This document shows, piece after piece, positions 1 through 64,000 of a DNA stretch of 64,000 bases. The translations under genes were made by a program, and so were the position numbers. Origin of the DNA: a virus; the IMG/VR virus record IMGVR_UViG_3300032287_003113, positions 62,001 through 126,000 of that record; one strand, 5' to 3'. The notes under the pieces are model-generated. The model had not been told where the DNA came from. It saw only the letters and a program-made list of their open reading frames with translations, and searched no databases. Position 1 is the stretch's first letter; each line of letters starts with the position of its first letter.

Positions 1-643
1 ATTGATCTTCGTCACTGTTTGGTGTGCTTGTGATAATACATTTACCACCAGTGGCCAAGGTAGGAGTAATGGAAGTCCAAAAGTCTGCGGCAATGGTGGG
101 GCGAACAAACGCAAACTCGTCGCAGTATAGGAGTGATATACTCATGCCTCGTCCGGTGTTTTCTGTTGTGGTTTGACTTACTATGCGGCTACCATTTTCA
201 AAGTCTAAGCTACCTTTGTTGTAACTGGTTACACCGGCTCGGATATAATCCGGACAGTTTTCATAAGCATAACGGACACGTTGCATGATCTCTTGAGCAC
301 CTAGGTACTTGTGAGCAGCTACCAAGATGGTTGTATCTGGCACAAACATGGCATACCATAGCAAGTAGCCAGCGGCCGTGGTCGATTTGCCCGTTTGTCT
401 TGGCATTAGGCTTATACTGAATCTATAATGATGATAAGACTCAATCAATCGTTCTTGGTATTCAAAAGGATGATATTGTATGGCACCGCGGGTAGGGTGT
501 TGTATAAAGAAATAGTTCTTCATAAAGTAATCTGGGCCTGTTACAGGATCAGCACAGCGGGCTAACTCTAAGATCTGTTGCTCAGTGTAAGACATCCGTT
601 TGTACGGTGCCTTGATAATTGCAGTCTCTAACTCTTTACTCAT
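1..643 (-). CDS. gp17: terminase large subunit gp17, N-terminal ATPase part (runs off window)
   Basis: The reading frame starts with ATG at 643 and stays open to base 1, giving 214 codons of the N-terminal half. The packaging ATPase is recognised from a Walker A motif PRQTGKST (residues 81-88), which resembles the T4 gp17 P-loop, and a Walker B LLYCDEF (residues 171-177) with the catalytic acidic pair D175/E176. A motif rich in S/T and ending STPNS near residues 206-210 fits the coupling motif. The nuclease domain lies outside the window. gp17 would pump DNA into the prohead through portal gp20 together with gp16. It is separated from gp16 (5.8-6.3 kb) by about 5 kb of inserted genes, unlike T4 where the two are adjacent. 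An ATTAAATA box lies 7 nt upstream of the start. Confidence 0.93.
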   Translation of the reverse strand, partial: MSKELETAIIKAPYKRMSYTEQQILELARCADPVTGPDYFMKNYFFIQHPTRGAIQYHPFEYQERLIESYHHYRFSISLMPRQTGKSTTAAGYLLWYAMFVPDTTILVAAHKYLGAQEIMQRVRYAYENCPDYIRAGVTSYNKGSLDFENGSRIVSQTTTENTGRGMSISLLYCDEFAFVRPTIAADFWTSITPTLATGGKCIITSTPNSDEDQ

Positions 644-650
644 ATAAGTA

Positions 651-658
651 TATTTAAT
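651..658 (-). promoter_or_regulatory. late promoter variant ATTAAATA before gp17
   Basis: Reads ATTAAATA on the minus strand, ending 7 nt before the gp17 ATG. It differs from TATAAATA at the first two positions, so support is weak. Confidence 0.35.
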
Positions 659-1184
659 GTCAGATACATTGTTACTCAATCAAAATTACCAACCAATTAG
701 TGTGCTACCCCTTAGTGTTATCAATTGGCAACACGCAATCAAACTCATGTACCTGGGTCGTGTTCATGTGTTGGAAACCTATCCCAATTGGATAGTACAC
801 TCAGAACGCCTGGCTCTAAATGTGCCCAGTGTTTGTGTGACCCGAGACTACTTTCACTACAAACAGGCTGTTAAATTCAGCAGATATAATCTTTACATGC
901 GAGACTTATTCAAGTGTCAATATTGTGATGATGTGTTTGACTACGAAGATCTGACCATTGATCATGTGAAACCTCGTAGCCTGGGTGGCAAAACAGTCTG
1001 GGAAAATTGTGTTACCAGTTGTAAAACTTGTAATCATGCCAAAGGCAGTCATTTGCTATTGCCCAAGGTAAAACCGTACAAACCAGATTATTATAGTCTA
1101 GTTGGACAATGGAAGAAAATGCCGTTTACAGTTAAACAAGATTCGTGGAATCAATACTTGGGGTTAGATAAGCGAGTAGCTTAA
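657..1184 (+). CDS. HNH endonuclease
   Basis: This 175-residue protein has a typical zinc-bound HNH site: C87-x2-C90, then D102-H103, a PRSLGG turn, N117 and C122-x2-C125 followed by N126. The family nicks or cuts DNA. Stand-alone phage HNH proteins act as homing endonucleases, packaging-associated nicking enzymes or nucleases of unknown role. It is divergent from gp17, whose start codon is only 13 bp away, and is followed after 12 bp by the SDR-like gene on the same strand. Its place beside the terminase fits the common linkage of HNH proteins with packaging genes, but a free-standing homing endonuclease is equally possible. Confidence 0.85.
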   Translation: MSDTLLLNQNYQPISVLPLSVINWQHAIKLMYLGRVHVLETYPNWIVHSERLALNVPSVCVTRDYFHYKQAVKFSRYNLYMRDLFKCQYCDDVFDYEDLTIDHVKPRSLGGKTVWENCVTSCKTCNHAKGSHLLLPKVKPYKPDYYSLVGQWKKMPFTVKQDSWNQYLGLDKRVA

Positions 1185-1196
1185 AGGAAAATAAAA

Positions 1197-1754
1197 ATGA
1201 AAATAGCCATTACCGGACATACCCTGGGAATTGGAAAAGCCTTGGCAGAAGTATATCAACAACACGGACATGCTGTAGTTGGGTTTAGTCGATCCACAGG
1301 TCACGACATTTCGACTATTGATGGTCGCACACGTATTATTACAGAATCAGCCGATTGTGATTTATTTTTCAACAATGCTCATGCCGACTTTTCACAATGT
1401 GATTTATTATTTGAGTTATGGATGTCTTGGAAAAATCAAAAAAAATATATTGTAAACATTTCATCTGCTCACAGCGTAAAATGGGTATATTTTTTAAAAG
1501 ATCAGGTCAGTGATATCAAGTATTGTAGCGTTAAAAAAGCACTAGAGGAATCTGCAGAATTTTTGTGGAACCAATTGGATTGGCCCGCAGTATCAATCGT
1601 TTCTCCGTGTCGTACAGATACTCCCAGAGTAGCACATAGAGATTGGAGTAACAAAGTTGATCCGACGGAATTTGCTAACCTGGTATATACCACGTTGATT
1701 CAGAATAATTTTAGAGTGCAGAGATTAAGCCTGGCCAACAGACCCATCGATTAG
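1197..1754 (+). CDS. short-chain dehydrogenase/reductase-like protein
   Basis: The 185-residue protein begins with the Rossmann dinucleotide-binding motif TGHTLGIG (residues 6-13), has NNAH at 59-62 (the SDR NNAG motif), a catalytic serine position in NISS (87-90) and YxxxK as Y109-CSV-K113. The active-site residues therefore look intact and NAD(P)-dependent oxidoreductase chemistry is plausible, although the protein is shorter than typical SDRs of about 250 residues. The substrate cannot be deduced. A good Shine-Dalgarno (AAAGGA) precedes the ATG. It follows the HNH gene and overlaps the 3' end of the next minus-strand gene by 4 bp. It is likely an accessory metabolic or nucleotide-sugar gene. 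Confidence 0.75.
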   Translation: MKIAITGHTLGIGKALAEVYQQHGHAVVGFSRSTGHDISTIDGRTRIITESADCDLFFNNAHADFSQCDLLFELWMSWKNQKKYIVNISSAHSVKWVYFLKDQVSDIKYCSVKKALEESAEFLWNQLDWPAVSIVSPCRTDTPRVAHRDWSNKVDPTEFANLVYTTLIQNNFRVQRLSLANRPID

Positions 1755-2146
1755 TTGTTGTTAGGGAAACTTCTGGGACGATACTCAGGATGTTTGGTTA
1801 GATATTCTTCTACCTTGTCACGCAGGCTACCTGTCATATAAGGCAAACTAAAATTAATCAAGAACCATAGATCAGTTCCAGGCATGACATGATATTCTTT
1901 TAATAGGTCATTGCGTTCTTTGGCGGTATAACTGATGTTACTGCCCACAGGACTCTGTATGCCTGCTTCGGCAGCTTGTGGTACTGTGTTATGACCGGTG
2001 TACATGCCAGCACCAGCTTCTAGCAAGCCTGTTATCCCAGCAAGACGTTTAATTTCTGCCAGATCGTTTGTATCCATGACCGCATCAGCGTCGCCTGATT
2101 CCCCAGGCAATACAAAGTCCGCTTGTGTTATGCGATACTGTTTCAT
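1751..2146 (-). CDS. uncharacterised protein with IKRLAGI motif
   Basis: A 131-residue protein of unknown function. Residues about 29-39 read DLAEIKRLAGI, a motif that recurs as MKRLAGLN at the C-terminus of the scaffold gp22 and as LAKLAGL in the 613-residue protein at 3.4-5.2 kb. It also contains SPVG, similar to the SPV segment near the C-termini of neighbouring small proteins. Its start overlaps the stop of the next upstream minus-strand gene by 4 bp (ATGA-type coupling), so it is the last gene of that transcript. The shared motifs and location suggest a head-internal or prohead-associated protein; that is inference only. Confidence 0.6.
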   Translation of the reverse strand: MKQYRITQADFVLPGESGDADAVMDTNDLAEIKRLAGITGLLEAGAGMYTGHNTVPQAAEAGIQSPVGSNISYTAKERNDLLKEYHVMPGTDLWFLINFSLPYMTGSLRDKVEEYLTKHPEYRPRSFPNNN

Positions 2147-2490
2147 TTTAGTTTACGGATAGGCCCACGTGCTGTTACCGGGCTTTGATTGTTAACAATA
2201 TCTAATTCTTTTGATTCTTTGCCGGTGTTGTTTCTACTGGTGTAGCCCATGTTTTTGGCTGCACCTTGTATTATTTCACGCTCAGCGTCGGTATAAGCCA
2301 CTGTTACTAATTCTGGGCCAGTTGGGCCTTCGGTGTCTGTGTCACGATGTGGTTGTGCTGCCATGCTTAGACCAAATCTATAAGCGGCATACGGGTTGTT
2401 ATTGGTTTCTGGCCAACTGGCTAGATCAGGGATTGCGTTTATCGCAGCTTTGCGAAACTTACTTTCCTGGACAATTTCGACAATTTTCAT
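2143..2490 (-). CDS. putative internal head protein with capsid-targeting-like leader (paralogue 1)
   Basis: A 115-residue protein beginning MKIVEIVQES, closely resembling the N-terminal capsid-targeting sequence of T4 internal proteins (MKTYQEFIAEA), which is cleaved after Glu by the prohead protease gp21. The body is paralogous to the adjacent upstream gene: both share an AIxxIPxLxxW segment, NNxxYxAYRxG, a YTDAE/YSEAD segment and a C-terminal SPV-x2-(R/Q)GPIRK tail. Its ends overlap the neighbouring genes by 4 bp each, so it is translationally coupled. Function is unknown; packaging into the head is inferred from the leader. Confidence 0.62.
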   Translation of the reverse strand: MKIVEIVQESKFRKAAINAIPDLASWPETNNNPYAAYRFGLSMAAQPHRDTDTEGPTGPELVTVAYTDAEREIIQGAAKNMGYTSRNNTGKESKELDIVNNQSPVTARGPIRKLK

Positions 2491-2861
2491 TTTGGTTTAC
2501 GGATAGGACCTTGAGCTTTAACTGGACTCTTGATGTTAATCAAATCTGTTTCAAACGATCCATCACCGGATTGTTGTTCGGGTGTTATCCCTAGATAATT
2601 CTGTGCAGCACGGATTTTATCATTGTCGGCTTCGCTGTAACCAATGGTAGTGAATCTTCCGCCAATGGGTCCGTAGGGTTTCAATGGTAGGTCAGGTGCA
2701 CCAGCCAATGCAATACCATATCGATAGGCACCGTAGGCATTGTTGTTGTTGTCTAGTTCGTCCCAGGTTTTCAAATTTGGGATAGCACGTATGGCACTGG
2801 GACGCAGTTTTGCACGTCCTGTTTTTGCCTGAGCTTCTTGGATGATTTCTGTTATTTTCAT
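2487..2861 (-). CDS. putative internal head protein with capsid-targeting-like leader (paralogue 2)
   Basis: The preferred start is the ATG at 2861, giving MKITEIIQEA and 124 residues. This start matches its paralogue downstream and lies 1 bp past the stop of the preceding gene; an in-frame ATG at 2933 would add 24 residues overlapping that gene. IIQE followed by A fits the gp21 cleavage rule (I/L-x-E before A/G). The rest shares the NNNNAYGAYRYG segment and the SPVKAQGPIRKPK tail with the 2143-2490 gene, so the two look like a tandem duplication. No enzymatic motif is visible. Confidence 0.62.
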   Translation of the reverse strand: MKITEIIQEAQAKTGRAKLRPSAIRAIPNLKTWDELDNNNNAYGAYRYGIALAGAPDLPLKPYGPIGGRFTTIGYSEADNDKIRAAQNYLGITPEQQSGDGSFETDLINIKSPVKAQGPIRKPK

Positions 2862-2862
2862 A

Positions 2863-3366
2863 TTACCAGGCCCTGCATGACCAATAACGTGCTTTGGTGC
2901 GTGGACCAGGATTGGCACAGTTGTGTCTAGCACGGAAGCTCTTTCGACGTTTTGGATTAGATTTTTTAATCTTCATGGTTTTGTCGCCAAAATTTACTTT
3001 GACTACTTTGCCAGTTTTGGGATTCTTTACGTACACCTTGGATTTTTTAACATCGCCCTTCATGGGACGACCCAACGGAACTTCACGGCCTTGATATTTG
3101 GCTTCAGGTACGTCATCTTCTTCTACTGCTTCTTCTTCTGAATGAAGATTGATGTGATCGTAGTGTGAGCTGTGATCTCTTGAGTAAGTTTCTAATAGAG
3201 AAACTACAGAATCTGTGCCGGCAATTACAATACCGTCTTCCACGATGGCAATGACTTCAGATTCAATCACTTCTGTTGGACTTAATTCAAGATCAAACAA
3301 ATCGCCCACAATTGGATTGTTGTGGGCGTGTTCTGCGTCAGAGACATAGTCTTTGAAGCTTTTCAT
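2863..3366 (-). CDS. conserved phage protein with basic RARHNC...YWSC C-terminus
   Basis: A 167-residue protein with an N-terminal half of acidic segments (MKSFKDYVSDAEHA, then an EEEAVEEDD patch) and a strongly basic, conserved C-terminal half. That half includes KSKVYVKNPKTGKVVKVNFGD, KKSNPKRRKSFRARHNC and TKARYWSC. The basic half recurs in many T4-like aquatic phages as an uncharacterised family (I believe DUF5872, unverified). MKSFKDYVSD may also be a capsid-targeting-like leader. Its start overlaps the stop of the upstream 613-residue gene (TAATG). The charge pattern would suit nucleic-acid contact inside the head; function is unknown. Confidence 0.65.
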   Translation of the reverse strand: MKSFKDYVSDAEHAHNNPIVGDLFDLELSPTEVIESEVIAIVEDGIVIAGTDSVVSLLETYSRDHSSHYDHINLHSEEEAVEEDDVPEAKYQGREVPLGRPMKGDVKKSKVYVKNPKTGKVVKVNFGDKTMKIKKSNPKRRKSFRARHNCANPGPRTKARYWSCRAW

Positions 3367-5207
3367 TAGTTGACTTTCTTAATACTCTCGTATTCAGCAG
3401 CTAATTGAGCTTCCAATGAAAGTGTTGCTTCGCTTACACGGTTACCTTTGTTGGTAAAAGGGTTTGCGGCCTTGTTGGCAGTGGCAGGATCTTGACTCTT
3501 TTCACGATTCATGTCGTCACCTTGTGTGGTGATTGTTTTGATACTGGCATACTTGGGACGAGGCTTGTTGACTGCTTCGGGAGCATCAGCAACATCAACC
3601 TTAGCTTCATCAATGTCTTTGGTTTTGATAGCATTGGTGCCAGGAATCTTGTCGCCAATTGCGACATCGTCGTCTGCTAGCCCCGCTGTGAATGCGTTGC
3701 CTTCGTTGGGTTCTTCAGTGATTTCATCTGTGTTGAAAATTTGACCAAATGCATTGAACTTGTCTTTGCCTGACTTCTCTGCAGCAGCATCTTGTTGTTT
3801 GATATATTCGCCACGACTGACTTCGCTTAGTCCAGCCAATTTGGCCAGTTCATCCAGTTCAGACGCTAGTGAATCTTCTTCGTAGTAGTTACGACCTTGA
3901 CCTTTTAACAATGCTGATTTGCCTGGGATTTGACTTGCTGGCAAGTTGCCTGGAATACCCATTGGTGTCTTAGGAGCATCTTTAACGTGTGCAAACGGAT
4001 CAGGGCGATCAAATTGGTCCATTTTACTGGGCACTTGTGCGGCTTCGTCAGCGACCATTTTGCCATGATAACCCTTGATCTCCATACAGTCACGTAACAA
4101 CTCACTGCAATGACCTGTTTCTTTAAACACTTTCATGTCGTTACTGAGTTCAGCCAACATTTCGTCAACTGTCTGATGTTTTTCTTTTAACAAGTTAGCA
4201 AAGTTTACACCTTCAGTAAGTCTATGTGCTAGATTGTCCATGCTTTCTGCCACTGATTTTTTGGAATCTTTTTTTGCAACTGTTTTTTCAGCATCTGGTT
4301 TCACACGACCGAATGGATCATGACCCATTTTGTTTTTGCTGGAGAATGGCAAACTGTCTTTGCTACTTTTCTCTCCGGTACTGTGTTTGCTTGGACGACC
4401 GCGGCCACGCTTCTCACCTGTGTCGGCTTTCTTGGCATGCTTGCGTGGACGACCACGCTTGCCTTTGTTTTCATCATCTTTGTCTTCGTCATCATCACTT
4501 TGATAACCAGGATAATCTTTTTTAGTATGACGGGTCACACCATCTTTGTGACTGACTTCGCCGCCTTTGTGTGTGGTTGCTTTTTCTTCAAAAAATCTTT
4601 CGTCTTGCAACAGTTTATCTACTTGGCTTGTGGAGATATTGAACTCGTCGGCCACTTGCTCAATGGCTTCTTCTGGTTCCATTTCATAACCTTTTTGCTG
4701 ATAAAAAGTATCATTTAGTTGTGCCAATCGAGCACGGATTTTTTTCACTAACTCAACTGTTGGTTTTACTTTGACTTCTTCCATCTTGGTATGTTCACAA
4801 CTACCTTCGGTCATGCCACATTCGTTGCATGTGCCTTCTCCAACGTGTTGCGGTAAACCTTTGTGCTTGGTAGCGGCAAAGTCCGTGGCATCTTTTTTGC
4901 CCATTGATTTGGCTACCTTGGCTACAGCTGGACTGGCGGCCTTAGAACCTTTTTGTGCGGCGTGAACCATGCCCATGAATTTTTGTTGAGCTTGGCTAAC
5001 TGCCTTCTCTTCAATTTTACTTTTGGCAAATTGTTCAGCTAGGCGTTGCTGTACTGAATCAACTCCAGCAAGGATACTACCTTGTGCTTCAACGCTTTCG
5101 CGGATTTCTTTTACAAGAGCAAAACGCTTTTCTTCTGCGGTTGGCTTGAGTGCTTCTAGTTTGCCTAGAATACTGTAGATGTTATCGTGTGAATGATTGT
5201 TGCTCAT
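3366..5207 (-). CDS. large charged protein with two AT-hooks, putative DNA-binding head protein
   Basis: The 613-residue protein is rich in charged and low-complexity sequence. It contains two AT-hook cores, KRGRPRKH (residues 250-257) and KRGRGRPSKH (266-275), preceded by an acidic run. There is a possible metal-binding cluster C127-x2-C130-x6-C137-x-H139 and a coiled-coil-prone N-terminal 100 residues. ELDELAKLAGL in the C-terminal part matches the RLAGL motif found in gp22 and in the gene at 1751-2146. AT-hooks bind the AT-rich minor groove. It sits among genes for putative packaged proteins, downstream of a gene with a capsid-targeting-like leader. Binding of packaged or host DNA is inferred; there is no catalytic domain. 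Confidence 0.65.
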   Translation of the reverse strand: MSNNHSHDNIYSILGKLEALKPTAEEKRFALVKEIRESVEAQGSILAGVDSVQQRLAEQFAKSKIEEKAVSQAQQKFMGMVHAAQKGSKAASPAVAKVAKSMGKKDATDFAATKHKGLPQHVGEGTCNECGMTEGSCEHTKMEEVKVKPTVELVKKIRARLAQLNDTFYQQKGYEMEPEEAIEQVADEFNISTSQVDKLLQDERFFEEKATTHKGGEVSHKDGVTRHTKKDYPGYQSDDDEDKDDENKGKRGRPRKHAKKADTGEKRGRGRPSKHSTGEKSSKDSLPFSSKNKMGHDPFGRVKPDAEKTVAKKDSKKSVAESMDNLAHRLTEGVNFANLLKEKHQTVDEMLAELSNDMKVFKETGHCSELLRDCMEIKGYHGKMVADEAAQVPSKMDQFDRPDPFAHVKDAPKTPMGIPGNLPASQIPGKSALLKGQGRNYYEEDSLASELDELAKLAGLSEVSRGEYIKQQDAAAEKSGKDKFNAFGQIFNTDEITEEPNEGNAFTAGLADDDVAIGDKIPGTNAIKTKDIDEAKVDVADAPEAVNKPRPKYASIKTITTQGDDMNREKSQDPATANKAANPFTNKGNRVSEATLSLEAQLAAEYESIKKVN

Positions 5208-5209
5208 GT

Positions 5210-5794
5210 TTACTTTCCTTTTGCCTTGTGTACTTTGTTTTGGTTTGTGCCAACTGGACTGGTGGTGCCAACATTTTCTGCTGTCATTACGCCAGTGGTT
5301 TTTTCAGTAGCGGCAAAATCAAATTTGCGACTTTCCAATTCTTTGATCAAACTACCAATACGAAGTTGTCCGGCTAACTCTTGACCGCCTTCGTCAGCTT
5401 TTAACTCTTCTTCATCCAGCAAAGCACCTTCATGATCTTTGCCACGTGCTTCTGCTTCGTCTGTGTTGACTGCGTCACCTAAGGTACGTACACAGATCCA
5501 GTCTGGATTCAATTGAGCACGTTCTTTGATTGTTTGGCGGATCTGCGGAACTGTGACAGGGTATGCAACTTTGATGTCAAATGTCCAACACTCGCAAGGA
5601 CCCCATTGTGGGAATTCACGGTGTTCTTGTATGGGCAAACTTTTAACAGCACTGACGCTTTCTAACTGATAAGTTTCCAGTGCATGTTTAATGCGGTCCA
5701 TTACTTCCCCTTTGGGGTTAATGGTAGCTAGTTTGATACGAAACTCGTATGGCTTGTTTAATTCGGCGATGTAAGTTTGGAATGGTTTCATCAT
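5210..5794 (-). CDS. putative internal/prohead protein with T4 capsid-targeting-like leader
   Basis: The 194-residue protein starts MMKPFQTYIAEL; the second Met gives MKPFQTYIAE, a striking match to the T4 capsid-targeting sequence MKTYQEFIAE. A compact domain follows (residues about 15-105, with alternating hydrophobic strands and PCECWTFDIKVAYPVT), then an acidic linker and a C-terminal tail containing TTSPVGTNQNK and a basic end. It would be packaged with the core and trimmed by gp21. It has its own consensus late promoter (TATAAATA, 5812-5819) and an AGGA ribosome-binding site, and heads the transcript running down to 1751. No enzymatic function is recognised. Confidence 0.65.
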   Translation of the reverse strand: MMKPFQTYIAELNKPYEFRIKLATINPKGEVMDRIKHALETYQLESVSAVKSLPIQEHREFPQWGPCECWTFDIKVAYPVTVPQIRQTIKERAQLNPDWICVRTLGDAVNTDEAEARGKDHEGALLDEEELKADEGGQELAGQLRIGSLIKELESRKFDFAATEKTTGVMTAENVGTTSPVGTNQNKVHKAKGK

Positions 5795-5811
5795 TATAAT
5801 CCTATATTCAG

Positions 5812-5819
5812 TATTTATA
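5812..5819 (-). promoter_or_regulatory. late promoter TATAAATA (internal-protein operon)
   Basis: Exact T4-type late box on the minus strand, 17 nt upstream of the first ATG of the 5210-5794 gene, with AGGA between. Confidence 0.75.
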
Positions 5820-6297
5820 CTTTTTTGTTTAATATTTGTTTTAGCAATTCGTTGCGATCCAGCACAACTCCTTGCCCGTCTATGGCTGCTTCCACTGGAT
5901 CTTTGGCATCTTTTTTGATCTGGTGATCCAGCTTGGCTTTGGCCAACTGTAACTGTACCATTTTTAACTTTTTATCTAGCTTGGCAGTTTTGGCTGTGAT
6001 AGCGTGTCCCAACATTACACCAGCTGTTTGTAAGATAACACCCGAAAAGCGTGGCTCTACATTCATGCCCAGATCTATCAGATCTTCAGCTTTGCTCTGT
6101 GCCAACTGTGCCAATTCATCCAGCTCGGTATCACCGGTGTCTAAATTGTGTACTGTGGGTAGTGCAGCATCAATCTTATCTATAGCAAGATTAACTTCGG
6201 TGATTATGTCGCGGTTTTCTTCAATTATCTGCTCGGCTTCTTCGGCAGTAGCATCCGTGGATGGTAGGTTAAACAGCTCTTCTAATTTTTTAGTCAT
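5815..6297 (-). CDS. gp16: terminase small subunit gp16
   Basis: The 160-residue protein has the layout of T4 gp16: a short acidic N-terminal region (MTKKLEELFNLPS), a central pair of long helices (residues about 75-130; MNVEPRFSGVILQTAGVMLGH then a KLDKKLKMVQLQLAKAK coiled coil) and a flexible C-terminus. gp16 forms rings that regulate gp17 ATPase and recognise DNA for packaging. It lies between the internal-protein cassette and gp4, with the stop at 5815 inside the late promoter of the downstream gene. An AATAAATA box sits exactly 5 nt upstream of its ATG, implying a leaderless late message. The assignment rests on length, helix layout and synteny, as this family diverges quickly. Confidence 0.75.
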   Translation of the reverse strand: MTKKLEELFNLPSTDATAEEAEQIIEENRDIITEVNLAIDKIDAALPTVHNLDTGDTELDELAQLAQSKAEDLIDLGMNVEPRFSGVILQTAGVMLGHAITAKTAKLDKKLKMVQLQLAKAKLDHQIKKDAKDPVEAAIDGQGVVLDRNELLKQILNKKV

Positions 6298-6302
6298 AGC
6301 AA

Positions 6303-6310
6303 TATTTATT
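6303..6310 (-). promoter_or_regulatory. late promoter AATAAATA, leaderless position (gp16)
   Basis: AATAAATA ends 5 nt before the gp16 ATG. By the T4 rule (box -13 to -6) transcription would start at the A of ATG. Confidence 0.55.
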
Positions 6311-6740
6311 TGCTACGGCCTTGGTGGAAAATCATATCTTCGGTGACAACTCTAAAGGTCATTCCGTGTGCTCGAGCCCAAGCACGAGCAGCCTCCCATT
6401 TGGCCATGTTCAATATGGCACTGGCTTGATCACGTATGTTTTTGGCGCCTTCTAGCGTGGTTTCTTTTTTGGGTTTGACTTCGACCAATTCAGCACGTTG
6501 GGCACCGCCAGCATCTTGATAGGTAATCAAAAAGTCTGGAACATAAATGGTATTTTTACCTGTCAACGGATTGCGATAGTTGATATGTACTGCCTCGCTA
6601 GCCCAGTTGATTATGCTGGGATTGTTGTCACAGAATTGCATAAAAACAAATTCCCAGCTGCTTCTATATGTAGGCGTTTTATTGCCCACATACTTGGCAG
6701 GGTTCTGTATTTGAAATTTGCCTTGCGAGTATTTGCTCAT
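6306..6740 (-). CDS. gp4: head completion protein gp4
   Basis: The 144-residue protein closely follows T4 gp4: SKYSQGKFQIQNPAKYVG at the N-terminus, YRSSWEFVFMQFCDNNPSIINWASE, then VPDFLITYQ and VEVKPKK, a nuclease-fold motif of the PD-(D/E)xK type (D...ExK), and KWEAARAWARAHG near the end. gp4 acts after packaging, when full heads are stabilised and made ready for tail joining. Its start overlaps the stop of the next upstream gene by 4 bp and its stop lies 8 bp before gp16, so it is part of a tight minus-strand series. Confidence 0.92.
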   Translation of the reverse strand: MSKYSQGKFQIQNPAKYVGNKTPTYRSSWEFVFMQFCDNNPSIINWASEAVHINYRNPLTGKNTIYVPDFLITYQDAGGAQRAELVEVKPKKETTLEGAKNIRDQASAILNMAKWEAARAWARAHGMTFRVVTEDMIFHQGRSK

Positions 6741-7120
6741 ATCAATACTGTGCGAGAAACCAGGGGATTAGTATTGTTTGTTCGTTTGACGCCAATGGTA
6801 CTGGTAGGTGCTCGATTGGCGTTTAAGAATGCAGCAAGATAGTTGTTGAGTTCACCAGCTGGTAATTTTTGAAACTCGCTCAGCACCATCATTGGATCCA
6901 AGTTTTGTGCTTGTGCTGTGTACAACACCACCGCAGCTAAATTTTTAGCTGAAGTTTTGTTCTGTGTGCGTTTTTCAAAGAAAGCTACAATAGCATCATC
7001 AGCTGGCCCTGACGTAAATTCTTTAGAATAGAAATTATTAAAATATTTTCTAGCGTCATTGACAGCAACCGAAGTGTCTGGTGGTGCTAAATTAGTTGCG
7101 GTAGAGATTTGATTATTCAA
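6737..7120 (-). CDS. conserved T4-like structural-region protein, unknown function
   Basis: A 127-residue protein with a conserved-looking core: ARKYFNNFYSKEFTSG, DDAIVAFFEKRTQNKTSAKNLAAVV and a C-terminal LNNYLAAFLNANRAPTSTIGV followed by VSRTVLI. Similar proteins occur beside gp4 and tail genes in aquatic T4-like phages without an assigned role. It overlaps both neighbours by 4 bp, suggesting translation coupled with the 492-residue baseplate-like gene upstream and gp4 downstream. A head-tail joining or tail-associated role is a guess from position. Confidence 0.6.
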   Translation of the reverse strand: MNNQISTATNLAPPDTSVAVNDARKYFNNFYSKEFTSGPADDAIVAFFEKRTQNKTSAKNLAAVVLYTAQAQNLDPMMVLSEFQKLPAGELNNYLAAFLNANRAPTSTIGVKRTNNTNPLVSRTVLI

Positions 7121-8595
7121 AATAGACCCCCATAGGAAGCTTCACTTAATGCCGCTGTACTAAAACTGGCACTAAATTCGTTAGCAATGTCTCTTGTTAA
7201 ATCACCAAATGCCGTTGAAATATCGCCGACTAAACTTCCAACTTGGTCCTTGATAAATCCTGATGCTTGATCAATCAATGGTTGTGTTAGCTCAGTTACA
7301 TAGGAACCAACCTGTTGCATAGCATAGGTGGCTGCCATGTTGGTCACTGTGGCCAGGGCCGCTTGAGGGTTTTGTATAGCTGACGCAATTAGATTAATAG
7401 TGGCTCCGCCATTGGGCCCAAGACCTGCGGCTAGTCCACCAATCAGTCCATTGGCCGCGGAGCTTACTACGCCGCCCACGATATTAGACGCTTGTGCTTG
7501 TATCTGTTGCTGTATTTGTGCGGCACTGGTAATGCCCTGTGTTAAACTGCCAAGACTTGGCACACTGAATCCACCGGCATTGACTCCGCCCACACCTGCA
7601 GAAATTGATGTGCCAGTACCAAACAATCTTCCAAACACACTGGGTTGTGCTGATGTTGTACCGGCACCAAAATTTATGGGTGCGGTTGCATCGGTGTATA
7701 GTGGACTAATGCCTGCCAGGTCGGTGATTTGATCTGGCGCACGGTTATATCCACCTTGGCCATTGTCTACCAGGTCTGTTCCGTCTCTTGGAGCAATAGG
7801 ACTTGGCATCTTGTCATAGTGCAAATCAATAAATCCGCCGGCGTTGTTGGCAGTGGTATAGCCTGTTAGATATTTTACTGTTTCATACTGTATGGTCATT
7901 TCGTGACTTAACAAACTGGTTTCGCCATTCACATGATCACCGTGTTTGAACGCAGTGATAGTGGGATTGACCAATTGGTATTCACTAAAATTCTTTTGAT
8001 ACAAGCTGTAAATTCTTATAGCTTGTATGTATTGATAGGCCTGTTGCCCATTTAGGTTGGTACCAACTGTGGGACGTCTTGGACTATAACCCCAATCAAA
8101 GCTGGGACGACTGGCATACTTGTGTGGAGTATTATAGGTGGCGTCAGCATAGTCGGGGTCACGAAAAAAGAAACTGTAGTAGTCATACCAGAAATTTCTT
8201 ACATTGTCGCTTTGGTCATCGTGGAATGATATTTGCACAGGATCATACTTGATGCTATTTTGCACAATGTTTTTACGATTGTAAGCATTGTGTGTTTTGG
8301 TGTCGATAGTAAACTTTGGTAGCGTGGCACTTTTGACCAACATGCCTAATTCTCTTGCTGGAGCATTGCCACTACCCATGCTTTTGTATTGCAAGGTTTG
8401 ATCGGAGATATTTGTAATCAATGGATTAAAATCAAATTCCACATAAAACAAAAATCCATATTTGGGACTTAGTCGGAAATTGTCGTCGGTGAATATTCTT
8501 GCCGCATGGCGGTAGTCATACATTTGCCCGCGAGGATTTGTAACTGTATTTGGGTAATTAACTTGAGACGATGATAAATGTTTATTAATGCTCAT
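7117..8595 (-). CDS. tube-like baseplate/tail protein (gp48/gp54-type)
   Basis: The 492-residue protein has an N-terminal tube-type domain. GFLFYVEFDFNPL, LVKSATLPKFTIDTKTHNAYNRKN and VQISFHDDQSDNVRNFWYDYY mirror the strand-loop pattern of tail tube and tube-initiator proteins. After about residue 260 the sequence becomes Gly/Ala/Ser-rich and helical with little similarity to anything recognised. It lies just downstream of the tail tube gene. T4 gp48 and gp54 cap the baseplate and start tube growth, which is the likely role. A GATAAATA late box ends 5 nt before this ATG, so the message may be leaderless; the in-frame ATG at 8523 (MYDYRHAARIF) is an alternative start. Confidence 0.65.
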   Translation of the reverse strand: MSINKHLSSSQVNYPNTVTNPRGQMYDYRHAARIFTDDNFRLSPKYGFLFYVEFDFNPLITNISDQTLQYKSMGSGNAPARELGMLVKSATLPKFTIDTKTHNAYNRKNIVQNSIKYDPVQISFHDDQSDNVRNFWYDYYSFFFRDPDYADATYNTPHKYASRPSFDWGYSPRRPTVGTNLNGQQAYQYIQAIRIYSLYQKNFSEYQLVNPTITAFKHGDHVNGETSLLSHEMTIQYETVKYLTGYTTANNAGGFIDLHYDKMPSPIAPRDGTDLVDNGQGGYNRAPDQITDLAGISPLYTDATAPINFGAGTTSAQPSVFGRLFGTGTSISAGVGGVNAGGFSVPSLGSLTQGITSAAQIQQQIQAQASNIVGGVVSSAANGLIGGLAAGLGPNGGATINLIASAIQNPQAALATVTNMAATYAMQQVGSYVTELTQPLIDQASGFIKDQVGSLVGDISTAFGDLTRDIANEFSASFSTAALSEASYGGLF

Positions 8596-8600
8596 ACTAA

Positions 8601-8608
8601 TATTTATC
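8601..8608 (-). promoter_or_regulatory. late promoter GATAAATA, leaderless position (tube-like gene)
   Basis: GATAAATA ends exactly 5 nt before the ATG at 8595 and lies just past the gp19 terminator, so it restarts transcription there. Confidence 0.6.
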
Positions 8609-8616
8609 CAATAAAA

Positions 8617-8641
8617 AACCCGAGGTTTTTAAGCTCGGGTT
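8617..8641 (-). terminator. intrinsic terminator after gp19
   Basis: AACCCGAG pairs with CTCGGGTT (9-nt loop). On the minus strand the 3' arm runs into TTTTTT. It lies 20 nt past the gp19 stop. Confidence 0.85.
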
Positions 8642-8660
8642 AGTTGATAAAATTTATCAA

Positions 8661-9272
8661 TTAGTTAACGCTGTCACCTCTTGGGAAAGTAACAGTAGTA
8701 CCAACACCGCCACCGATTGTTTGTACAGCATTGTCAAAGCGGATGTTGACTGCAATTTGCACAGGATCATTACTGTTATAAGCCATGTCGCCATAGTCAA
8801 CTGAACTTAGGAAACAACCTTCTAGGTCCCACTGCTCAAGAATCACCGGAGTTGTTTGACCATTGCCACCGTCTAGGATGTCGAATTCCATACGGAACTT
8901 GTAATCAACACCACTTGGTGCAGAGCTTTGTTCCATAAAGTCAAACTGCTTCTGGATCTGTTCACCAATAAGTTTACTGACTTGACCAGTTGCATCATCA
9001 CGGAAGTTGATTGTGGTTTCTTGCCACTCTGGCTTGCCTTGCAAGTATACTTTGCTGTTATAAACATCAATAGTAACAGGTGCAAATGTTACGTTTGGAC
9101 GCTTGATATCCACTACTTGCTTGGTTAGTTCTGTGGTTGGGTTAGTTACACCAAGATTATAAAAGCTCGCACGGAAGCGATACTTTAACTTGGGCATCAA
9201 AAGACCTTGGCTTGATGCACTTTGGTCATTTGATAGTGGAACTGTAAATTTGCTTAAACTTGCTACGGCCAT
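8661..9272 (-). CDS. gp19: tail tube protein gp19
   Basis: The 203-residue protein matches T4-like tail tube subunits in length and pattern: LKYRFRASFYNLG, VVDIKRPNVTFAPVTIDVYNSKVYL, TTINFRDDATGQVSKLIGEQIQKQFDF, MEFDILDGG and EQWDLEGCFLSSVDYGDMAYNSNDPVQIAVNIRFDNA. It forms the stacked hexameric inner tube of the contractile tail. It is a monocistronic-looking gene: its own late promoter (9291-9298), a strong AGGAG ribosome-binding site and an intrinsic terminator directly after the stop (8617-8641), as expected for a major virion protein. The sheath gene follows upstream after 33 bp. Confidence 0.93.
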   Translation of the reverse strand: MAVASLSKFTVPLSNDQSASSQGLLMPKLKYRFRASFYNLGVTNPTTELTKQVVDIKRPNVTFAPVTIDVYNSKVYLQGKPEWQETTINFRDDATGQVSKLIGEQIQKQFDFMEQSSAPSGVDYKFRMEFDILDGGNGQTTPVILEQWDLEGCFLSSVDYGDMAYNSNDPVQIAVNIRFDNAVQTIGGGVGTTVTFPRGDSVN

Positions 9273-9290
9273 GTTATTCTCCTATACTCT

Positions 9291-9298
9291 TATTTATC
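9291..9298 (-). promoter_or_regulatory. late promoter GATAAATA (gp19)
   Basis: The box lies 18 nt upstream of the gp19 ATG, followed by an AGGAG ribosome-binding site. Confidence 0.7.
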
Positions 9299-9305
9299 TA
9301 TATTC

Positions 9306-12300
9306 TTAAGTTGACGATGTACCTAGGCTTGCTAACGCACCTGGGTTATACAACGCGATAGGAATGTAAATAAACTCAACATCACGTGCTGGCTCAATCG
9401 CAACATCAACATACAGTTGGTTGTTAGCAATGGTGCTAGAAGTGTTATTACTGCTATCACATACCACCAAGAAATCGTAAATACCACGTTTGCTCAAAAT
9501 GTCGTTTAATGCACTTTCAATTTGAGTTGAGATTGACTTACGTGTGACTTGATCGTTTGGCTCAAACAAGTAACCATTGGATATGGATTTAAATATGGTT
9601 CTTAGATAGTTTTCTAAACGAACCACGTTTACACGATTACGTGCTGTACTTGTACCCGACTTGGTCTCTTGACCCCATACCACAATACCAACTCCTGGTA
9701 ACTGTGTGATTGGGTTGATGTTCATGGTATACAAACTGTCACGTAGACCTTGTCCAATTGAGTTGTGAGTCCATGCGCCTGTGTTGGCATCAACATAACC
9801 AACATCTTGAATGTTGCTTACTAGACCACGATGTGTTCCAGCTGGAGCAAACCAAGGATAGCTGACGTTGTCACTGTACAAGAATGTGCGTAACACTGAA
9901 TAACTTGCAGGAACTGCTACGGTGTTACCAGTCAAGTCGGTTGTTACACCGCTTGGATAGTAAACAGCCAGGTATGGACTTGCTGTTGCTAGACCATTAC
10001 CGTCTGTGTTGCTGTTCCAATTATTAATTGCTGTGCTTGTAGCAGCCAATGTCATTGGTGTGTCGCCAATAACAAAACCTGTGTCGCCACGATCTGAGTT
10101 CAATGTTACTAAATTGTCAATCAACTCTGGGTAACCAGGAGCTACCAACAAGTTAAATTGATACAGGTCTTCGCGAACTTCTAAATTGCTGTCAATAGCA
10201 CTAGACATAGCAGCAACAACAATGGCTCGTTGTGCAGCTGTACCAGCTTTCATTGATCCATCTGTGTTCAATCCACTGGAGCTAACCCATGCACCAGCTT
10301 CTGCTGGCAAACTGGTTGGTAAGCCAATACTGTTAGCACCAACATCTGGGAAACTTACATCATTGTAGTAGTTTGATCTGTACTGTTTGACATTGTAGCC
10401 TGAGCGACGTGTGTTAAACAATAGTGCGCCACGCGGATATAAGCGATAGTCTGGAGCATCTAGATCAAGATAGTTACTGGTTAACAAACTGGTGATTGCT
10501 GGCAAATCATCAACGATCGGATCTTTGGTGCCATCTGTGTCCCAACGTGCATCAGCAAACACAATACCATTGCTGGTTGTTTGATCTGATGTGTTAATAG
10601 CAGCCCAGGCTGTGCCTGTGTAGCGATATAGTTTAGGATAATTAATTAGATCACTAGTATCTAACCACAAATCGCCTGCTACCAATGCACTGGCATCGCT
10701 TTGTGTGAGTGGTTCTGTGGCAGTAACAATAACGCCGGCTGGATCTGTGTTGCCCAGGTTGTAACCACGACTGTCACTGCTTACGTTTTGATAGCCTTTC
10801 CAACCATTGTTGTTGATCATGATGTCAACATCAGCAGCACTACTGTAATACCAGTATGTGCCATTGGCTGGAGCAGCATATGGAGCTGAATCGGTTATTT
10901 CAAGTTGACTTTCATGTGTCAAATTATTGAACGCAGAAATTACAAAAGCGCCGGTCACGGTATTTTTTATATATCCAGACCCTTTTGTAGCTTCTCCATC
11001 TGCATCTGCTGCAAATCCAGCAGCAGTCAATGGAGTTCCACTAACATCTAACAGTATCAATTGACCACCAGTTTGGTGTGTGATTTTGATTGTGCCGTTG
11101 CTTTCAACACTGGCTGTCACATAAGGAATGTTGGCAGATAAAATGTCAGTCACAAATGAAGCAGTTGTTGTGCCCGACAAAGTAATTGTTGTTGCAGCAC
11201 CAACTTCTTCAACGCCAGGTGTGGTGTAGTCAATACTGAAGCTGTTACCTGCGGTAAATGTTGTAGGAGTTCCTGTAAAGGCAACCGATTCTCCGTTGGG
11301 TTCGTAGGCAGTACGAGCTCTGTGATTGTAAAATCTTAGACCGTTGCTGGTGGTATCATTTACACTATAAGTTACAATGGTTTGACCTTCGGCAATGTTT
11401 ACGCCACCGCCTATAGGATCAAGACCATAAACAGCATTGTCGGTGTTTAAAAACGCTGGCACATTTAATGCTTGGAAAGTACCTGTGGCTGAACTGTATT
11501 TTTTCATTATAGGATTTAGACCAGCGCCGGTAGATCCCAATTTCCACCAGATACTGCCGGTTGGACGTGGTTGGGAGTCTGTGGTAAACCAACCACCACT
11601 GGGAGTTTCAGCATAATCACCGTAGAACAAGTATGGTGCAAAATAAGTACCAGGAGTAATTCCCAGTATTGTGCTTACATTCATTGTGCCGCTAGCCACT
11701 GTGACTCTGCCGCTAGTAGCAGCACTTGTACAGAATAACACAAGTTTACCGCCAACTGCAGCCGCTTTAACACCTGTGATAGCCGCTGTATTGATATCGC
11801 TGGCCAAGGTGGTAGATGTTATACCTGTTGCAATAACGGTGCTTCCGTTAAGAACCAATGTTTGTCCGATTGTAACGCCCGGTTGAGCAATGGTGCCGGT
11901 TACAGCCGGTGTTGACAACTGCCAAGCAGTAGATCCTACTTGTACCCAGACATTTGATCCGGGTCCACCAGTTCCTGTAGCAACTGAATCGGTTCCAGTC
12001 TTTTTCCATAGACGCAATACATTAGGGTTTGTACCATCGGTGTCTACTGCTACAATGGCGTAGGTACCAATTGCACCAACAGATTGTTTGGGTTTTGGTA
12101 CATTGTAAGCAAAAGCATTGTCGTTTTCAACTTGAGTAGAATCTGTGATCACTAAAGGAGTAACGTGGTCAAAATCGACATCAGTGCGATTCAAACTGTA
12201 AATACCCCATTCTGTATTAACTGAGTCTAACCAGTATGTTCCATCAGCAGGTGTGTTGCTTGGACGCACACTGGTACCGACCAATTGATCCAGGTCAATG

Positions 12301-12632
12301 TCGGCACGAATAGCATATAACTGATTGCCTAGGCCCAAGGCACTATAAGCTGTCATTAATCCGTATTCGTTTAGTTCGCCAGCGTGTATTGGTGTACCCG
12401 CAGAACTTAGTCGGAATGTGGGTGTGCCCATTGCTGTCACCAAGTCACGCTGACTGGTAAAGCTCTGCAATTTGCCTGCATTGGCTGCAGATGTACCCGA
12501 TGCTATTGCACCGTTATAAGTCTTATCTTGTGCTGTTGCTAATACCACTAGTGGTACTGATCCAACTGCGTTAGATACGTATTGACTCTGATCGTTAATG
12601 GAAATTTGAATTCCTGGGGAAACTAGTGCCAT
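9306..12632 (-). CDS. gp18: tail sheath protein gp18, enlarged
   Basis: The N-terminus (LVSPGIQISINDQSQY, later YSALGLGNQLYAIRADI) and the C-terminal third (VVWGQETKSGTSTARNRVNVVRLENYL is split here as NRVNVVRLENYLRTIFKS, plus EPNDQVTRKSISTQIESALNDIL and DVEFIYIPI) are typical of T4-like sheath proteins. These form the contractile outer cylinder. At 1108 residues it is far longer than T4 gp18 (659). The extra sequence, roughly residues 125-740, contains several segments of the type G-x-Y/L-W ... Y-x-G-x-x-W, the same short motif seen in the fibres and in gp14/gp15, and probably projects from the tail surface. It has a late promoter at 12664-12671. Confidence 0.92.
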   Translation of the reverse strand: MALVSPGIQISINDQSQYVSNAVGSVPLVVLATAQDKTYNGAIASGTSAANAGKLQSFTSQRDLVTAMGTPTFRLSSAGTPIHAGELNEYGLMTAYSALGLGNQLYAIRADIDLDQLVGTSVRPSNTPADGTYWLDSVNTEWGIYSLNRTDVDFDHVTPLVITDSTQVENDNAFAYNVPKPKQSVGAIGTYAIVAVDTDGTNPNVLRLWKKTGTDSVATGTGGPGSNVWVQVGSTAWQLSTPAVTGTIAQPGVTIGQTLVLNGSTVIATGITSTTLASDINTAAITGVKAAAVGGKLVLFCTSAATSGRVTVASGTMNVSTILGITPGTYFAPYLFYGDYAETPSGGWFTTDSQPRPTGSIWWKLGSTGAGLNPIMKKYSSATGTFQALNVPAFLNTDNAVYGLDPIGGGVNIAEGQTIVTYSVNDTTSNGLRFYNHRARTAYEPNGESVAFTGTPTTFTAGNSFSIDYTTPGVEEVGAATTITLSGTTTASFVTDILSANIPYVTASVESNGTIKITHQTGGQLILLDVSGTPLTAAGFAADADGEATKGSGYIKNTVTGAFVISAFNNLTHESQLEITDSAPYAAPANGTYWYYSSAADVDIMINNNGWKGYQNVSSDSRGYNLGNTDPAGVIVTATEPLTQSDASALVAGDLWLDTSDLINYPKLYRYTGTAWAAINTSDQTTSNGIVFADARWDTDGTKDPIVDDLPAITSLLTSNYLDLDAPDYRLYPRGALLFNTRRSGYNVKQYRSNYYNDVSFPDVGANSIGLPTSLPAEAGAWVSSSGLNTDGSMKAGTAAQRAIVVAAMSSAIDSNLEVREDLYQFNLLVAPGYPELIDNLVTLNSDRGDTGFVIGDTPMTLAATSTAINNWNSNTDGNGLATASPYLAVYYPSGVTTDLTGNTVAVPASYSVLRTFLYSDNVSYPWFAPAGTHRGLVSNIQDVGYVDANTGAWTHNSIGQGLRDSLYTMNINPITQLPGVGIVVWGQETKSGTSTARNRVNVVRLENYLRTIFKSISNGYLFEPNDQVTRKSISTQIESALNDILSKRGIYDFLVVCDSSNNTSSTIANNQLYVDVAIEPARDVEFIYIPIALYNPGALASLGTSST

Positions 12633-12663
12633 GGTTATAATCCTTTATATATCATGTTAAAGT

Positions 12664-12671
12664 TATTTATT
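12664..12671 (-). promoter_or_regulatory. late promoter AATAAATA (gp18)
   Basis: The box lies 31 nt upstream of the gp18 ATG, with AAGGA in between. Confidence 0.65.
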
Positions 12672-12688
12672 ACGAAGTGGCATTTTTT

Positions 12689-12704
12689 GGGCACAATGGT
12701 GCCC
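12689..12704. other. hairpin between gp18 and the zinc-ribbon gene
   Basis: GGGCAC pairs with GTGCCC (AATG loop) in the divergent intergenic region. It is followed on plus by TTATTT and on minus by an A run; its role is unclear. Confidence 0.3.
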
Positions 12705-12732
12705 TTATTTAAGGTTTGTTAATGCGTTTGCG

Positions 12733-12740
12733 GTTAAATA
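12733..12740 (+). promoter_or_regulatory. late promoter variant GTTAAATA (zinc-ribbon gene)
   Basis: GTTAAATA ends 4 nt before the ATG at 12745, and no ribosome-binding site is visible. Confidence 0.4.
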
Positions 12741-12744
12741 CAGT

Positions 12745-13092
12745 ATGACCAGACCGTTATGCCCGACTTGTAATGCCAGACCCGTAGCTATCAATTGCTA
12801 TCGTGGCGAACACACCTACTATCGTCGGCAATGCGACGCTTGTTTACGTATAGGGAAAAAATTAAAACCCAAACCGCCAGCTTGGGCCCAGAGTGGTTAT
12901 AAGAAAAAAGAACGTTGCGAACTATGCAACTTCAAAGCCAAACATATAAAACAGTTGTTTGTGTATCATGTGGATGGCAATTTAAAAAATACCAACACGT
13001 TCAATTTGAAAACTGTGTGTGCCAATTGCACCATTGAATTAGCCGTTAGTCAGATGCCGTGGCGGCAGGCTCCGCTAGTACCAGATTTTTAA
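12745..13092 (+). CDS. small zinc-ribbon/HNH-like protein
   Basis: The 115-residue protein carries four CxxC pairs (CPTC, CDAC, CELC, CANC) and a basic middle (GKKLKPKPPAW, YKKKERC). The second half, with VYHVDGNLKNTNTFNLKTVCANC, has the H...N spacing of a degenerate HNH fold. The family is common in aquatic T4-like phages without a known role; nucleic-acid binding is likely. It lies on the opposite strand to the surrounding genes, its 3' end overlaps the 3' end of the dNMP kinase by 47 bp, and there is no clear Shine-Dalgarno. A GTTAAATA late-box variant ends 4 nt before the ATG. Confidence 0.7.
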   Translation: MTRPLCPTCNARPVAINCYRGEHTYYRRQCDACLRIGKKLKPKPPAWAQSGYKKKERCELCNFKAKHIKQLFVYHVDGNLKNTNTFNLKTVCANCTIELAVSQMPWRQAPLVPDF

Positions 13093-13687
13093 TGTTTGTG
13101 TACAACTCATCAATGGTGCCGTTGTTGTCAATTTCATAATCAAATCGAGTACCTACCCAGGCAGTTTCACTGATGTGAACACCTTGTGCCAGTAAGTATG
13201 CCACAGCACTTTGCACCTGTTGATTGGCTGCCACTGCTGAATCATACCAGTATGGCAATATACCGCGTTTGACCCAGACAATTTTACCGCCGGCGTTGCG
13301 TATGCTTTGTATTTCATTAGGGAATCGCACATCACTGATGACAGTATTGTCGCTACGACGGCTTAGACGTGCTTCTAGTGCAGCAATCCAGATATCATCA
13401 TGGAATGCTCGACGACATACCTCAGTACCCCAGTATTGCAACACCCAACGTGGGGTAAGATTTGGCATATTTAAACGCTTTGCCCACCAGGCATCCACCT
13501 GTTCTCTCCAGGCTCTAGCTTCTGGAGTACGACCTTCTAATAGCTCTCGGTCCCATCCAAACACAGCCGCCACAGCATCTTTGAGTGTGCCAGCAAAGCT
13601 GTCTCTACGATAGCCGTGAAACCCAACCAAATAGTCAGCAATGGTATCTTTACCGCTACCAATAAACCCACATACGCCGATGATCAT
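13046..13687 (-). CDS. gp1: deoxynucleoside monophosphate kinase (T4 gp1-like)
   Basis: The 213-residue protein begins with a P-loop, GFIGSGKDT (residues 7-15), and follows the T4 gene 1 dNMP kinase pattern: FAGTLKDAVAAVFGWDRELLEG, PRWVLQYWGTEVCRRAFHDDIW and VISDVRFPNE, then VWVKR. It phosphorylates dNMPs to dNDPs for phage DNA synthesis. It is a nucleotide-metabolism gene placed among tail and neck genes. Its ribosome-binding site (GGAG) lies inside the 3' arm of a hairpin ending just before the ATG (13692-13715), so translation from a read-through transcript of gp13 may be blocked. Confidence 0.9.
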   Translation of the reverse strand: MIIGVCGFIGSGKDTIADYLVGFHGYRRDSFAGTLKDAVAAVFGWDRELLEGRTPEARAWREQVDAWWAKRLNMPNLTPRWVLQYWGTEVCRRAFHDDIWIAALEARLSRRSDNTVISDVRFPNEIQSIRNAGGKIVWVKRGILPYWYDSAVAANQQVQSAVAYLLAQGVHISETAWVGTRFDYEIDNNGTIDELYTNIKNLVLAEPAATASD

Positions 13688-13691
13688 AAAA

Positions 13692-13715
13692 AATGCTCCG
13701 TGTTATAGGAGCATT
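13692..13715 (-). terminator. terminator/RBS-sequestering hairpin between gp13 and dNMP kinase
   Basis: AATGCTCC pairs with GGAGCATT (8-nt loop), followed on the minus strand by a T run that abuts the dNMP kinase ATG. The 3' arm contains GGAG, the only ribosome-binding site of that gene. The structure would therefore end gp13 transcripts and also mask translation of any read-through. Confidence 0.65.
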
Positions 13716-13743
13716 GTAACATGTTTCGTCGTAGTGTGTCAAG

Positions 13744-14700
13744 TTAGCCGGTTACCCAGGTTAGTGGCTGACTTCCATCTACGTAGGTTTTTAATTCTTC
13801 TTCTAGTTTTTCCATTTCGGCCAAGGCTTCTTGTTTGAGAGCATCGCCATTTAGACTTGCTCCACCTTGTGGTCCGGCAATTTGGCTGAACTTGCTACGT
13901 GCTTCTCCCAAAATACGCTTGCAGAAGCTATAGGCGTACTCTTGAATCCAAGGAAAAGCATAGGTGTCATTGAGAATCATTTGGTCTGGTTTGGTATTGT
14001 ACATCCAAAGCAGTACACTTTCTTGTTGATCTATTGGGGGATTAACACCCTGGAACGGCATTTTACGAACCACTGTTAATTTTTTAGTTGTGGGATTGAA
14101 TGTGTAATTCATAAAGCCACCAAACATCTTCATGGCCAATTTTTGATAGTCTACAAATAGCTCGTAATTTGTTAGTCCTCCCACACGACCTGCTACCAGC
14201 ATGTATGTGTTCAAGTATCCGGACGCAAACGGTTCAAATTGGCTAGCAGTTGTACCTGTCACGCTGCCGATACCACGACGATAAACAGCACGGACTGTTT
14301 GTACTTCTTTGGGTAAAATATATTCCTGCGTTTCAGGCATCAACTGTAAATGACAGTAACTTTCTTCTACGCTATTCTGTGCTTTTTGACGATACTTGAT
14401 CAAGGCCTGTGTAATGCCCATTTCATAGTGTTCTTTGTCTAGCTCAACATCAACAATGCCATCGCCTAGACGCATACGAACATAATCAGTGATTGCGGCT
14501 CGTAGACTGTTGGTGGTGCTGCCGTATTCCCAGTTAGGATCTGTGACGCCGCTTTGACTTACAGTGGCACTTCCTGGAAAAGCTATGTGTGCGCCGGACT
14601 GTGTACCTGTGTTGGCGTTGAACAGGCTGGCTGTATCTATGTTGTTCTTAGCGTCGTATCCAGCTTCAGCTGTTACGTTACCTGCAAATGGTGTGGCCAT
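13744..14700 (-). CDS. gp13: neck protein gp13
   Basis: The 318-residue protein is close to T4 gp13 in length (309). Signature segments are RLGDGIVDVELDKEHYEMGI, KAQNSVEESYCHL, LPKEVQTVRAVYRRGIGS, QFEPFASGYLNTYML, MKMFGGFMNYTFNP and ILGEARSKFSQIAGPQGG with LNGD. gp13 joins gp14 to form the head-tail connector on the filled head. It has a GGAG ribosome-binding site, a late promoter (14720-14727) and a terminator after its stop. Its partner gp14 starts 1.5 kb away on the opposite strand. Confidence 0.9.
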   Translation of the reverse strand: MATPFAGNVTAEAGYDAKNNIDTASLFNANTGTQSGAHIAFPGSATVSQSGVTDPNWEYGSTTNSLRAAITDYVRMRLGDGIVDVELDKEHYEMGITQALIKYRQKAQNSVEESYCHLQLMPETQEYILPKEVQTVRAVYRRGIGSVTGTTASQFEPFASGYLNTYMLVAGRVGGLTNYELFVDYQKLAMKMFGGFMNYTFNPTTKKLTVVRKMPFQGVNPPIDQQESVLLWMYNTKPDQMILNDTYAFPWIQEYAYSFCKRILGEARSKFSQIAGPQGGASLNGDALKQEALAEMEKLEEELKTYVDGSQPLTWVTG

Positions 14701-14719
14701 TGATTACTCCGTTATACAG

Positions 14720-14727
14720 TATTTATT
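14720..14727 (-). promoter_or_regulatory. late promoter AATAAATA (gp13)
   Basis: The box lies 19 nt before the gp13 ATG, with GGAG ahead of the start. Confidence 0.7.
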
Positions 14728-15907
14728 ACTGTACACGAAGTAAGATGGTTTCTAGATTGATACGTCCGTTGAGCTTGGTTTCTGTGGCTTTGATATTGTC
14801 CAAGAACTTACGCAACTCCACTTTGGTAGCACGAGCAAACTCCTTGAGCTTTTCCTCGGGTTTACGTAGTGTTTTTGACGTAGATCTGTGTTCATCGTAG
14901 CCAATAATGCCGGTTCCTTTGACGTTTAAAGGTCCTTTTAAACTGTCAGCTATGTACTTGCCCAGCTTGCGTGTTTTGGTATTATAAACCCATAGCTCTT
15001 GTGCGCCAATGATGTCTGCGGGATTGACGCTGATCAGTCGCATGACCTTGTCTTCTCGGGCATACTTGAGCTTGCTGACTACTTTTTCTTTGCTTACCGA
15101 TTTAGGAGCACGTACCTTCTTGGTGGCTTTTTTAACTCCGCGATATTGAATAATGTCGTTTAGGATTTGATCAATAAAAGCAAATATACGTTTGAAGTCT
15201 GCGGTTTTATAATGGCTGTATCCTTCTTGTAGCTGTTCGTCGGCTCGTTCAAATGCCAGTTTAAGTTCATCGAACCTGGCTTGATATACTGCTTCGTACT
15301 TGCTTAACTGACTTTGAGGGACATTGTTGGCCACAAGATAATCATAAGGCTTGAACTGATACTTGGGATTTGCAATAAATTCATCATAGTGTCCTTCTAG
15401 TTCGCCGATGGTGTCGGCTGTTTTTTCGTTTAGTCTGTCCTGGATGGTAGGAACATGGGCTCGGGGTTTTTCTTCTACCACAACTTCAACAACTTCTTCT
15501 GCACTTTTACTGTTGATGCTTTCAAGTATGTTGGCATCAATGAACTCGATGTGTCGTTCCTGTAAAGGCATGCCTTGGCGATGTGCCATGATGAGTCCGC
15601 AAGTGGTCATGCTTACTGTACGGTCGCTGGCACGTTCGAATGCTCGGATTTCATCGGCATCGAAGTCCTTGACCACTTTCATCCAGGCAACCACGTGCTT
15701 TTTTAAATCCTTTTGAGTATAGAAATAATTGTAATAGGTCAAGCTCTTACGCATGAAGTGGTCAAATTCTTCGAACGACATGGCCTTGGCACGTTCAGTG
15801 TCCCACTTGGGTTCTTCGCCTATGTACTTTTCATCAAGTAATAAACTGTTTCTGGGTGTTGCTTTTTTAGTCTTGCTTGTTTTACCGTTGATTTTGATAT
15901 TTGCCAT
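14726..15907 (-). CDS. conserved T4-like phage protein, unknown function
   Basis: A 393-residue, Lys/Glu-rich protein without a recognised domain. It opens with a basic tail (KINGKTSKTKKATPRN), then a helical region with WDTERAKAMSFEEFDHFMRKSLTYYNYFYTQKDLKKHVVAWMK, an acidic linker near residues 136-150, and a basic C-terminal part with KKATKKVRAPK and LGKYIADSLKGPLNVKGTGIIGYDE. Similar proteins recur beside neck genes in aquatic T4-like phages and are unassigned. It forms a two-gene unit with the small gene upstream at 15917-16183. A head-maturation or DNA-contacting role is possible but unsupported by motif. Confidence 0.6.
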   Translation of the reverse strand: MANIKINGKTSKTKKATPRNSLLLDEKYIGEEPKWDTERAKAMSFEEFDHFMRKSLTYYNYFYTQKDLKKHVVAWMKVVKDFDADEIRAFERASDRTVSMTTCGLIMAHRQGMPLQERHIEFIDANILESINSKSAEEVVEVVVEEKPRAHVPTIQDRLNEKTADTIGELEGHYDEFIANPKYQFKPYDYLVANNVPQSQLSKYEAVYQARFDELKLAFERADEQLQEGYSHYKTADFKRIFAFIDQILNDIIQYRGVKKATKKVRAPKSVSKEKVVSKLKYAREDKVMRLISVNPADIIGAQELWVYNTKTRKLGKYIADSLKGPLNVKGTGIIGYDEHRSTSKTLRKPEEKLKEFARATKVELRKFLDNIKATETKLNGRINLETILLRVQ

Positions 15908-15916
15908 AGTGAATCC

Positions 15917-16183
15917 TTAGTTTAATAGTGTGGCTAAAACAATATACTGTTCCAGTGTTGTCAATGTTTCTAATAATTTATCATTAAGTTCTTTGTATTG
16001 TACAGTATTTTTTCCTACTTTGCGACAGTTAATTTCTTCTTTACTTATTTCACGCTGTATATCATGGCAATTCTTCCAGATCTTTTTCAAATCTGTGCTT
16101 TGATGTCCGGGCAATTTAACTATAGTGAAAAAAGCCTGGTCCAAACGATACTTGATGTCCGGGTCCATAACAACATTATACAT
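15917..16183 (-). CDS. small conserved phage protein, unknown function
   Basis: An 88-residue, mostly helical protein with conserved-looking text DPDIKYRLDQAFFTIVKLPGHQSTDLKKIW and a C-terminal leucine-rich helix. The second Met (residue 6, base 16168) would give MDPDIKYRL, the more usual beginning in this family as I recall it. It lies 9 bp upstream of the 393-residue unknown gene and is divergent from gp14, so the two probably work together. No function is recognised. Confidence 0.6.
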   Translation of the reverse strand: MYNVVMDPDIKYRLDQAFFTIVKLPGHQSTDLKKIWKNCHDIQREISKEEINCRKVGKNTVQYKELNDKLLETLTTLEQYIVLATLLN

Positions 16184-16208
16184 TAAAAGGATTTATGGGT
16201 CAAGCCAC

Positions 16209-16216
16209 GATAAATA
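16209..16216 (+). promoter_or_regulatory. late promoter GATAAATA (gp14-gp15-NUDIX operon)
   Basis: Plus-strand box 21 nt before the gp14 ATG, with CAGGA between. Confidence 0.7.
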
Positions 16217-16237
16217 CTACAATTAACAGGATTCTAT

Positions 16238-17608
16238 ATGCCACGTTTAAGCCTTTGGCAAGATGGTAAACACTCAAATGATTACAAGTTCATGGATAGA
16301 CGCATATCCGAAATGTTTACCATTGGTGGTACGGGTATCCTGGTCAACAAATACCTGGGCGTAAATACCCAGGGCACCAACAAAGCCACCAGCGCCGCAC
16401 AGGTGTCTGTGGGTTTCAATTTGAGTTTTTCCAATACTACCGGAATCAATGTGGACGATTTTGCATTTGGTCCCGGTATTCCCAGCGGAGCACAGGTAGC
16501 CAGCAAAACCGCAACCACAGTAACATTAAACACAGTGACCACATCTGCTGTGGCCAGCGGAACAACTGTTGGCTTTGGCCCGGATGCTACCAAACCCAGT
16601 TACGCTAACCAAAGTGAACAAAACATACAAGACTTGCTGTGGTTAGAAAATCGTGATCGCAAGTATGATCGTGACGTTTACAAAATGCGTGGCATCTATC
16701 AACGTGCCGACCAAGATTTTGATCTGAGCCAATTTGGCCTGTTCTTGCAAACTGGAACTATCTTTATGGTGTTCCATCTGCGTGACATGGTTGATCAAAT
16801 TGGTCGTAAGTTGATTGCTGGCGATGTGCTAGAATTACAACACCTAAAAGATTACGATGCATTAGACGGAGATTTGCCTGCCGCATTAAAACGTTATTAT
16901 GTAGTAGGTGACGCCAGTTTTGCATCAGAAGGTTTTAGCCCAACTTGGTGGCCACACTTATGGCGTGTTAAACTTAATCCACTGGTAGACAGTCAAGAAT
17001 ACAAAGATATCTTAGATAACATTGCAGCCAGTGATACTACCACTACACCAGTAGGACAAATTCTAAGTACCTACAACACGTTTTTGGATATCAATCAAAG
17101 TATTATCACTCAAGCCGAAATTGATGTGCCAAAAAGTGGTTACGATACCAGTCCAATTTATACTTTACCCACTACTGCTAGCGGCAGTGATCCAATTGGT
17201 GCTCCTATCACTGCGGACAATGCCAGTATTAACTCTGGCAACACCAGTCCTACTGCGGACTCTGGTGTGTCAAGTCCGTTACGCAAGGTGTCTGGTTACT
17301 TGACCGGTGATGGTGTTGCTCCAAATGGTTTGTCTACTGGTGCTGGTGTTGCTTTCCCGGCCAATCCAACCGAAGGAGAATATTTCTTGCGTTTGGATTA
17401 CTTGCCAAATCGTCTGTTCCGCTACAGTGGACGTCATTGGGCTCGAGTAGAAGATGCTGTGAGAACTACCCTGACTCCGGGCACAGATAATAAGACACAA
17501 CGTGGTAGTTATGTAAATAATACTAACACTTACACAGATGCTGATGGTGTGACGCACAACGAACGTCAACCATTGAGTCGTGTACTAACACCGAAAGCAG
17601 ATAATTAA
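16238..17608 (+). CDS. gp14: neck protein gp14, enlarged
   Basis: A 456-residue relative of T4 gp14 (256 residues). Conserved neck segments are FMDRRISEMFTIGGTGILVNKY (split around residues 18-39), LLWLENRDRKYDRDVYKMRG, FDLSQFGLFLQTGTIFMVFHLRDM, GDVLELQHL and TWWPHLWRVKLNPL. A Ser/Thr/Val-rich beta segment (about residues 48-116) interrupts the conserved domain. A C-terminal extension of about 150 residues carries PTEGEYFLRLDYLPNRLFRY-type sequence ending SGRHW. The protein joins heads to tails with gp13. It has a late promoter at 16209-16216, and its stop overlaps the gp15 start. Confidence 0.85.
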   Translation: MPRLSLWQDGKHSNDYKFMDRRISEMFTIGGTGILVNKYLGVNTQGTNKATSAAQVSVGFNLSFSNTTGINVDDFAFGPGIPSGAQVASKTATTVTLNTVTTSAVASGTTVGFGPDATKPSYANQSEQNIQDLLWLENRDRKYDRDVYKMRGIYQRADQDFDLSQFGLFLQTGTIFMVFHLRDMVDQIGRKLIAGDVLELQHLKDYDALDGDLPAALKRYYVVGDASFASEGFSPTWWPHLWRVKLNPLVDSQEYKDILDNIAASDTTTTPVGQILSTYNTFLDINQSIITQAEIDVPKSGYDTSPIYTLPTTASGSDPIGAPITADNASINSGNTSPTADSGVSSPLRKVSGYLTGDGVAPNGLSTGAGVAFPANPTEGEYFLRLDYLPNRLFRYSGRHWARVEDAVRTTLTPGTDNKTQRGSYVNNTNTYTDADGVTHNERQPLSRVLTPKADN

Positions 17609-18984
17609 TGCCAGTTCAATTTGCCTATGATGGACAAATACGCCGTTTTGTCATGCAGTTTGTACGCATGGTATCAAACTTCCAAGTAGAATTTGGAAAG
17701 AATGCCAGCGGTAATCGTACCTTGCAAACTGTTCCTGTGTACTATGGAGATATCAGTCGCCAGGCTGCAATGATTTTAAACAATGGTAGCGAAAATACAC
17801 TCAATGCTGTACCGGCTATGGCTTGTTACATTAGTGGATTAACATATGATCAAAGCAGATTACAAAATCCCTACTACGAAGGTGTGGTTAGAATCAGAGA
17901 ACGCACCTACAACGATGTGGATCAAGAGTACGAACAAAGTCAAGATGGTATCTATACTGTAGAACGACTGATGCCAGCTCCATATAAACTAACTATGAAG
18001 TTGGACATATGGACCAGCAACACAGAACAAAAGCATCAGATGATTGAACAAATGATGCCCTTGTTCAACCCCGGCCTAGAAATACAAAGCACAGACAACT
18101 ATGTAGACTGGTCTAGTCTAAGTGTTGTGCTGTTGACTGATGTGCAATACTCTAGTAGAACTGTGCCGCAAGGCGGAGAAGAAAATATTGATGTGGCTAC
18201 ACTCACATTTGAAATGCCTATATGGCTCAGTCTACCTGCCAAAGTCAAGAAGATGGGTGTTGTTGCACAAATCATTGCCAGTATCTACGACGCACAAGGT
18301 GACCTGAGTCCCGATGTAGTGTTTGCAACACAGGGTTTAATGAGTCAACAAAGATTTACTCCGATGAATTATGAATTGGTCTATGTGGGCAACACCCTGA
18401 CTTTGTATAAAAACAATGCTACCGAAGCTGAAGATGGTGTGGTTTATGGCACCAAGGTGCGTTGGGCCAACCTGGTTAATTTATACGGCAAACTGACCAA
18501 TGGTATCAGCGAAGTTAGATTGACTTTTGCTTATCCAGACGGTCCGCACGAAATTGCTGGTACTGTTGCGTTTAGTCCCACAGATGAAACACAGTTGTTG
18601 TTTACTCCATTTGAAGCCACATTGCCGGCCAATACCTTGGATGCTGTTGATGCCATCATTGATCCAAGAAACGTTACTGTAGACAGCAATATATTAAGTC
18701 CTGCTGCAGGTACAAGATACTTGATATTGAATTCCATTGGCGACATTGCCACTGAAAGTCCTGTTGCTTGGGCTGGTGCTCCAGGTACCAACTTGATCGC
18801 TCGAGCCAACGACATCATTGAATGGAATGGTTCATATTGGATAGTAGCTTTTGACAGTAGAGAGCCTGCTGTGCAGTATGTATCCAACCTAACTACCACT
18901 GTGCAATATCGCTGGACCGGATCAGAGTGGGTCAAGAGTTATGAAGGCCTATACGGATCGGGCGAGTGGAGTTTGGTACTGTAA
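17608..18984 (+). CDS. gp15: tail sheath stabiliser/tail completion protein gp15, enlarged
   Basis: The 458-residue protein keeps the gp15 core: YDGQIRRFVMQFVRMVSNF, VPVYYGDISRQAAM, AMACYISGLTYDQSRLQNP, PAPYKLTMKLDIWTSN, QMIEQMMPLFNPGLEI and an LTFEMPIWL strand. T4 gp15 (272 residues) caps the tail and stabilises the contracted sheath at the neck. The C-terminal 200 residues are additional and contain segments such as ARANDIIEWNGSYWIVAF and VQYRWTGSEW, the surface-exposed type found in the fibres and sheath here. Start and stop overlap gp14 and the NUDIX gene by one base each (TAATG), so all three are translationally coupled. Confidence 0.88.
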   Translation: MPVQFAYDGQIRRFVMQFVRMVSNFQVEFGKNASGNRTLQTVPVYYGDISRQAAMILNNGSENTLNAVPAMACYISGLTYDQSRLQNPYYEGVVRIRERTYNDVDQEYEQSQDGIYTVERLMPAPYKLTMKLDIWTSNTEQKHQMIEQMMPLFNPGLEIQSTDNYVDWSSLSVVLLTDVQYSSRTVPQGGEENIDVATLTFEMPIWLSLPAKVKKMGVVAQIIASIYDAQGDLSPDVVFATQGLMSQQRFTPMNYELVYVGNTLTLYKNNATEAEDGVVYGTKVRWANLVNLYGKLTNGISEVRLTFAYPDGPHEIAGTVAFSPTDETQLLFTPFEATLPANTLDAVDAIIDPRNVTVDSNILSPAAGTRYLILNSIGDIATESPVAWAGAPGTNLIARANDIIEWNGSYWIVAFDSREPAVQYVSNLTTTVQYRWTGSEWVKSYEGLYGSGEWSLVL

Positions 18985-19412
18985 TGGCCGCACACACCGA
19001 GGGCGTTGGTGCATTAATTTACGCTCGATCATCTAATCGTTACTTGTTCTTGTTGAGAAACAAAAGCCGACATGCTGGATCCTGGGGAATTGTGGGTGGA
19101 AAAATTGAAACAGGTGAGACTGTCATACACGGGCTAGTTAGAGAAATACGTGAAGAAATTGGTGTTGACTATTCTGCTCGTAAATTTATTCCATTAGAAA
19201 CGTTTACCGCAGACAATCGTAAATTTGTTTATTATACATTTGTGGTCAGTGTAGAAGAAGAATTTGTGCCACGCTTGAATGATGAGCATCGTGGATATTG
19301 CTGGGTAGGATTAAATGATCATCCAATGCCGTTGCATCCAGGACTTTGGCGAAGTTTTAATTTTGACATTGTCAAAAAGAAAATTAAAACTTTAGAATCA
19401 ATCTTAAAATAA
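18984..19412 (+). CDS. NUDIX hydrolase
   Basis: The preferred ATG at 18984 overlaps the gp15 stop as TAATG and gives 142 residues; an upstream GTG at 18966 is less likely. The NUDIX box spans residues 39-61, with G39, E44, R53-E54, E57-E58 and G60, so the metal-binding glutamates are all present. The family cleaves nucleoside diphosphates linked to another moiety, such as oxidised dNTPs, NAD, ADP-ribose, nucleotide sugars or capped RNA; the substrate is not predictable here. It is the third gene of the gp14-gp15 late operon, an unusual place for a housecleaning enzyme. Confidence 0.9.
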   Translation: MAAHTEGVGALIYARSSNRYLFLLRNKSRHAGSWGIVGGKIETGETVIHGLVREIREEIGVDYSARKFIPLETFTADNRKFVYYTFVVSVEEEFVPRLNDEHRGYCWVGLNDHPMPLHPGLWRSFNFDIVKKKIKTLESILK

Positions 19413-19413
19413 A

Positions 19414-20097
19414 TTAACCAATATCTGCTTCAAGCACAAAATCACGGAAACTGATTTGTCTAAAATTTAATTTATTAACAAGAGCACCCGAACAGTCTGC
19501 TGCAACCGACATCATAATACGTACAAATTCTACATCAGAATAAACATCCATCACAGTTGATAGTGTTTTTACATAAAAAGTATCTTCGGTTGCATTGGTA
19601 TAACCGTCATAGCCCATCAGATAAACTTTTTTGTGTCCGTCAAAGCAGGCCAGGTATGCAGCCAAGGCTCCAGCATCGTATGTTGGGTTTTGTGGGGTTA
19701 AATAAAACTTACCTGGGTATTGTACAATATATTGAGCATTGGTGTAAACGATATGATCGTCACAATAGCCAGACTCTGCAATGGTTTTAACTTTTTCTGC
19801 GTCAACTGCAACTAAAAAATCTGGAGTAAACTCTTGATATATCAAATTACAGGCATAACTTTGTAACTTGTCTCTGGCCAATATTCCGCCTCTGTGATTG
19901 GCAATATGTGCCAAATCAAAATCTTGACGACTGGGTCCATTACCTATTGCAATAGCCTGTGTTGTTGTAAACGAATTAAACACGCTGTTGGCAATATATT
20001 CTGTGCTGGGTTGCCATTCATTGTTGCCAAGTACTAGTTCGGTAACAATGGATTCGCCGGCATAGTTACTGCGATAAAGTTTTTTTATAATTTGCAT
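19414..20097 (-). CDS. DUF115/MptE-like or GT42-like Rossmann protein
   Basis: The 227-residue protein has AIGNGPSRQDFDL near the N-terminus, then a TPDFLVAVD strand-turn, PQNPTYDAGALAAYLACF and KVYLMGYDGY. This pattern is typical of the DUF115 (motility accessory factor) and related sialyltransferase-like proteins that bind nucleotide-sugars or phosphorylated substrates. It ends 2 bp after the convergent NUDIX gene and begins 2 bp from the stop of the first fibre gene, so it belongs to the fibre transcript. A role in glycosylating fibre or virion proteins is plausible but inferred from context. Confidence 0.55.
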   Translation of the reverse strand: MQIIKKLYRSNYAGESIVTELVLGNNEWQPSTEYIANSVFNSFTTTQAIAIGNGPSRQDFDLAHIANHRGGILARDKLQSYACNLIYQEFTPDFLVAVDAEKVKTIAESGYCDDHIVYTNAQYIVQYPGKFYLTPQNPTYDAGALAAYLACFDGHKKVYLMGYDGYTNATEDTFYVKTLSTVMDVYSDVEFVRIMMSVAADCSGALVNKLNFRQISFRDFVLEADIG

Positions 20098-20099
20098 GA

Positions 20100-20789
20100 T
20101 TAATGTTTTCCAACTACTATTTCAATAGTTTTTATATCATTGGCATCAACAGAGTCCAGTGCCTTTCCTAAAATACATCCAGGCGCAAAAGAATCATTGT
20201 CAATCAACTGTGCTACGCCAGGCATATTGCTGGTTACCAATATATCGCCTTTGGCAACTGGTCCTTGTACACGACAAGGAACACGACCAGTCAATGCCAC
20301 TGACACCACTGTGTCGCCTTTCAATGTACCGTTCATTAGATATGCAGGATTTGTACTCACTACACCGGCTACAGCAGTACTGTGTGTTTGTTTGGAAATG
20401 GTAACTTCGTGTTCGCCACCAAATACAACCACTGTGGCAGGCTCATATGGAGCATCGGCTACATAATTTTCTGCTAGGTCGGCGTATTTGGACTGAGAAC
20501 TTACGCCATAAAAGGTGCCAAACCAAGCACTGGAACTGCCAATGTTTACTGCATTGTTGGATGTAGGCAACACGCTGGTTGACACATTAAGTATTGGTAC
20601 TGTAAGGTTGGCCGTGGCATGAATCTGTGGCGCACTTACTTTGGCACTCAATGTGACTGAATTTGCTGTTAGATCAAAACTGGCCACACCAGTGGATCTG
20701 ACCCATGCACCTTTGGTACTGTTATAGGTATAGATAACATTGTTTATTGTGGTTGTTTGATTGTTTGTTGGACTTGATGGAAATGCCAT
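20100..20789 (-). CDS. short tail-fibre/adhesin protein with conserved C-terminal YADLAENY domain
   Basis: The 229-residue protein has a short N-terminal fibre-type segment (PTNNQTTTINNVIYTYNSTKGAW) and a stretch typical of phage fibres (VLPTSNNAVNIGSSSAWF). Its C-terminal domain of about 130 residues carries SKYADLAENYVADAPYEP, VVFGGEHEV, AGVVSTNPAYLMNG, LTGRVPCRVQGPVAKGDILVTSNMPG and IEIVVGK. The same C-terminal domain ends two larger fibres here (20792-22834 and 29598-31907) and resembles the peptidase_G2/intramolecular-chaperone type of appendage end domain. It may be a shortened paralogue of those fibres. Confidence 0.75.
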   Translation of the reverse strand: MAFPSSPTNNQTTTINNVIYTYNSTKGAWVRSTGVASFDLTANSVTLSAKVSAPQIHATANLTVPILNVSTSVLPTSNNAVNIGSSSAWFGTFYGVSSQSKYADLAENYVADAPYEPATVVVFGGEHEVTISKQTHSTAVAGVVSTNPAYLMNGTLKGDTVVSVALTGRVPCRVQGPVAKGDILVTSNMPGVAQLIDNDSFAPGCILGKALDSVDANDIKTIEIVVGKH

Positions 20790-20791
20790 GA

Positions 20792-22834
20792 TTAATATCT
20801 CCCTACTGCTATTTCGATAGTTGTTATATCATTGCCGTCATAGTCTTCAAGACTTTTTGCAATTATACAACCTGGTTCATATTTTGTTTTGTCTAAACGT
20901 TCTGCTACACCTGGAATATTGCTGGTAACCAGTCTATCGCCTTTGGCTACTGGTCCACGCACCTGACATGGTACACGGCCTGTGAGTGCCACTGGCAAGC
21001 CAGGTTTGGCAGCATTCATCAGGTATGCTGGATCGGTGCTTACTACTCCAGCTGTTCGCGGATCGTGGCTAACGTCTGTGGTTGTTATTTCTGCGGATCC
21101 ACCAAACACAACTACTGTGCCTGGAGCATATTCCGCATCAGCCACATAGTGTTCTGCTAGGTCAGCATACTTGGCTTGGACGCTGACACCGTACACGTTG
21201 TTCCACCAAGCTGTGGTGGATCCAAGATTGATGGCCAAATTAGATGATGGTACAACAAAACCAGATACTGTGATGTTAGCACAGGTCACTGCACCCAATG
21301 ATGTGGCGCCGGTTACTGTTATGCCTGAAGAAAATGTGTTGGCCTGTGATGCCACAAAACCGCTGGTGTCAACCCACTGGGAGCCAGTGCCATCATATAG
21401 GTATTGGAATACAGTATCACTGGCGCTGTCATACCAGGTGTCGCCAGAATATGGATTGGCTGGTGATGTGGTTCCTGTAAAGTTTGTGACTAATGGTCTA
21501 GTATTACGGAATGCTCCACTACCTACGTTGAGGTTTCCTGTGATTGCAGCTCCACCAGACACCTGCAATGCACCGGTAACGTTGCTGGTACTGGCTGTGG
21601 TATTGGATAGCACCAAGCTACCAAAAATCACATTGCCACGTGTGCCAGAGTTGACACCGCCCAAGGTTTCAGTGGCATCTGCCAAATATTCCAATGCTCC
21701 TGTGGAATTTTCCCATCCCAGGAACGCATGTTTGTCTGCACCTTTGTAGTAGTGGAATCGAACACCGATGTCACGACCATCATCCGACGACAATGCTGCC
21801 AAATTGGCAAATGTGTGTAATTCAATAACTGAGTCAGTGACCGACAAGTTGTTGGAACCAATGGTCACTGTGTTACCCAGCACAGTCAAGTTTCCTTGAA
21901 CTGTCAGCCCGCTTGCATTCCATCCACCAGCTTTGGTTGTTGCTGTACCGGCAAGATTTTCTACGTAAAATTCTAATTCACCGTTGCTGGCGCCTGCACT
22001 GGTTTCTGCCAGAATATAAGTGAATCCGTCAACTGATTTGACTCCACCCAATGAGCTCCAAGCATTACCTGCGCCATAACCTTCAAAACTGCTAATTTGC
22101 GTGTTATATCGTACATGTCCCAGTTGTGGACTGATACTGTTGAGACCACCGCCGGGCCGTTGAGCAGTATTACCTGTTGGCAATGGTACAAACTGTATAT
22201 CACTGTTTAATGTGGTAATGCCATTTAATACACCTGCACTATTACCGCCCAATGGGACTGTGGTGTTACCAAATCTCACGTCAGCTGTGGCCCAACTTGG
22301 TGCATATCCTGCGCCTTCTGAACGCAAGAATGTACCAATTGCACCTGCTGTAATGAAAGTGGTCACGTTGGTGTCTTGCTGAATCATCAACTGACCAGCA
22401 GATCCGCCTGTGATGTTTGTGGCACTGGTCGCTGTGGTGGCTGTACCAACAGTCAGTGCTGATCCAGAAACCCAAGTTGGTGAACTAGTACCACCCGAAA
22501 TAAGAAATTGTCCAGCTGTACCTGCTAGACTTAGGCCCAGTCCAGTTGCAGTACTGTAAGGGACGGCCCCTGCGGCAGCAGTTAATACACTACCAGTTCC
22601 GCCATAGGCCAATGCCACAGCATTACCTTGCCAGAATGATCCACTACTAAAAGTTTTGTTTAATACAGTTTGTGTAGCACCTGTGGTTAATACTGTGGCG
22701 CCGCCGCCTGCTGTAGTTCCGTCGTGTAAACGTAGGGTTTTGGCGTCAGTATCGTAGGTAATTTCACCGGCGGCACCAGTAAAAGCGTTGTTTTGTGTTG
22801 TAGTTCCTCGTCTAAACTGTACTTGGGTTGCCAT
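20792..22834 (-). CDS. tail fibre protein with tropism-determinant-like N-terminus and YADLAEHY C-domain
   Basis: The 680-residue protein begins with VQFRRGTTTQNNAFTGAAGE and a DTDAKTLRLHDGTTAGG segment, the N-terminal attachment-type domain common to phage receptor-binding proteins. The middle holds a GLNSISPQLGHVRYNTQISS-type strand, a TGALQVSGGAAITGNLNVG repeat and the module RDIGVRFHYYKGADKHAFLGW shared with three other fibres. The C-terminal 140 residues are the conserved YADLAEHYVAD...GRVPCQVRGPVAKGD domain. It has a CATAAATA late promoter (22853-22860) and lies 2 bp upstream of the shorter paralogue. It probably contacts the host surface. Confidence 0.8.
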   Translation of the reverse strand: MATQVQFRRGTTTQNNAFTGAAGEITYDTDAKTLRLHDGTTAGGGATVLTTGATQTVLNKTFSSGSFWQGNAVALAYGGTGSVLTAAAGAVPYSTATGLGLSLAGTAGQFLISGGTSSPTWVSGSALTVGTATTATSATNITGGSAGQLMIQQDTNVTTFITAGAIGTFLRSEGAGYAPSWATADVRFGNTTVPLGGNSAGVLNGITTLNSDIQFVPLPTGNTAQRPGGGLNSISPQLGHVRYNTQISSFEGYGAGNAWSSLGGVKSVDGFTYILAETSAGASNGELEFYVENLAGTATTKAGGWNASGLTVQGNLTVLGNTVTIGSNNLSVTDSVIELHTFANLAALSSDDGRDIGVRFHYYKGADKHAFLGWENSTGALEYLADATETLGGVNSGTRGNVIFGSLVLSNTTASTSNVTGALQVSGGAAITGNLNVGSGAFRNTRPLVTNFTGTTSPANPYSGDTWYDSASDTVFQYLYDGTGSQWVDTSGFVASQANTFSSGITVTGATSLGAVTCANITVSGFVVPSSNLAINLGSTTAWWNNVYGVSVQAKYADLAEHYVADAEYAPGTVVVFGGSAEITTTDVSHDPRTAGVVSTDPAYLMNAAKPGLPVALTGRVPCQVRGPVAKGDRLVTSNIPGVAERLDKTKYEPGCIIAKSLEDYDGNDITTIEIAVGRY

Positions 22835-22852
22835 GTTCTTCCTCTGTTTCTA

Positions 22853-22860
22853 TATTTATG
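22853..22860 (-). promoter_or_regulatory. late promoter CATAAATA (680-residue fibre)
   Basis: The box lies 18 nt before the ATG at 22834, with GAGGAAG as ribosome-binding site. It is the head of the 22834-19414 fibre unit. Confidence 0.65.
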
Positions 22861-22865
22861 CTCGA

Positions 22866-25730
22866 TTACGCCTGTGCTTCCGACCAGAACAAGTTAACAT
22901 TGACTGACGCAGTATTTGTACTGCTTAGATTTTTTACAACCACTGCTAATACGTCTGGGCCGTCAGGGAAATTACTGTATCCGCCAATGGCAGAGTTTGT
23001 TAATTCTTTCAGCTGACTTAGGTCAATCTCAGAAAAACCATTAGGTTGTCCCAAAGTACTAAAGTTTTGTTCTCCGGGCGTGGCAGCTGTGCTGGTACTG
23101 GTGCTGATCTGAGCAAAACTTGGCTGACTTCCCAGTGCTGTACTATTAACTGCTGTCCAGGTCAATGAGCTGGCATCAATGTTTCCTGGATTTAAAATAC
23201 CGTATACCTGAACAGATTGATCAGCTTGCACCTGCAATTTTTGTAGCAACAACTGTGAACGGTTAATAAGATCTCTGTCTCCAAATGCACCTGCAATTGA
23301 GTTTGATACGCTGGGCGCCAAACGCAAGAAAAATGCTGTTTCACTTTGGCTGGCAAGAATGGTGTTGTTCAATGAGGTATAGTTAAAGTAGTATCCGCGA
23401 TCACTGTCATAACTACCGTCCATAATATAACTGGAGCCCCAGTGGTTAACAATTGGGGAACAGGTACAACTAATCAATGTAACCGCTGTGTAACCGTTAC
23501 CTATGGCATGACTGGCAGCTGTTCCGCCGGTGAAAGTTTTGTTAGATCCGCCCACAAACATCTGAAAGCTGGCACCACGAGTTAACCCAGTTAACGTATT
23601 AACGTTTTTTCCTGTATATGTCATAACTTCGTTATCTACCATTATGGTTCCCCCGGTGGCTGGAAAGCGGCTGGCATCGTATAAATCAATTGATGTAACA
23701 CTGGAATTCATTGCTGTGGCCAATCGATCTCTAGCACTTTCGTTGATGGCTTGATAACGTACTGTTGAGTTACCGGTACGCATGTATGCTTCATCATTGA
23801 TGTTGTTTTGTTTCATACGATGGGCAAGAATCATGTTGCCGTCAGGACCACGTAGCATAAAATCAATAAAGCCAGCACCGTACCAACTGAAACTGATTCC
23901 CAACATCTGCATTTTGTTTAGGTTAATATCATAACCACTAATACCGTTGCCATCTAAGGTATCAAAATTAAATTGACTTTGTGGTGTGCGGCGATCAATA
24001 ACTGCAGCTATCTTGACACTACTTGCATTGTTGACTCCGCGATATTCTGGATTGATAGTCATGGTATTGTCGTCGGTAATGCTGCCAACCATATAAGTCA
24101 TACCACGTATGACTATGCGATCGCCTGTTTTTAACTGTTGCGTAAAACGACAGTTGGTTCCAGCCACTGACTGACTGCCGGCGGTGACACTGACAAAACC
24201 CGACAACTGATAGGTGGCACTACGTTTGACCACTGCCAATTCAATACCGTCATATTCCCAAAACAATCCGTTTTGATCATCGAATGCACCAACACGGGTT
24301 GTAGCTCCGTGCCAATTTTTTACAGTCACACGTGGTAAGTTGGTAATTACCGCCGATGTACTACCCAAAGTCGTTGTAGCTGTAAGAGTGAACACGCTTT
24401 CACTAGTGACACCAACCACACCATAGGTACCGTTGTAACCCGAAGTGACCACACCAGATATTTCTATTGTGGCTCCGGCCTGTAAGCCGTGATCTGTTTC
24501 TGTGGTTACAGTGATTGTGCTTCCAGCTGAGGTTCCTGTTGCACTGATTTGATCCAAGTTAATAACTGGATTGAACAGCACCCCTGATGTCCACAAGATG
24601 CCTTTACCTGATTGGTAACGCATGTATTTTTTGGTTTGACGTGATACTGACGCACCATGGCTAGGCAAGAATGTGCCTACGTTAATACCGCCATCAAATG
24701 GTCTGTGTTGAATAAACGCATCACTGCGTGTGAAAGTTGTGGCTGATATGGCTGCGTTGGCCACAGCGCCGCCCACTCGTGCAGTAAATGTAAATGTGGT
24801 TGCAGTCGGAACTGTTTCAACAAAAAAGTTACCACCCATGAGAGTGTGGTTGCTGCCTGAACTACTGACTACGTTGACGATCGGTGCACCCGGAACCAGC
24901 CCGTGTGCTGCTGAGGTAGTCACTGTGATTGTGCTTGGACTTGATGCGTTGCTGACATATCCTGAAACTGGCATGGCTGATCCGGCATAAAAACCTCCGC
25001 GTCGCCCATATGTACTGCCTGTGAATATAGAAGCTCCTGCGGTGCCCACAAGGCCTTTGGCAAAATATGTAAATGATGTTGAACTAGGGACTGTGGCTAC
25101 CACAAACGCACCCTCGGCACGTGCAGCATTACTAACGTTGCCAAGACCGTGTGTTATCACTGGCTGTGCAACACTTAGTCCATGATCGGCACTACAAGTC
25201 ACTGTGATAATACTGGGGTTTCCGCCATCGGTGATGATAGCAGTGACAAACAAATCTAATCCAGGTTTTTCATATATACCCGGAATATTACGAATGTCGG
25301 TGTAGTTTTGCCACTTGGTTGGTTGCAGGCCGTATTCAAAGTCAGCATCAATCAAACTTTGTGGATTGGCCACACGTTGGCGTTCAATGGCATCAACACC
25401 GAAAGCATAAGGTCTAACCACATTACCAATCTGTTTTGGAGCATCAGAGTAGATAGCAATGGCATCCGAGCTCAACATGGCCGATGTGTCAGCACTGAAT
25501 GTCACTGTGCTTACTCCGTTCTGTTCTGAATAGAACGTGGTATTGTCATCAGGGTCGTAACTGATGGTTCCATTTTTGGTAGGATCTCCAATGGCGTAGA
25601 TATTGGTCTGTTGTGTTTTGTTGGCAATGATCAACAGCTGAGTTAGATCAACTTTGCCCGGAAACTTTAATGTTCCTGCCCCTGCTGTGTTGGGACTAAA
25701 AATATACTTTTCTATCAGTTGGCGTGCCAT
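22866..25730 (-). CDS. large virion structural protein with three HGL repeats
   Basis: The 954-residue protein starts MARQLIEKYIFSPNTAGAG and includes RPYAFGVDAIERQRVANPQSLIDADFEYGLQPTKWQ (across residues about 105-140), a segment typical of a large conserved baseplate/fibre-associated protein of aquatic T4-like phages. Three Ig-like repeats with the pattern ITVT-x3-(A/D)HGL followed by FTY/FTF/FTL strands lie at about residues 170-230, 260-325 and 400-455. The C-terminal half has ISFSWYGAGFIDFMLRGPDG and NESARDRLATAMNS with TGLTRGA. A bridge between baseplate and fibres is a reasonable guess; no enzymatic motif is seen. Confidence 0.65.
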   Translation of the reverse strand: MARQLIEKYIFSPNTAGAGTLKFPGKVDLTQLLIIANKTQQTNIYAIGDPTKNGTISYDPDDNTTFYSEQNGVSTVTFSADTSAMLSSDAIAIYSDAPKQIGNVVRPYAFGVDAIERQRVANPQSLIDADFEYGLQPTKWQNYTDIRNIPGIYEKPGLDLFVTAIITDGGNPSIITVTCSADHGLSVAQPVITHGLGNVSNAARAEGAFVVATVPSSTSFTYFAKGLVGTAGASIFTGSTYGRRGGFYAGSAMPVSGYVSNASSPSTITVTTSAAHGLVPGAPIVNVVSSSGSNHTLMGGNFFVETVPTATTFTFTARVGGAVANAAISATTFTRSDAFIQHRPFDGGINVGTFLPSHGASVSRQTKKYMRYQSGKGILWTSGVLFNPVINLDQISATGTSAGSTITVTTETDHGLQAGATIEISGVVTSGYNGTYGVVGVTSESVFTLTATTTLGSTSAVITNLPRVTVKNWHGATTRVGAFDDQNGLFWEYDGIELAVVKRSATYQLSGFVSVTAGSQSVAGTNCRFTQQLKTGDRIVIRGMTYMVGSITDDNTMTINPEYRGVNNASSVKIAAVIDRRTPQSQFNFDTLDGNGISGYDINLNKMQMLGISFSWYGAGFIDFMLRGPDGNMILAHRMKQNNINDEAYMRTGNSTVRYQAINESARDRLATAMNSSVTSIDLYDASRFPATGGTIMVDNEVMTYTGKNVNTLTGLTRGASFQMFVGGSNKTFTGGTAASHAIGNGYTAVTLISCTCSPIVNHWGSSYIMDGSYDSDRGYYFNYTSLNNTILASQSETAFFLRLAPSVSNSIAGAFGDRDLINRSQLLLQKLQVQADQSVQVYGILNPGNIDASSLTWTAVNSTALGSQPSFAQISTSTSTAATPGEQNFSTLGQPNGFSEIDLSQLKELTNSAIGGYSNFPDGPDVLAVVVKNLSSTNTASVNVNLFWSEAQA

Positions 25731-25738
25731 GTTTTTCC

Positions 25739-26458
25739 TTAAAATCCAAAAATAATTGAGTAACCCAAATAATCCGACTTGATTGATTGGTCTATGTTAT
25801 TTAACGAAATAATACCTGTGAAACTTAAAACACCCAGGTCGTAGATGTTGTTGGTTACATCCGCAACCGATCCTTCATCTTCTGTGATAGTCAACACCAA
25901 ATCAGTGACATAACCCAAATCGCTTTGACTTGACGCAAACACCGCAGATGCTACTACAGCATTTGAGTCAGCGTTGACCCAGTTGGTGCCGTCATAGGTC
26001 AACACCTGTTGTACTTGTGGACTGCTTAAATTTACATCAGATAGACTTTCTAAACTTCCTGTTTCTACTGTCTGCCATTGTACTCCAGAACCGGTGCTAA
26101 CCAGTAGTTGTCCATTGAGTCCAGCATTGCCGTTGTAATCTCTCAAGCGAGCACTGACTATCAAATTGCCGGTGGCTGTGACATTACTGGCCGTGACGGC
26201 CCCGCTGACAGTTAATGTATTTCCGGTGGGATTAAAAGTTAATCCTGCACTATTGACCAACACATTGGCTGTGCCCAGATACGCAACGCCGTTGACGGTG
26301 CTTCCGTTGACTGCAGAATTAATTCTAGTGATTGTGTTTGCTGAAGTTTTATACCAGAGTACACCGTCGGTGTAGTTGATTGTGACTTCACCGTACTCTA
26401 ATGTTGTCGGGACCTTGCCGGCCACCGAACTGCGTTTTAATAAAACTGTGTTTGGCAT
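25739..26458 (-). CDS. tail fibre-like protein
   Basis: The 239-residue protein starts MPNTVLLKRSSVAGKVPTT, then GEVTINYTDGVLWYKTSANT. It shares this N-terminal module with the 689-residue fibre directly upstream (MPNTILLKRASTAGKVPFT), pointing to duplication of the attachment end. The middle has TGNTLTVSGAVTASNVTATGNLIV and QVLTYDGTNWVNADS. The C-terminal 70 residues (ITEDEGSVADVTNNIYDLG and onward) are unlike the other fibres. It may be an alternative short fibre or accessory tip. Tandem hairpins follow the upstream gene's stop at 26488-26528. Confidence 0.7.
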   Translation of the reverse strand: MPNTVLLKRSSVAGKVPTTLEYGEVTINYTDGVLWYKTSANTITRINSAVNGSTVNGVAYLGTANVLVNSAGLTFNPTGNTLTVSGAVTASNVTATGNLIVSARLRDYNGNAGLNGQLLVSTGSGVQWQTVETGSLESLSDVNLSSPQVQQVLTYDGTNWVNADSNAVVASAVFASSQSDLGYVTDLVLTITEDEGSVADVTNNIYDLGVLSFTGIISLNNIDQSIKSDYLGYSIIFGF

Positions 26459-26487
26459 CTATTAACCTAAAAAGGCCCGTTATATAT

Positions 26488-26528
26488 GTTGGTAAAAACC
26501 AACTGCTAGAGGATAAAAATCCTCTAGC
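26488..26528 (-). terminator. tandem hairpins after the 689-residue fibre
   Basis: GCTAGAGGAT/ATCCTCTAGC (26505-26528, AAAA loop on plus) and GTTGGT/ACCAAC (26488-26503) lie directly after the stop at 26536. There is no clear U run, so termination or mRNA processing are both possible. Confidence 0.45.
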
Positions 26529-26535
26529 TCAAATT

Positions 26536-28605
26536 TTAATAAGTACCACCATCAATGGTAGCACTGGTACTCAATGCATCAGTAATTCCGTAACCGGTCA
26601 ATGTGGTTGGTATTGCTGTCAACGAAGCAAACGGCAGACTGATTGCTGTGTTGGCCAAAGTGGCCACACGGCCATATGCATCTGTTGTTATAACTGGTAT
26701 ATAGTTTGCACTACCAACTGTGGTTGCACCCGGTCCGGCGGCTGTTAGATTGATTGCTCCAGCGGAAATAGTCAGATTACCAGCACCACTACTGGTACTG
26801 ACTACACGATTGCTGCTGTCATATAAAGTCTGAGCATACAGGCTACTATTGATAGCTGTGTTACCACCAACTGTCAATACAGTGGCAGCTGTGTTGCTTA
26901 GAGTCAAACTACCAAATTGTACGTTACCTAAAGTTCCTGTGACGTTACTGCTGACTTCTGCTGCGTTGGCAAAGTACACCAAAGTTTCAGTGTTGTTTTC
27001 CCAACCTAAAAATGCATGTTTGTCTGCACCTTTGTAGTAATGGAAGCGTAAACCAATGTCTCTGCCGTCATCTGATATCAATGGTGCACCATTGGCAAAT
27101 GTATGTAGTCCAATGATTGAGTCAGTGACTGTCAAATTGTTGGAACCAATGGTAACTGTGTTACCTTGTATGGTCAAGTTTCCGCCAACTGTGACATCAC
27201 CTGATGTAATCAAACTAGATAATGTACCTACGCTTGTGATATTGGGTTGTGCAGCTGTGCTGAGGGTACCTGTTAATGTAGCCCCCGAGTTACCAATAGT
27301 ACCGGCTTGTACTGTACTGGCAATAATTGTTCCACTGCTGGTTACAGCACCAACAGCCAGTGACGTTAATGTACCAACTGCGGTAATACTAGTGTAAGAT
27401 CCAGATATTCGAGCACTCGGAACTGTGCCGCTGGACAAGTTACTTGCATTTAATGATGTGAGATATGTACCGGTACCAACCAGATTGGCACCAATGTTAC
27501 CAATTGTACCTGCATTAACTGTACTTGCAATTATGGTTCCACTACTTGTGACTGCTCCAACTGCCAAACTTGTTAGTGTACCAACCGAGGTAATGTTGGT
27601 TTGAGCTGCTGTACTTAATGTACCTGTTAAGGTAGCACCTGTGTTACCAATGGTAGCCGCACGTACTGTGGTGGAATCAATGGTTGTAATATATCCATTG
27701 GTTGTGCTAATACTAGCACCAGTAAAGGTTGAGTTTAAGTTACCAAATGCCGCAGCATATACGCTGTTGAATGTGCCCGAGGTAGAATATAAAGCGCCGG
27801 TGCTGGGATTATAAGAAAGTGTAGCAGCCGAAAAACTTCCAGTATTACCTGAAGTTTTATCTGACAGCATGGGATAAAATATGGCATTAGTGGTTGATGC
27901 TGTGACACTTTCGTATAGGCTTACGTTGGCTGTTGCAACTGTTCCACTACCCGATATAGTGATAGTACTGCCACTTACGCTGGTAGCAATACCATTCGAT
28001 CCATTGACAGTTAATGTGCCACCACCGGCCACACTTCCAGATCCAGTGTTACCTGCCAAACTGATTGTGGTGCTGACTGCATTGGTTGTTAAACTGGTAA
28101 CACGTCCTTTGGCATCAACCACAATAGTGGGAATACTTGTGGCACTACCGTAGTTGCCAGCAGTCACGCCGGTGTTTGTTAAACTGAATCCAACTGTGCC
28201 GACTGTGGCGTTGGCAGTGATTTCTGTTGTGTTTGCTGCATTGGTCACTGCCACTGTGTTGACAGCAATGTTACCAGCAGCTGTTATTAAACCTTTGCCG
28301 TTGACAGTGACAAAAGGAATCTGGCCGTTTGCGCCACCCCAAGTGCCTGTGTTTGAGTTTACTGTGGCTAAAGTTACTGCCAAATTACTATAGTTACCGC
28401 CAGCAGCAGGATTAGTACTTGTGCCTGTGGCATCACCGCTGAGCGTGATTTTGTCATTTTGTGTCAGGTCTACGATTGCACTACCGGTGGTGGTATATAA
28501 ACGCCCGTCTGTGCTGTTTATGCTTAACTCGCCCAGTGACAAGTTTGCTGTGAACGGCACCTTTCCCGCGGTACTAGCTCTTTTTAATAATATTGTATTT
28601 GGCAT
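26536..28605 (-). CDS. long tail fibre protein with internal tandem repeats
   Basis: The 689-residue fibre has an N-terminal MPNTILLKRASTAGKVPFT attachment module. A long repetitive shaft contains at least two near-identical units built from VGTLTSLAVGAVTSSGTII and GTIGN, and LTGTLSTAAQ(T/P)NITSVGTL units alternate with them. The shaft is followed by the shared module RDIGLRFHYYKGADKHAFLGW and LTNTAATVLTVGG-type text. It ends ALSTSATIDGGTY, comparable to the DGGSF end of the next fibre. Ser/Thr/Gly/Val content and repeats fit a trimeric beta-structured fibre. Internal repeats offer sites for length change by recombination. Confidence 0.78.
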   Translation of the reverse strand: MPNTILLKRASTAGKVPFTANLSLGELSINSTDGRLYTTTGSAIVDLTQNDKITLSGDATGTSTNPAAGGNYSNLAVTLATVNSNTGTWGGANGQIPFVTVNGKGLITAAGNIAVNTVAVTNAANTTEITANATVGTVGFSLTNTGVTAGNYGSATSIPTIVVDAKGRVTSLTTNAVSTTISLAGNTGSGSVAGGGTLTVNGSNGIATSVSGSTITISGSGTVATANVSLYESVTASTTNAIFYPMLSDKTSGNTGSFSAATLSYNPSTGALYSTSGTFNSVYAAAFGNLNSTFTGASISTTNGYITTIDSTTVRAATIGNTGATLTGTLSTAAQTNITSVGTLTSLAVGAVTSSGTIIASTVNAGTIGNIGANLVGTGTYLTSLNASNLSSGTVPSARISGSYTSITAVGTLTSLAVGAVTSSGTIIASTVQAGTIGNSGATLTGTLSTAAQPNITSVGTLSSLITSGDVTVGGNLTIQGNTVTIGSNNLTVTDSIIGLHTFANGAPLISDDGRDIGLRFHYYKGADKHAFLGWENNTETLVYFANAAEVSSNVTGTLGNVQFGSLTLSNTAATVLTVGGNTAINSSLYAQTLYDSSNRVVSTSSGAGNLTISAGAINLTAAGPGATTVGSANYIPVITTDAYGRVATLANTAISLPFASLTAIPTTLTGYGITDALSTSATIDGGTY

Positions 28606-28620
28606 CTTCTAATCCTGTTT

Positions 28621-29511
28621 TTAAAAACTACCACCATCCATCACTTCTGACCCGTTGATTATCTTAACCCAGTCGGTCCATGCACTCGTACTGTATTTGC
28701 TACGGGTCCAAAAAACATTGGGACCGGTGGCATTGTCATACGGTCTGTAATTCTGTGTTATACTCACATTTCCTGTGTTTATAACTTCTAGTTGTCCAGT
28801 AAAATTCAGCGTGTTTAGCGGTGTATTGCTAGTTCCTGCCCAACTATCTCTATTTATCAAATATACGCCCATAACAGTCAGCGTGTTCCAGTCGTTCATG
28901 TCGTTGCCGCGATCTTGGAATATGTTTGTGGCTGAAATGTTGCCGCCGACGTACAAGTTTCCGGATATGCCGGCACCGCCGATGACCTGCAATGCGCCTG
29001 TTGAAGTGCTTGTGCTTGTACTTCCAGAGTTGGCTACTAAATTACCAAATGTACCTGATGCTTGACCTGCTGAGGTTCCTGTAATACTAAAACTAGCGCC
29101 AGCGGGGTTAGATAATATTAATGTGTTGGCATCGGGGCTGGAAATTGTTGCGCCACCAAGATAAATTGTTGTGCCACTTAACCAAAGATCTTTCCACCGC
29201 TGTGTCGGGCCACCCAGGTTATATGTGACATTTGCACCGGGTAACAATGATCCTGTGGTGACGTTTGCGTATCTGGTTACAGCAATATTTGAGTCTGTTG
29301 CTCCGCTGTTACTGGTAAATGCTGTTACAAAAGTGTTGCCCGACTCGTTCCAATACAAGGCCACATTACTGATTAAACCGTTGGCACGATTCATTAAGAA
29401 ACCAACGTCTATGTTGGCAGAAGTTGCTCCGCCGTTGAGAACTGTTATTGGGTCCGTCAACGATGTGATTGCGGTGTTAAATTGTCCTATTTTTGGTCGA
29501 GTTAATGCCAT
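28621..29511 (-). CDS. tail fibre protein with pyocin-knob-like C-terminus
   Basis: The 296-residue protein starts MALTRPKIGQFNTAITSLTDPI and has a shaft with the STSTSTGALQVIGGAGISGN repeat. The C-terminal 90 residues, DWNTLTVMGVYLINRDSW, NTPLNTLNFTGQLEVINTGN, QNYRPYD and FWTRSKYSTSAWTDWVKI, have the spacing of the pyocin-knob domain of receptor-binding tail proteins. It begins its own transcript: late promoter GATAAATA at 29537-29544, directly downstream of the terminator of the preceding fibre gene. The likely role is host recognition. Confidence 0.75.
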   Translation of the reverse strand: MALTRPKIGQFNTAITSLTDPITVLNGGATSANIDVGFLMNRANGLISNVALYWNESGNTFVTAFTSNSGATDSNIAVTRYANVTTGSLLPGANVTYNLGGPTQRWKDLWLSGTTIYLGGATISSPDANTLILSNPAGASFSITGTSAGQASGTFGNLVANSGSTSTSTSTGALQVIGGAGISGNLYVGGNISATNIFQDRGNDMNDWNTLTVMGVYLINRDSWAGTSNTPLNTLNFTGQLEVINTGNVSITQNYRPYDNATGPNVFWTRSKYSTSAWTDWVKIINGSEVMDGGSF

Positions 29512-29536
29512 TCGTTAAAATCCGTGATATATTGTA

Positions 29537-29544
29537 TATTTATC
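29537..29544 (-). promoter_or_regulatory. late promoter GATAAATA (pyocin-knob fibre)
   Basis: The box lies 25 nt before the ATG at 29511, directly after the terminator of the 29598-31907 gene. Confidence 0.65.
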
Positions 29545-29554
29545 GGAAAAAACA

Positions 29555-29574
29555 AAAGGGCCCAAAGGCCCTTT
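29555..29574 (-). terminator. intrinsic terminator after the 769-residue fibre
   Basis: AAAGGGCC pairs with GGCCCTTT (4-nt loop), followed on the minus strand by a T-rich run, 23 nt past the stop at 29598. Confidence 0.8.
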
Positions 29575-29597
29575 GTTTGTGGTTGTTTTAACAGTTG

Positions 29598-31907
29598 CTA
29601 GTTACGACCAACCACTATTTCTATAACCGCTTTGGTAGCACTTGGGAAATCACACAGGGCCTTGCCAATAACCTGTCCTATTTGTGGGTTGTCACTAGAT
29701 TTGGCATAGCCAAACCCGGCACTTACCATCAAGTCACCCTTGCGAACTGGGCCAATTACATTACAAGGAACACGTCCTTGTAAGGCTACAGGAACCACGT
29801 TTGTACCGGTTAAGCCGCCATTCATCAAGTGTGCTGGGTTTGTACTTACTACACCGGCCACTGCTCGTGTTTCTACATCGGCTTGGGTAACTTCTGCGGC
29901 TCCACCAAACATGACCACAGTACCGGGAGCATAGGCTTTGTCTGCTTGATAGTTTTCTGCCAAGTCAGCGTATTTGGCTTGAGTTGAAACACCGTAGAAT
30001 GTGCTCCACCAGCTACTTGGGCTACCTAAATTGTAGGTCAAGTTGGCTGTGGGCACAATACTGCCTGTAATGGTCATTTCGCCACCAATGTAGGCTTTGC
30101 CACCAATACCAACGCCACCTGCTACAATCAATGCTCCAGAAGTAGTACTTGAGCTTACTGTGCTGTTGGCCAACATCAATTGACCAGCATATACGTTACC
30201 TGCGGTTGAGCTAGCAAATGCAGCTGTGGTTCCGGGTTTAGTTGCCAATCCATCAAAGAAGCGGAATGATTTTGTTACGCTGTCACGCAACACACCAGCA
30301 TACTTGGTTGTACCACCAACATATTGTCCAACAATACCAATGTCTTGGCTATCGCCGTTGTTGGCATTGGCCAAGAAGCTGATTGGGTTTTCAATGACCA
30401 AGGTGCTTGTACTTGTTGTTGATCCTGATCCACCAATTGTGATGTTACCAACCAAGTTAAAATTACCACCCACATACAAATTACCTTGTAATCCCACGCC
30501 TCCGTTGACACGTAATGCACCTGTTGTGGTACTTGTGGCACTGGTAGCAATGTTGACTTCAACACCTGCAGGACGTCCAGGACGACTTGTACCAACAATG
30601 CGTACACGTTCGTTACCAGATGTAAATCCGTTGGTAGCAAACACTATGTCATTGGTTACACCATTTTCGCTGGTGGCAATGACCAAGGCGCCGTCGCCTG
30701 TGGTACCGGCTGGTGCACTCATGAACAGGTATCCGTCGTCGGCACCAGTGATACCAAACGCAGCGGTATTAAAGGTTTCAGACGTGATACCCATGTCCAT
30801 CCATCCTGAATCATTGTCACCGTTGGAAGCGTAGGCAATGATGTCAGTACTTGCACTGGCACCTGAATTAAAATTCTTGATGGCAACCTGTACAAAGTCG
30901 TCGGCGTTGCCGGTTAGTACTGTACTGGCATTGGTCAAGCCCGAATTGGGTTGATAAACTGTTACTCCTGAGTTGTGTGAGGCCGCTGTTGTGCCCGAAG
31001 TTCCGCGTGTGATGCCGGTGAACTGTGTACTGGTCTTTGCAGTATAGTACATGAGTTCGCTTTCAACGTACAGAGCACCATGTACCAAGAAGCCTGCTGT
31101 GCTGTTCACAGTAAGTACGGTCACCGATGAGTTGGCTGTGGTACTCAGTGTGGCCGTGGCATTGGCATCTGTGATCAAAGATTTGGCATTAGTGCCTTGA
31201 TAAATTGCACCTGTTTGTGCCATCAAGTTACCTGTGACCAACAAGCCGTCGTTGTTTTTAAAACGACCTTGTTCTGCTCCACTAGCAAACCCGCCAGCAG
31301 CAAAAACCACATCTCCATAAACACCATCTGCTGTGGCAAGAACTAGATTACCACCCGTGGGATTGGTATTGGCATATGTTGGAGCACTTAAAAATATGTA
31401 TCCATCACCGGCCTTGGTCACAGCATAGCTAGGGTCACTGAACAAACTGCTGGCAATACCCATGTCAATGTATCCACCGTCGTTGTCGCCGGTGTCAGCA
31501 TAGGCAATGAAGTCACCACTTGCACTGGTTCCGTTACTGCCATTTCTTATTGAAAATTGAGTAAAACCGTTGGTACTTTTGGCACCCAGGCCCAACACAT
31601 TGGTCAAATTACCTGATGTTTCAAAAGCATCGGCTGTGTTGTCTGGACTGACACTCAACTTTCCACGCAAACTGGTAAGCGTACTGGTCAATACGTGTTC
31701 TGTAGCACCATCGATATTGATTGATATATTACTACCAGTGCCAGTATCGTTGATGGTAATAGACGAATCATTTTTATTAATTGTACTAACAGCTAGGCCG
31801 CCAGTGATATTGACTGTGCCCGATGTGGTAATACTGCCTGTTGCAGCATCAATTGTGAGTGGTCCTACTGTGAGACCATTTTGTACTACGAAATTACTTT
31901 GTGCCAT
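29598..31907 (-). CDS. tail fibre protein with duplicated internal domain and YADLAENY C-domain
   Basis: The 769-residue protein has two copies of a domain of about 110 residues. The first contains GFTQFSIRNGSNGTSASGDFIAYADTGDNDGG and YIDMGIASS, the second VQVAIKNFNSGASASTDIIAYASNGDNDSG and WMDMGITSE; both end in VFA(A/T)(G/N)GF. Three to four TTGAL-x-V-x-GG-x-G repeats follow, then the conserved C-terminal domain beginning QAKYADLAENYQADKAYAPG and including GRVPCNVIGPVRKGD. It is terminated by a strong intrinsic terminator (29555-29574). The shared C-terminus with the 20-23 kb fibres indicates domain exchange. Confidence 0.78.
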   Translation of the reverse strand: MAQSNFVVQNGLTVGPLTIDAATGSITTSGTVNITGGLAVSTINKNDSSITINDTGTGSNISINIDGATEHVLTSTLTSLRGKLSVSPDNTADAFETSGNLTNVLGLGAKSTNGFTQFSIRNGSNGTSASGDFIAYADTGDNDGGYIDMGIASSLFSDPSYAVTKAGDGYIFLSAPTYANTNPTGGNLVLATADGVYGDVVFAAGGFASGAEQGRFKNNDGLLVTGNLMAQTGAIYQGTNAKSLITDANATATLSTTANSSVTVLTVNSTAGFLVHGALYVESELMYYTAKTSTQFTGITRGTSGTTAASHNSGVTVYQPNSGLTNASTVLTGNADDFVQVAIKNFNSGASASTDIIAYASNGDNDSGWMDMGITSETFNTAAFGITGADDGYLFMSAPAGTTGDGALVIATSENGVTNDIVFATNGFTSGNERVRIVGTSRPGRPAGVEVNIATSATSTTTGALRVNGGVGLQGNLYVGGNFNLVGNITIGGSGSTTSTSTLVIENPISFLANANNGDSQDIGIVGQYVGGTTKYAGVLRDSVTKSFRFFDGLATKPGTTAAFASSTAGNVYAGQLMLANSTVSSSTTSGALIVAGGVGIGGKAYIGGEMTITGSIVPTANLTYNLGSPSSWWSTFYGVSTQAKYADLAENYQADKAYAPGTVVMFGGAAEVTQADVETRAVAGVVSTNPAHLMNGGLTGTNVVPVALQGRVPCNVIGPVRKGDLMVSAGFGYAKSSDNPQIGQVIGKALCDFPSATKAVIEIVVGRN

Positions 31908-31950
31908 TTTCTTTTTCCTTCGGTTCCATATTCCCCGATAAAGGTTGTAA

Positions 31951-31975
31951 GTTGACGTGGACCATCCACGTCAAC
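31951..31975 (-). terminator. 10-bp hairpin after the fibre 31978-34020
   Basis: GTTGACGTGG pairs perfectly with CCACGTCAAC (5-nt loop), 2 nt past the stop codon. No U tract follows, so it may be a mRNA 3'-end stabiliser or a weak terminator. Confidence 0.4.
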
Positions 31976-31977
31976 TG

Positions 31978-34020
31978 TTAAATCAATAAATAATCTTTCT
32001 TAATTCTCAATAAATTGCTTGCAGTGGTACTGGGTATAAAATTCAAAAACACATTGCCGCTGCTGATGTTTGCATCAAACACACCCAAGTTACCACTGGT
32101 TTGTATCACGCCGTGTGTGACTGCTGTGGCCGTTGTTCCGTCATGCAACACGGTCACTGTTTGAACTTGATACACATTGCCTTTTGTAACCTGTACTTGA
32201 TACACCGCTGAGCGGTATATGCTTTGAGAAAAACGATCCACTCCAGTGATCACGTTGGCAGTACTGGCTACAACGTTGGCACTGGCTTCGACCTGTGCAC
32301 CAGCTGTGTTCCAGTAAGTTGTTGTTGCTAATGCAGAAGTACCAGTGCCAATATAGATACCATCATTGTCGACAGATAATTGCATGAAACCATTGGTACT
32401 GGCAATCTGTGTCACAGTTGCAGTTGTGGTTAATCTACGTACATCAATCAAATCGCCAACAGACGGAGCTTCAGTAAATGTCAGTGTTGTACCTGATACT
32501 GAGTAGGCTGTGGTTGGTATTTGCAACACACCGTTGATGGCAACTATTGTGGCAGCTGTAGTACTACTTCCAGCTAGAGTAAACCCTACTGTACTGCCAT
32601 CGCCGTTGAATGTTTCGCTGGTGATAACTGTAAACTGTGTGGTCAATGCTATCCAGGATGAGGCGCCATAGTATTCTAAACCGTTGTTGGTTAAGTTGTA
32701 ACGGAACATACCAGTGACGTCTGTGCCGCCGGCACTACTTGGACGTTGAGCACTGGTACCAACCGGTAACAAGATAGAATCTGTGGTGTAGATCTGTAGT
32801 TTTGCGCCAGTGGCCACGTTGGCTTGAATGGCGCTGTTACCGATGATAACCGCATCATATGCAGAGCTTGGACGAGCCCAGATCAGGGTCTCGTCGTTTT
32901 TGCCTTTGACTTTGAAGTCTTGTCCGGCTGTTTTTGTGCTGTTGATAGTAACAGCGTTGCCTAAAAATACGTTGCCTGCAACACCCAGTCCGCCGGCGGT
33001 TCTAACAGCGCCGGTAGTTGCACTGGTACTGTTTGTGGTGTTGGCTGAAAAGAATTCACCAGCTTTGATAGTGCCGTAGGCCGTGCCAGTAAACAAGTTG
33101 GCAGATTCGGTACCAGCTCCAAAAAATTCTAAAAATTTGGTAGTGTTGTCACGGCCCAGGAACGCATGGCTGTCGACACCATCGTAGTAATGGAACTTGA
33201 TACCGATATCCTTGCCATCGTCCACAGTCCAAGGTGCCAAATTTGCTTGTGTGTGCAAATTAATTACCGCATCTATCACTGCCAAGTCTGCTGTACCAAT
33301 AGTAGTGCTTGCACCCAATACTGTCAAGTTGCCGGTGATCACAGCATTGCCAGCCAGATTGAAGCTGCCACCCACGTTCAAGTTGCCACTTATGCCTGTT
33401 CCGCCCACTACTGTCAGTGCGCCAATTGATGTGCTGGTACTTTCTGTGCCGCTGTGTGCTACTAGATTTCCGCCTACTTTGGTAATGCCGCCAATGTTGA
33501 CAGCTCCGCCAATGCCTGTGCCGCCTGTGACTACCAATGCACCGGTGGTTGTTGAGGTAGATGCTTTGTTGTCGCGTACAGTTGTGGTATTGGCTGTGAT
33601 GTTGCCAATGATCAAATTGGCAAATCCTGAATTATTAATAGATCCTGTAGTTGTGCCTGTTTCTGTGGTCATTACGCCTTCAAAAGCTGTTTCGCTTTCG
33701 CGCCAGACCCAGGCAGCGTTGACTGACCCATATGGAGCAAGACTGCTCAAGTTACGATTGATCAGCATGCCAATGTCGTATGTTGGCGAGCTGGTGTAGT
33801 TGTTGTTGAACACAACAATTGGATCGTTGATGTAGGTGTTGATCGAGTTTAACTGTGCAAAACTGTTGGCCACAGTCAGGTTACCAAGAATGGTAACGTT
33901 GGAATTCAGTGTCAAGTTAGCATTAAACTTGCTACCAACCAGGGTTCCATCTTTGAGTTTTTGGTACTCAATGGTATTATCTGTGACTTGATTATTTTTA
34001 ATTCTTGTTAAAATCGTCAT
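31978..34020 (-). CDS. tail fibre protein
   Basis: The 680-residue fibre starts MTILTRIKNNQVTDNTIEYQKLKDG, a common phage-fibre beginning. It has repeated TTGALVVTGGTGIGGAVNIGG-type units, the shared module IGIKFHYYDGVDSHAFLG, then RPSSAGGTDVTGMFRYN and LEYYGASSWIALT. A strand-rich segment FNGDGSTVGFTLAGSS...NGVLQIP...LTFTEAP is repeated in the 576-residue fibre next to it. The end (VYQVQVTKGNVYQVQTVTVLHDG...RIKKDYLLI) resembles a C-terminal domain of other phage structural proteins. Late boxes lie upstream at 34052-34059 and 34158-34165. Confidence 0.78.
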   Translation of the reverse strand: MTILTRIKNNQVTDNTIEYQKLKDGTLVGSKFNANLTLNSNVTILGNLTVANSFAQLNSINTYINDPIVVFNNNYTSSPTYDIGMLINRNLSSLAPYGSVNAAWVWRESETAFEGVMTTETGTTTGSINNSGFANLIIGNITANTTTVRDNKASTSTTTGALVVTGGTGIGGAVNIGGITKVGGNLVAHSGTESTSTSIGALTVVGGTGISGNLNVGGSFNLAGNAVITGNLTVLGASTTIGTADLAVIDAVINLHTQANLAPWTVDDGKDIGIKFHYYDGVDSHAFLGRDNTTKFLEFFGAGTESANLFTGTAYGTIKAGEFFSANTTNSTSATTGAVRTAGGLGVAGNVFLGNAVTINSTKTAGQDFKVKGKNDETLIWARPSSAYDAVIIGNSAIQANVATGAKLQIYTTDSILLPVGTSAQRPSSAGGTDVTGMFRYNLTNNGLEYYGASSWIALTTQFTVITSETFNGDGSTVGFTLAGSSTTAATIVAINGVLQIPTTAYSVSGTTLTFTEAPSVGDLIDVRRLTTTATVTQIASTNGFMQLSVDNDGIYIGTGTSALATTTYWNTAGAQVEASANVVASTANVITGVDRFSQSIYRSAVYQVQVTKGNVYQVQTVTVLHDGTTATAVTHGVIQTSGNLGVFDANISSGNVFLNFIPSTTASNLLRIKKDYLLI

Positions 34021-34051
34021 GGCTCCGGTCCTTAATTATGGGCATTATTAC

Positions 34052-34059
34052 TATTTATC
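34052..34059 (-). promoter_or_regulatory. late promoter GATAAATA (fibre 31978-34020)
   Basis: The box lies 31 nt before the ATG at 34020, with GGAG near the start. Confidence 0.65.
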
Positions 34060-34157
34060 GCGGCCGTGAGAAAATGGTCCTTGCCAGGTTATTTTTGCGG
34101 AGGACTTGGGAAATTAAATTGTGTCGTTAGCGATCGTCTGCTAAGAAGTTGATATAG

Positions 34158-34165
34158 TATTTATT
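34158..34165 (-). promoter_or_regulatory. second upstream late box AATAAATA
   Basis: This is a further box 106 nt upstream of the one at 34052 and just past the stop of the 34170-35900 gene. It may be a tandem promoter for the fibre at 31978-34020. Confidence 0.45.
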
Positions 34166-34169
34166 TGTT

Positions 34170-35900
34170 TTAAAAAACACCGCCGGTCAATGCCACTCTT
34201 TTCCAGGTATTTGTAGCAGTACACACATAGATGTAATTGGCGTCCCAGCATACCTGTCCTGCTGTGCCTGCGGAAGTTGATGTTTTTGTGGCTTGCGGTG
34301 CTTGCAATATTCCGCTGAGTGTGACATTGTTGGTCACAGTTAAATTGCCAGTGATAGTCAAGTCATCGTAGATTACATCGTTTACTGTAACAGCTGCACC
34401 TAAAAAACGCACATCAATGACATCGGTGGCTTCCGGTATTTCTGTAAAAGTAAGTTGATCCCCAGTTACTGTATATGCTGAAGTGGGTCGCTGTAAAGTA
34501 CCGTTGATACTTACAATTATACCAACTGTGCTGGATTCTTGATCCAGTGTAAATGTGGTGCTGACACCATCGCCGGTGATCTGCTGGTCAGTAACAGTAT
34601 TGGTTACTGGCACCCATACAGTACCATTATAATATTCAAGAGCTGGTGTGTCGGTGTTGTAACGAATCATTCCATTATCACCAGTGGGTCTGTTGCCAGA
34701 ATTACCAATTGGTAGCTGTAATGCTGTGTTAGAATTAAACACAAACACGTTAGAGTGTGTTACTGTACTATTAGCAAAACGAAGATTGCCAATGTTTGCT
34801 GTGGTTGCAACTAATGTGGTAAATGCTCCGGTACTAGGCACAGCATTGCCAATCGGAGTATTGTTGATGGCTGCAAAATTAGTCAAATCAGCCTGCAAGT
34901 TGCCTAGGTATAGGTTACCAGTAATGCTGGCTCCGCCCCAGACCTGTAGTGCGCCTGTGTTGGGACCTGTGGCTGGAGTGGTGTTGGCAAGAATTAATTC
35001 GCCAGTTTTTATTGTGCCGTAGGCACTACCACTGAATGTGTTGCCAGAAATTTCTGTTCCACGAGCATACCATTCTAGATAACCAGTATTATTGATGCGG
35101 ACCAGTGCAGCATGACTGTCTACGCTGTCATAATAGTGCATTTTGATGCCAATGTCTTTGCCGTCGTTCACAGTCCAGGGGGCTAGATTGGCCTGTGTGT
35201 GTAAATTTAAAATGCTGTCTGTGATAGTTAAATCGCTGTAACCATAGAATGTGGTGTTACCAATAATGTTTAAATTTGATGTGATAGTAACATTACCGCT
35301 ACTACTGTTAATATTGTTACCAACTATGGTGATGTTTCCCATTGTGATACCAGTAGGAAAGCTACTGATACCTTTGGCTCCCACATAACGGGCGCCTGCG
35401 ATGTATATTTTTTTGCCTGTTACAGCAGTTGGTACATTGGTATCGGGGAAATTTAAAATACCACTTTGATAGTCAAAGAACCAGGTGTCGTTGTTACCAG
35501 AACCATCGCTGAACAACTGTGTACCATAGGTTTGTGGTGCTGAGTTTCCAGCCGGTGCAGCATAAACCTGAACTTGGTATGTGGCGCCAAACTCTGAGCC
35601 AATCCAATCAACTTGATTTGTAAACCAAGTTCTATTGGTGCCACTGACTGAGGTATCCAATACACATTCAATAGTGCTCGATAAGGTGTCTTGATACAAT
35701 ACCAACACACTAGAATTGCTGGCAGGTTTGACAGTGGGAATACTAACTGACTGTTGCCAGATTGTGTCGCCGCGAGTTAGTATTGGGCTGGCATTGGCTT
35801 CGTTGGAGGGGCTTTTAAAGGCACTGGTATCTGTTTTGGCAACGCCAGCACCAATTTTCTTATAGAGATAGTCGACTTTTTGTGCGTCTGTGATAGCCAT
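34170..35900 (-). CDS. tail fibre/baseplate-attached structural protein
   Basis: The 576-residue protein starts MAITDAQKVDYLYKKIGAGVAKTDT with SPSNEANASPILTRGDTIWQQS. This N-terminal domain of about 190 residues differs from the other fibres and may anchor to the baseplate. It then has the shared NLHTQANLAPWTVNDGKDIG module with MHYYDSVDSHAALV, a TGALQVWGGASITGNLYLG repeat, RPTGDNGMIRYN and LEYYNGTVWVPVT, and the ITGDGVSTTFTLDQESSTVG strand module. It ends NTWKRVALTGGVF. Start and the upstream stop overlap by one base (TAATG). Confidence 0.75.
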   Translation of the reverse strand: MAITDAQKVDYLYKKIGAGVAKTDTSAFKSPSNEANASPILTRGDTIWQQSVSIPTVKPASNSSVLVLYQDTLSSTIECVLDTSVSGTNRTWFTNQVDWIGSEFGATYQVQVYAAPAGNSAPQTYGTQLFSDGSGNNDTWFFDYQSGILNFPDTNVPTAVTGKKIYIAGARYVGAKGISSFPTGITMGNITIVGNNINSSSGNVTITSNLNIIGNTTFYGYSDLTITDSILNLHTQANLAPWTVNDGKDIGIKMHYYDSVDSHAALVRINNTGYLEWYARGTEISGNTFSGSAYGTIKTGELILANTTPATGPNTGALQVWGGASITGNLYLGNLQADLTNFAAINNTPIGNAVPSTGAFTTLVATTANIGNLRFANSTVTHSNVFVFNSNTALQLPIGNSGNRPTGDNGMIRYNTDTPALEYYNGTVWVPVTNTVTDQQITGDGVSTTFTLDQESSTVGIIVSINGTLQRPTSAYTVTGDQLTFTEIPEATDVIDVRFLGAAVTVNDVIYDDLTITGNLTVTNNVTLSGILQAPQATKTSTSAGTAGQVCWDANYIYVCTATNTWKRVALTGGVF

Positions 35901-37882
35901 TAGTTAGTTGCCGCCTCTATTGTTAATGCTGTTAAACTTTGACCTGTGTTCAGTCTTACTCTGACATAAATTTCATTTGTTGCTGTGCTACTGGAACTTA
36001 CTGTACCAAAGGTTGCAGTTACACTTTTATTGGTTTGAGCACTATTTAATAGTGCCAGACCTCCTAGGGCACAACCGTTACTGCCATTGCCGCCAGTGCC
36101 GGCACCAGGTTGTCCAGATCCTGCATAGGCTGTTGCCATGCTGAGCCAGCCGTTCAGGGTTGAACTGGTATCTATCGCACTACCAGGAAGTGCTACCCAC
36201 AGGCCGGCCAGAAGGCCTGTGTATTTGATATCAAATTTACTTACCGCAGTACGTATAAATTTAAATGTGTAGTATTGGGCTCCGTGGCGTCCTGCACTGA
36301 GATTTGGTCCCACTGGCAAGTAGCCCGAAGAGTAATTGGTGATGTCGTGTTTTAGTGTAGCTGCCACCACTGTGGCACAATTGGCTGTAAGGATGCCAGT
36401 GGTGCTGTTGAATGCGGCAGCACCAGCAGAATATGTGGGCGTGTCTGTTGTGCCCGGATTTACAATACGCACGGGATTACCAGATCCAGAACCCACACTG
36501 GCCGCAATGAACATGCTGGTTTCTTCAATTTGAGTTGCTGTACCAGTTTTGTAAAGCACCGTGGCGCCGGGAGGAAAGTTTTGTGTTCCGGTGTTGTAAC
36601 TGTTGCTTATGCTGACAGTGGGCCCAAGAGCACTGGATCCAAATCCTGAAATGACATTGGCTGTTGTTGTCACAGACAAGGTACCACTGGCTACATATAG
36701 GTTGGCTACCAATGGGGTAGTTACTCCAGCACTGGCGTATGTGGTTGTTGTGGGAGCTGTCAGTGCTCCGCCAGCTGTTCCGGTGGCCATGTTGTCTGAT
36801 GTTGGGTACATGTCGCCGCTTAATCGATTTACACTATACGATAAGGTAAATCCTGCCGAGCTGGTCAGGTGCGGAACTGTACTACTATAACTGACTGTGT
36901 TGGAACTTAACGCAATACTGGTAGCACTAAAAGTTGGTGTTCCTGGATTGCTGTTATCAAAGTACCACCAACGTACATTGGTTGGAACTCCCTGACTGTG
37001 TGTTATGTAAACTTCATTCCATCCCGGAGCCACATTTGATCCTGTGGCATAGGCATTAAAACTTTCCCAGAAGCCACCGGATCCGCCTATTATAACAGAG
37101 TAGTCTTGATCGTTTCCTATGACCAGATGTCCGTGGGTGCCGTTTTGTGCTCCGAGAGCCATGGCACGACTGCCCATCAAGGTACTGTTTTTATAAACGC
37201 TGACTGTGCCCGATTCGCCTGGACCCACTGTGGTCACGTTGCTGGTTGTATAGGTTGCTGCACGTCTCACGTTGGCCACTGTTGAACCGGCTGCCACTGT
37301 TCTTGAGTTGCCGGTTAGGTCAATCTGCGTAAGATTGGCCATGCGGTACGTGCTTAGGGTACTGATTGTGATAGTACTAGAGCCAGGGAATGTGGGCGGG
37401 CTTGGGGGTACCAGTTTGCCCAATACAAAATTTAATTGTGCTATGCCGTCAGTCACTGTTGTGCTGGTAGTTAATGTTACAGCATTACTAATTAATGCTC
37501 CGGTGCTGTTGGCACCTAGCTCAATTGTATTACCAGTAAAGGTTGTGTTGCCGGAAATTTCATCCAGGGTGCCAAATCGTAGATTGCCTGCACCATCAGT
37601 TAAAATTACATTGTATGCTGCACCACCGGTGACCACAAGACTTGAAATTGATCCAAGACCAATCCGGCCTGTGTTGCTGGTAATTGTGTTGCCAAGGATG
37701 GTAAGATTTGCCAGGCGAACGTTGGCTGGAACATCCAGGCCATACTGTGGGCTAGCTGTGCCAACTCCCAGTCTGCGATTGGTAACATCAAGATATGCTA
37801 AATTTCCGTCAAAGGACAAATTGACACCCTGGCGTTCCAGGTTGTCTTTGAGCATTACTCCTGATATTTTACCTATTGCCAT
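35900..37882 (-). CDS. tail fibre/virion surface protein
   Basis: The 660-residue protein starts MAIGKISGVMLKDNLERQGVN, followed by LSFDGNLAYLDVTNRRLGVG and TASPQYGLDV, an N-terminal module seen in many aquatic phage structural proteins. The rest is Thr/Ser/Gly/Val-rich beta sequence with NTITSNTGRIGLGSISSLVV and a C-terminal region containing LAGLWVALPGSAIDTSSTLNGW and VRVRLNTGQSLTALTIEAATN. It lacks the FHYY module and the TTGAL repeats, so it is a distinct type within the array. It is coupled to the 34170-35900 gene by one-base overlap. Confidence 0.7.
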   Translation of the reverse strand: MAIGKISGVMLKDNLERQGVNLSFDGNLAYLDVTNRRLGVGTASPQYGLDVPANVRLANLTILGNTITSNTGRIGLGSISSLVVTGGAAYNVILTDGAGNLRFGTLDEISGNTTFTGNTIELGANSTGALISNAVTLTTSTTVTDGIAQLNFVLGKLVPPSPPTFPGSSTITISTLSTYRMANLTQIDLTGNSRTVAAGSTVANVRRAATYTTSNVTTVGPGESGTVSVYKNSTLMGSRAMALGAQNGTHGHLVIGNDQDYSVIIGGSGGFWESFNAYATGSNVAPGWNEVYITHSQGVPTNVRWWYFDNSNPGTPTFSATSIALSSNTVSYSSTVPHLTSSAGFTLSYSVNRLSGDMYPTSDNMATGTAGGALTAPTTTTYASAGVTTPLVANLYVASGTLSVTTTANVISGFGSSALGPTVSISNSYNTGTQNFPPGATVLYKTGTATQIEETSMFIAASVGSGSGNPVRIVNPGTTDTPTYSAGAAAFNSTTGILTANCATVVAATLKHDITNYSSGYLPVGPNLSAGRHGAQYYTFKFIRTAVSKFDIKYTGLLAGLWVALPGSAIDTSSTLNGWLSMATAYAGSGQPGAGTGGNGSNGCALGGLALLNSAQTNKSVTATFGTVSSSSTATNEIYVRVRLNTGQSLTALTIEAATN

Positions 37883-37892
37883 TTACGGGCTC

Positions 37893-38342
37893 CTAGGTAG
37901 CGTCAGTGCTGTTGAGATTGTATATTACCAATACTGTTTGTCCTGCGTCGCCAACGGCGCTTGGTTCAAGATACAACTGATCTGATGCCACACCCGAACT
38001 AAAATGATAGTGTTCAACGGGTCTTTGTTGTACACCGCTAATGAATACCAATATACTGGCTTCTTCTCCAGTGATGTAATCACGTGGTGCATTAGTCATG
38101 GTAAATTGATTTACAACACCGCCATCTATTGTGGTGAATGTATCTGTGGTAATTGGTACTTGACCAATTTTGGCAATTTGATTCCAGGCGTTGTTGTAAT
38201 AAAATTCAATTTTATTATTGGTCTGATTGAATCTAATTTGAGCGTTTACTGGACTATCTGGTCCTATGCTGGCGCTGCCAATTGGCAATTGCACAGCGTA
38301 GCTTCCGCCTTCTAGCTGAGTATTTTTAAGATAACGTCCCAT
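37893..38342 (-). CDS. small structural-region protein (MGRYLKN family)
   Basis: The ATG at 38342 is preferred over one at 38375, because it begins MGRYLKNTQLEGGSYAVQLPIGS and lies 1 bp past the stop of the upstream gene. The 149-residue protein has NAQIRFNQTNNKIEFYYNNAWNQIA, the fibre 'YNxxxxxxExYxxxxW' unit, and a strand module (VFISGVQQRPVEHYHFSSG ... LYLEPSAVGDAGQ). That module corresponds to the NGVLQ-P...LTFTEAP unit of the fibres at 32-36 kb. It is probably a baseplate or fibre-attachment component. Confidence 0.65.
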   Translation of the reverse strand: MGRYLKNTQLEGGSYAVQLPIGSASIGPDSPVNAQIRFNQTNNKIEFYYNNAWNQIAKIGQVPITTDTFTTIDGGVVNQFTMTNAPRDYITGEEASILVFISGVQQRPVEHYHFSSGVASDQLYLEPSAVGDAGQTVLVIYNLNSTDAT

Positions 38343-38343
38343 G

Positions 38344-38658
38344 TTAGATACCCAATGTGCTGACAGTGGCCACAATCACATTGGCTGTGTTAGCACTGGC
38401 CTGTAACATGTCGCCTGTGCTTAAAACAATCTTTTCTAATTCAAGAATGTATGTATCACCGCTGGTAATAGCTTTGTTGCTGTAAACAACATTGTTGGGG
38501 CTAGCTGTTTGACCAGCTGGTACCAAATGTAAATTAAATGTGGTTGTGCCACCATTTCTGTTACAGAAATATGCAACCGATACAACGTTTCCGTCTGTAC
38601 CCGAAGCTACATAAATATTACCTACTGTTGTTCCTAGTGCTGTGCTTTGTATGGCCAT
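38344..38658 (-). CDS. small virion-type beta protein
   Basis: The 104-residue protein, MAIQSTALGTTVGNIYVASG, then VVSVAYFCNRNGGTTTFNLHLVPAGQTAS and DTYILELEKIVLSTGDMLQASA, resembles small beta-sandwich virion proteins widespread in aquatic T4-like phages. The segment on external neighbours and the 'LxxxDxLxAxAxxxxxVxxxxSxxGI' ending are typical of that group. No function is assigned. It lies 10 bp downstream of the 186-residue gene and 1 bp upstream of the MGRYLKN gene, so it belongs to the same operon. Confidence 0.6.
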   Translation of the reverse strand: MAIQSTALGTTVGNIYVASGTDGNVVSVAYFCNRNGGTTTFNLHLVPAGQTASPNNVVYSNKAITSGDTYILELEKIVLSTGDMLQASANTANVIVATVSTLGI

Positions 38659-38668
38659 TTTTGTTATC

Positions 38669-39229
38669 CTACAATATGATTGAATAGACTAATGCTCTAC
38701 TCTTTGTGATTAATTCTTTTCTATTATTTGCTACACCAATCTTGTTGGTATACACACCCGATCCACCCATGGCTGCTGTGTTTGCACGTATTTCTACATT
38801 GGCGATTGTGTCAAATACAGTTTTACTGGTTATTTCCAAATTGCCACTGATTCTGGGCGCCGGGTCTTGGTACACATTGCCAATCGCCCCAATCGAACCG
38901 CTAGTGATATTGGCATAAGTTATGCCGTCGTTAGTTAATTGCCAGCTATCAACGTTTTCGTTGTATCTGATACCAACATCGTTTAACGATCCACGATCAA
39001 CTTCAATACCTGAAAATACCGATGTTACGCCAGCGCCGGTTTCGCCTTTGTTTAGAAGAATAGTGTTGTCAGTGATTTCTGTATCAGTTTTGGTAACTAC
39101 GCTGGTGTTTCCACCAACCACCATATTTCCTTGCACAAACAAAGTGTGTGTGCTCACTGTTACGTTGGCACCGTATGTATCTTTGTTGGTTATTTGGTAA
39201 TCACCTATGATGCGTTTGGTCAGACTCAT
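38669..39229 (-). CDS. structural-region protein, fibre-like
   Basis: The 186-residue protein starts MSLTKRIIGDYQITNKDTYGAN and contains TKTDTEITDNTILLNKGETGAG and FSGIEVDRGSLNDVGIRYNENVDSWQLTNDG, a pattern close to short virion fibre/whisker-type proteins of T4-like aquatic phages. It heads the operon 39229-35900 behind a CATAAATA late promoter (39251-39258) and an AGGA ribosome-binding site. The C-terminal 30 residues (VANNRKELITKSRALVYSIIL) are amphipathic. Function is inferred only from similarity of style and position. Confidence 0.6.
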   Translation of the reverse strand: MSLTKRIIGDYQITNKDTYGANVTVSTHTLFVQGNMVVGGNTSVVTKTDTEITDNTILLNKGETGAGVTSVFSGIEVDRGSLNDVGIRYNENVDSWQLTNDGITYANITSGSIGAIGNVYQDPAPRISGNLEITSKTVFDTIANVEIRANTAAMGGSGVYTNKIGVANNRKELITKSRALVYSIIL

Positions 39230-39250
39230 TCTAGTATCCTGTTTATAGTG

Positions 39251-39258
39251 TATTTATG
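39251..39258 (-). promoter_or_regulatory. late promoter CATAAATA (39229-35900 operon)
   Basis: The box lies 21 nt before the ATG at 39229 and downstream of the TTCG terminator of the preceding gene. Confidence 0.65.
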
Positions 39259-39283
39259 AGCGGTAAAACTTTGCCAAGTTCAA

Positions 39284-39311
39284 AAAAATAGCAGCCGAAG
39301 CTGCTATTTTT
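39284..39311 (-). terminator. intrinsic terminator after the 39327-39830 gene
   Basis: A 12-bp stem (AAAAATAGCAGC with its complement) closes a TTCG tetraloop on the minus strand and ends in T residues, 16 nt past the stop. Confidence 0.88.
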
Positions 39312-39326
39312 ATCAATCAAATTTGA

Positions 39327-39830
39327 TTAATGTGTAACTACGTTGGCAAATGTGCTTGTAGCCACTTGAGTCTGATGTCTGTAACGCATTTTGTTATTGG
39401 ACTGATCATACACATGTTTTGTAGTAATACGACTAGCATAAAAAGCTGTGTTACTTGTGGTGTAACCAGTAATTGTGCATGTGCTTGCTCCACTAGCTGG
39501 TGCGGCGTTTGCTGCATCTGCGCCAGCGGCCAATGTGCATACTGTAACACTAGCGTTGCTGTGTGTTGCGCCGTTTACTGCGCCTACAGCGTTGGCAACC
39601 AAAAATGACTTTGCGCCTTTTTGTGCAATGATGTAAGCATTGGAGTGTAGTACACCTGCTGCTGTACGGAATTGAACCTTGATAGTTTTAACACCTGTGG
39701 TAGTTACCCACTGTGGGATACCGCCAACAGCGCCAAAGTAATTTGAAGTTCCTACTGCACTACCAGTGATTCGTTGATCTGATAATGTACCATCTGCTTG
39801 CTTGTGAGCAATTTTTAATCCTCTTGCCAT
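39327..39830 (-). CDS. probable abundant virion protein of unknown role
   Basis: The 167-residue protein starts MARGLKIAHKQADGTLSDQRI and has NAYIIAQKGAKSFLVANA, a Thr/Ala/Cys-rich region (residues about 90-125) and KHVYDQSNNKMRYRHQTQ. Similar small proteins (KGSxxFLV motif) are common beside capsid genes in aquatic T4-like phages. The gene has the signature of a highly expressed single gene: its own GATAAATA promoter, a hairpin in the 5' leader, an AGGAG ribosome-binding site and a strong TTCG-loop terminator. Candidates are a capsid decoration protein or a major fibre subunit. Neither is proven. Confidence 0.65.
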   Translation of the reverse strand: MARGLKIAHKQADGTLSDQRITGSAVGTSNYFGAVGGIPQWVTTTGVKTIKVQFRTAAGVLHSNAYIIAQKGAKSFLVANAVGAVNGATHSNASVTVCTLAAGADAANAAPASGASTCTITGYTTSNTAFYASRITTKHVYDQSNNKMRYRHQTQVATSTFANVVTH

Positions 39831-39861
39831 TTTGTTTCTCCTGTTTTAGCGTTCTAGGCTA

Positions 39862-39882
39862 CTCAAGGTAGGCTTACCTGAG
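39862..39882 (-). promoter_or_regulatory. 5'-leader hairpin of the 39327-39830 gene
   Basis: CTCA(A)GGTA pairs with TACCTGAG across a GGCT loop (one bulge), between the late box at 39901-39908 and the AGGAG ribosome-binding site. It could stabilise an abundant late mRNA. Confidence 0.4.
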
Positions 39883-39900
39883 AGTTTCATACGAACAAAG

Positions 39901-39908
39901 TATTTATC
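39901..39908 (-). promoter_or_regulatory. late promoter GATAAATA (39327-39830 gene)
   Basis: The box lies 70 nt before the ATG at 39830 and overlaps the end of the SGNH gene. Confidence 0.6.
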
Positions 39909-40785
39909 TAATTTGGGTATAAACGTATTCAGCCCATAGCCGATGCCCTTCGGGGTCGGGATGGCAAGTACTGCCTTTGAGATTGTACGGACTGTCTCCA
40001 AGGAATCTCCAGCGTGTGCCCACACGATCCATGATATCTAAAAACTCAGACTTGCGTTCAGGGTTTTGTGCAATGTATTTTTTTGTCAACGGGTCAATGC
40101 TCATCTGCCCTATAAATGGTACAGGCTGTTGATAGTTATCAAAGTTAAAGTTATCTTGTATTACATCGCACCAAGTTTTTTTTAATAGTAAAGGACTGGA
40201 AACACCGGGCCAAAAATCTGTAAATGCTCGACCAACATGTGCCGATACCGCAGGTACGTTTTTAAAATACGTTTCTAAATTGAGCAACAAGTATTGTTCC
40301 ACTTGCCGCAAAAATTGTTCAATGGTGTCACTGGCTTTCCACATTTGTTGATATGGTTCTTCAACACGTATTCGGCGGGTGTACTCTGCTTCGCGGAGGT
40401 CTTCAGTTAGTGTTACCACCACATAGATTTTTTTATAATTGGCCTGTTGAATAAATGGTTGCAGGTCTTGTAGTTTTTCCAGCATCCAGTAGTTACTACA
40501 GCCTGGTCTAGCCAAATTGACCCAATCGGCATCTAGTAGACGGCTAAGATGTCTACCTGCTATCTGTTCCTGTCTACAAGGGTCGTTACTGGCTTTGTCC
40601 CAATCTATTGTGCCCAAATGATCGCCCCAGGTCCACGAATCCCCAACCATGATCAACAAAGTATCTCGTCCTTGTATATCTTCTTCGTACCACTGTCGAT
40701 AACTGTACACGTTGTTCTGACTCCAGTCTGTGTGCCTGTGATCGATACTTTCTTCAAAGGAGAGTGTGTGGTAAAATTTAAACAT
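39904..40785 (-). CDS. SGNH/GDSL-family hydrolase
   Basis: The 293-residue protein has the nucleophile block MVGDSWTWGDHL (GDS at residues 48-50), an NLARPGCSNYWML segment giving the block II/III Gly and Asn region, and the catalytic DxxGH-type end DPEGH (277-281). The SGNH fold covers esterases such as O-acetyl-esterases and lipases acting on carbohydrates. It overlaps the glycosyltransferase-like gene by 8 bp and is the third gene of a cassette with a second SGNH protein. A role in modifying or removing sugar acetyl groups is inferred. Confidence 0.75.
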   Translation of the reverse strand: MFKFYHTLSFEESIDHRHTDWSQNNVYSYRQWYEEDIQGRDTLLIMVGDSWTWGDHLGTIDWDKASNDPCRQEQIAGRHLSRLLDADWVNLARPGCSNYWMLEKLQDLQPFIQQANYKKIYVVVTLTEDLREAEYTRRIRVEEPYQQMWKASDTIEQFLRQVEQYLLLNLETYFKNVPAVSAHVGRAFTDFWPGVSSPLLLKKTWCDVIQDNFNFDNYQQPVPFIGQMSIDPLTKKYIAQNPERKSEFLDIMDRVGTRWRFLGDSPYNLKGSTCHPDPEGHRLWAEYVYTQIR

Positions 40786-41764
40786 TGTAAAGTGTTAATA
40801 TCCTAGTATCATAATTGATGGTGTTAATGCATTCTTGATTGTGTACAAATATTTCTTGATTGTGTTTGTATAACTGTGGCAAATCTTCTGCCATCAATCT
40901 TTGAAATTCGTCAGTTAATGCAGTAAATCGCCGTTGCGGGTCAGTTATGTTATCAAAACCATAGTCTACACCCACTGGCATCTTAAACCCCATTTCAACC
41001 AGTCTACTGATAGTGCCAGGATTACTAAATGGTAAAATGATATGCCCTTTGATCAACGGCTCAAATGTTTTTTCTGTAATGTGTATTAAGTCATCACGTA
41101 AAAAATTACTTTCACAATAGATGCTGACATAGCTGTCTAAATAAAACGCATTAGGCGCAGGCTGAAATGCTCCTACTATGTCACAACCTTCTACTGTAAT
41201 TCCACGACTACGATTACTTACATATCCATCATTGAAGTTTTTGACAAATTCATACAAATTGGTTCTGTAACTGAACTCACGTCCGGTCATGCTCAAAAAC
41301 TTTTTTGCTTTGGGCCGATCAAAATCCAATTGGGGTATTTGGTATGCTGCTGGGCCGCTGTGATGATGCAGGTATAACTTATTATACGGAACTGTTTCTG
41401 TATAATAACTGCGATATCGATTCCACATAAAATCCCAGGGCACAATGTCTACATCAGCCAGTTTTAATTTGGGACTTTGATTTACTGTGAGGTAAACACG
41501 ATGCGGATGATCAAAGTTACTGATAAACTCACAGAACTTGGTGTGTTCATAATCGCCAGTGTTGACCAAATCATAAAAAATAATTGTTCGACTTGATCTG
41601 GCACGAGTGGTATATGTAGCTAACCATTCTGCGTCATGTGTGTTGTAATGATTGACCAAGGGCCAAAATAAAACCTGCGGATCAAACGTGTTAGCGTCAA
41701 GCCCGAGCAATTCAAGATGGTATGGTAAGTCGTCGCCCTCAATCCCGCGGATATTTTTGATCAT
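40778..41764 (-). CDS. glycosyltransferase-like protein
   Basis: The 328-residue protein has a C-terminal segment SIYCESNFLRDDLIHITEKTFEPLIKGHIILPFSNPG (about residues 225-262), resembling the nucleotide-sugar-binding region of GT10-type fucosyltransferases and related phage glycosyltransferases (E-x-N/S-F ... TEKTFEPL-x-GH). An N-terminal Rossmann-like half includes RTIIFYDLVNTGDYEHTKF. It is flanked and overlapped on both sides by SGNH hydrolase genes, so all three probably act on the same glycan. Acceptor and sugar are not predictable. Confidence 0.6.
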   Translation of the reverse strand: MIKNIRGIEGDDLPYHLELLGLDANTFDPQVLFWPLVNHYNTHDAEWLATYTTRARSSRTIIFYDLVNTGDYEHTKFCEFISNFDHPHRVYLTVNQSPKLKLADVDIVPWDFMWNRYRSYYTETVPYNKLYLHHHSGPAAYQIPQLDFDRPKAKKFLSMTGREFSYRTNLYEFVKNFNDGYVSNRSRGITVEGCDIVGAFQPAPNAFYLDSYVSIYCESNFLRDDLIHITEKTFEPLIKGHIILPFSNPGTISRLVEMGFKMPVGVDYGFDNITDPQRRFTALTDEFQRLMAEDLPQLYKHNQEIFVHNQECINTINYDTRILTLYNV

Positions 41765-42452
41765 AGAATTCTAATAGAAGTTCAGCAATACGCCGGTGAC
41801 CCGCAATGTTGGGGTGAAACAGCTTGCCCGTAAAATATTCATTTTCTCTTATGTCAGGCAAATCATATTCTTTGCCAGTTAATGCTCGAGTAATAGTAGT
41901 TGGATAAATTAGATCTTTACGCAACATGTGTCCGTAGTTGTCAGTTACCAGTTGATCAAAGTAGCTGAAGAATACGCAATCTATTTCATTGTAAAAACAA
42001 AATTGTTGAAATTGAAAAACTGTTTGCACTCCTAAAAATTCATTGTACAGCCCTGACTCCACATACCGGTATGTTTGCTGTGCGTAGTCTTGCATGTGCA
42101 TTACGCAGTTGGGTGGTCTACCTGTAAAGTGTATGTTGCTGGTACTGTAAGGTGCCTCCGACGTTATGTTTATAAATTCGTTGTCTTGATTGTTATAACT
42201 CAAATACCTAGATGGTGCTGTGAGTCCAATCATAAAAATTAATTTGTAATTTTCAAAGTCTGGACGCTGTTTTATAAAATCAAATAGTTGTACTATGGTG
42301 TGTCCAATACTGCTAGCCGGTACGCCCATGTTTACATATTCTATACCAAGATGGTCGGCCACGTGTTTGACCCAGGGGTCTTCTCTAGGAATGTCTAGTT
42401 CGCTGCCAAATGTCCACGAGTCTCCAAAGGCCACCAATAACTGTTTCTTCAT
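41739..42452 (-). CDS. SGNH/GDSL-family hydrolase (second copy)
   Basis: The chosen start is the ATG at 42452 (MKKQLLVAFGDSWTFGSELD). An in-frame ATG at 42521 would run through the capsid-gene terminator region and is unlikely. The 237-residue protein has GDS at residues 10-12, VNMGVPASSIGHTIVQL (block II), FMIGLT (block III region) and HPNIAGH at the end. A TGTAAATA box lies exactly 5 nt upstream of the ATG. It starts the SGNH-glycosyltransferase-SGNH cassette directly downstream of the gp23 terminator and overlaps the next gene by 26 bp. Confidence 0.75.
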   Translation of the reverse strand: MKKQLLVAFGDSWTFGSELDIPREDPWVKHVADHLGIEYVNMGVPASSIGHTIVQLFDFIKQRPDFENYKLIFMIGLTAPSRYLSYNNQDNEFINITSEAPYSTSNIHFTGRPPNCVMHMQDYAQQTYRYVESGLYNEFLGVQTVFQFQQFCFYNEIDCVFFSYFDQLVTDNYGHMLRKDLIYPTTITRALTGKEYDLPDIRENEYFTGKLFHPNIAGHRRIAELLLEFYDQKYPRD

Positions 42453-42457
42453 TATTA

Positions 42458-42465
42458 TATTTACA
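42458..42465 (-). promoter_or_regulatory. late promoter variant TGTAAATA, leaderless position (SGNH gene)
   Basis: TGTAAATA ends exactly 5 nt before the ATG at 42452, just past the gp23 terminator. Confidence 0.5.
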
Positions 42466-42485
42466 TGATAAAACCACAACCAACA

Positions 42486-42509
42486 AAAAAGGCTCCGAAG
42501 AGCCTTTTT
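42486..42509 (-). terminator. intrinsic terminator after gp23
   Basis: AAAAAGGCTC pairs with GAGCCTTTTT around a TTCG loop (minus strand), 34 nt past the gp23 stop. Confidence 0.88.
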
Positions 42510-42542
42510 GTTCCTTCCCATCCCTGGGGTGGATATTCCTTT

Positions 42543-43721
42543 TTACTGGAACGATAGGTTTGATACAGAGATCTCACCAACGTAGTCACCAGCATTACCT
42601 AGCGAAGACGCTGTGTTTGTCAACTCTACATAACCATAACGTGTCATAAATGATACGACTGGTTCGAATGTAGATGGATCTAGAACAACACCAGAACTCA
42701 TCAATGGGATATATGGGCAATAGAACGCAGCTGCATCAGCTTCGCTTGAACCCTTATAACCAACCAATACAGCCTGACTGTCGTTTGCATAACCGTCAAC
42801 ATATACCTTCATTGCACCGTTCAATGTACCAACAAACTTGGTGTTTGTAGGAGCTTCGAATGTACCTTCTGTTGTACGAGCAAATGCACTTGTTGTAGCA
42901 CTTTGTAGTACTGTCAAAGCAGCTGGACTTACAACTGCCCAGTTACCAGCACCACGACGTGTACGCTGAGCGATCTTGTTAGCAACACGGTTAACTAGAA
43001 CTGCCAAAGCGGCATGCTCATCACCAACGAATGTAGCTGTACCAGAAACGGCAGCTTGGTCATATGCTTCATCAGTAGCGGCAAGAGCACGTAGGGAACC
43101 AAGAATCTCTTGATCAATCTCTACAGTAATTTCTTGTGCTAGGGCAGCCATAATTTCTGCCTCAACATCCAAACCGTGCATAGACTGTGCGTCTTGTGCA
43201 GCTTCAAATGTCCAACGAGCACTTAACTTACGTGTTTTAGCTTCTACAACTTGTTTCAAAATCTGAACGTTAATACGGTTACCAGCAACACCTTCTAGTG
43301 TACTAGTTGTATTAGCCATACCAGTAGAGTTACTACCAGAGTATGCTGTTGCAATTTTGAATGGGCTCAATGCCTCATCACCAGCTGTTGTGCTTGTCTG
43401 ATATGCAGATGAATCTGTAACAGAATCAGCATAACGTACACGCAATGTGTGGATTTGAGCTACTGGACCTGTCATTGGCTGTACACCAACGATTTCGTTG
43501 GCGATAACTGTTGGCATTACACGACGGATAACTGGTAGAATTACACGGTTTAGTGTAGCTACGTTACCTGCTTGTGTAGAGCCAGCTGTTGCGTTCTCAG
43601 CCAACATTTTGCGTGTATTCTCAAGGATTACACCCATTGTAGTTCTTTTAGAACCATTTAGACCTTCTAACAGGGCTTCTTTTGTTTCGCCCCAACGGCC
43701 TTCTAATAATGCTTGTGTCAT
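42543..43721 (-). CDS. gp23: major capsid protein gp23
   Basis: The 392-residue protein matches T4-like major capsid proteins: LNRVILPVIRRVMPTVIANEIVGVQPMTGP, IHTLRVRYAD, KLSARWTFEAAQDAQSMHGLDVEAE, EITVEIDQEIL, RTRRGAGNWAVVSP and a C-terminal YCPYIPLMSSGVVLDPSTFEPVVSFMTRYG. It is shorter than T4 gp23 (521). Two LLE-G sites in the first 20 residues and LAEN near residue 40 are candidate gp21 cleavage positions, so the propeptide is short. It has a GAGGAA ribosome-binding site and a strong terminator (42486-42509), and follows gp22 in T4 order. Confidence 0.96.
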   Translation of the reverse strand: MTQALLEGRWGETKEALLEGLNGSKRTTMGVILENTRKMLAENATAGSTQAGNVATLNRVILPVIRRVMPTVIANEIVGVQPMTGPVAQIHTLRVRYADSVTDSSAYQTSTTAGDEALSPFKIATAYSGSNSTGMANTTSTLEGVAGNRINVQILKQVVEAKTRKLSARWTFEAAQDAQSMHGLDVEAEIMAALAQEITVEIDQEILGSLRALAATDEAYDQAAVSGTATFVGDEHAALAVLVNRVANKIAQRTRRGAGNWAVVSPAALTVLQSATTSAFARTTEGTFEAPTNTKFVGTLNGAMKVYVDGYANDSQAVLVGYKGSSEADAAAFYCPYIPLMSSGVVLDPSTFEPVVSFMTRYGYVELTNTASSLGNAGDYVGEISVSNLSFQ

Positions 43722-43745
43722 AATATTCCTCTTTCCTTTTAGGGT

Positions 43746-44864
43746 TTAATTAAGCCCTGCTAAACGTTTCATTTCATAAACATTGGACATTACGTCTTTT
43801 GTTTCTGAAGCTTCAACGGCAGTTTTAGCAGTTTTATCACCAGTTACTACTTGACGACTCTCTGTCAAAACAGCAGCTTTTGGAGCGGCTTCTTTAACAG
43901 CAGAATTGTTTAGTACAGCTGGTAGATACTTTTCATATGCGGACTGTAGCTTATCAGTCTGCACACTCTCGAGTAGGTCACGCATGATTGCTGACTTCTC
44001 TTTGTTCAAAGGTTTCAACATTTCTGCAAGACGTTCTTTGCGTTCTGCTGATTCTTTGATAATACGAATTTCTGTTTCTTTTGATTCAACCAAAGCTTTC
44101 TTATCTTCAATTGCTGATACTGCTTCAGACAATTTCTGAGTTACCATGTCCACTGTGGATTGTAACTCGCGGATTTGTTTGTTCTCATTTAAGTGAGTAA
44201 CAGCAAATTCGCTTGCGAATGCTTCATATAGACGACGACCAAACATGTTCTCGCGAGCAACTTGGATGTCTTCTTTTAGTTGAGTCAGTTCTGACTCTAA
44301 CGAACTGGTTACGGCCTCTTTAACAGCCTCAGCAGATTGTTTTACAAATTTGGCTTGCAGTTCAGCTAATTTAGCTTTACCTTCAGCGACTAGACGAACT
44401 TTAGTTTCCACTACAGCTTTCTTGTCTGCTTCAAATTCTTTGATTTCTTCTGCCAATGCACGGATTGTAAACTGTTCAAGTTTGCTGATAGCATTCTCGT
44501 AAGTTTTACGATCTGCACGTAGTTCTTTGATTTCTTCAGCTAGTTTACTAACTAAGAAATTGTCAAACTTACTTGCACTTTCAACCATTTGCTTTTTAAA
44601 TGCAACACGGTCTTCGGCTAATTGTTGTTTTTCGTCTGCGAACTCTTGCAGTTCAGCAGTGAGAGACTCTGTTACCATTTTGTCTAGAGCTTCAACCATT
44701 ACTGCTTTGTCATGTTGATAACGTTGAGCAAATTCTTCGCGTAATTCTGCACGAACTTGTTCTTTGGCTTCAGTAATGCGTGATTCCCAAGCTTCAGCAA
44801 TAGCTGTCTTGGTCTCTTCATTAATGATTCCGTTATCCAACAATGGTTTGATAGCATCTAACAT
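43746..44864 (-). CDS. gp22: prohead scaffold protein gp22
   Basis: The 372-residue, Lys/Glu/Ala-rich protein is predicted to be almost entirely coiled coil (ESRITEAKEQVRAELREEFAQRYQ and repeated AEEIKELRADRKTYENAI-like units). It lies between protease gp21 and capsid gp23, as in T4, where gp22 forms the internal core removed by gp21. Three near-repeats of the unit 'LAEEIKEL/FEADKK' are visible between residues 100 and 175. The C-terminus, NVYEMKRLAGLN, shares the RLAGL motif with two proteins of the internal-protein cassette. It begins with ATG at 44864 behind an AGGAG ribosome-binding site. Confidence 0.88.
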   Translation of the reverse strand: MLDAIKPLLDNGIINEETKTAIAEAWESRITEAKEQVRAELREEFAQRYQHDKAVMVEALDKMVTESLTAELQEFADEKQQLAEDRVAFKKQMVESASKFDNFLVSKLAEEIKELRADRKTYENAISKLEQFTIRALAEEIKEFEADKKAVVETKVRLVAEGKAKLAELQAKFVKQSAEAVKEAVTSSLESELTQLKEDIQVARENMFGRRLYEAFASEFAVTHLNENKQIRELQSTVDMVTQKLSEAVSAIEDKKALVESKETEIRIIKESAERKERLAEMLKPLNKEKSAIMRDLLESVQTDKLQSAYEKYLPAVLNNSAVKEAAPKAAVLTESRQVVTGDKTAKTAVEASETKDVMSNVYEMKRLAGLN

Positions 44865-44876
44865 TGGATATTTCTC

Positions 44877-45509
44877 CTATAGTTTTAAATCTTTGATCAA
44901 GGCTGCAATGCCCTCTTTCAGGTACTTCTGTACTTTTTGATCTTGAGCGGCTTCACGTGCCGTTTCAAATACCTTAGCACCACCACGCATGTTCATCAAG
45001 CCTTCATAGATGGCTTTTGGATACGCATGAGGAGCACTAGGTTGTGCTACGATGTCTACGGTAATGATTTCAAAATCACTAACGTGTCCACTTCCTTCAT
45101 TGACATTACCTGATCCACGCGATGATACACCTAGCTTAACACCAGAGGTTATCATGGCTTCTACTAGTTGTCCCATTGGGGTTGGCAATACCTTTAATTT
45201 ACCACGTCCTGTTGGACCATCCATCCACATCTTTTCAATCATGTGGCTTACGCGGTCTAGGTTAATCTTTAAATCATCTGGATGATCTACTTCACCCAAC
45301 ACAGAATAACCTTCATTGATTTGTTTGTTGATGGTATTAACAGCTTTTTCTATTTCATGGACAGGGTATACTCGTTCATTGGCGTTCTTTACTCCGCCTT
45401 CGATGAATATACCCTCCATTTTTAGAGATTTCTTGCCATTCTCGTCGACGGACTCAACAATCAAGCCCGCCCGATCAAATGTAAGATTCTCTTTTAGGTA
45501 CAAAGCCAT
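44877..45509 (-). CDS. gp21: prohead core protease gp21
   Basis: The 210-residue serine protease of the herpesvirus/T4 assemblin type has its catalytic His in VLGEVDHPDD (H76), the nucleophile in VSSRGSG (S129/S130) and a conserved end segment FEIITVDIVAQPSAP with D152. Substrates would be the scaffold gp22, the capsid propeptide, core proteins and the leaders of the putative internal proteins at 2.1-5.8 kb, cleaved after Glu in (I/L)-x-E. It sits in T4 order between the acidic core protein and gp22. A CGTAAATA late-box variant lies at 45524-45531. Confidence 0.93.
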   Translation of the reverse strand: MALYLKENLTFDRAGLIVESVDENGKKSLKMEGIFIEGGVKNANERVYPVHEIEKAVNTINKQINEGYSVLGEVDHPDDLKINLDRVSHMIEKMWMDGPTGRGKLKVLPTPMGQLVEAMITSGVKLGVSSRGSGNVNEGSGHVSDFEIITVDIVAQPSAPHAYPKAIYEGLMNMRGGAKVFETAREAAQDQKVQKYLKEGIAALIKDLKL

Positions 45510-45522
45510 TTGTAGTTCCTAA

Positions 45523-46473
45523 TTATTTACGAACTGGGCTCTTGTCGTTTGTAGGCACGCTACCATCGGTAGTTTGACCTTCGCCTGACTTGGCTGTTTC
45601 TTTGGTTTTAAAAGAGTTACCAGCTTTTCCACCTGGAACATTGATGTTACCAGATTTGATTTCTTGTGGCTTTTCGCTTGATGGAGCACTTGTTCCGTCT
45701 GGGTTGCTTTCGCCGCCCTTGGTCTTAACTGCTGTACCACCAAAGTCAGCACCAGGACCAGTTACAGACTTGGTGTTAACACTTGTCTTTTTACCAGATC
45801 CAGCAACTGCGTCGCCTTCGGCTGCATCACCAGCACCACCGTAGATATCACCAATGCGGTCTACATACTCACGCATTAATTCAGAAGTAGATAGTTTGCG
45901 TGAATTGTCACGTGATTCCTTGGCTTCTTCTTTTTTATCTTCTTTGTCTTCTTCGTCGTCGCAATCTTCTTCATCGGACTCTTCGGCTTCCATCATGCCC
46001 ATTTCGGCTATTTTTGGCTCTTCGGCACCCATGTCGTCCATTGCTGGCATTTCTGCAGACATTTCGTCTGAATCATTGTCGCCCATGATTTCGTCAAACT
46101 TAGCTAATAGCTCGTCTAACTTGGCATCAATGTTCATGATTTTGTCGTCTTCGGCTTCTTCGTCATGACCAACTTCGGCTGGCATGTCGCCTGTCATTTC
46201 ACCATCGTCTTCACCATCTGGGTCAAGACTAAATTCTTCTTCGCCTTCTTCATCAGCTTCGCCCACTGCTTCTTCGCCAGCTAGTTGATTTGTTAGTTCT
46301 TCAACTTGCTCACCAGCAACAGGTCCGCCCATGTTTTCTTCGACTTGCTCTTCGTCCATAATGGACTCATAGATGTCACGGCTTTTTTCTACTACGATTG
46401 TGTGAAATAATTCACGTGCTTTTTGATCTTCATCGTTAATGATGTATTCAATTAATTTTTCAAACTTGTTCAT
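45523..46473 (-). CDS. acidic prohead core protein (gp68 position)
   Basis: The 316-residue protein is extremely acidic between residues 40 and 195 (long Glu/Asp runs), with a conserved-looking N-terminus DEDQKARELFHTIVVEKSRDIYE and a Gly/Ser/Lys-rich C-terminal 120 residues ending DKSPVRK. It lies where T4 carries the core genes 67 and 68 between portal and protease, and is probably part of the scaffold core degraded by gp21. The terminal SPVRK resembles the SPV tails of the internal-protein candidates. TGTAAATA (46504-46511) and AAGGAG precede the start. Confidence 0.7.
   Translation of the reverse strand: MNKFEKLIEYIINDEDQKARELFHTIVVEKSRDIYESIMDEEQVEENMGGPVAGEQVEELTNQLAGEEAVGEADEEGEEEFSLDPDGEDDGEMTGDMPAEVGHDEEAEDDKIMNIDAKLDELLAKFDEIMGDNDSDEMSAEMPAMDDMGAEEPKIAEMGMMEAEESDEEDCDDEEDKEDKKEEAKESRDNSRKLSTSELMREYVDRIGDIYGGAGDAAEGDAVAGSGKKTSVNTKSVTGPGADFGGTAVKTKGGESNPDGTSAPSSEKPQEIKSGNINVPGGKAGNSFKTKETAKSGEGQTTDGSVPTNDKSPVRK
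45524..45531 (-). promoter_or_regulatory. late promoter variant CGTAAATA (gp21)
   Basis: The box ends 14 nt before the gp21 ATG, with TAGGAA between. It has two mismatches to consensus. Confidence 0.4.
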
Positions 46474-46503
46474 GAGAACTCCTTATATAAATGGCTTGTA
46501 TAT

Positions 46504-46511
46504 TATTTACA
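46504..46511 (-). promoter_or_regulatory. late promoter variant TGTAAATA (acidic core protein)
   Basis: The box lies 30 nt before the ATG at 46473, with an AAGGAG ribosome-binding site. Confidence 0.5.
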
Positions 46512-46568
46512 AATATACGCAGTTTTTGGGGTTAAATGGGTAGTTTTTGAAGAATATTGACGGAATAA

Positions 46569-46802
46569 TTACATTCCGAGAGGGGCGCCACCAGGTTCTG
46601 CAGGTGGTTGATATTGTTTTGCTACTGCTTCCAGCTTTTTTTCATGCTCAAGTTTGCGTACATCGTGGGCTTGTCTTAGCTGGTTTAGGTGTGATAGAGT
46701 CAAGCGAGTTTTGCGGCTATCCGACATCGTAAGCGTACTTTGGTCTGCTTTTTCGTCGTGATAACCATGAGGTGCTGGGTCAAATAGTTCACTAATAATC
46801 AT
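46569..46802 (-). CDS. small prohead core protein (gp67 position)
   Basis: The 77-residue protein, MIISELFDPAPHGYHDEKADQS, then DSRKTRLTLSHLNQLRQAHDVRKLEHEKKLEAV, has a conserved basic helical middle. It lies directly after the portal gene, as T4 gp67 does. Similar short proteins occur at this spot in aquatic T4-like phages. The first ten residues (MIISELFDPA) may serve as a targeting leader like those of the internal proteins. GTTAAATA lies exactly 5 nt upstream of its ATG and no Shine-Dalgarno is visible. The gp67 assignment rests on position and size only. Confidence 0.62.
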   Translation of the reverse strand: MIISELFDPAPHGYHDEKADQSTLTMSDSRKTRLTLSHLNQLRQAHDVRKLEHEKKLEAVAKQYQPPAEPGGAPLGM

Positions 46803-46807
46803 AATAC

Positions 46808-46815
46808 TATTTAAC
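46808..46815 (-). promoter_or_regulatory. late promoter variant GTTAAATA, leaderless position (small core protein)
   Basis: GTTAAATA ends exactly 5 nt before the ATG at 46802, and there is no Shine-Dalgarno. Confidence 0.45.
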
Positions 46816-46825
46816 CTTTTATTTG

Positions 46826-48520
46826 TTAAAGTGCTGGCTGTGCGCCGGCTGGACTAGGTGCGCCTGGAACTGCGCCACCTAAATCAGGACCGCCGGGTGC
46901 GGCACCCGGTGCCGTTTCAGGACCCAGTCCTTCTAGATCGTTTTGCAAACCGCCCGGACTGATGCCCACGCTACGTAGACCTGGAGCTTCGGGCTGTGCT
47001 AATTCGGCGTCGCCACGTTCTTCGGCCCATGCTGTTTCATTTTCACTGATTTCTTGTTCGGTCATGCCCAAATAACGCTTCATCAACCAACGCTTGCTTA
47101 GATACGGATACTGTTCTAGCTGTGTAAATGTGCCAATACGTGCAGCATCAATGTCGGCTTGACGATACTGTGCAAAGTTTTGTGGTTCATTGAAGCTTAA
47201 ATCAAACAAGCTACCGTCAATGTTAAATCCACGCCAACGCATAAACAGCTTGAACTCTGAGTCCAGCTTGTCAGCAATCATGCTTTGTAAACGCTGGCAA
47301 TATTGATTGAACCGCCATTCTTGGATCAGTGCTGTGCCCACACGTCCGTCTGTGTAGGCTGCTGTACCGTCTTCGGCTGTGGTAGGCAAATAACTGCTGG
47401 GAATACGCAGGCCACGGAACAGCTTGTTGGTAAAGAAGCGTAAGTCTGTGATTTCGCCTAGATTTTGGCCGCCGGGTAGGACGTCTACACTGGATCCACG
47501 ACCGTCTGCTGTGGTTGGAAAGAAGTAGTCTTCGTTTGTGCTCAAGGGATTGTATGTGGCATCCATCATGTTGGCACCACCACCCGATTGTGTGGGAATA
47601 CGACGCTGATGTATTTCGTTTTTGATACGTTCCACAAAGGCCATGGCCATGTGTGTGGGCATGTTACCTACGTCAATTTTGAATATTCTACGCTCTGGAG
47701 CACGCTGCACACGGTAGATAATGATCGAATCTTCTAGCAGTTCTTTTTGTTTAAACACTTTGAAAATGTTTTCTAGTACTGAGTTACCAAATGGCCAGTA
47801 TACGTCCAAGCCTTCAGTTAGGCTGATATGTACCACATGTTCAGCATTGAGAGCAGCTTCGTTTTGAGCATGACTGAAACGTGAGCCGCCGCCAAATGGA
47901 CTTTGCGGTTGTGTGTAACTACCCGATGGACCACCCACCTGCGGATGATTCATGTAGGTGTCTGTTGTTGCCACTGCTGTGACTGTTAAGTTTTGAAAGT
48001 TGGGGTTTAGGTCTTTGATCAAGTACTGTTCAGGTTTTTTGCCTTCGCCTTCGTTCACAATGACCTTGGTAACTTTTGACATTTCTGTCCAGTACAGCTT
48101 GAAGTTTTCTGGATCACGTATAAACACTTGGTCGCCATACTTGAATGTGTTGCGAACAATTTTAAAAACACGCTTGTTCAGTTCGTTTAGGCTGACCCAC
48201 TGTTGCAGTTGCTCTTTGATGATTTTTACTTCGTTGTCCGACGGAGTTTCTTTGTACTTGATGGTAAATGCTGTGTGATTTTCTTGATTTTTTTGAGTGC
48301 AAAACTCGGCCAGTATGTCTAGTGCGGCATTGACTTCTGAGTCCATGTCCATTTGTTCGTACTGATTGTAGCGTTCAACACGATTGGGTTGTCCGGTATA
48401 AACTTCAGGTAATTGACTTTGGTAATTACGGAATCCAGGATCTGGAGCACGTCCAGCACCCAAAGGGCTTACGTTGCTGGGTAAGTTACTAGTCTTAAAA
48501 TATTTTTTCCAACCGGCCAT
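46826..48520 (-). CDS. gp20: portal vertex protein gp20
   Basis: The 564-residue protein follows T4-like portals: MAGWKKYFKTSNL, RVERYNQYEQMDMDSEVNAALDILAEFCTQ, WVSLNELNKRVFKIVRNTFKYGDQ, EHVVHISLTEGLDVYWPFGNSVLE, DSIIIYRVQRAPERRIFKIDVGNMP, YNPLSTNEDYFFPTTADGRGS and RGLRIPSSYLP. It forms the dodecameric ring that nucleates the prohead and is the DNA channel for gp17. The C-terminal 60 residues are a Gly/Pro/Ala-rich tail. It has an exact TATAAATA promoter (48541-48548). Confidence 0.96.
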   Translation of the reverse strand: MAGWKKYFKTSNLPSNVSPLGAGRAPDPGFRNYQSQLPEVYTGQPNRVERYNQYEQMDMDSEVNAALDILAEFCTQKNQENHTAFTIKYKETPSDNEVKIIKEQLQQWVSLNELNKRVFKIVRNTFKYGDQVFIRDPENFKLYWTEMSKVTKVIVNEGEGKKPEQYLIKDLNPNFQNLTVTAVATTDTYMNHPQVGGPSGSYTQPQSPFGGGSRFSHAQNEAALNAEHVVHISLTEGLDVYWPFGNSVLENIFKVFKQKELLEDSIIIYRVQRAPERRIFKIDVGNMPTHMAMAFVERIKNEIHQRRIPTQSGGGANMMDATYNPLSTNEDYFFPTTADGRGSSVDVLPGGQNLGEITDLRFFTNKLFRGLRIPSSYLPTTAEDGTAAYTDGRVGTALIQEWRFNQYCQRLQSMIADKLDSEFKLFMRWRGFNIDGSLFDLSFNEPQNFAQYRQADIDAARIGTFTQLEQYPYLSKRWLMKRYLGMTEQEISENETAWAEERGDAELAQPEAPGLRSVGISPGGLQNDLEGLGPETAPGAAPGGPDLGGAVPGAPSPAGAQPAL

Positions 48521-48540
48521 ATATGTTCTCTCGTATGCTA

Positions 48541-48548
48541 TATTTATA
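48541..48548 (-). promoter_or_regulatory. late promoter TATAAATA (gp20)
   Basis: Exact late box 20 nt before the portal ATG. Confidence 0.75.
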
Positions 48549-48553
48549 GCTGG

Positions 48554-50956
48554 TTACGCTGTAGCGTTGAAGATTTTTTCCGAAGTGTCTCTGTGGTCTT
48601 TCATAACCGAAATCATTTGATCCAATCGTTCAATCATTTCGTCCATTCCAGGTAAACGTCCATTTTTAAGTGGTGCAATCACTTCGCTGGCACCACCTTC
48701 GGCTACTTTTACGTTGACACCGCCTGTGGTAGCTGGTACAACTGCACCTTGTGCGGCTGCCACTTCAGCATGTATGTGTGGTCCCCAGACTTTTGCTTTC
48801 TCAGGATTGGCCGGTTTTATGCTTTCATCTAATACTTGGCTAAATCCGCCCATACTTTTTAATTTGGCCACTACCTCAGGATATTGTTTTAGATCGTTTA
48901 GCACCAGATCAAACGCACGACCGGAACCATGAGCAACACTATCGTCTATTCCTCGATCTTTGAAACCGCTAAAATGTTTGTAATTTCCACCCAGCATAGC
49001 ATGAACCTGTTGGGCCATTTGCATAATTGTTGCGTTGCCTTGTTGCTCTTCTCTGTCAAATCCTGATTTAATTTTGAGACCAGTGGCTGTTACTACCGGT
49101 TCGCTGCTGCTTTTTCCTTTGTTAAATCTCTCTCTGCGTTGATCAAATACCGATTTAGCTGGGCTTTGAAACGGTGCTGCTGGTGTACCAGCTGTAGGGC
49201 CACTGGGAGGAGGTGTTCCTGGTGTTAAACTTTTAATTGCTGCGTCTAGGTCTAATTTTTTTAATGCTTTTTCTATTGTGTCTACTCCGGCTGCAGTAAC
49301 TTGAGCAAATCTAGTAAGAGGCGTCAGCAAGGACTCGCCTAGTGCAGCTTTTAGTCGCTGAGTATCTTCTTCTAGTCCTTGCACAGCCTTGTCCAATGGC
49401 AACATATTGTCGGCCATTTTGTCAGCGTTTTTTCTAGCTTTTTCTGTGGCACCTTCTTGTCGCTTGAGTTGTTCTAACACTTCCTGATTTGCAAATGTAG
49501 CAATATCATTGTATTGACCGGTTAATCTAGCAGCTCGGTTAATAGCTTCAAATATGCCTGGATTTTCTCTTGCATATTTCAATGACTGCTCGCTGAGCTT
49601 GCCAGTTTCAATATTAACTTCTTCAACACTTTGATTCTGATTTCTTATCATTGCCACTTGTTGATCTATCTGCTCCCTTAACCTTGGGTTGTTAGCCAAC
49701 GCCAAATTGAATGCAGTATCAGTAGATGCTCCAGCTGAGTACACTTCCATGAAGCCTTTTTTGTACACATCGGGCATAGTGGCCAATATGCGTTGCATTT
49801 TTTCAACACCCACGGCGCCACCTTCTCTAGTAGCTTTAGCCAATACGTCTACTTCCATGGCCTGAGTTCGTGCCTTTTCCATGGCTTTTTTGGCATCTTG
49901 ACCTGTGATGTCTGAAATAATACGCAGTTCTTTACCATATTGCATGGTGATTTCTGCTATCTGGCGATCACTCAGTGCTCTGCGATCTCCAGCTGCATTT
50001 TGACGTGCCATAACCTGTGCAGCCAGTTCAGCCTGTTCTTCAGCACTATATCCTAGATTACGCAGTTGTATACCCAGTTGACTGTTACGCAACTCTCGGC
50101 TGATTCCGCCAATTCTCCTTGTGGCTTCTCCTAGCCCAAGACCCATATTGGTAAAATCTTCTCTGGCATTTTTTACCACTGTGGCCAGCTGGGCAATGTC
50201 CAATCCAGCTCTGGCAGCTTCTTGTCGCATTTCGGTCATGCCGCCGGCAAAAATTGCACCAGCACTGGTTATGTCTTTGAACCCGGCTTGCGTTTTCTTG
50301 AGTTCGTCGCCTAAAAACTCTACACCGTCCTTGACTTTTTCTGCACTCTTGCCAATTAAAAATTCGCCCAGCTTGCCAAGACCGGCTACCACCAATCCAA
50401 TTGCTCGACCCCACGGTCCCATCAATGCAATAATAAGTCCAGCTGTTTCGGCTACACCACCCAAGGCTTTACTAGCTGCTACACCAGCATCAATTGTTTT
50501 TAAACTGGCTTTGGTTGCTGCTTCAACACCAGATGCACCCGATTGCAAACTTTTTGCAAAATCCCGTGTGCCTTCGTAGATGGTCTGTGCTAGTGATCCA
50601 ATACCTGTACCTAAATTGGACAAGCCGGCACTGACGTTTTTTGTTATTGCTGTTTTCTTTAAATCTGCCTTGCTTGATTCAAGTTCATCTACACGTTCAG
50701 CATTACGAGATTTTTTTGCTTCTTTGATGGCACGATTTAACTCGTCCATTTCTCTGACCACGTTTTGAATAGGTTGTTTGGTACCATCTAAAAAATCACC
50801 AAAGCCTTTGAGTACTGGTTGCTGTCGTTTGAGATTGTCAGTAAATGCTTTGATGTGTTTTTGAAAGTCTTCAACATTTTTTGGATCAAAGGTGGCCTTG
50901 TTGCCAGTCAATTGCTCAATTTTTGCTAAAAACTCTTCTGCGGTCATGTTACTCAT
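48554..50956 (-). CDS. gp29: tape-measure-like protein with M15-like peptidase domain
   Basis: The 800-residue protein is mostly helical, with hydrophobic Ala/Gly-rich segments at about residues 105-200 (TAGLIIALMGPWGRAIGLVVAGLG) as expected for a tape-measure protein. After a Pro-rich linker (TPGTPPPSGPTAGTPAAP) it has a C-terminal domain with the zinc peptidase M15 pattern: S673-x2-H676-x2-GRAFD683 and H727-I-H729. M15 enzymes cleave peptidoglycan peptides. A tape-measure protein with a muralytic domain could open the wall during DNA entry. It lies between portal and gp26. The gp29 label is from position; the sequence is not clearly alignable to T4 gp29 by eye. Confidence 0.7.
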   Translation of the reverse strand: MSNMTAEEFLAKIEQLTGNKATFDPKNVEDFQKHIKAFTDNLKRQQPVLKGFGDFLDGTKQPIQNVVREMDELNRAIKEAKKSRNAERVDELESSKADLKKTAITKNVSAGLSNLGTGIGSLAQTIYEGTRDFAKSLQSGASGVEAATKASLKTIDAGVAASKALGGVAETAGLIIALMGPWGRAIGLVVAGLGKLGEFLIGKSAEKVKDGVEFLGDELKKTQAGFKDITSAGAIFAGGMTEMRQEAARAGLDIAQLATVVKNAREDFTNMGLGLGEATRRIGGISRELRNSQLGIQLRNLGYSAEEQAELAAQVMARQNAAGDRRALSDRQIAEITMQYGKELRIISDITGQDAKKAMEKARTQAMEVDVLAKATREGGAVGVEKMQRILATMPDVYKKGFMEVYSAGASTDTAFNLALANNPRLREQIDQQVAMIRNQNQSVEEVNIETGKLSEQSLKYARENPGIFEAINRAARLTGQYNDIATFANQEVLEQLKRQEGATEKARKNADKMADNMLPLDKAVQGLEEDTQRLKAALGESLLTPLTRFAQVTAAGVDTIEKALKKLDLDAAIKSLTPGTPPPSGPTAGTPAAPFQSPAKSVFDQRRERFNKGKSSSEPVVTATGLKIKSGFDREEQQGNATIMQMAQQVHAMLGGNYKHFSGFKDRGIDDSVAHGSGRAFDLVLNDLKQYPEVVAKLKSMGGFSQVLDESIKPANPEKAKVWGPHIHAEVAAAQGAVVPATTGGVNVKVAEGGASEVIAPLKNGRLPGMDEMIERLDQMISVMKDHRDTSEKIFNATA

Positions 50957-50986
50957 ATGCGTTTTTGTCCAGGTGGATTGTTAACC

Positions 50987-50994
50987 TATAAATA
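50987..50994 (+). promoter_or_regulatory. late promoter TATAAATA (gp26)
   Basis: Exact plus-strand late box 37 nt before gp26, lying inside a CCTATA-AATA-TATAGG inverted repeat. Confidence 0.75.
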
Positions 50995-51010
50995 TATAGG
51001 TATATCAACT

Positions 51011-51018
51011 TATTTATT
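51011..51018 (-). promoter_or_regulatory. late promoter AATAAATA (tape-measure gene)
   Basis: Minus-strand box 54 nt before the ATG at 50956. It is divergent from and interleaved with the gp26 promoter. Confidence 0.6.
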
Positions 51019-51031
51019 GGAAAAATAAACC

Positions 51032-51883
51032 ATGGAAAATGCTATTCAAAACCCTTTAGTCAAGTACTTTAGACAGCCGTCAATCTACTTAAAATTGCCA
51101 TCAAACGGTCAATATTGGAAAGAAGGGGCAGTAAATTTACCAGTAACTGGGGAAATTCCTGTGTACCCAATGACTGCCAGGGACGAAGTTACTTTGCGTA
51201 CTCCTGATGCACTCATGAACGGAGCTGGCGTTGTTGACGTAATACACAGTTGTTGCCCCAATATCACAGATGCTTGGAGTATGCCCAGCGTGGATGTGGA
51301 TGCTGTGTTGATCGCTATCAGGATTGCCAGTTACGGTGCAGAAATGCCAGTTGATACCAGTTGCCCCAATTGCGGTGCAGAAAACACCCACAATGTCGAT
51401 TTGAGTGTGAGACTATCGGGAATCACTTGTCCAGACTACAACAAAAAAATCAGTTTACCCGATGAGTTGCATGTAAAATGCACGCCGCAGGCATATTTCA
51501 GTGTTAATAGAAAAAATACCATATCGTTTGAAGAACAACGGCTAGTACAGGCCCTAGAACAAACTGATGAAAACTCAGAACAACGCATGTCACAAATTGC
51601 CGACAGCATGACCCGATTGATACAGATCAGCATAGACACAGTAACAGACAGCACCGAGTACATTGAAATGCCCGACGGAACCCGTGTTACAGATAAAGAA
51701 TTTATCAAAGAGTTTTATAGCAATGCTAATGGCAGCGTTGTACGTAACGTACAAGAACAACTGGCTGAAATCAACAACCAAGGCGCCGTCAAGGATCAAT
51801 CAGCTGAGTGCAACGAGTGTAAAACTGAATATAAAATTCCTATCATGTTTGACTACGCAAATTTTTTCGCAATCGGCTCCTGA
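51032..51883 (+). CDS. gp26: baseplate hub subunit gp26
   Basis: The 283-residue protein resembles the T4 gp26 family (PF12322): NPLVKYFRQPSIYLKLPSNGQYW, PVYPMTARDEVTLRTPDALMNGAGVVDVI, CCPNITDAWSMPSVDVDAVLIAIRIASYG, then a C-x2-C ... C-x2-C zinc-ribbon-like arrangement (CPNCG and CNEC with the end YKIPIMFDYANFF). It is needed for baseplate hub assembly. It has a TATAAATA promoter (50987-50994). Its last codons carry two overlapping slippery heptamers, and a conserved-looking ORF in the -1 frame continues beyond its stop. Confidence 0.85.
   Translation: MENAIQNPLVKYFRQPSIYLKLPSNGQYWKEGAVNLPVTGEIPVYPMTARDEVTLRTPDALMNGAGVVDVIHSCCPNITDAWSMPSVDVDAVLIAIRIASYGAEMPVDTSCPNCGAENTHNVDLSVRLSGITCPDYNKKISLPDELHVKCTPQAYFSVNRKNTISFEEQRLVQALEQTDENSEQRMSQIADSMTRLIQISIDTVTDSTEYIEMPDGTRVTDKEFIKEFYSNANGSVVRNVQEQLAEINNQGAVKDQSAECNECKTEYKIPIMFDYANFFAIGS
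51858..51868 (+). promoter_or_regulatory. candidate -1 frameshift slippery site at end of gp26
   Basis: In the gp26 frame the codons GCA-AAT-TTT-TTC contain A-AAT-TTT (51859-51865) and T-TTT-TTC (51862-51868), both of the X-XXY-YYZ form, 13-22 nt before the gp26 stop at 51881. The -1 frame opens at 51853, just upstream, and stays open to 52098. Slippage would give a gp26 fusion of about 355 residues, as in the G/GT tail chaperones of other phages. No stimulatory structure was proven. Confidence 0.5.
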
Positions 51884-51912
51884 CATTAGACAATGACGCC
51901 GTCGTAAAACTG

Positions 51913-52098
51913 TTGGAATCTTACGATAAAGAGTCGAGAGCCGTTAAAAAAGAAGCGTTGCAAATGGCCTGGTACATGCGAGGTGGGTTGACCTATAACG
52001 ATGCTATGGCACTGAGCTCATCAGAACGAGAGATAATTGGTGAAATAATTAAAAAGAACATGGAAACTACAGAGAAATCGGGATTACCATTCTTCTAA
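51913..52098 (+). CDS. gp51-position ORF in -1 frame after gp26
   Basis: The ORF encodes EALQMAWYMRGGLTYNDAMALSSSEREII and ends KKNMETTEKSGLPFF, a family found directly after gp26 in aquatic T4-like phages, at the place of T4 gene 51 (hub assembly). The first possible initiator by usual rules is TTG at 51913, without a Shine-Dalgarno. In frame, the sequence is open back to 51853 (RKFFRNRLLTLDNDAVVKLL), with no ATG or GTG. Either initiation at TTG/CTG or a -1 frameshift from gp26 must produce it. A hairpin follows its stop (52107-52125). Confidence 0.65.
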   Translation: MESYDKESRAVKKEALQMAWYMRGGLTYNDAMALSSSEREIIGEIIKKNMETTEKSGLPFF

Positions 52099-52567
52099 CT
52101 GATTTAAGATTAGCTACGCTAATCTATTGATTTCGCTTTGCTCATCAATGTTTTTCTTCTTTGTTGCTTTTCCGTATTATCCAGATTAATTGGTCACAAT
52201 TCACCGTATGCACGGTGAACATGATTGAGCATTATCCGAGTAGCACAGTCATTTATTATAAAGAGATTGTATTTACATACGCAGAGGCGGTTGACCGGTA
52301 CCCCTTACTCTAGCTTCACATATCAACGGAACCCTAGTGACCCGATAATAAATCCAAGTCCTATAAGCTGGGGTTGTATCTTTTTCACATAGCCCCGACC
52401 ATTTTTTGCCTTAAGTTAGCATTAGCCTTGCACACCCGAGCAACATCTAGACTGGGTATCTCACCAGTCCGCAACGGGAGTCGAGCTGCCTCGACCAAAC
52501 AGAGTGCGAATTCCATAATAAGAATATAACTTTGTGTTTATTGCAGAATGACTTTGAGTCGAGTGTG
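52099..52567. other. gene-free region with several hairpins, candidate structured RNA
   Basis: This is the only stretch over 300 bp without a credible ORF, lying between convergent genes. Visible hairpins: AGATTAGC/GCTAATCT (52107-52125, just after the gp51-position stop), TTCACCGT/ACGGTGAA with ATGC loop (52200-52219), GACTGG/CCAGTC (52450-52469) and GTCGAG/CTCGAC with CTGC loop (52480-52495). A GGGG/CCCC pair near 52371-52396 may enclose a further stem. No tRNA T-arm, group I intron core or tmRNA tag was recognised. A TGTAAATA box reads leftward at 52270-52277. Confidence 0.4.
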
Positions 52568-52996
52568 CTAAATCTTGTTGATAATATGTGAGCCATGTAC
52601 ACGGACCTGTATGTGTCCGTTATAATAATCTTCGGTTTCTAAAACTCTGCGAGCAAATTGTTCTCTCGCCTCGATGTAACTACATTCAGATTTACTTTTG
52701 CAGTAGTATAGTATTTCTCTACTGAAATTGTCAACACCCAATGCAACCACATCTTTTGTTAATTCTGGACTGGAACCATAGTATGTTTGCCAGTCTGAAT
52801 CAATTTTACCACGAATCTTCTTGCGTTTCTTTTTACCATTTTTTAGTTTGACCATTCGGTAAGTGGTCTTGCTAAATTTTGCAAGTTTTTTGCCAATATA
52901 CTTCCGGCCGGTTAGGTTATTTGTGATCAAATAAACAAAACCAACACAATCTTCGGGTAGCGTTTCTACTTGAGTATTTTCGTAAATCCATGACAT
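52568..52996 (-). CDS. GIY-YIG nuclease-like protein
   Basis: The 142-residue protein carries GFVYLI (residues 19-24) and KYIGKK (32-37), the two strands of the GIY-YIG nuclease fold, and downstream SDWQTYYGSS, a FSREILYYC segment and a Glu-rich helix with YIEAREQFARRV that could supply the catalytic Glu. The basic stretch KLKNGKKKRKKIRGK (about 50-64) suits DNA binding. Such proteins are common in T4-like phages as free-standing Seg-like endonucleases or as uncharacterised relatives. It borders the hairpin-rich gene-free region. Confidence 0.75.
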   Translation of the reverse strand: MSWIYENTQVETLPEDCVGFVYLITNNLTGRKYIGKKLAKFSKTTYRMVKLKNGKKKRKKIRGKIDSDWQTYYGSSPELTKDVVALGVDNFSREILYYCKSKSECSYIEAREQFARRVLETEDYYNGHIQVRVHGSHIINKI

Positions 52997-53042
52997 GCAT
53001 AGTAGTTATGATCTTTGCCCTGCAACATATACTGGTCTTGAA

Positions 53043-54812
53043 TTAAACAATGTCTACGTCAGTGTTGTAGCTGGTGTACCCGTTTTCTTTGACCACGTGA
53101 AGCGTGTTGTTTACCCGCCCTGCCAATTCATCCTTGTGCGACACCAACCAAATACTCTTGTTAGCTTCGCGACTCATCTTTTTCAGGATAGCCAGACTGT
53201 TTTCTACGCCTGAGCTATCCATACCGCTGTCTACTAACTCGTCGATAAACAACAAGTTAATGGGTTGATATAGGCTTTCCCAAACATCGCGGAAGCTCCA
53301 GCTCAAGGATAAAATCAAGCGATTGCGTTCTCCGCGACTTAGATTGTCAAAGTCCAAATCTCTACCTAACTCTGTAATGGCTACAGTCAAATCATTGTTG
53401 AACTTGACTGTGTGTGGTAAGCCAATACGGTCCAGGTATTGTCCCAAGCGGGCATTTAAATAACTTAAATTCTGATCAATAATACGTTTACGAATAAATG
53501 AATCTTTGTTGGTCAGCAGTTTGAGCAGGAACTCTTGATGTTCTCTAATGTTATTGAGTTCGTTGATCACATCAAAACTGACTTCTTCTACGCCTTGTGT
53601 TTGCATTTCTGCTATTTGCTCAGCATACGGATCTTGTTCAACTGCCTTGATTTCCAACTGTTGAATCAAGTTATCAACGCTTGCTTGATGATGAATAGCA
53701 TCCGACTCTTTGTCATAAAACGTTTCGGGCCGTGGTCCTAGCTTGCCCAGCCCATCGTGAGCTGACTGTAATTCACCCAGAGTGGCAGCAAAGGCATCCG
53801 CTGCTTCCTTTGCTCCAGCCAAGTCTCTCTGCTTTTGTCCCAGTACTGATTGGTGCTTCTCGTCATGGAAATCCTGTCCACAGGTATGGCACGTATGATT
53901 TTCCAACGAAACAAGTTCTGCTGATATCTTGCCAATCGTTTTTTCCTCACGGGAAAGGTCCAGTTTTGTGCGACCAATCGCCGACGATAGTTCATTGATA
54001 TCCTTGCGAGTTTGATCCCATGTCTTGAACGCTTGGTGTGCCTGAATCTCGGCCTGGATGTCAATTCTCTGAAGCTCTTCAATTCCTGTCTGTAATTTCT
54101 GTATATCTTCTGCATGTTTATTCACCCATAGCGTTTGCCTACGCTTCAACGCTTCGATCTGTTCTTCAATACGCCGGTTGGCATCGCCCACAGCCTTGAT
54201 ACGAAACTCTTCTTGTGTGATGGCATCTTTGGTTGCTTTGCCAGCCTCCTTTAGTTTGTCTGCTTTTTCACTTAGCAATGTAATACCAAGTAATTGCTCA
54301 ATTATAGTACGCTGGTCATTGGCTTTGAGTGCCAAGAATGGTTCTGTGTAGGTGTTGAGAGCCACAATGTGCTTGAACATGTCGTGACTCATGCCCAGCA
54401 TACGTTCTATTTCTTGCTGTGTTTCTCGGCTGTCGCCTTGTGCATCATCTGTGATTTCTTGTTCGCTATCGCCAACAAAGAATTTCATAGTGTTAGGTTT
54501 ACGTCCACGTTCTATCCTGTAGCTGACACCTTCTTTTTCAAAATCAATTGTGACCATCATGTTTTTGGCATTGGTCTTGTTGATCAAGTTATCTTTTTTA
54601 ATGTTAGTAAGTGCGTTGCCGTACAAGGCATAGCTCAATGCATTGATAATAGTGGTTTTACCTGTACCGTTACGTGCACCGGAGTCGTCTCCGCCTAGGT
54701 CTAAATTTTCACCCAACACCAGAGTCAAGTCTTGTCGATCAAAATTAACTGCCTGTGTGGTATTGCCCACACTCATAAAGTTTTTAACAGTAAGGTCTTT
54801 TATTTTAAACAT
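53043..54812 (-). CDS. gp46: recombination exonuclease subunit gp46 (Rad50/SbcC-like)
   Basis: The 589-residue SMC-type ATPase has Walker A GARNGTGKTT (residues 45-54), a coiled-coil middle with a zinc-hook CHTC (C308-C311), the ABC signature LSRGERNRL and Walker B LLFIDELVDSG followed by a His switch in WLVSHKDEL. With gp47 it forms the Mre11/Rad50-like complex that resects DNA ends for recombination-dependent replication and, in T4, host DNA breakdown. The order gp46, radical SAM, small protein, gp47 on one strand suggests one operon from the promoter at 57496-57524. Confidence 0.95.
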   Translation of the reverse strand: MFKIKDLTVKNFMSVGNTTQAVNFDRQDLTLVLGENLDLGGDDSGARNGTGKTTIINALSYALYGNALTNIKKDNLINKTNAKNMMVTIDFEKEGVSYRIERGRKPNTMKFFVGDSEQEITDDAQGDSRETQQEIERMLGMSHDMFKHIVALNTYTEPFLALKANDQRTIIEQLLGITLLSEKADKLKEAGKATKDAITQEEFRIKAVGDANRRIEEQIEALKRRQTLWVNKHAEDIQKLQTGIEELQRIDIQAEIQAHQAFKTWDQTRKDINELSSAIGRTKLDLSREEKTIGKISAELVSLENHTCHTCGQDFHDEKHQSVLGQKQRDLAGAKEAADAFAATLGELQSAHDGLGKLGPRPETFYDKESDAIHHQASVDNLIQQLEIKAVEQDPYAEQIAEMQTQGVEEVSFDVINELNNIREHQEFLLKLLTNKDSFIRKRIIDQNLSYLNARLGQYLDRIGLPHTVKFNNDLTVAITELGRDLDFDNLSRGERNRLILSLSWSFRDVWESLYQPINLLFIDELVDSGMDSSGVENSLAILKKMSREANKSIWLVSHKDELAGRVNNTLHVVKENGYTSYNTDVDIV

Positions 54813-54821
54813 AGGTTCTTA

Positions 54822-56111
54822 TTATATACTAAAATCTTGATCTAGCCAAGCAAAATGAGCTCGCCAATTGGTATTGCGTCTTTGGTCCAGGGTTGTCAGA
54901 TATGTTTTTAATTTATCGATTTGACTGACATTATTTTTAGATGCTAAACTTGTGGTAGCAATACCTTGCATGGCCTTACGCTGTGCTTGCTGTGTGGGAG
55001 TAGTATCGGGCATCAACTTCAATATCTGGTCAAAGTCGTTGGCAAACACAGCACCATCGAACAAATATGGATTATCAAATTCTCCGGACGTATTAAAACT
55101 GTGAATGATGGGTTCTGCTGCCCATTCCCGTTGGAACCATGTGGCTGTGGCTGTTTGTTTGGTATTCCAGTGATTGATACGTTCCAATAACTTGGGCAAC
55201 GATTTAATAGTCAAGGCTGATACAGCACTATTAATGCTTAAGGATATCCATGGCTGATTCAACAGCAATTCAAAGTTACGTTGCCATTGTGCTAGGTCGA
55301 GCCCATAGCGAACATATTCCTGCTCACTGTCCCAACAATCTAAACTGGCAGTGATTTGCAGTTTCCATATTTTGTTTGACAGCACCAATTTTCTAAATTG
55401 CTGTAAGTATCGTTCAAATCGTGGTGTGGGTATGTTTAGATTGGTTACTACACTAAAAATTAAATCGGGATTGGCATGAGTTTGCCAAAACTCAATGCTG
55501 TCGTCTAGTTCGGTCATTAAAAACGGCTCACCACCTAAAATATGATACCGTTTGATTGCTTTGTAACGATCGTTTTCGTTCAAGTATTGCCATAGACCTG
55601 CAACCATTTGATCATAGTGGTCATTGTGTTGTGCTTGTTTGATGTCAAACGTTCGAGTGTGAAATGAATCTCCAAACTTTCTATTTTCTTCTTCCCACAG
55701 GCTGCTATGATGCGGCCCACAGTATACGCATTTCATATTACAGGTATTTTTAAAATAAACTTCCAGTATGGTAGGAGTAACAGTTGTGGATGATTCATCT
55801 GTGTCAAGCTCGGGCGGCACCAACCACCCGTTATCTTGCTGTAGCGTACTTTGTCTATCACTTAAGCCACCTGCATCTTCTACGTTTTTGCAATATTCAC
55901 AACCAGCCCTGGGCCACGCACCTGCAAGCATGGTGTTTCTAGCTGAAATTTTTTCAGGCAAATTATGAAATGATGCAAAGTTGTCGGCTGGTATGGCATA
56001 TTTTTCTGTGCGGTGACAACTGGCACTAGTACCACTGTTAAAGTAGACGGTGCTCCATGCCCATTTTAATAAACAAGCAGATTCTGTGCGTATGGGAAAC
56101 ACTTTATTCAT
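54822..56111 (-). CDS. radical SAM protein
   Basis: The 429-residue protein has the radical SAM cluster motif C124-x3-C128-x2-C131 (NTCNMKCVYCG), a GGEPF motif (SAM-binding) and ITASLDCW, plus extra cysteines upstream (C32, C71 and C74 in GCEYC). The upstream cysteines could hold an auxiliary cluster, as in twitch/SPASM-type enzymes. It resembles phage radical SAM proteins of unknown substrate. It lies between gp46 and gp47 and overlaps the next gene by 8 bp, so it is co-transcribed with recombination genes. Possible roles are modification of a protein, tRNA or nucleotide. Confidence 0.85.
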   Translation of the reverse strand: MNKVFPIRTESACLLKWAWSTVYFNSGTSASCHRTEKYAIPADNFASFHNLPEKISARNTMLAGAWPRAGCEYCKNVEDAGGLSDRQSTLQQDNGWLVPPELDTDESSTTVTPTILEVYFKNTCNMKCVYCGPHHSSLWEEENRKFGDSFHTRTFDIKQAQHNDHYDQMVAGLWQYLNENDRYKAIKRYHILGGEPFLMTELDDSIEFWQTHANPDLIFSVVTNLNIPTPRFERYLQQFRKLVLSNKIWKLQITASLDCWDSEQEYVRYGLDLAQWQRNFELLLNQPWISLSINSAVSALTIKSLPKLLERINHWNTKQTATATWFQREWAAEPIIHSFNTSGEFDNPYLFDGAVFANDFDQILKLMPDTTPTQQAQRKAMQGIATTSLASKNNVSQIDKLKTYLTTLDQRRNTNWRAHFAWLDQDFSI

Positions 56112-56472
56112 ATAATATATGATTCATGGGCAACTCTTCTTGTGGATTGTATCGTTTGCGTACATATTCTAATTCTTCTGGCAACGACTTGATATCAGTT
56201 ATCACAACGATAAAAAAATGTGGAATGTCGTGATGTTGCACATATTCCTGCAACGAGATCAAGATATCGTGCGGTTGATCGGCATAGGATTTTTTCAATG
56301 GCTGGTTAGCAACAAAGACCACACGCTCATTGTCAGCAAACACTTCCTTGTGCAATCGTCGCAAGGCAGTATATAGTTTACCCTTTGGCAAGTTATCAAA
56401 CTCAGTTAAGTCAATGAAATTGTCAATTTGATACTGAGTTTGCAGTCGATGTTTAATCCGTGCCAGGATCAT
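56104..56472 (-). CDS. conserved protein between gp46 and gp47, unknown function
   Basis: The 122-residue protein, MILARIKHRLQTQYQIDNFIDL, LPKGKLYTALRRLHKEVFADNERVVFV and HFFIVVITDIKSLPEELEYVRKRY, looks alpha/beta with a C-terminal conserved YNPQEELP. It overlaps gp47 (4 bp) and the radical SAM gene (8 bp), so its translation is coupled to both. Comparable small proteins occur next to gp46/gp47 in aquatic T4-like phages. No motif reveals its role. Confidence 0.6.
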   Translation of the reverse strand: MILARIKHRLQTQYQIDNFIDLTEFDNLPKGKLYTALRRLHKEVFADNERVVFVANQPLKKSYADQPHDILISLQEYVQHHDIPHFFIVVITDIKSLPEELEYVRKRYNPQEELPMNHILYE

Positions 56473-57488
56473 AAGTTTCTATAAATGTCCAACAGGAGAT
56501 TTTTATTAAACTGTTCACTGTCAATGTTGCTCAACTGTCCGTACACAATCTGATCCACTGACTCAAATGCTATATTACCTTGTATTTCATATTCAGTCAA
56601 GTCTGTGACTTTGGCAGGGATCAGTGTAATCTCACGCAGTTTATACGTGTCAATAAAAGTTTCTTTGATAAAAGTGGCTTCTTCGTAGCTGATGTCAATA
56701 TCCAAGTTAACCCTAACATGCATGTTGGGTTTGAGCATGACTTCGGTGTGTTTGAGCACATCGCTCAGTTGAAACACACGATATATGGGCTGATCGGGCC
56801 AAGCATGATACACTGGCTCTTTGTCCCACTCTAGAATCATCATGCCACGATCATCGTCGCCGGCATCGGCATAGTTGTGCGGAAAGCAGTTGCCCAAATA
56901 GGTAATGTTGCCTTTGGTCTGTCGTTTGTGGAAGTGCCCAGAGAACACATGTTCAAAACCTTTTAAATCATTTTTAGGATCAACTTCACCATGATCCGGC
57001 ATGGCTACCATGGCATTCATCAAGTATCCGGGCAATTCAAAATGCCCAAACATGTACTTGCCTCGTAGTTTCTTTAGACGTTTGAAGTCATCGCCCACTA
57101 GCCACGGAGCAATAGTAACGTCGCCATGAGTAGTCCAGTCGTTACAGATATGTATTCTATTAAGGTGCTTTGCCCATTCCACACTCTGTACATCTCGCTT
57201 GTCGCGATAATACAGATCATGATTTCCAGGAATAAAGAAAGTTTGTTCGAAGTTTTCATTCAAGTGCTCCAGGGCACGTAGACTATAGCCCAAGGTTAGG
57301 ATATTGATTGACGCACGATTGTTGTGCCAGTCTCCAAGAAACATGCAAGTTTCGCATCCTTCTTCCCGTGCCTTGGCAGTGGCCCATTTAACAAAGTTCA
57401 AACAGTCCTCGTTGTGTAAGGTACTGTTTGATTTTAACCCAAAGTGTATGTCTGTAAAGACGGCGGCTCGTTTGAATAGATTAGTCAT
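56469..57488 (-). CDS. gp47: recombination nuclease gp47 (Mre11/SbcD-like)
   Basis: The 339-residue calcineurin-like phosphoesterase has metal-binding motifs FTDIHFG (D13, H15), LGDWHNN (D53, H55), IPGNHD (N89, H90), FGHFELPG and GHFHKR. It is the nuclease partner of gp46. The ATG at 57488 has no Shine-Dalgarno and is immediately preceded by a sigma70-like promoter (TTGATC, 17 nt, TATACT). The predicted start of transcription therefore falls at or next to the ATG. The gp55 stop codon is 49 bp upstream. Confidence 0.95.
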   Translation of the reverse strand: MTNLFKRAAVFTDIHFGLKSNSTLHNEDCLNFVKWATAKAREEGCETCMFLGDWHNNRASINILTLGYSLRALEHLNENFEQTFFIPGNHDLYYRDKRDVQSVEWAKHLNRIHICNDWTTHGDVTIAPWLVGDDFKRLKKLRGKYMFGHFELPGYLMNAMVAMPDHGEVDPKNDLKGFEHVFSGHFHKRQTKGNITYLGNCFPHNYADAGDDDRGMMILEWDKEPVYHAWPDQPIYRVFQLSDVLKHTEVMLKPNMHVRVNLDIDISYEEATFIKETFIDTYKLREITLIPAKVTDLTEYEIQGNIAFESVDQIVYGQLSNIDSEQFNKNLLLDIYRNL

Positions 57489-57495
57489 AACATAC

Positions 57496-57524
57496 AGTAT
57501 AGACTAATATTTGGAAAAGATCAA
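57496..57524 (-). promoter_or_regulatory. sigma70-like promoter of the gp47-gp46 operon
   Basis: TTGATC (57519-57524), a 17-nt spacer and TATACT (57496-57501) on the minus strand. Only 7 nt separate the -10 box from the gp47 ATG, so the mRNA may be leaderless. No late box is present, which fits earlier expression of recombination genes. Confidence 0.55.
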
Positions 57525-57536
57525 ACGTTAATTTGT

Positions 57537-58451
57537 TCAATCATCGTAACCGCCATCGCTACCACCACTTGTTGCAGAAATTTTCATTCCTTGGCGTGTG
57601 TAACTTGGAGTTAGGTTATTCATTTCAAGTATATCGTCTCGAAGATTCTGATTACGCTTTTCAATATTAAGCACTCTGGTAAATGAGTTTGTGATGGCAG
57701 CTGTATAATATGCAAACGGATTTTGACTTTTGGCTTCGTCGAACTGTAGGCCAATCTGTGATAGTTGTAGTAATGCTTGTGATCGCATTTCATCATTATA
57801 AGTGTACCCACGCCAGTTACTACGTGTGGCATAGCGTTCACACAGCTTGATAAACATGTGAGCCAGCTTGGGAGTCATTTTGCCGTGTTCACGATTGAAT
57901 GCGCCTTTGACTAGATCGCCCTTCCAGTGGCTTTTGCCCACGCACACAGGCTCACCAGCTTCGTCAACTTTGTAGTGTTGGAACGGGGGAAAATTGCATT
58001 TGACGTATTTGGTATTACCAATCAAGTCTAAATCATCGTCGTCGTACTCACTACGTGGCACAGCACCTTCTTCTTCCTCTAAGGCTTTGACAGCGGCCTT
58101 GCGACTTTTTACATCATCCACAGGAATATGATCCCAGGTCATGATACGAAAAACCACATCTGTATCTTTGACATCTTTGAGTTTGACTTCAAATTCGTCT
58201 AATTTGCGTTTGGTGCCATCTGCCATAGCTGCTTCTAACGCCAGTTTAGCTAGCCTTACACATCGCTCCTTGCGAGCCAACATTATGTTCTTTTTGTTTA
58301 TTTTGCTCACATCGGGCAGTATTAAATCGTAGGCGTGATATTCTGGATCTGTGAAAGTGCAGTAGGTTGTTTTGCTTTTGTGAATCTCTTTTAGAATGTC
58401 TTTGTTGTTAAGATAATTATGGCGCACCTGTATTTCCTTTAAAGTTAGCAC
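57537..58451 (-). CDS. gp55: late transcription sigma factor gp55
   Basis: The protein (304 residues from GTG at 58451) carries the gp55-type core GKMTPKLAHMFIKLCERYA, NWRGYTYNDEMRSQALLQLSQIGLQFDEAK and FAYYTAAITNSFTRVLNIEKRNQ, corresponding to sigma region 2. gp55 directs RNA polymerase to TATAAATA late boxes, many of which are present in this window. A second GTG at 58427 (VRHNYLNNKD) follows an AAAGGAAA ribosome-binding site and is a better start than the first GTG, which has none. The protein has a longer N-terminal part and acidic linker than T4 gp55 (185 residues). Confidence 0.93.
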   Translation of the reverse strand: MLTLKEIQVRHNYLNNKDILKEIHKSKTTYCTFTDPEYHAYDLILPDVSKINKKNIMLARKERCVRLAKLALEAAMADGTKRKLDEFEVKLKDVKDTDVVFRIMTWDHIPVDDVKSRKAAVKALEEEEGAVPRSEYDDDDLDLIGNTKYVKCNFPPFQHYKVDEAGEPVCVGKSHWKGDLVKGAFNREHGKMTPKLAHMFIKLCERYATRSNWRGYTYNDEMRSQALLQLSQIGLQFDEAKSQNPFAYYTAAITNSFTRVLNIEKRNQNLRDDILEMNNLTPSYTRQGMKISATSGGSDGGYDD

Positions 58452-58529
58452 ATACTAACATATTTACTTGCCCAGGTCAACCTAATTTTGAAAAATACCG
58501 AAAACATTATCTACGCCGTTATTGATATC

Positions 58530-58537
58530 TATAAATA
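58530..58537 (+). promoter_or_regulatory. late promoter TATAAATA (baseplate operon)
   Basis: Exact plus-strand late box 21 nt before the ATG at 58559, with AGGAAG between. Confidence 0.75.
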
Positions 58538-58558
58538 CTGTATAACCAGGAAGTCACG

Positions 58559-59569
58559 ATGCCAGTTTTATCCAACGCACAATTACAAGGAAGCCCTGCC
58601 AACGGCTCACAGTCACTTGGCGCCCAATTGGGACAAAGCATCAACAATGGATTGATGGGTGCTGTGGGGCTAGCACCCAACGGCATGAGCGGACGTCAAA
58701 ACACAGCCGACATGTTTAGATACAGCAGCAGAACCACCGGACCGGCTCCTAGATTTGTGTACCCAGCATTTCCCAGCGCCAGTGCAGACTGGCGTGTGCG
58801 TGTGAGTCTAGCACCAAACAGCAAGTATTTTTACAATGATCCACAGGGCAATGCCCTATTGAGTCCGTTGATAGAATCCGGTGGCGGATCAGACAACAGC
58901 ATCGGCGCAGCATTCGGGCAATTGACCGGGCTTGGCGGAACAAAACGAGTGGGTGTAGTATTCCCTTACACTCCCACCATGACTGTAGCACACACCGCTA
59001 GTTACACTCCACAAAAATTGACACACAGCAATTATGCTCAGTATTTTTATGACAACAGCGAAGTTAGTGCAATAACACTCAACGCAGATTTCACTGTGCA
59101 AAACATCAACGAAGGACAGTACCTGTTGGCTGCTATCTATTTCTTTAGAAGCTGTACCAAAATGTTTTTTGGAGCTGGTCCCAATGCCGGTAATCCGCCC
59201 CCGATCGTTTATCTAAACGGTTATGGTCAGTATTACATGCCCAATGTGCCTTGTGTGGTCACCAGCTTTAGTCACACCATGCCAGCTGATGTGGACTATG
59301 TGGACGTTCCTGAACCCAGCGTTACTCGTGGCAGCATGGGACTGAATCCTAGACTAAACAGCACTCGCTTGCCTACTACCAGTCAGATGAGTTTGAGTCT
59401 ACAACCGGTGTACAGTCGTTATGCACAAAGCCAAGGCTTTAGTCTAGAAGACTTTGCTCGTGGCGCTTTAATTAATCCAGTTAGAGGTAACAATCCTGCC
59501 ACTGCATTTGGCGCTACACAGCCAACAAAGCATGTCAACAACACCGTTAAAAATGGTGGCTTCCTATAA
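58559..59569 (+). CDS. baseplate tail-tube cap-like protein (gp48/gp54-type)
   Basis: The 336-residue protein has DWRVRVSLAPNSKYFYND, VVFPYTPTMTVAHTASYTPQ, SNYAQYFYDNSEVSAITLNADFTVQNINEGQYLLAAIYFFRSCTKMFFG and a PPIVYLNGYGQYYMPNVPCVV segment. This pattern is common in baseplate proteins that connect the central hub to the tail tube. It is the first gene of a plus-strand baseplate operon ahead of gp53, the hub-like protein and gp5. It has an exact TATAAATA promoter (58530-58537) and an AGGAAG ribosome-binding site. Whether it equals T4 gp48 or gp54 cannot be settled by eye. Confidence 0.6.
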   Translation: MPVLSNAQLQGSPANGSQSLGAQLGQSINNGLMGAVGLAPNGMSGRQNTADMFRYSSRTTGPAPRFVYPAFPSASADWRVRVSLAPNSKYFYNDPQGNALLSPLIESGGGSDNSIGAAFGQLTGLGGTKRVGVVFPYTPTMTVAHTASYTPQKLTHSNYAQYFYDNSEVSAITLNADFTVQNINEGQYLLAAIYFFRSCTKMFFGAGPNAGNPPPIVYLNGYGQYYMPNVPCVVTSFSHTMPADVDYVDVPEPSVTRGSMGLNPRLNSTRLPTTSQMSLSLQPVYSRYAQSQGFSLEDFARGALINPVRGNNPATAFGATQPTKHVNNTVKNGGFL

Positions 59570-59871
59570 TGGCAACATATTCACGCACTAGTCCATATGC
59601 CGGAACACAGACCTGGGGCAAGTTCCTGGATGTGTGGCCGGGTAAAACTATCTCAGCCAACATGACAGATGCAGTATATCAAATCGACCAAATATATAAC
59701 CTACGTCCGGACCTGTTGGCCAATGACATGTACCAGGACAGTAGCTTATGGTGGGTGTTTGCTGTACGCAATCCTGATGTGTTAAAAGATCCCTTGCTGA
59801 GTTTTACAACAGGCACAATCATTTATGTTCCTACCAAGGCAGTTATTCAACAGCAACTACTAGGCATTTAA
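59569..59871 (+). CDS. gp53: baseplate wedge protein gp53-like
   Basis: The 100-residue protein, WGKFLDVWPGKTI, DAVYQIDQIYNLRPDLLANDMYQDSSLWWVFAVRNPDVLKDPLLSF and TTGTIIYVPTKAVI, matches the LysM-like gp53 family of baseplate wedges, though shorter than T4 gp53 (196). gp53 links wedges around the hub. Its start overlaps the stop of the upstream gene (TAATG) and the hub-like gene starts 3 bp after its stop. Confidence 0.85.
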   Translation: MATYSRTSPYAGTQTWGKFLDVWPGKTISANMTDAVYQIDQIYNLRPDLLANDMYQDSSLWWVFAVRNPDVLKDPLLSFTTGTIIYVPTKAVIQQQLLGI

Positions 59872-59873
59872 CA

Positions 59874-62072
59874 ATGGCTATCAAACGTCAAGCAGAAACT
59901 GCTGCAATCGTCAATCCCTTGCATCGATACGCATCCTACACCTACTCGTGGAGCCTATGGTTGTTGGATCCATCTGACTACAACTCACTTATGAATTCTC
60001 TAGGGCCAGAAGAAGCTATGACATGGAAACCTGCCAGTAGTCGAAGTTTTGTGCTGGCCCAAGACGGAGGCCTCTATCCCGGGGAGAAGTTTAGACAGCC
60101 CGGCACTAACGGGTTAAACTATCATATACAAAATGTGCAATTTGATACTGTGGTAGCGCCAAATAAAACCAGCAGAAGCAGCAACACGATCAAAGGATCA
60201 ATGACCATATTGGAACCATATGGTGTAACCTTGATCGACTCGCTGGTTGCAGCATCGTTTGATGGAACAAAATTTAATAACTACACCCAAAATCCCTACA
60301 TGTTGCAACTGGAATTTTTTGGTTATGACGACAACGGAGAGCAAATTCCCAAAGGTCGTTCAGACCTTGTCACTTATAACAAACGTTTTCCTATCAGCTT
60401 GTTGACCATGAAGATCGAAGTCACTACCCGCGGCGCAGAATACAAGATAGATTTTGTGCCCGGCGGCGCCATGGTGCACCAATCAACTTCGTACAGCACC
60501 ACACCCGAACAATTTGACATCACAGCCGACACCGTTGACGCATTCTTTAACGGCCCCGACGGTCTGGCAGAGCAGTGGCAAGCATATTCTAATCAACAAG
60601 TAAAGCAAAAACAGGCAGAATTGGCAGACGGTATCTTTTTTAAAATTGATCCACTGATAGGTGAATCTAAAATAGTAAATGAAAGCAAAGTTTCTTTGGC
60701 CAAGGCCAATCCCAAAGCCAAAAACATAGATTTAAAAAGTTCAACATTTAGTATTCCTCGCGGAACCCCGATACTAGACATCATTACCAAAGTAATGGCG
60801 CACAGCGATTTTTTAATACAAAAACAATTGGGCTTAGAAGAGACCATTTATGAAAATCCCGACCTGTTTGACACAACAAAAGTATTCAATGCATTTAAAA
60901 CCACAACAAAATTAGAATACGGTGGCATAGATCTTACCGGGCAACGTCAAGGCCCAGCTATTGACATAATTACAGGACGGTACCCTAAGATTGTAACTTA
61001 TAACATACATCAGTATTCGATATGGAATGCCAAGCACCCAAAGGCAAACCAATTGGCCAACAGCTATCCGTACACAAACAAATACTACAATTACATTTAC
61101 ACTGGCCTAAACACAGATATCATTGATCTTAAAATAAATTTTGACAGCACCTATTACACCGCAATTATGGCCTTTACCAATACCAAGGCTGCAGAAGACT
61201 CAACCAAAGATACTGACGTGGCTGTGGCAAATAATACAGCCGAAGGCAGAAACACCACAATCGCTTTGAATCCAACAATTTTTGCAAAACTGTTCCCGCA
61301 ACTGGCGTCAATAGCAACTGTTACACCTCTACAGTATAGATTTATTGTGGATGATGTTCGTGAAACATCATTAATGAATGTCAAAGATCGGCCTGCGGCA
61401 CAGGTAGCAGCCGACGTGTTAAAAAGTATATATACCGCACAAAATCAAGAAATGTTGGCATTGCAATTGACCATTGTTGGCGATCCTACCTTGATCAAAC
61501 AAGACGATTGGTTGTATGTGCCTGACCCTAGAGATAATTCTGATTTTTCAGACTGGGACGTATCAAATGCAGATTATGCTCAACGCTACGGTCACATTCC
61601 TATGGATCGTGGAGAAGTGGCTGTACGTGTGATTATAAATTCTCCTGTTGACATGGATCTTGATTACGAAGATGGCAATCAAGGTCTGGCCTATCCCCAA
61701 CCCAAATACAGTCAAAGTTTGTTCAGTGGTCAATATAAAATTTTAACAATTACCAATCGATTTGCCAATGGTAAATTTGAGCAGGTATTAAATTTGGTCA
61801 GAATCATGGGCGACGAAATCCCAACAGCATTTGAGCTGGCAAGAAACGGCGATGGTAGAAACCCAGTTGAATTGGGCTCAAGGATTGACAAAGAACTGTC
61901 ACAGACCAATCCCAATCTGCCAGCTGGCGACTACGATCCCGACAATGTCGGTGCTAACGAACTCTCTCCGGGAACCACACTGATATTAAATCCCAGTGGC
62001 ACTGGATCTAAAGTCTGGGAGATACAAGTCAACGGACTAGGCCCTAGAGACGACAAACAAAACACGGAATAA
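59874..62072 (+). CDS. baseplate hub-like large structural protein
   Basis: The 732-residue protein starts RQAETAAIVNPLHRYASYTYSWSLWLL. It contains TILEPYGVTLIDSLV, YMLQLEFFGYDDNGE, RFPISLLTMKIEVTTRGAEYKIDFVPGG and, in its C-terminal third, LQLTIVGDPTLIKQDDWLYVPDPRD and SGQYKILTITNRFANGKFEQVLNLVRIMGDE. The GDPtLI...DD and 'QYKI' strands are features of hub proteins of the gp27/gpD group. Its place between gp53 and the gp5-like spike supports a hub role. A central linker-rich region (residues 235-300) looks disordered. Confidence 0.62.
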   Translation: MAIKRQAETAAIVNPLHRYASYTYSWSLWLLDPSDYNSLMNSLGPEEAMTWKPASSRSFVLAQDGGLYPGEKFRQPGTNGLNYHIQNVQFDTVVAPNKTSRSSNTIKGSMTILEPYGVTLIDSLVAASFDGTKFNNYTQNPYMLQLEFFGYDDNGEQIPKGRSDLVTYNKRFPISLLTMKIEVTTRGAEYKIDFVPGGAMVHQSTSYSTTPEQFDITADTVDAFFNGPDGLAEQWQAYSNQQVKQKQAELADGIFFKIDPLIGESKIVNESKVSLAKANPKAKNIDLKSSTFSIPRGTPILDIITKVMAHSDFLIQKQLGLEETIYENPDLFDTTKVFNAFKTTTKLEYGGIDLTGQRQGPAIDIITGRYPKIVTYNIHQYSIWNAKHPKANQLANSYPYTNKYYNYIYTGLNTDIIDLKINFDSTYYTAIMAFTNTKAAEDSTKDTDVAVANNTAEGRNTTIALNPTIFAKLFPQLASIATVTPLQYRFIVDDVRETSLMNVKDRPAAQVAADVLKSIYTAQNQEMLALQLTIVGDPTLIKQDDWLYVPDPRDNSDFSDWDVSNADYAQRYGHIPMDRGEVAVRVIINSPVDMDLDYEDGNQGLAYPQPKYSQSLFSGQYKILTITNRFANGKFEQVLNLVRIMGDEIPTAFELARNGDGRNPVELGSRIDKELSQTNPNLPAGDYDPDNVGANELSPGTTLILNPSGTGSKVWEIQVNGLGPRDDKQNTE

Positions 62073-62080
62073 CACAGCAC

Positions 62081-63484
62081 ATGGCCACAGATCAAATTAG
62101 AAAATCCGGCGACGACCCTACTGCGGTAGGTGATGCTAAATCCACACCTAAAAATCCAGGTCCATACGAAGCGGTAGTGGTGGCCCACGCCACCGGCGCC
62201 AGACTGGGACAGTTGCGTGTCAGAGTCATCTCCACAACAGGTAGAAAGCCCGCGGGATTTGAAGATAATGCTGTAACGGCCAATTACTGTAGCCCATTCT
62301 TTGGAACAACTTACGGAACTGATCAACAATCTGCTGTGCCCGACGGGGCATTTACTTCAGGACAAAGCTACGGTATGTGGATGGTACCACCGGACATTGG
62401 CAACAAAGTATTGGTAATGTGTACACCCAATGGCGACTGGTATTGGATTGGTTGTATCTACGATAGTAGCAGTCATCACATGGTTCCGGCAATTGGCCGT
62501 AACATCGGCGGCAAGGACCGTACCAGAGCACCAGGATCCCTGCCGGCATCAGGATCCAGTAACTTGCCAGTGGTAGAGTACAACACCAAATATGAAACCA
62601 CAGCATTTGATGCCGACGGTTTAGAAAACACACCACGCTACACACACGAATTTCAAGTTGCCAAACTAGTAATGCAAGGCCTGGACAGAGACCCTATACG
62701 TGGCGCTATCAGTTCCAGTAGTATGCGTGAAAGCCCCAGCAACGTGTACGGTATCAGTACACCTGGACGAAAAGTAAGCAAAACGGATCAAGTGCCGGGC
62801 TCACCCGACTTGGTATATGCCAGACAAGGTGGTCACACGTTTGTGATGGATGACGGTGACAAAGACGGAAAAGATCAGCTGATGAGATTGCGTACCACGG
62901 GCGGTCATCAGATCTTGATGAATGATTCAGAAAACGTTTTGTACATCGCCAGTGCCAGCGGACAACACTGGCTAGAATTCAGCAAAAATGGCCAGATAAA
63001 CGTTTACGGTGCAGCCGGCTTTAATCTACGCACACAAGGAGTATTGAACCTACACAGCGATGTCATGCTGAACATGAGTGCTCCAAACATCAAAATGACT
63101 GCCATGGGCAACGACAAAGTACCTCTGGGATCGATTAACATGGCCACATCGGGCAACTTCAGTGCCAGTGCTGTGGGCATGGCCAGTTTAAAATGCAATG
63201 GTATGCTGACTTTAAGTGCCGTTGGCAAAGCCAGTTTGACTGCTGGCGGCTGGTTAAGTTTGAGCAGCGTAGTAAAAACTAGTGTGTTTGGCGGCATGCT
63301 GATGTTAAACTCGGGCAAGCCTGGCGTACCAATGCCAGTTACTCCGCCCACAGTCACACCAAAACCAGATACAAAATTACAAGGCGGCGTATGGAACACT
63401 GGCGGGGTAATCATGACAGCCTGCACAGTAGCACCGGCACATGAGCCATGGACAGACGCCAACGGACAAAGGCCTAAGAAATAA
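62081..63484 (+). CDS. gp5: baseplate central spike, gp5/VgrG-like
   Basis: The 467-residue protein has an N-terminal OB-fold (PYEAVVVAHATGARLGQLRVRVIS, MWMVPPDIGNKVLVMCTPNGDWYWIGC), then GGHTFVMDDGDKDGKDQLMRLRTTGGHQILMND. The C-terminal half is the repetitive NGQINVYGAAGFNLRTQGVLNLHSDV and MASLKC/ASLTA strands of a spike beta-helix, as in T4 gp5 and VgrG/gpV spikes. It ends in a HEPWTDANGQRPKK tail. T4 gp5 carries a lysozyme domain between OB-fold and helix; none is apparent here. The next gene may supply it. Stop and next start overlap as TAATG. Confidence 0.85.
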   Translation: MATDQIRKSGDDPTAVGDAKSTPKNPGPYEAVVVAHATGARLGQLRVRVISTTGRKPAGFEDNAVTANYCSPFFGTTYGTDQQSAVPDGAFTSGQSYGMWMVPPDIGNKVLVMCTPNGDWYWIGCIYDSSSHHMVPAIGRNIGGKDRTRAPGSLPASGSSNLPVVEYNTKYETTAFDADGLENTPRYTHEFQVAKLVMQGLDRDPIRGAISSSSMRESPSNVYGISTPGRKVSKTDQVPGSPDLVYARQGGHTFVMDDGDKDGKDQLMRLRTTGGHQILMNDSENVLYIASASGQHWLEFSKNGQINVYGAAGFNLRTQGVLNLHSDVMLNMSAPNIKMTAMGNDKVPLGSINMATSGNFSASAVGMASLKCNGMLTLSAVGKASLTAGGWLSLSSVVKTSVFGGMLMLNSGKPGVPMPVTPPTVTPKPDTKLQGGVWNTGGVIMTACTVAPAHEPWTDANGQRPKK

Positions 63485-64000
63485 TGGACGCAGGAATAGT
63501 TCAAGCCACCCGCACACTACCACCCAACCCTTTGCCAGTCAGTTGGCTGGGTCGCTCCGACATGGTTGCAGCTTGTCCAGACTGGGCAGTTATAGCACAG
63601 TTATCTAATATTCAACAACAAAATCTTCTGGCACAAATAGCCTACGTGTCCAGTGCCTGGGATTATACAAAAATTGGCACCAACAACGAGCTGGGTAGAT
63701 ATCAATTTGATACCGACACGTTAGAAACTTACAGTTTATTAACCACAGGATCAAATGCCAGCTACGGCACAGATTGCGTAAATTATCAACATTGTTGGCG
63801 AGCACCGTTTAGTACCTATGCTGATTATTTGACAGAAGTTGCCAACATAAACGATTTTTTAACCAACACATCAGCACAAGAACTTTTGGCCTATCAACGT
63901 CTAGTAGATCTATACAGTGATTGTATCAAAATTGCCGCGATAAAAATCAACGACACCGCAGATGTGGTGGCAGGTATGCTGTATGTGGCCTGGGAGTTAG
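63484..64000 (+). CDS. putative baseplate-associated muralytic protein, truncated by window end
   Basis: The ORF starts MDAGIVQATRTLPPNPLPVSW and remains open for 172 codons to the window end. WDYTKIGTNNELGRYQFDTDTLETYSLL resembles the 'KxG...GxYQF...TL' pattern near the active site of lysozyme- or transglycosylase-like proteins, and VAGMLYVAWEL resembles an 'AGML' helix of the same kind. It is coupled to the spike gene, so it may carry the wall-degrading activity missing from gp5. The recognition is weak and the C-terminus is unseen. Confidence 0.5.
   Translation, partial: MDAGIVQATRTLPPNPLPVSWLGRSDMVAACPDWAVIAQLSNIQQQNLLAQIAYVSSAWDYTKIGTNNELGRYQFDTDTLETYSLLTTGSNASYGTDCVNYQHCWRAPFSTYADYLTEVANINDFLTNTSAQELLAYQRLVDLYSDCIKIAAIKINDTADVVAGMLYVAWEL

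Follow-up and report, generated by a model that had tools for sequence, protein, structure and literature searches.

A cluster of six genes in an uncultured giant T4-like phage probably encodes internal head proteins that are expressed late and carry T4-type capsid-targeting leaders; their packaging, cutting, ejection and whatever role they may have in the host are inferred for this phage. The cluster comes from a 219.9-kb contig with 205 called genes, and the window that we analyzed is a 64,000-nucleotide stretch of that contig. What we observe is a set of leaders and their conservation, a gene for the prohead protease gp21, a load of [LI]xE motifs in gp22 and gp23, and a late promoter. The cluster is a known kind of system, found here in new families.

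A six-gene cluster between gp4 and terminase

The cluster lies at positions 1751–5791 of the window on the minus strand and is operon-like, with gp4 on one side and terminase on the other (Table 1). The sequence-only reading had pointed to four N-termini, MKIVEIVQES, MKITEIIQEA, MKSFKDYVSDA and MKPFQTYIAEL, and all four are present on the minus strand. The span that it marked also holds a fifth gene (3366–5207), which has no leader and which it did not mention. The start of the last gene in the cluster overlaps with its predecessor's stop, and this gene adjoins the paralogs in two relatives as well (L001 and L002). A DNA search against phages gave no match for the first 8 kb of the window. The order sheath, tube, gp4, phrog_14802 protein in the window is the one common to PA5oct, RaK2 and relatives, phages with virion proteins detected by mass spectrometry (MS).

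Table 1. Cluster genes and related features of the window (a slash marks the putative cut position or its equivalent)
Feature	Position	Strand	Evidence
131-aa product of the last cluster gene, without leader or family match	1751..2146	-	gene calls, PHROG and Pfam searches
Small protein 2, 115 aa, leader MKIVEIVQE/S, paralog of small protein 1	2143..2490	-	45% identity; alignments A1 and A3
Small protein 1, 124 aa, leader MKITEIIQE/A	2487..2861	-	family alignment A3
167-aa protein, leader-like MKSFKDYVSD/A (Asp10), C-terminal phrog_7595 domain	2863..3366	-	phrog_7595 E=1.2e-10, residues 88-167
613-aa protein without leader, DUF3008 domain plus two AT-hook-like motifs	3366..5207	-	Pfam matches
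phrog_14802-family head/virion protein, 193 aa, leader MKPFQTYIAE/L	5210..5791	-	profile match
T4-type late promoter box TATAAATA	5812..5819	-	exact match, 21 nt upstream of the cluster's first gene
gp4 head completion protein (context)	6306..6740	-	phrog_218 E=7.2e-42
gp23 major capsid protein	42543..43721	-	phrog_138 E=2.1e-99
gp22-position core/scaffold protein	43746..44864	-	phrog_10922 E=1.1e-94, between gp21 and gp23
gp21 prohead protease, predicted leader-cutting enzyme	44877..45509	-	phrog_207 E=4e-58; 38% identity to T4 gp21

Leader frequency against chance

We defined a leader as about 10 N-terminal residues with a hydrophobic or aromatic residue at positions 4 and 7, [LIV] at 8 and Glu at 10, or the same pattern one residue shorter. 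The phrog_14802-family protein has the full form and both small proteins have the nine-residue form, while the 167-aa protein has Asp at residue 10 where the pattern calls for Glu. Since the two small proteins are 45%-identical paralogs, there are three independent leader families rather than four. These three cluster families are unrelated in their bodies, and more families in the relatives carry the leader.

An initial regular expression was over-tuned to the finding, and rules derived from T4 were used instead. Under a rule of K2 plus [LIV]xE at residue 9 or 10, which like our other leader rules was chosen with the finding already in view, 5 of the 205 called contig genes are picked, 3 of them in the six-gene cluster, against a mean of 0.42 and a maximum of 4 in 500 N-terminal shuffles. 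In the loci of relatives, whose retrieval was partly leader-seeded, 44 of 1258 other genes carry a leader where 6.3 are expected. A looser rule B ([LIV]xE[AGST] near residues 8–11) barely sets T4-like phages apart from controls. If the likeness of such short N-termini were due to chance, lone examples should turn up anywhere, and some do, among the 199 contig genes outside the cluster (two) and at about the null rate under the T4-derived rule in T5 (1 versus 0.73) and SPO1 (2 versus 1.32). Against chance stand the excess in the contig and its concentration in one cluster, the late-promoter and gp21 context, and the persistence of the leaders in many relatives. We consider it very improbable, and dropped it because of the conservation in homologues.

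The small paralogs, gp21 and late expression

Comparison with relatives places the start of small protein 1 at the ATG at 2861 and not at an upstream GTG. In the family alignment (A3), M1, E5 and E9 are invariant and are followed by a spacer of variable length and then a conserved body; Glu9 and the [ILV] two positions ahead of it are conserved, whereas residue 8 differs among members. A clade with an extended N-terminus keeps [LIM][RQ]E[GASE] ahead of the body. Divergent relatives of both small paralogs retain the leader with its Glu9. These paralogs occur widely, duplicated along with head genes. The AlphaFold model of small protein 1 is of low confidence, with the leader region unstructured. 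Neither paralog has a PHROG or Pfam match, small protein 1 has no match by tblastn against phages, and the A3 profile finds nothing in 11 isolate records or in the T4 record.

The claim that gp21 is encoded in the window is borne out (Table 1), and both the His of EVDHP and the Ser of GVSSRG align between the T4 enzyme and that of this phage; gp21 was not found in the contig of one relative (G005). The gp22-position protein contains 21 [LI]xE sites versus 7.6 ± 2.3 in shuffles, and all four [LI]xE sites of gp23 fall within its first 42 residues (7, 19, 34 and 42). As read from sequence, this motif load would fit the L/I-x-E specificity of a gp21-type prohead protease. Of the nine contig copies of the late promoter box, seven precede a called start by 60 nt or less, versus 2.8% of positions. 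The box is found exactly in 11 of 44 relatives (null 0.25%), and allowing a single mismatch brings the count to 24 (null 4.7%).

Cluster proteins that depart from the small-protein pattern

Many relatives of the 167-aa protein have Glu where it has Asp10, for example MKTLHDYISEA, MKSFKEYLLET and MKSLREYISES. In T4 IPIII, Asp at this leader position still allows targeting and blocks cleavage (PMC9026906 sec. 2.6), and for this reason the 167-aa product is predicted to be uncut. The DUF3008 protein, the largest of the cluster, matches PF11450 (E=4.4e-5) at residues 69–122 and AT_hook (E=0.0077). In one relative (L173), MKKLTDYIAEAE stands directly ahead of the DUF3008 domain, and S-SCSM1 has a DUF3008 protein of 69 aa whose annotation places it among virion proteins detected by MS.

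The 193-aa protein matches phrog_14802 ("virion structural protein") with E=3.6e-5 over residues 1–151, and we assign it to that family by this profile match over most of its length and by its gene neighborhood. It resembles PA5oct EST35_0202 and RaK2 ORF047 in both respects. EST35_0202, its PA5oct orthologue, was detected by ESI-MS/MS, so MS has detected homologues of two cluster proteins in virions, one in PA5oct and one in S-SCSM1. The protein starts at the second ATG (5791), as the preceding codon varies in relatives (ATG, ACG, GAA, AAG and others) while MKxFQxYI is kept. Close relatives keep MKxFQxYIxE (K2, Q5 and E10 invariant in 32), but Glu is present only in near relatives and is absent in PA5oct, Phosso, Hallingskeid and PHA46. 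Because these distant members of a virion-protein family lack Glu, cutting of the window's protein, which has Glu10, is uncertain. Foldseek returned only a generic ferredoxin-like fold (best matches ribosomal S6, PII and HPPK, E ~1e-3), which points to no function.

These departures bear on whether the N-termini could instead be docking helices that stay uncut, belonging to ordinary structural proteins of the neck, vertex or inner capsid face and resembling T4 leaders through shared core or portal binding with no gp21 processing. Such a role would suit the modeled phrog_14802 protein, where a leader helix (residues 4–11) runs straight into the ferredoxin-like domain, and its PA5oct and Phosso relatives, which keep the aromatic positions and not the Glu. 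It would also suit the Leu that follows the putative cut, unlike T4, and the Asp10 of the 167-aa protein. It does not suit the small family, with its fixed Glu9 and [ILV], free residue 8, variable spacer and modeled lack of structure, nor a phage whose own gp22 and gp23 are loaded with the same motif, and we regard it as unlikely. The sequence-only reading of an internal-protein cassette with T4-like leaders stands in part: leaders kept in homologues, gp21, late expression and the company of head proteins all agree with it, and the Asp10 gene and the distant phrog_14802 members without Glu modify it. Conservation likewise holds for the small paralogs and, in the phrog_14802 family, reaches Glu only in near relatives.

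Comparison with T4 and a proposed mechanism

The T4 record contains counterparts of both leader types of the cluster, KINELLRES (gp24) and MKTYQEFIAEA (IPII/IPIII). The T4 internal-protein leader MKTYQEFIAE and the phrog_14802-family leader share MK-x-[FY]-Q-x-[YF]-I-A-E, and the KINELLRES of the gp24 propeptide (MAKINELLRE/S) is similar, position by position, to KITEIIQEA and KIVEIVQES. However, gp24 is a 427-aa shell protein, and the small window proteins (115–124 aa) are unrelated to it. The T4 internal proteins (IPI, IPII and IPIII) and the cluster are alike in being small proteins from late genes with gp21 in the genome. They differ in that the T4 genes lie near gene e, that one cluster member has Asp10, and that the cluster bodies are not recognizable relatives, the small paralogs giving no PHROG or Pfam match and A3 no hit in T4. 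On sequence grounds we would class the cluster proteins as working like T4 internal proteins and not as homologues of them.

We propose that three unrelated families, one of them duplicated, carry an N-terminal capsid-targeting leader of T4 internal-protein/gp24 type, which would dock each protein on a gp22-type core during prohead assembly. In the small paralogs, gp21 would then cleave just behind Glu9 of [IV]-x-E, so that small proteins of weakly basic character remain beside the DNA in the head. The phrog_14802-family member would be a virion head protein for which, in this clade, Glu10 may mark a cut, and the Asp10 protein would be loaded and should stay uncut.

Leader-bearing proteins in other phages

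The T4-derived rule, applied blind, picked T4-GC190 of P-SSM2 and its Syn9 counterpart. T4-GC190 is reported from purified S-SM1 virions (PMC3037559), and a second group reports the NMNAT/cytidylyltransferase from purified S-SCSM1 virions (PMC9602691). The S-SM1 T4-GC190 and S-SCSM1 NMNAT leaders are MKKFSAFLNEAE and MKSFLQFLKEAA. These MS-detected proteins of gp21-bearing phages have the same leader type as the cluster (MKSFLQFLKEA...), although they are enzymes of a kind absent from it, and the parts of the virion studies available to us do not remark on the leader. The virion-found, leader-bearing NMNAT gives independent support to the view that such leaders mark virion cargo. In S-SCSM1, the only labeled proteome, the single leader gene is virion-detected (p=0.2, not significant alone). 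Unbiased seeds retrieved 42 distinct DUF6267 N-termini, of which 40 have [LIV]xE at 8–12. The leader-bearing form of NT5C is lineage-specific, and NT5C relatives occur without it.

The sequence-only reading had also suggested early-acting proteins injected with the genome, possibly against host defenses. In T4, leaders of this sort package Alt and IPI, which are active in the host (PMC9026906), and related phages have a leader-bearing NMNAT and other enzymes, so an effector role is conceivable and compatible with that of internal head proteins. On the other hand, PHROG and Pfam searches gave no domain or homology in the cluster proteins pointing to an early-acting, effector or anti-defense role, and a head role fits the widespread small paralogs, duplicated with head genes, as well. 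We rate injected effectors as rather improbable.

We lean toward a broader reading in which the leader serves as a portable tag for virion cargo across gp21-bearing T4-superfamily phages, used beyond T4's internal proteins on many unrelated families, including enzymes, such that packaged and probably injected proteins could be predicted from their N-termini. The families concerned would be NMNAT/cytidylyltransferase, DUF6267 with a ligase-like KWDG motif, the NT5C nucleotidase, DUF3008 and DUF6321. If this is true, virion peptides should begin right after Glu9 or Glu10, with an uncut form where the residue is Asp. The leader would also explain mechanistically why an NAD-synthesis enzyme (NMNAT) has been detected repeatedly, and without explanation, in cyanophage virions; its finders could only call the enzyme likely virion-carried. 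The head cargo of giant and marine T4-like phages would then be readable from genome sequence.

Layout of the cluster and its late promoter

The window (bases 62001-126000 of a 219,879-base IMG/VR virus record) comes from a T4-like phage without a close isolate, and it carries six tightly packed minus-strand genes, running from 5791 down to 1751 with several stop/start overlaps, between gp4 and the terminase. The four N-termini quoted in the sequence-only reading are real in the sequence, and two gene starts were corrected, from 5794 to 5791 and from an upstream GTG to the ATG at 2861. In the close relative L002, two opposite-strand genes separate the cluster from the terminase.

Cluster genes, gp4 and further late promoter boxes
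Feature	Coordinates	Strand	Remarks
gp4	6306-6740		phrog_218
Virion structural protein	5210-5791	-	phrog_14802; first in cluster
DUF3008 protein	3366-5207	-	two AT-hook-like motifs; second in cluster
Protein with C-terminal phrog_7595	2863-3366	-	third in cluster
Small paralog	2487-2861	-	45% identical to the other paralog
Small paralog	2143-2490	-	
Last cluster gene	1751-2146	-	
T4-type late promoter box	48541-48548	-	
T4-type late promoter box	50987-50994	+	
T4-type late promoter box	58530-58537	+	

The T4 late promoter is TATAAATA (PMC2984593). This box stands 21 nt upstream of the first cluster gene, the same spacing as at the portal gene, and is retained in relatives; seven of its nine copies in the contig lie 60 nt or less from a called start. 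The further boxes precede the portal gene and the genes at 51032 and 58559 by 21-38 nt. PA5oct, RaK2, Hallingskeid and PHA46 share the order tail sheath, tail tube, gp4, 14802, and the PA5oct record marks ESI-MS/MS detection for the 14802 protein and the next gene. In S-SCSM1, a phage whose virion proteome was measured (PMC9602691), a DUF3008 protein carries a virion-protein annotation.

Leaders of the cluster families

In the most likely reading, the two small paralogs are internal proteins that are packaged, and their leader is predicted to be cut after Glu9. Across 24 sequences of this family the invariant columns are M1, E5, E9 (the count for Glu9 being set by the search regex itself) and three body residues. 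Residues 4 and 8 are freely variable, and between leader and body lies a spacer whose length differs among sequences. Several members were recovered by the body pattern alone, and the MRAxEF and MRIDEI types fall outside the leader seed. A clade with an extended N-terminus retains [LIM][RQ]E[GASE] ahead of the body. The small proteins (alignments A1 and A3) also have a common short C-terminal tail, SPVxAR...KNKYGV or SPVxAxGPIRKxK, and the core protein at 45523-46473 likewise ends in SPVRK.

We conclude that 5210-5791 is predicted to encode a virion head protein; in the clade of this phage it may be cut after Glu10. Its start, MKxFQxYIxE, recurs with slight variation in 47 close relatives, and a 32-row alignment has K2, Q5 and E10 invariant. 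The Glu is, however, missing from PA5oct (MKSFRDYYDAS), Phosso (MKNFYEYLSSV) and the MNKLQxIL forms of Hallingskeid and PHA46.

Starts resembling MKTLHDYISEA or MKSFKEYLLET occur in many relatives of the 7595 protein, and residue 10 is Asp in the window protein and its nearest relatives. In T4 IPIII, residues 4 and 7 govern targeting and residues 8 and 10 govern processing, and Asp10 blocks cutting while leaving targeting unaffected (PMC9026906, section 2.6). By analogy, we conclude that the 2863-3366 protein is predicted to be targeted yet uncut. Its phrog_7595 tail (RRKSFRARHNC...KARYWSCRAW; 2863-3120) is C-terminal in many different phage proteins, with at least 600 pattern matches, and in Melnitz it terminates a cytidylyltransferase. 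This tail is a possible second module of virion cargo, placed at the C-terminus.

The prohead protease and its predicted substrates

As the sequence-only reading held, gp21 is encoded in the window, at 44877-45509, with 38% identity to T4 gp21 and the His and Ser motifs aligned. T4 cutting follows L/I-x-E (PMC9026906). The protein at the gp22 position has 21 [LI]xE sites where 7.6 +/- 2.3 would be expected, and in the 392-residue gp23 the four sites of this kind all lie within the first 42 residues. Both findings are as expected if the T4 rule is valid in this phage. Six of seven large contigs from relatives contain gp21. In the gp21 regions of three relatives (G001, G003, G007), phrog_207 profile matches read across in-frame TAG codons, the frames being 579-590 codons long; gp21 and the following gene may share a frame there, or stops may be read through.

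Leader counts against chance

A rule drawn from T4 (Lys2 with [LIV]xE at residue 9 or 10) matched 5 of the 205 genes called over the whole contig by a simple home-made caller, against 0.42 in N-terminal shuffles, the leader rules having been chosen with knowledge of both T4 and the window. Three of the five belong to the six-gene cluster, and 2863-3366 joins them once Asp is permitted. With [KNR] at residue 2, observed and null counts were 7 and 0.97 in the query contig, 5 and 0.84 in Melnitz, 4 and 0.65 in Syn9, 7 and 1.55 in T4, and 4 and 1.19 in P-SSM2; the signal was weaker in phiM12 (3 and 1.48), and the control phages T5 (1 and 0.73) and SPO1 (2 and 1.32) had no excess. The two rules of the cross-phage scan recovered ipII, ipIII, gp21, gp22 and gp24 of T4, and in phiM12 they flagged a gene between gp20 and gp21. 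In relatives' loci, 44 of 1258 other genes near the query families carry a leader against 6.3 expected, in an IMG/VR retrieval that was partly leader-seeded; these include DUF3008, NT5C and DUF6267 proteins.

Other leader-like starts were noted. A 54-aa ORF in the T4 record (AF158101, 18966-19130, minus strand) starts MKTFKEFIKED, closely copying the IP leader. Outside the cluster, the query phage encodes a 258-aa protein (G000:C1:217392-218168, minus strand; L017:7392-8168) with an MKSNEFITEA start and a DUF6321 end, a candidate leader-bearing cargo protein. Adjoining tRNA genes is a 576-aa protein (G000:C1:44938-46668, minus strand; L010:6938-8668) that starts MRYKQILPEA, matches phrog_3560 weakly and matched no Pfam family. 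In Methylophilales phage Melnitz-3 (L235, 4619-9282), four successive genes, including DUF6267 and a cytidylyltransferase, start MQGFKTFLSEA, MINFSKYITED, MKKFSELTSELIE and MKKFSEIIEAR, which makes this a candidate packaged-protein cassette in an isolate.

The leader on virion-borne NMNAT and on DUF6267 proteins

The T4-derived rule flagged genes starting MKSFSQFLTETT and MKKFSAFLSEAE in P-SSM2 and Syn9, and the flagged P-SSM2 gene is T4-GC190, a cyanophage-core cytidylyltransferase. Two papers report T4-GC190 in purified S-SM1 virions (PMC3037559) and an NMNAT of this family in S-SCSM1 virions, whose authors remarked on its frequent appearance and proposed carriage into the host (PMC9602691). 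These virion-tested proteins start MKKFSAFLNEAE (S-SM1) and MKSFLQFLKEAA (S-SCSM1), and compared with T4 MKTYQEFIAEA they are alike in kind at residues 4, 7, 8 and 10. In S-SCSM1 the NMNAT is the sole leader fit among 219 examined CDS (p=0.2, not significant alone). Among DUF6267 proteins, which were gathered with seeds that avoid the N-terminus, 40 of 42 distinct N-termini show [LIV]xE at 8-12, and Phe4 is nearly constant. The cytidylyltransferase start of Synechococcus phage Bellamy (L405, gene 170) is annotated 48 nt late, omitting the leader MKSLFQFLNEA.

Weight and novelty

The strongest unbiased support comes from the late promoter, the gp22/gp23 motif load, the blind NMNAT hit, the DUF6267 N-termini and the extended-N-terminus clade. 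The suggestion that the cassette acts against host defences drew no support from any result of the analysis. We found no paper linking the leader to NMNAT in the literature searched, whose coverage was incomplete. The mechanism itself is that of T4, and a review has suggested the leader as a means of carrying varied proteins in T4-like phages (PMC9026906); the novelty lies in the families, in the clade and in linking the leader to a virion-borne NMNAT.

Follow-up and report, generated by a model that had tools for sequence, protein, structure and literature searches.

The gp26 locus and its predicted products

We analysed a window of 64,000 nucleotides that forms part of a 219,879-base IMG/VR virus record. 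Its plus strand carries a gp26-family gene, the product of which matches PF12322 (T4_baseplate; E 1.1e-18; score 68.2, cut-off 24.5 bits) and phrog_150 (baseplate hub, E 2e-22), and which by its sequence belongs to the T4-like tail assembly chaperone (TAC) family (gp26/PF12322). The gene ends in the codons GCA AAT TTT TTC GCA ATC GGC TCC TGA (TGA at 51881-51883), and because of these final codons two overlapping heptamers, T_TTT_TTC and A_AAT_TTT, are both in the gp26 frame, with 12 nt between T_TTT_TTC and the gp26 end. From 51853 to 52098 the -1 frame stays open, and a TGA at 51850-51852 bounds it upstream. A slip into this frame at T_TTT_TTC would yield a 355-aa fusion, TAC-NC, next to the short product, TAC-N; its junction would read ...DYANFFRNRLL..., and the predicted fusion peptide of the window is IPIMFDYANFFR. 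The features of the locus are listed in Table 1.

Table 1. Features at and around the gp26 gene, in window coordinates.
Feature	Coordinates	Strand	Remarks
Tape-measure-like protein	48554..50956	-	800 aa; divergently transcribed neighbour of gp26
gp26-family gene, short product TAC-N	51032..51883	+	283 aa; PF12322, phrog_150
Overlapping heptamer A_AAT_TTT	51859..51865	+	in gp26 frame; not conserved, probably incidental
Slippery heptamer T_TTT_TTC	51862..51868	+	in gp26 frame; invariant in 80/80 gp26-selected loci (best 80 of 596)
-1 frame extension, C-terminal domain of TAC-NC	51868..52098	+	76 codons and stop
RNA stem S1, 5' arm	51874..51884	+	MFE fold, covariation; begins 5 nt past heptamer
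Possible pseudoknot arm S3 (TGACGC)	51894..51899	+	about 10 nearest relatives; suggestive only
Inner hairpin S2, 5' arm	51901..51907	+	own-partner pairing exceeds swapped partners
Inner hairpin S2, 3' arm	51921..51927	+	own-partner pairing exceeds swapped partners
RNA stem S1, 3' arm	51933..51943	+	MFE fold, covariation
Possible S3 partner (GCGTTG)	51955..51960	+	about 10 nearest relatives; suggestive only

Conservation of the slippery site across phages

An earlier note on this DNA had proposed a programmed -1 frameshift of the G/GT type at the end of gp26, and suggested aligning the junctions of relatives as a check. A first search with the 81-aa downstream ORF gave 43 viral loci, and in 43/43 a gp26 homologue ends a few codons past TTTTTTC, with the ORF in its -1 frame. 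A second search used the gp26 alignment only, which avoids selecting on the site; of its 596 matching stretches, the best 80 were kept. In all of these best 80 of 596, T_TTT_TTC lies in frame 3-8 codons before the gp26 stop, and a -1 tail comes after it, about 68-74 aa in length where the contig does not run out. The slippery site and the -1 frame are thus conserved across the junctions compared. We also used a set of 125 distinct loci that, unlike the 80-locus set, was filtered on the heptamer; the loci in both sets are related.

Both heptamers had been put forward as slippery. Both are indeed in frame, and T_TTT_TTC precedes the gp26 stop in all 43 relatives of the first search and in the best 80 of 596 of the second, but conservation does not extend to A_AAT_TTT. 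The codon ahead of TTT TTC, whose third base is the first base of T_TTT_TTC, varies among loci (AAT, AGT, GAT, CAT, CGT, ACT, GCT), and A_AAT_TTT is therefore not the conserved signal; it was rejected as the slip site, being absent wherever that codon is AGT, GAT, CAT, CGT, ACT or GCT. An SD-like upstream stimulator was seen in just 4/125 loci.

Named phages with T_TTT_TTC and a -1 ORF after a gp26 homologue include Agrobacterium phage Atu_ph07, Sinorhizobium phage Phosso, coliphage 121Q, Pectobacterium phage CBB, RaK2, XbC2, S-CAM8, S-RIM12, Syn10, S-WAM1, ACG-2014f, Mendera, Vibrio phage K491 and ACP17. The arrangement that would speak against frameshifting, a downstream gene with its own ATG and ribosome-binding site and no slippery site, is absent in the clade and confined to a few distant phages, among them Cygsa01 and K441; these two lack T_TTT_TTC and have a TAATG at the stop from which the -1 frame could be reinitiated. 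Mendera, K491, 121Q and XbC2 likewise have TAATG or a -1 frame ATG that overlaps the stop. Some lineages may therefore make a free C-terminal domain by reinitiation, besides the fusion.

Several loci depart from the common pattern. L047, L054, L055, L221, L222 and L223 carry TAATG or a stop-overlapping ATG in the -1 frame, most of them alongside T_TTT_TTC. Phage C48C1 (L220) has T_TTT_TTT directly before the stop and a -1 ORF of 59 aa, and the ackermannvirus Kevin (a Serratia phage, L052) has G_GTT_TTC before the gp26 stop (3690-3699 of that locus) with a -1 ORF downstream. S-SCSM1 (L051, 3670-3871) has T_TTT_TTC but encodes its conserved downstream domain in the +1 (or -2) frame, not -1, which may reflect a sequencing indel or a different recoding event. 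In L007 and L008, T_TTT_TTC occurs once more at position 1378, about 1.6 kb ahead of the gp26 site and on its strand, and there too the -1 frame is open; this may be chance.

Coding potential of the -1 frame

The earlier note had described the -1 ORF as lacking ATG, GTG and a ribosome-binding site while encoding a conserved-looking domain, and both parts of that description held. In the window, the -1 frame has no usable start or ribosome-binding site; it contains no ATG or GTG before the middle of the conserved domain, and the earliest start candidates are weak ones (CTG 51880, TTG 51913). Likewise, 70 of the 125 distinct loci have no ATG or GTG between the heptamer and 20 codons past the gp26 stop, and an SD-like motif precedes such a codon in only 7/125. 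Downstream of the site, median dN/dS among related loci is 0.11 in the -1 frame, compared with about 1.6-1.7 in the other two frames, which indicates that the -1 ORF is protein-coding and under purifying selection. FFR is invariant in the alignment of the -1 domain (A2), and the -1 frame residue after FF is Arg in 124/125 distinct loci. The conserved -1 protein begins at this FFR, which is encoded at the heptamer, upstream of the gp26 stop. The 0-frame end is conserved as well (NFFA..S stop).

A conserved RNA stem downstream of the site

In the window, stem S1 pairs CGGCTC (51874-51879) with GAGCCG (51938-51943) and TGAC (51881-51884) with GTCG (51933-51936). The window's own stem fold has an MFE of -19.1 kcal/mol, with a z of only -1.35. 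Across 44 gap-free aligned relatives, the 10-pair S1 forms in 81.8% of cells, as against 23-50% for slid versions, although the S1 register was itself picked by scanning and this control therefore somewhat favours the stem. In the same alignment, two-sided changes occur in 21 cells, and the covariation score was reached by 0/500 shuffles. At pair 17-76, 25 sequences have CG and 11 have UA, and a tree of the neighbouring protein sequence gives six Watson-Crick state changes there; the paired changes in S1 link unrelated codons (CTC with AGA, CTT with AAA). Within S1, the own-partner pairing of inner hairpin S2 beats swapped partners (z about 7), while its fixed register pairs in only 54.5% of cells. 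A pseudoknot in the window's own group, between S3 and its partner, is suggestive only. RNAalifold did not predict a consensus structure when run on the window group, in disagreement with the explicit pair counting that found the stem, probably because of the 48-nt loop and the lineage-specific registers. No Rfam families or tRNAs were found near the site.

In a sister group with 77-aa tails, a stem formed by GTAAGATCT and AGATCTTAC has 10 pairs at 92% and 20 Watson-Crick state changes. Its loop pairs with sequence past the stem, like an H-type pseudoknot, and the pseudoknot score averages 16.2 compared with 12.97 +- 0.37 for swapped partners, with 0/2000 swaps reaching the observed value. Considering the broader set, an uninterrupted stem of at least 7 bp with its 5' arm 3-7 nt past the heptamer is present in 101/125 loci, and one of at least 10 bp in 64/125, compared with 8-44 and 0-10, respectively, at twelve shifted positions over the same 125 loci. 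An all-register scan ranked the same helix first in both large groups, and Atu_ph07 and Phosso have perfect 10-bp stems at this spacing. The 3' partner differs between lineages; the distance of the 5' arm from the heptamer is kept.

From these comparisons, the downstream stem is highly likely to be a real conserved RNA element, and it would probably stimulate slippage. More broadly, we lean towards a reading in which TAC frameshifting in this T4-like branch is driven by a fast-evolving stimulatory RNA, with a 5' arm fixed 3-7 nt behind T_TTT_TTC and a 3' partner that has relocated among three or more sites (loops of about 16, 27 and 48-50 nt); one group would have an H-type pseudoknot, and the window's group a long stem with an inner hairpin inside it. 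Our literature search, which was far from complete, found no published report of this RNA structure.

Structure and putative role of the products

The AlphaFold2 model of gp26 (pLDDT 88) has as its best PDB match the HK97 tail assembly chaperone 2ob9, a weak one (E 0.39, probability 0.66; 350,542 chains). The C-terminal (-1) domain was modelled as four helices (mean pLDDT 88), and this model had no match. By hhalign, gp26 matches T4 gp26 weakly; Pfam links both. The neighbouring gene adjoins gp26 on the opposite strand, a position common to Phosso, 121Q, CBB, XbC2 and RaK2, and its tape-measure identity is weak. It has weak local BLASTP similarity to RaK2 ORF088, annotated as tape-measure-like, no protein-family match in Pfam and PHROG searches, and no BLASTP homology to the protein at Phosso's tape-measure position. 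Given the weak fold match, the unmatched C-terminal domain and the weak similarity of the neighbour, a chaperone role rests mainly on family membership and the literature, and by analogy the gp26 products would act as tail chaperones. Counted against the overall reading, besides the weak fold match and the unmatched domain, are the opposite strand of the tape-measure-like gene, which differs from lambda, and the CBB record, which names its gp26 a structural protein whereas lambda G/GT products are absent from virions (PMC5009743); the low z of the window's stem and the RNAalifold outcome weigh the same way.

Probable programmed frameshifting and its alternatives

Slippery site, reading frame, coding domain and RNA stem are all conserved among the compared loci, and every conservation test favours the G/GT-type frameshift that had been proposed. 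T_TTT_TTC fits the X_XXY_YYZ heptamer of programmed -1 frameshift cassettes, in which a stem or pseudoknot shortly downstream is common but not obligatory. We infer that programmed -1 frameshifting very likely makes both TAC-N (283 aa) and TAC-NC (355 aa). Most ribosomes would stop at the TGA at 51881-51883 and release TAC-N. A minority would pause at T_TTT_TTC, aided by the RNA stem 5 nt downstream, re-pair one base back and read the -1 frame to 52098, producing TAC-NC. By analogy with lambda G/GT, TAC-N would cover the tape-measure protein, and TAC-NC would recruit tail-tube subunits through its C-terminal domain.

The same fusion could in principle arise if RNA polymerase added a U at the six-T run, as an mRNA with seven U would encode an identical product; the invariance of the run suits this explanation. 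Transcriptional slippage is nevertheless very unlikely, given that the run always lies in the frame that lets both tRNAs re-pair, that the conserved stem 3-7 nt past the heptamer and the pseudoknot fit ribosomal pausing, and that six T is short for efficient polymerase slippage. Were the downstream domain instead a separate gene, translated by reinitiation from CTG 51880, TTG 51913 or another weak start, the TAATG or stop-overlapping ATG of Cygsa01, K441, Mendera, K491, 121Q and XbC2 would be precedents for it. This we consider very unlikely: the window and more than half of the distinct loci offer no ATG or GTG near the stop, the conserved protein starts at the FFR of the heptamer, ahead of the gp26 stop, and an invariant slippery site is not expected if reinitiation alone were used. 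An assembly error that split one ORF, or an accidental heptamer, might be suspected in a metagenomic contig, but comparison has already refuted it, leaving a negligible probability; the same frame break recurs in 80/80 independently fetched loci (best 80 of 596) and in isolate genomes, and the conserved 0-frame end points the same way.

Programmed frameshifting could also operate with a stem that merely reflects coding constraint in the -1 frame and has no stimulatory effect. Both arms are coding, 24/125 loci show no perfect stem of 7 bp or more at that place and RNAalifold found no structure, all of which agree with such a view. Yet the paired changes join unrelated codons, Watson-Crick switches arose six times independently at one pair, the sister group has 20 of them, and the 3' partners vary by lineage at a constant distance of the 5' arm from the heptamer, so that we regard coding constraint as an unlikely account of the stem.

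Relation to known systems

Frameshifting has reportedly been seen in several T4-like groups, the genes in T4 itself being 26 and 51. The earlier note knew of no such event for gp26, and this did not stand: the TAC genes of T4-like phages were identified before (Vladimirov, Gautam and Davidson, 2022; Virology 566:9-15), and, as far as the citing papers describe that work, -1 frameshifting was noted there in TAC-N genes (PMC12846349, PMC10885494). According to these citing papers, poly-T -1 signals are known in the TAC-N genes of T4-like phages (PMC12846349), and some T4-like phages have a separate short gene and a fused long gene instead (PMC10885494). The genes described there share with ours PF12322, a poly-T -1 site at the 3' end of TAC-N and a C-terminal domain in the -1 frame. 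The kind of frameshift is already known, and what is probably added here, judging by the papers that cite Vladimirov et al (2022), is the uncultured jumbo-phage clade and the downstream RNA element. Vandenendeviridae and Andersonviridae, which are other phage families, likewise have a myovirus TAC gene in which a -1 frameshift at a poly-T site is conserved, there with the motif GTTTTT (PMC12846349).

The locus resembles lambda G/GT and other long-tailed phage TACs in the predicted -1 slip, which falls close to the 3' end of a small tail-chaperone ORF and would give a short and a long product, and in the putative tape-measure gene next to it (Xu 2004; PMC5009743). It differs in its T_TTT_TTC site, the divergent orientation of the tape-measure-like gene and the downstream stem or pseudoknot. 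The lambda G/GT products are absent from virions, and a 2016 review describes G/GT frameshifting as conserved in long-tailed phages and names T4 as an exception (PMC5009743). In T4, gp26 and gp51 both match PF12322, but they are two separate genes on opposite strands with no frameshift; homology between the -1 domain and the C-terminus of T4 gp51 was not detected. Jumbo phages related to Atu_ph07, RaK2 and 121Q keep the arrangement seen in the window, as do cyanophages and hundreds of uncultured phages, and such wide conservation fits frameshifting as the ancestral state, with the two genes of T4 (26 and 51) derived. In many genomes, the downstream ORF annotated as hypothetical or as 'baseplate hub assembly catalyst' would be the tail of gp26. 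The RNA element offers a comparative system for the evolution of a stimulator while both frames remain coding.

Other features of the window

Between the -1 ORF and the next gene lie about 470 bases without a convincing gene (52099-52567), with hairpin-like stretches near 52108-52150 and neither a tRNA nor a match in Rfam; at the equivalent place, 121Q, CBB and XbC2 have similar gaps, about 770-840 bases long. On the minus strand, a 142-aa ORF at 52568-52996 (GFVYLITNNLTGRKYIGKK) resembles, by eye only, a GIY-YIG endonuclease domain. Also on the minus strand, a radical SAM-like protein is encoded at 54822-56111 beside a gp46-like gene; its Pfam match is under the cut-off, and it matches phrog_1802 with an E of 5e-8.
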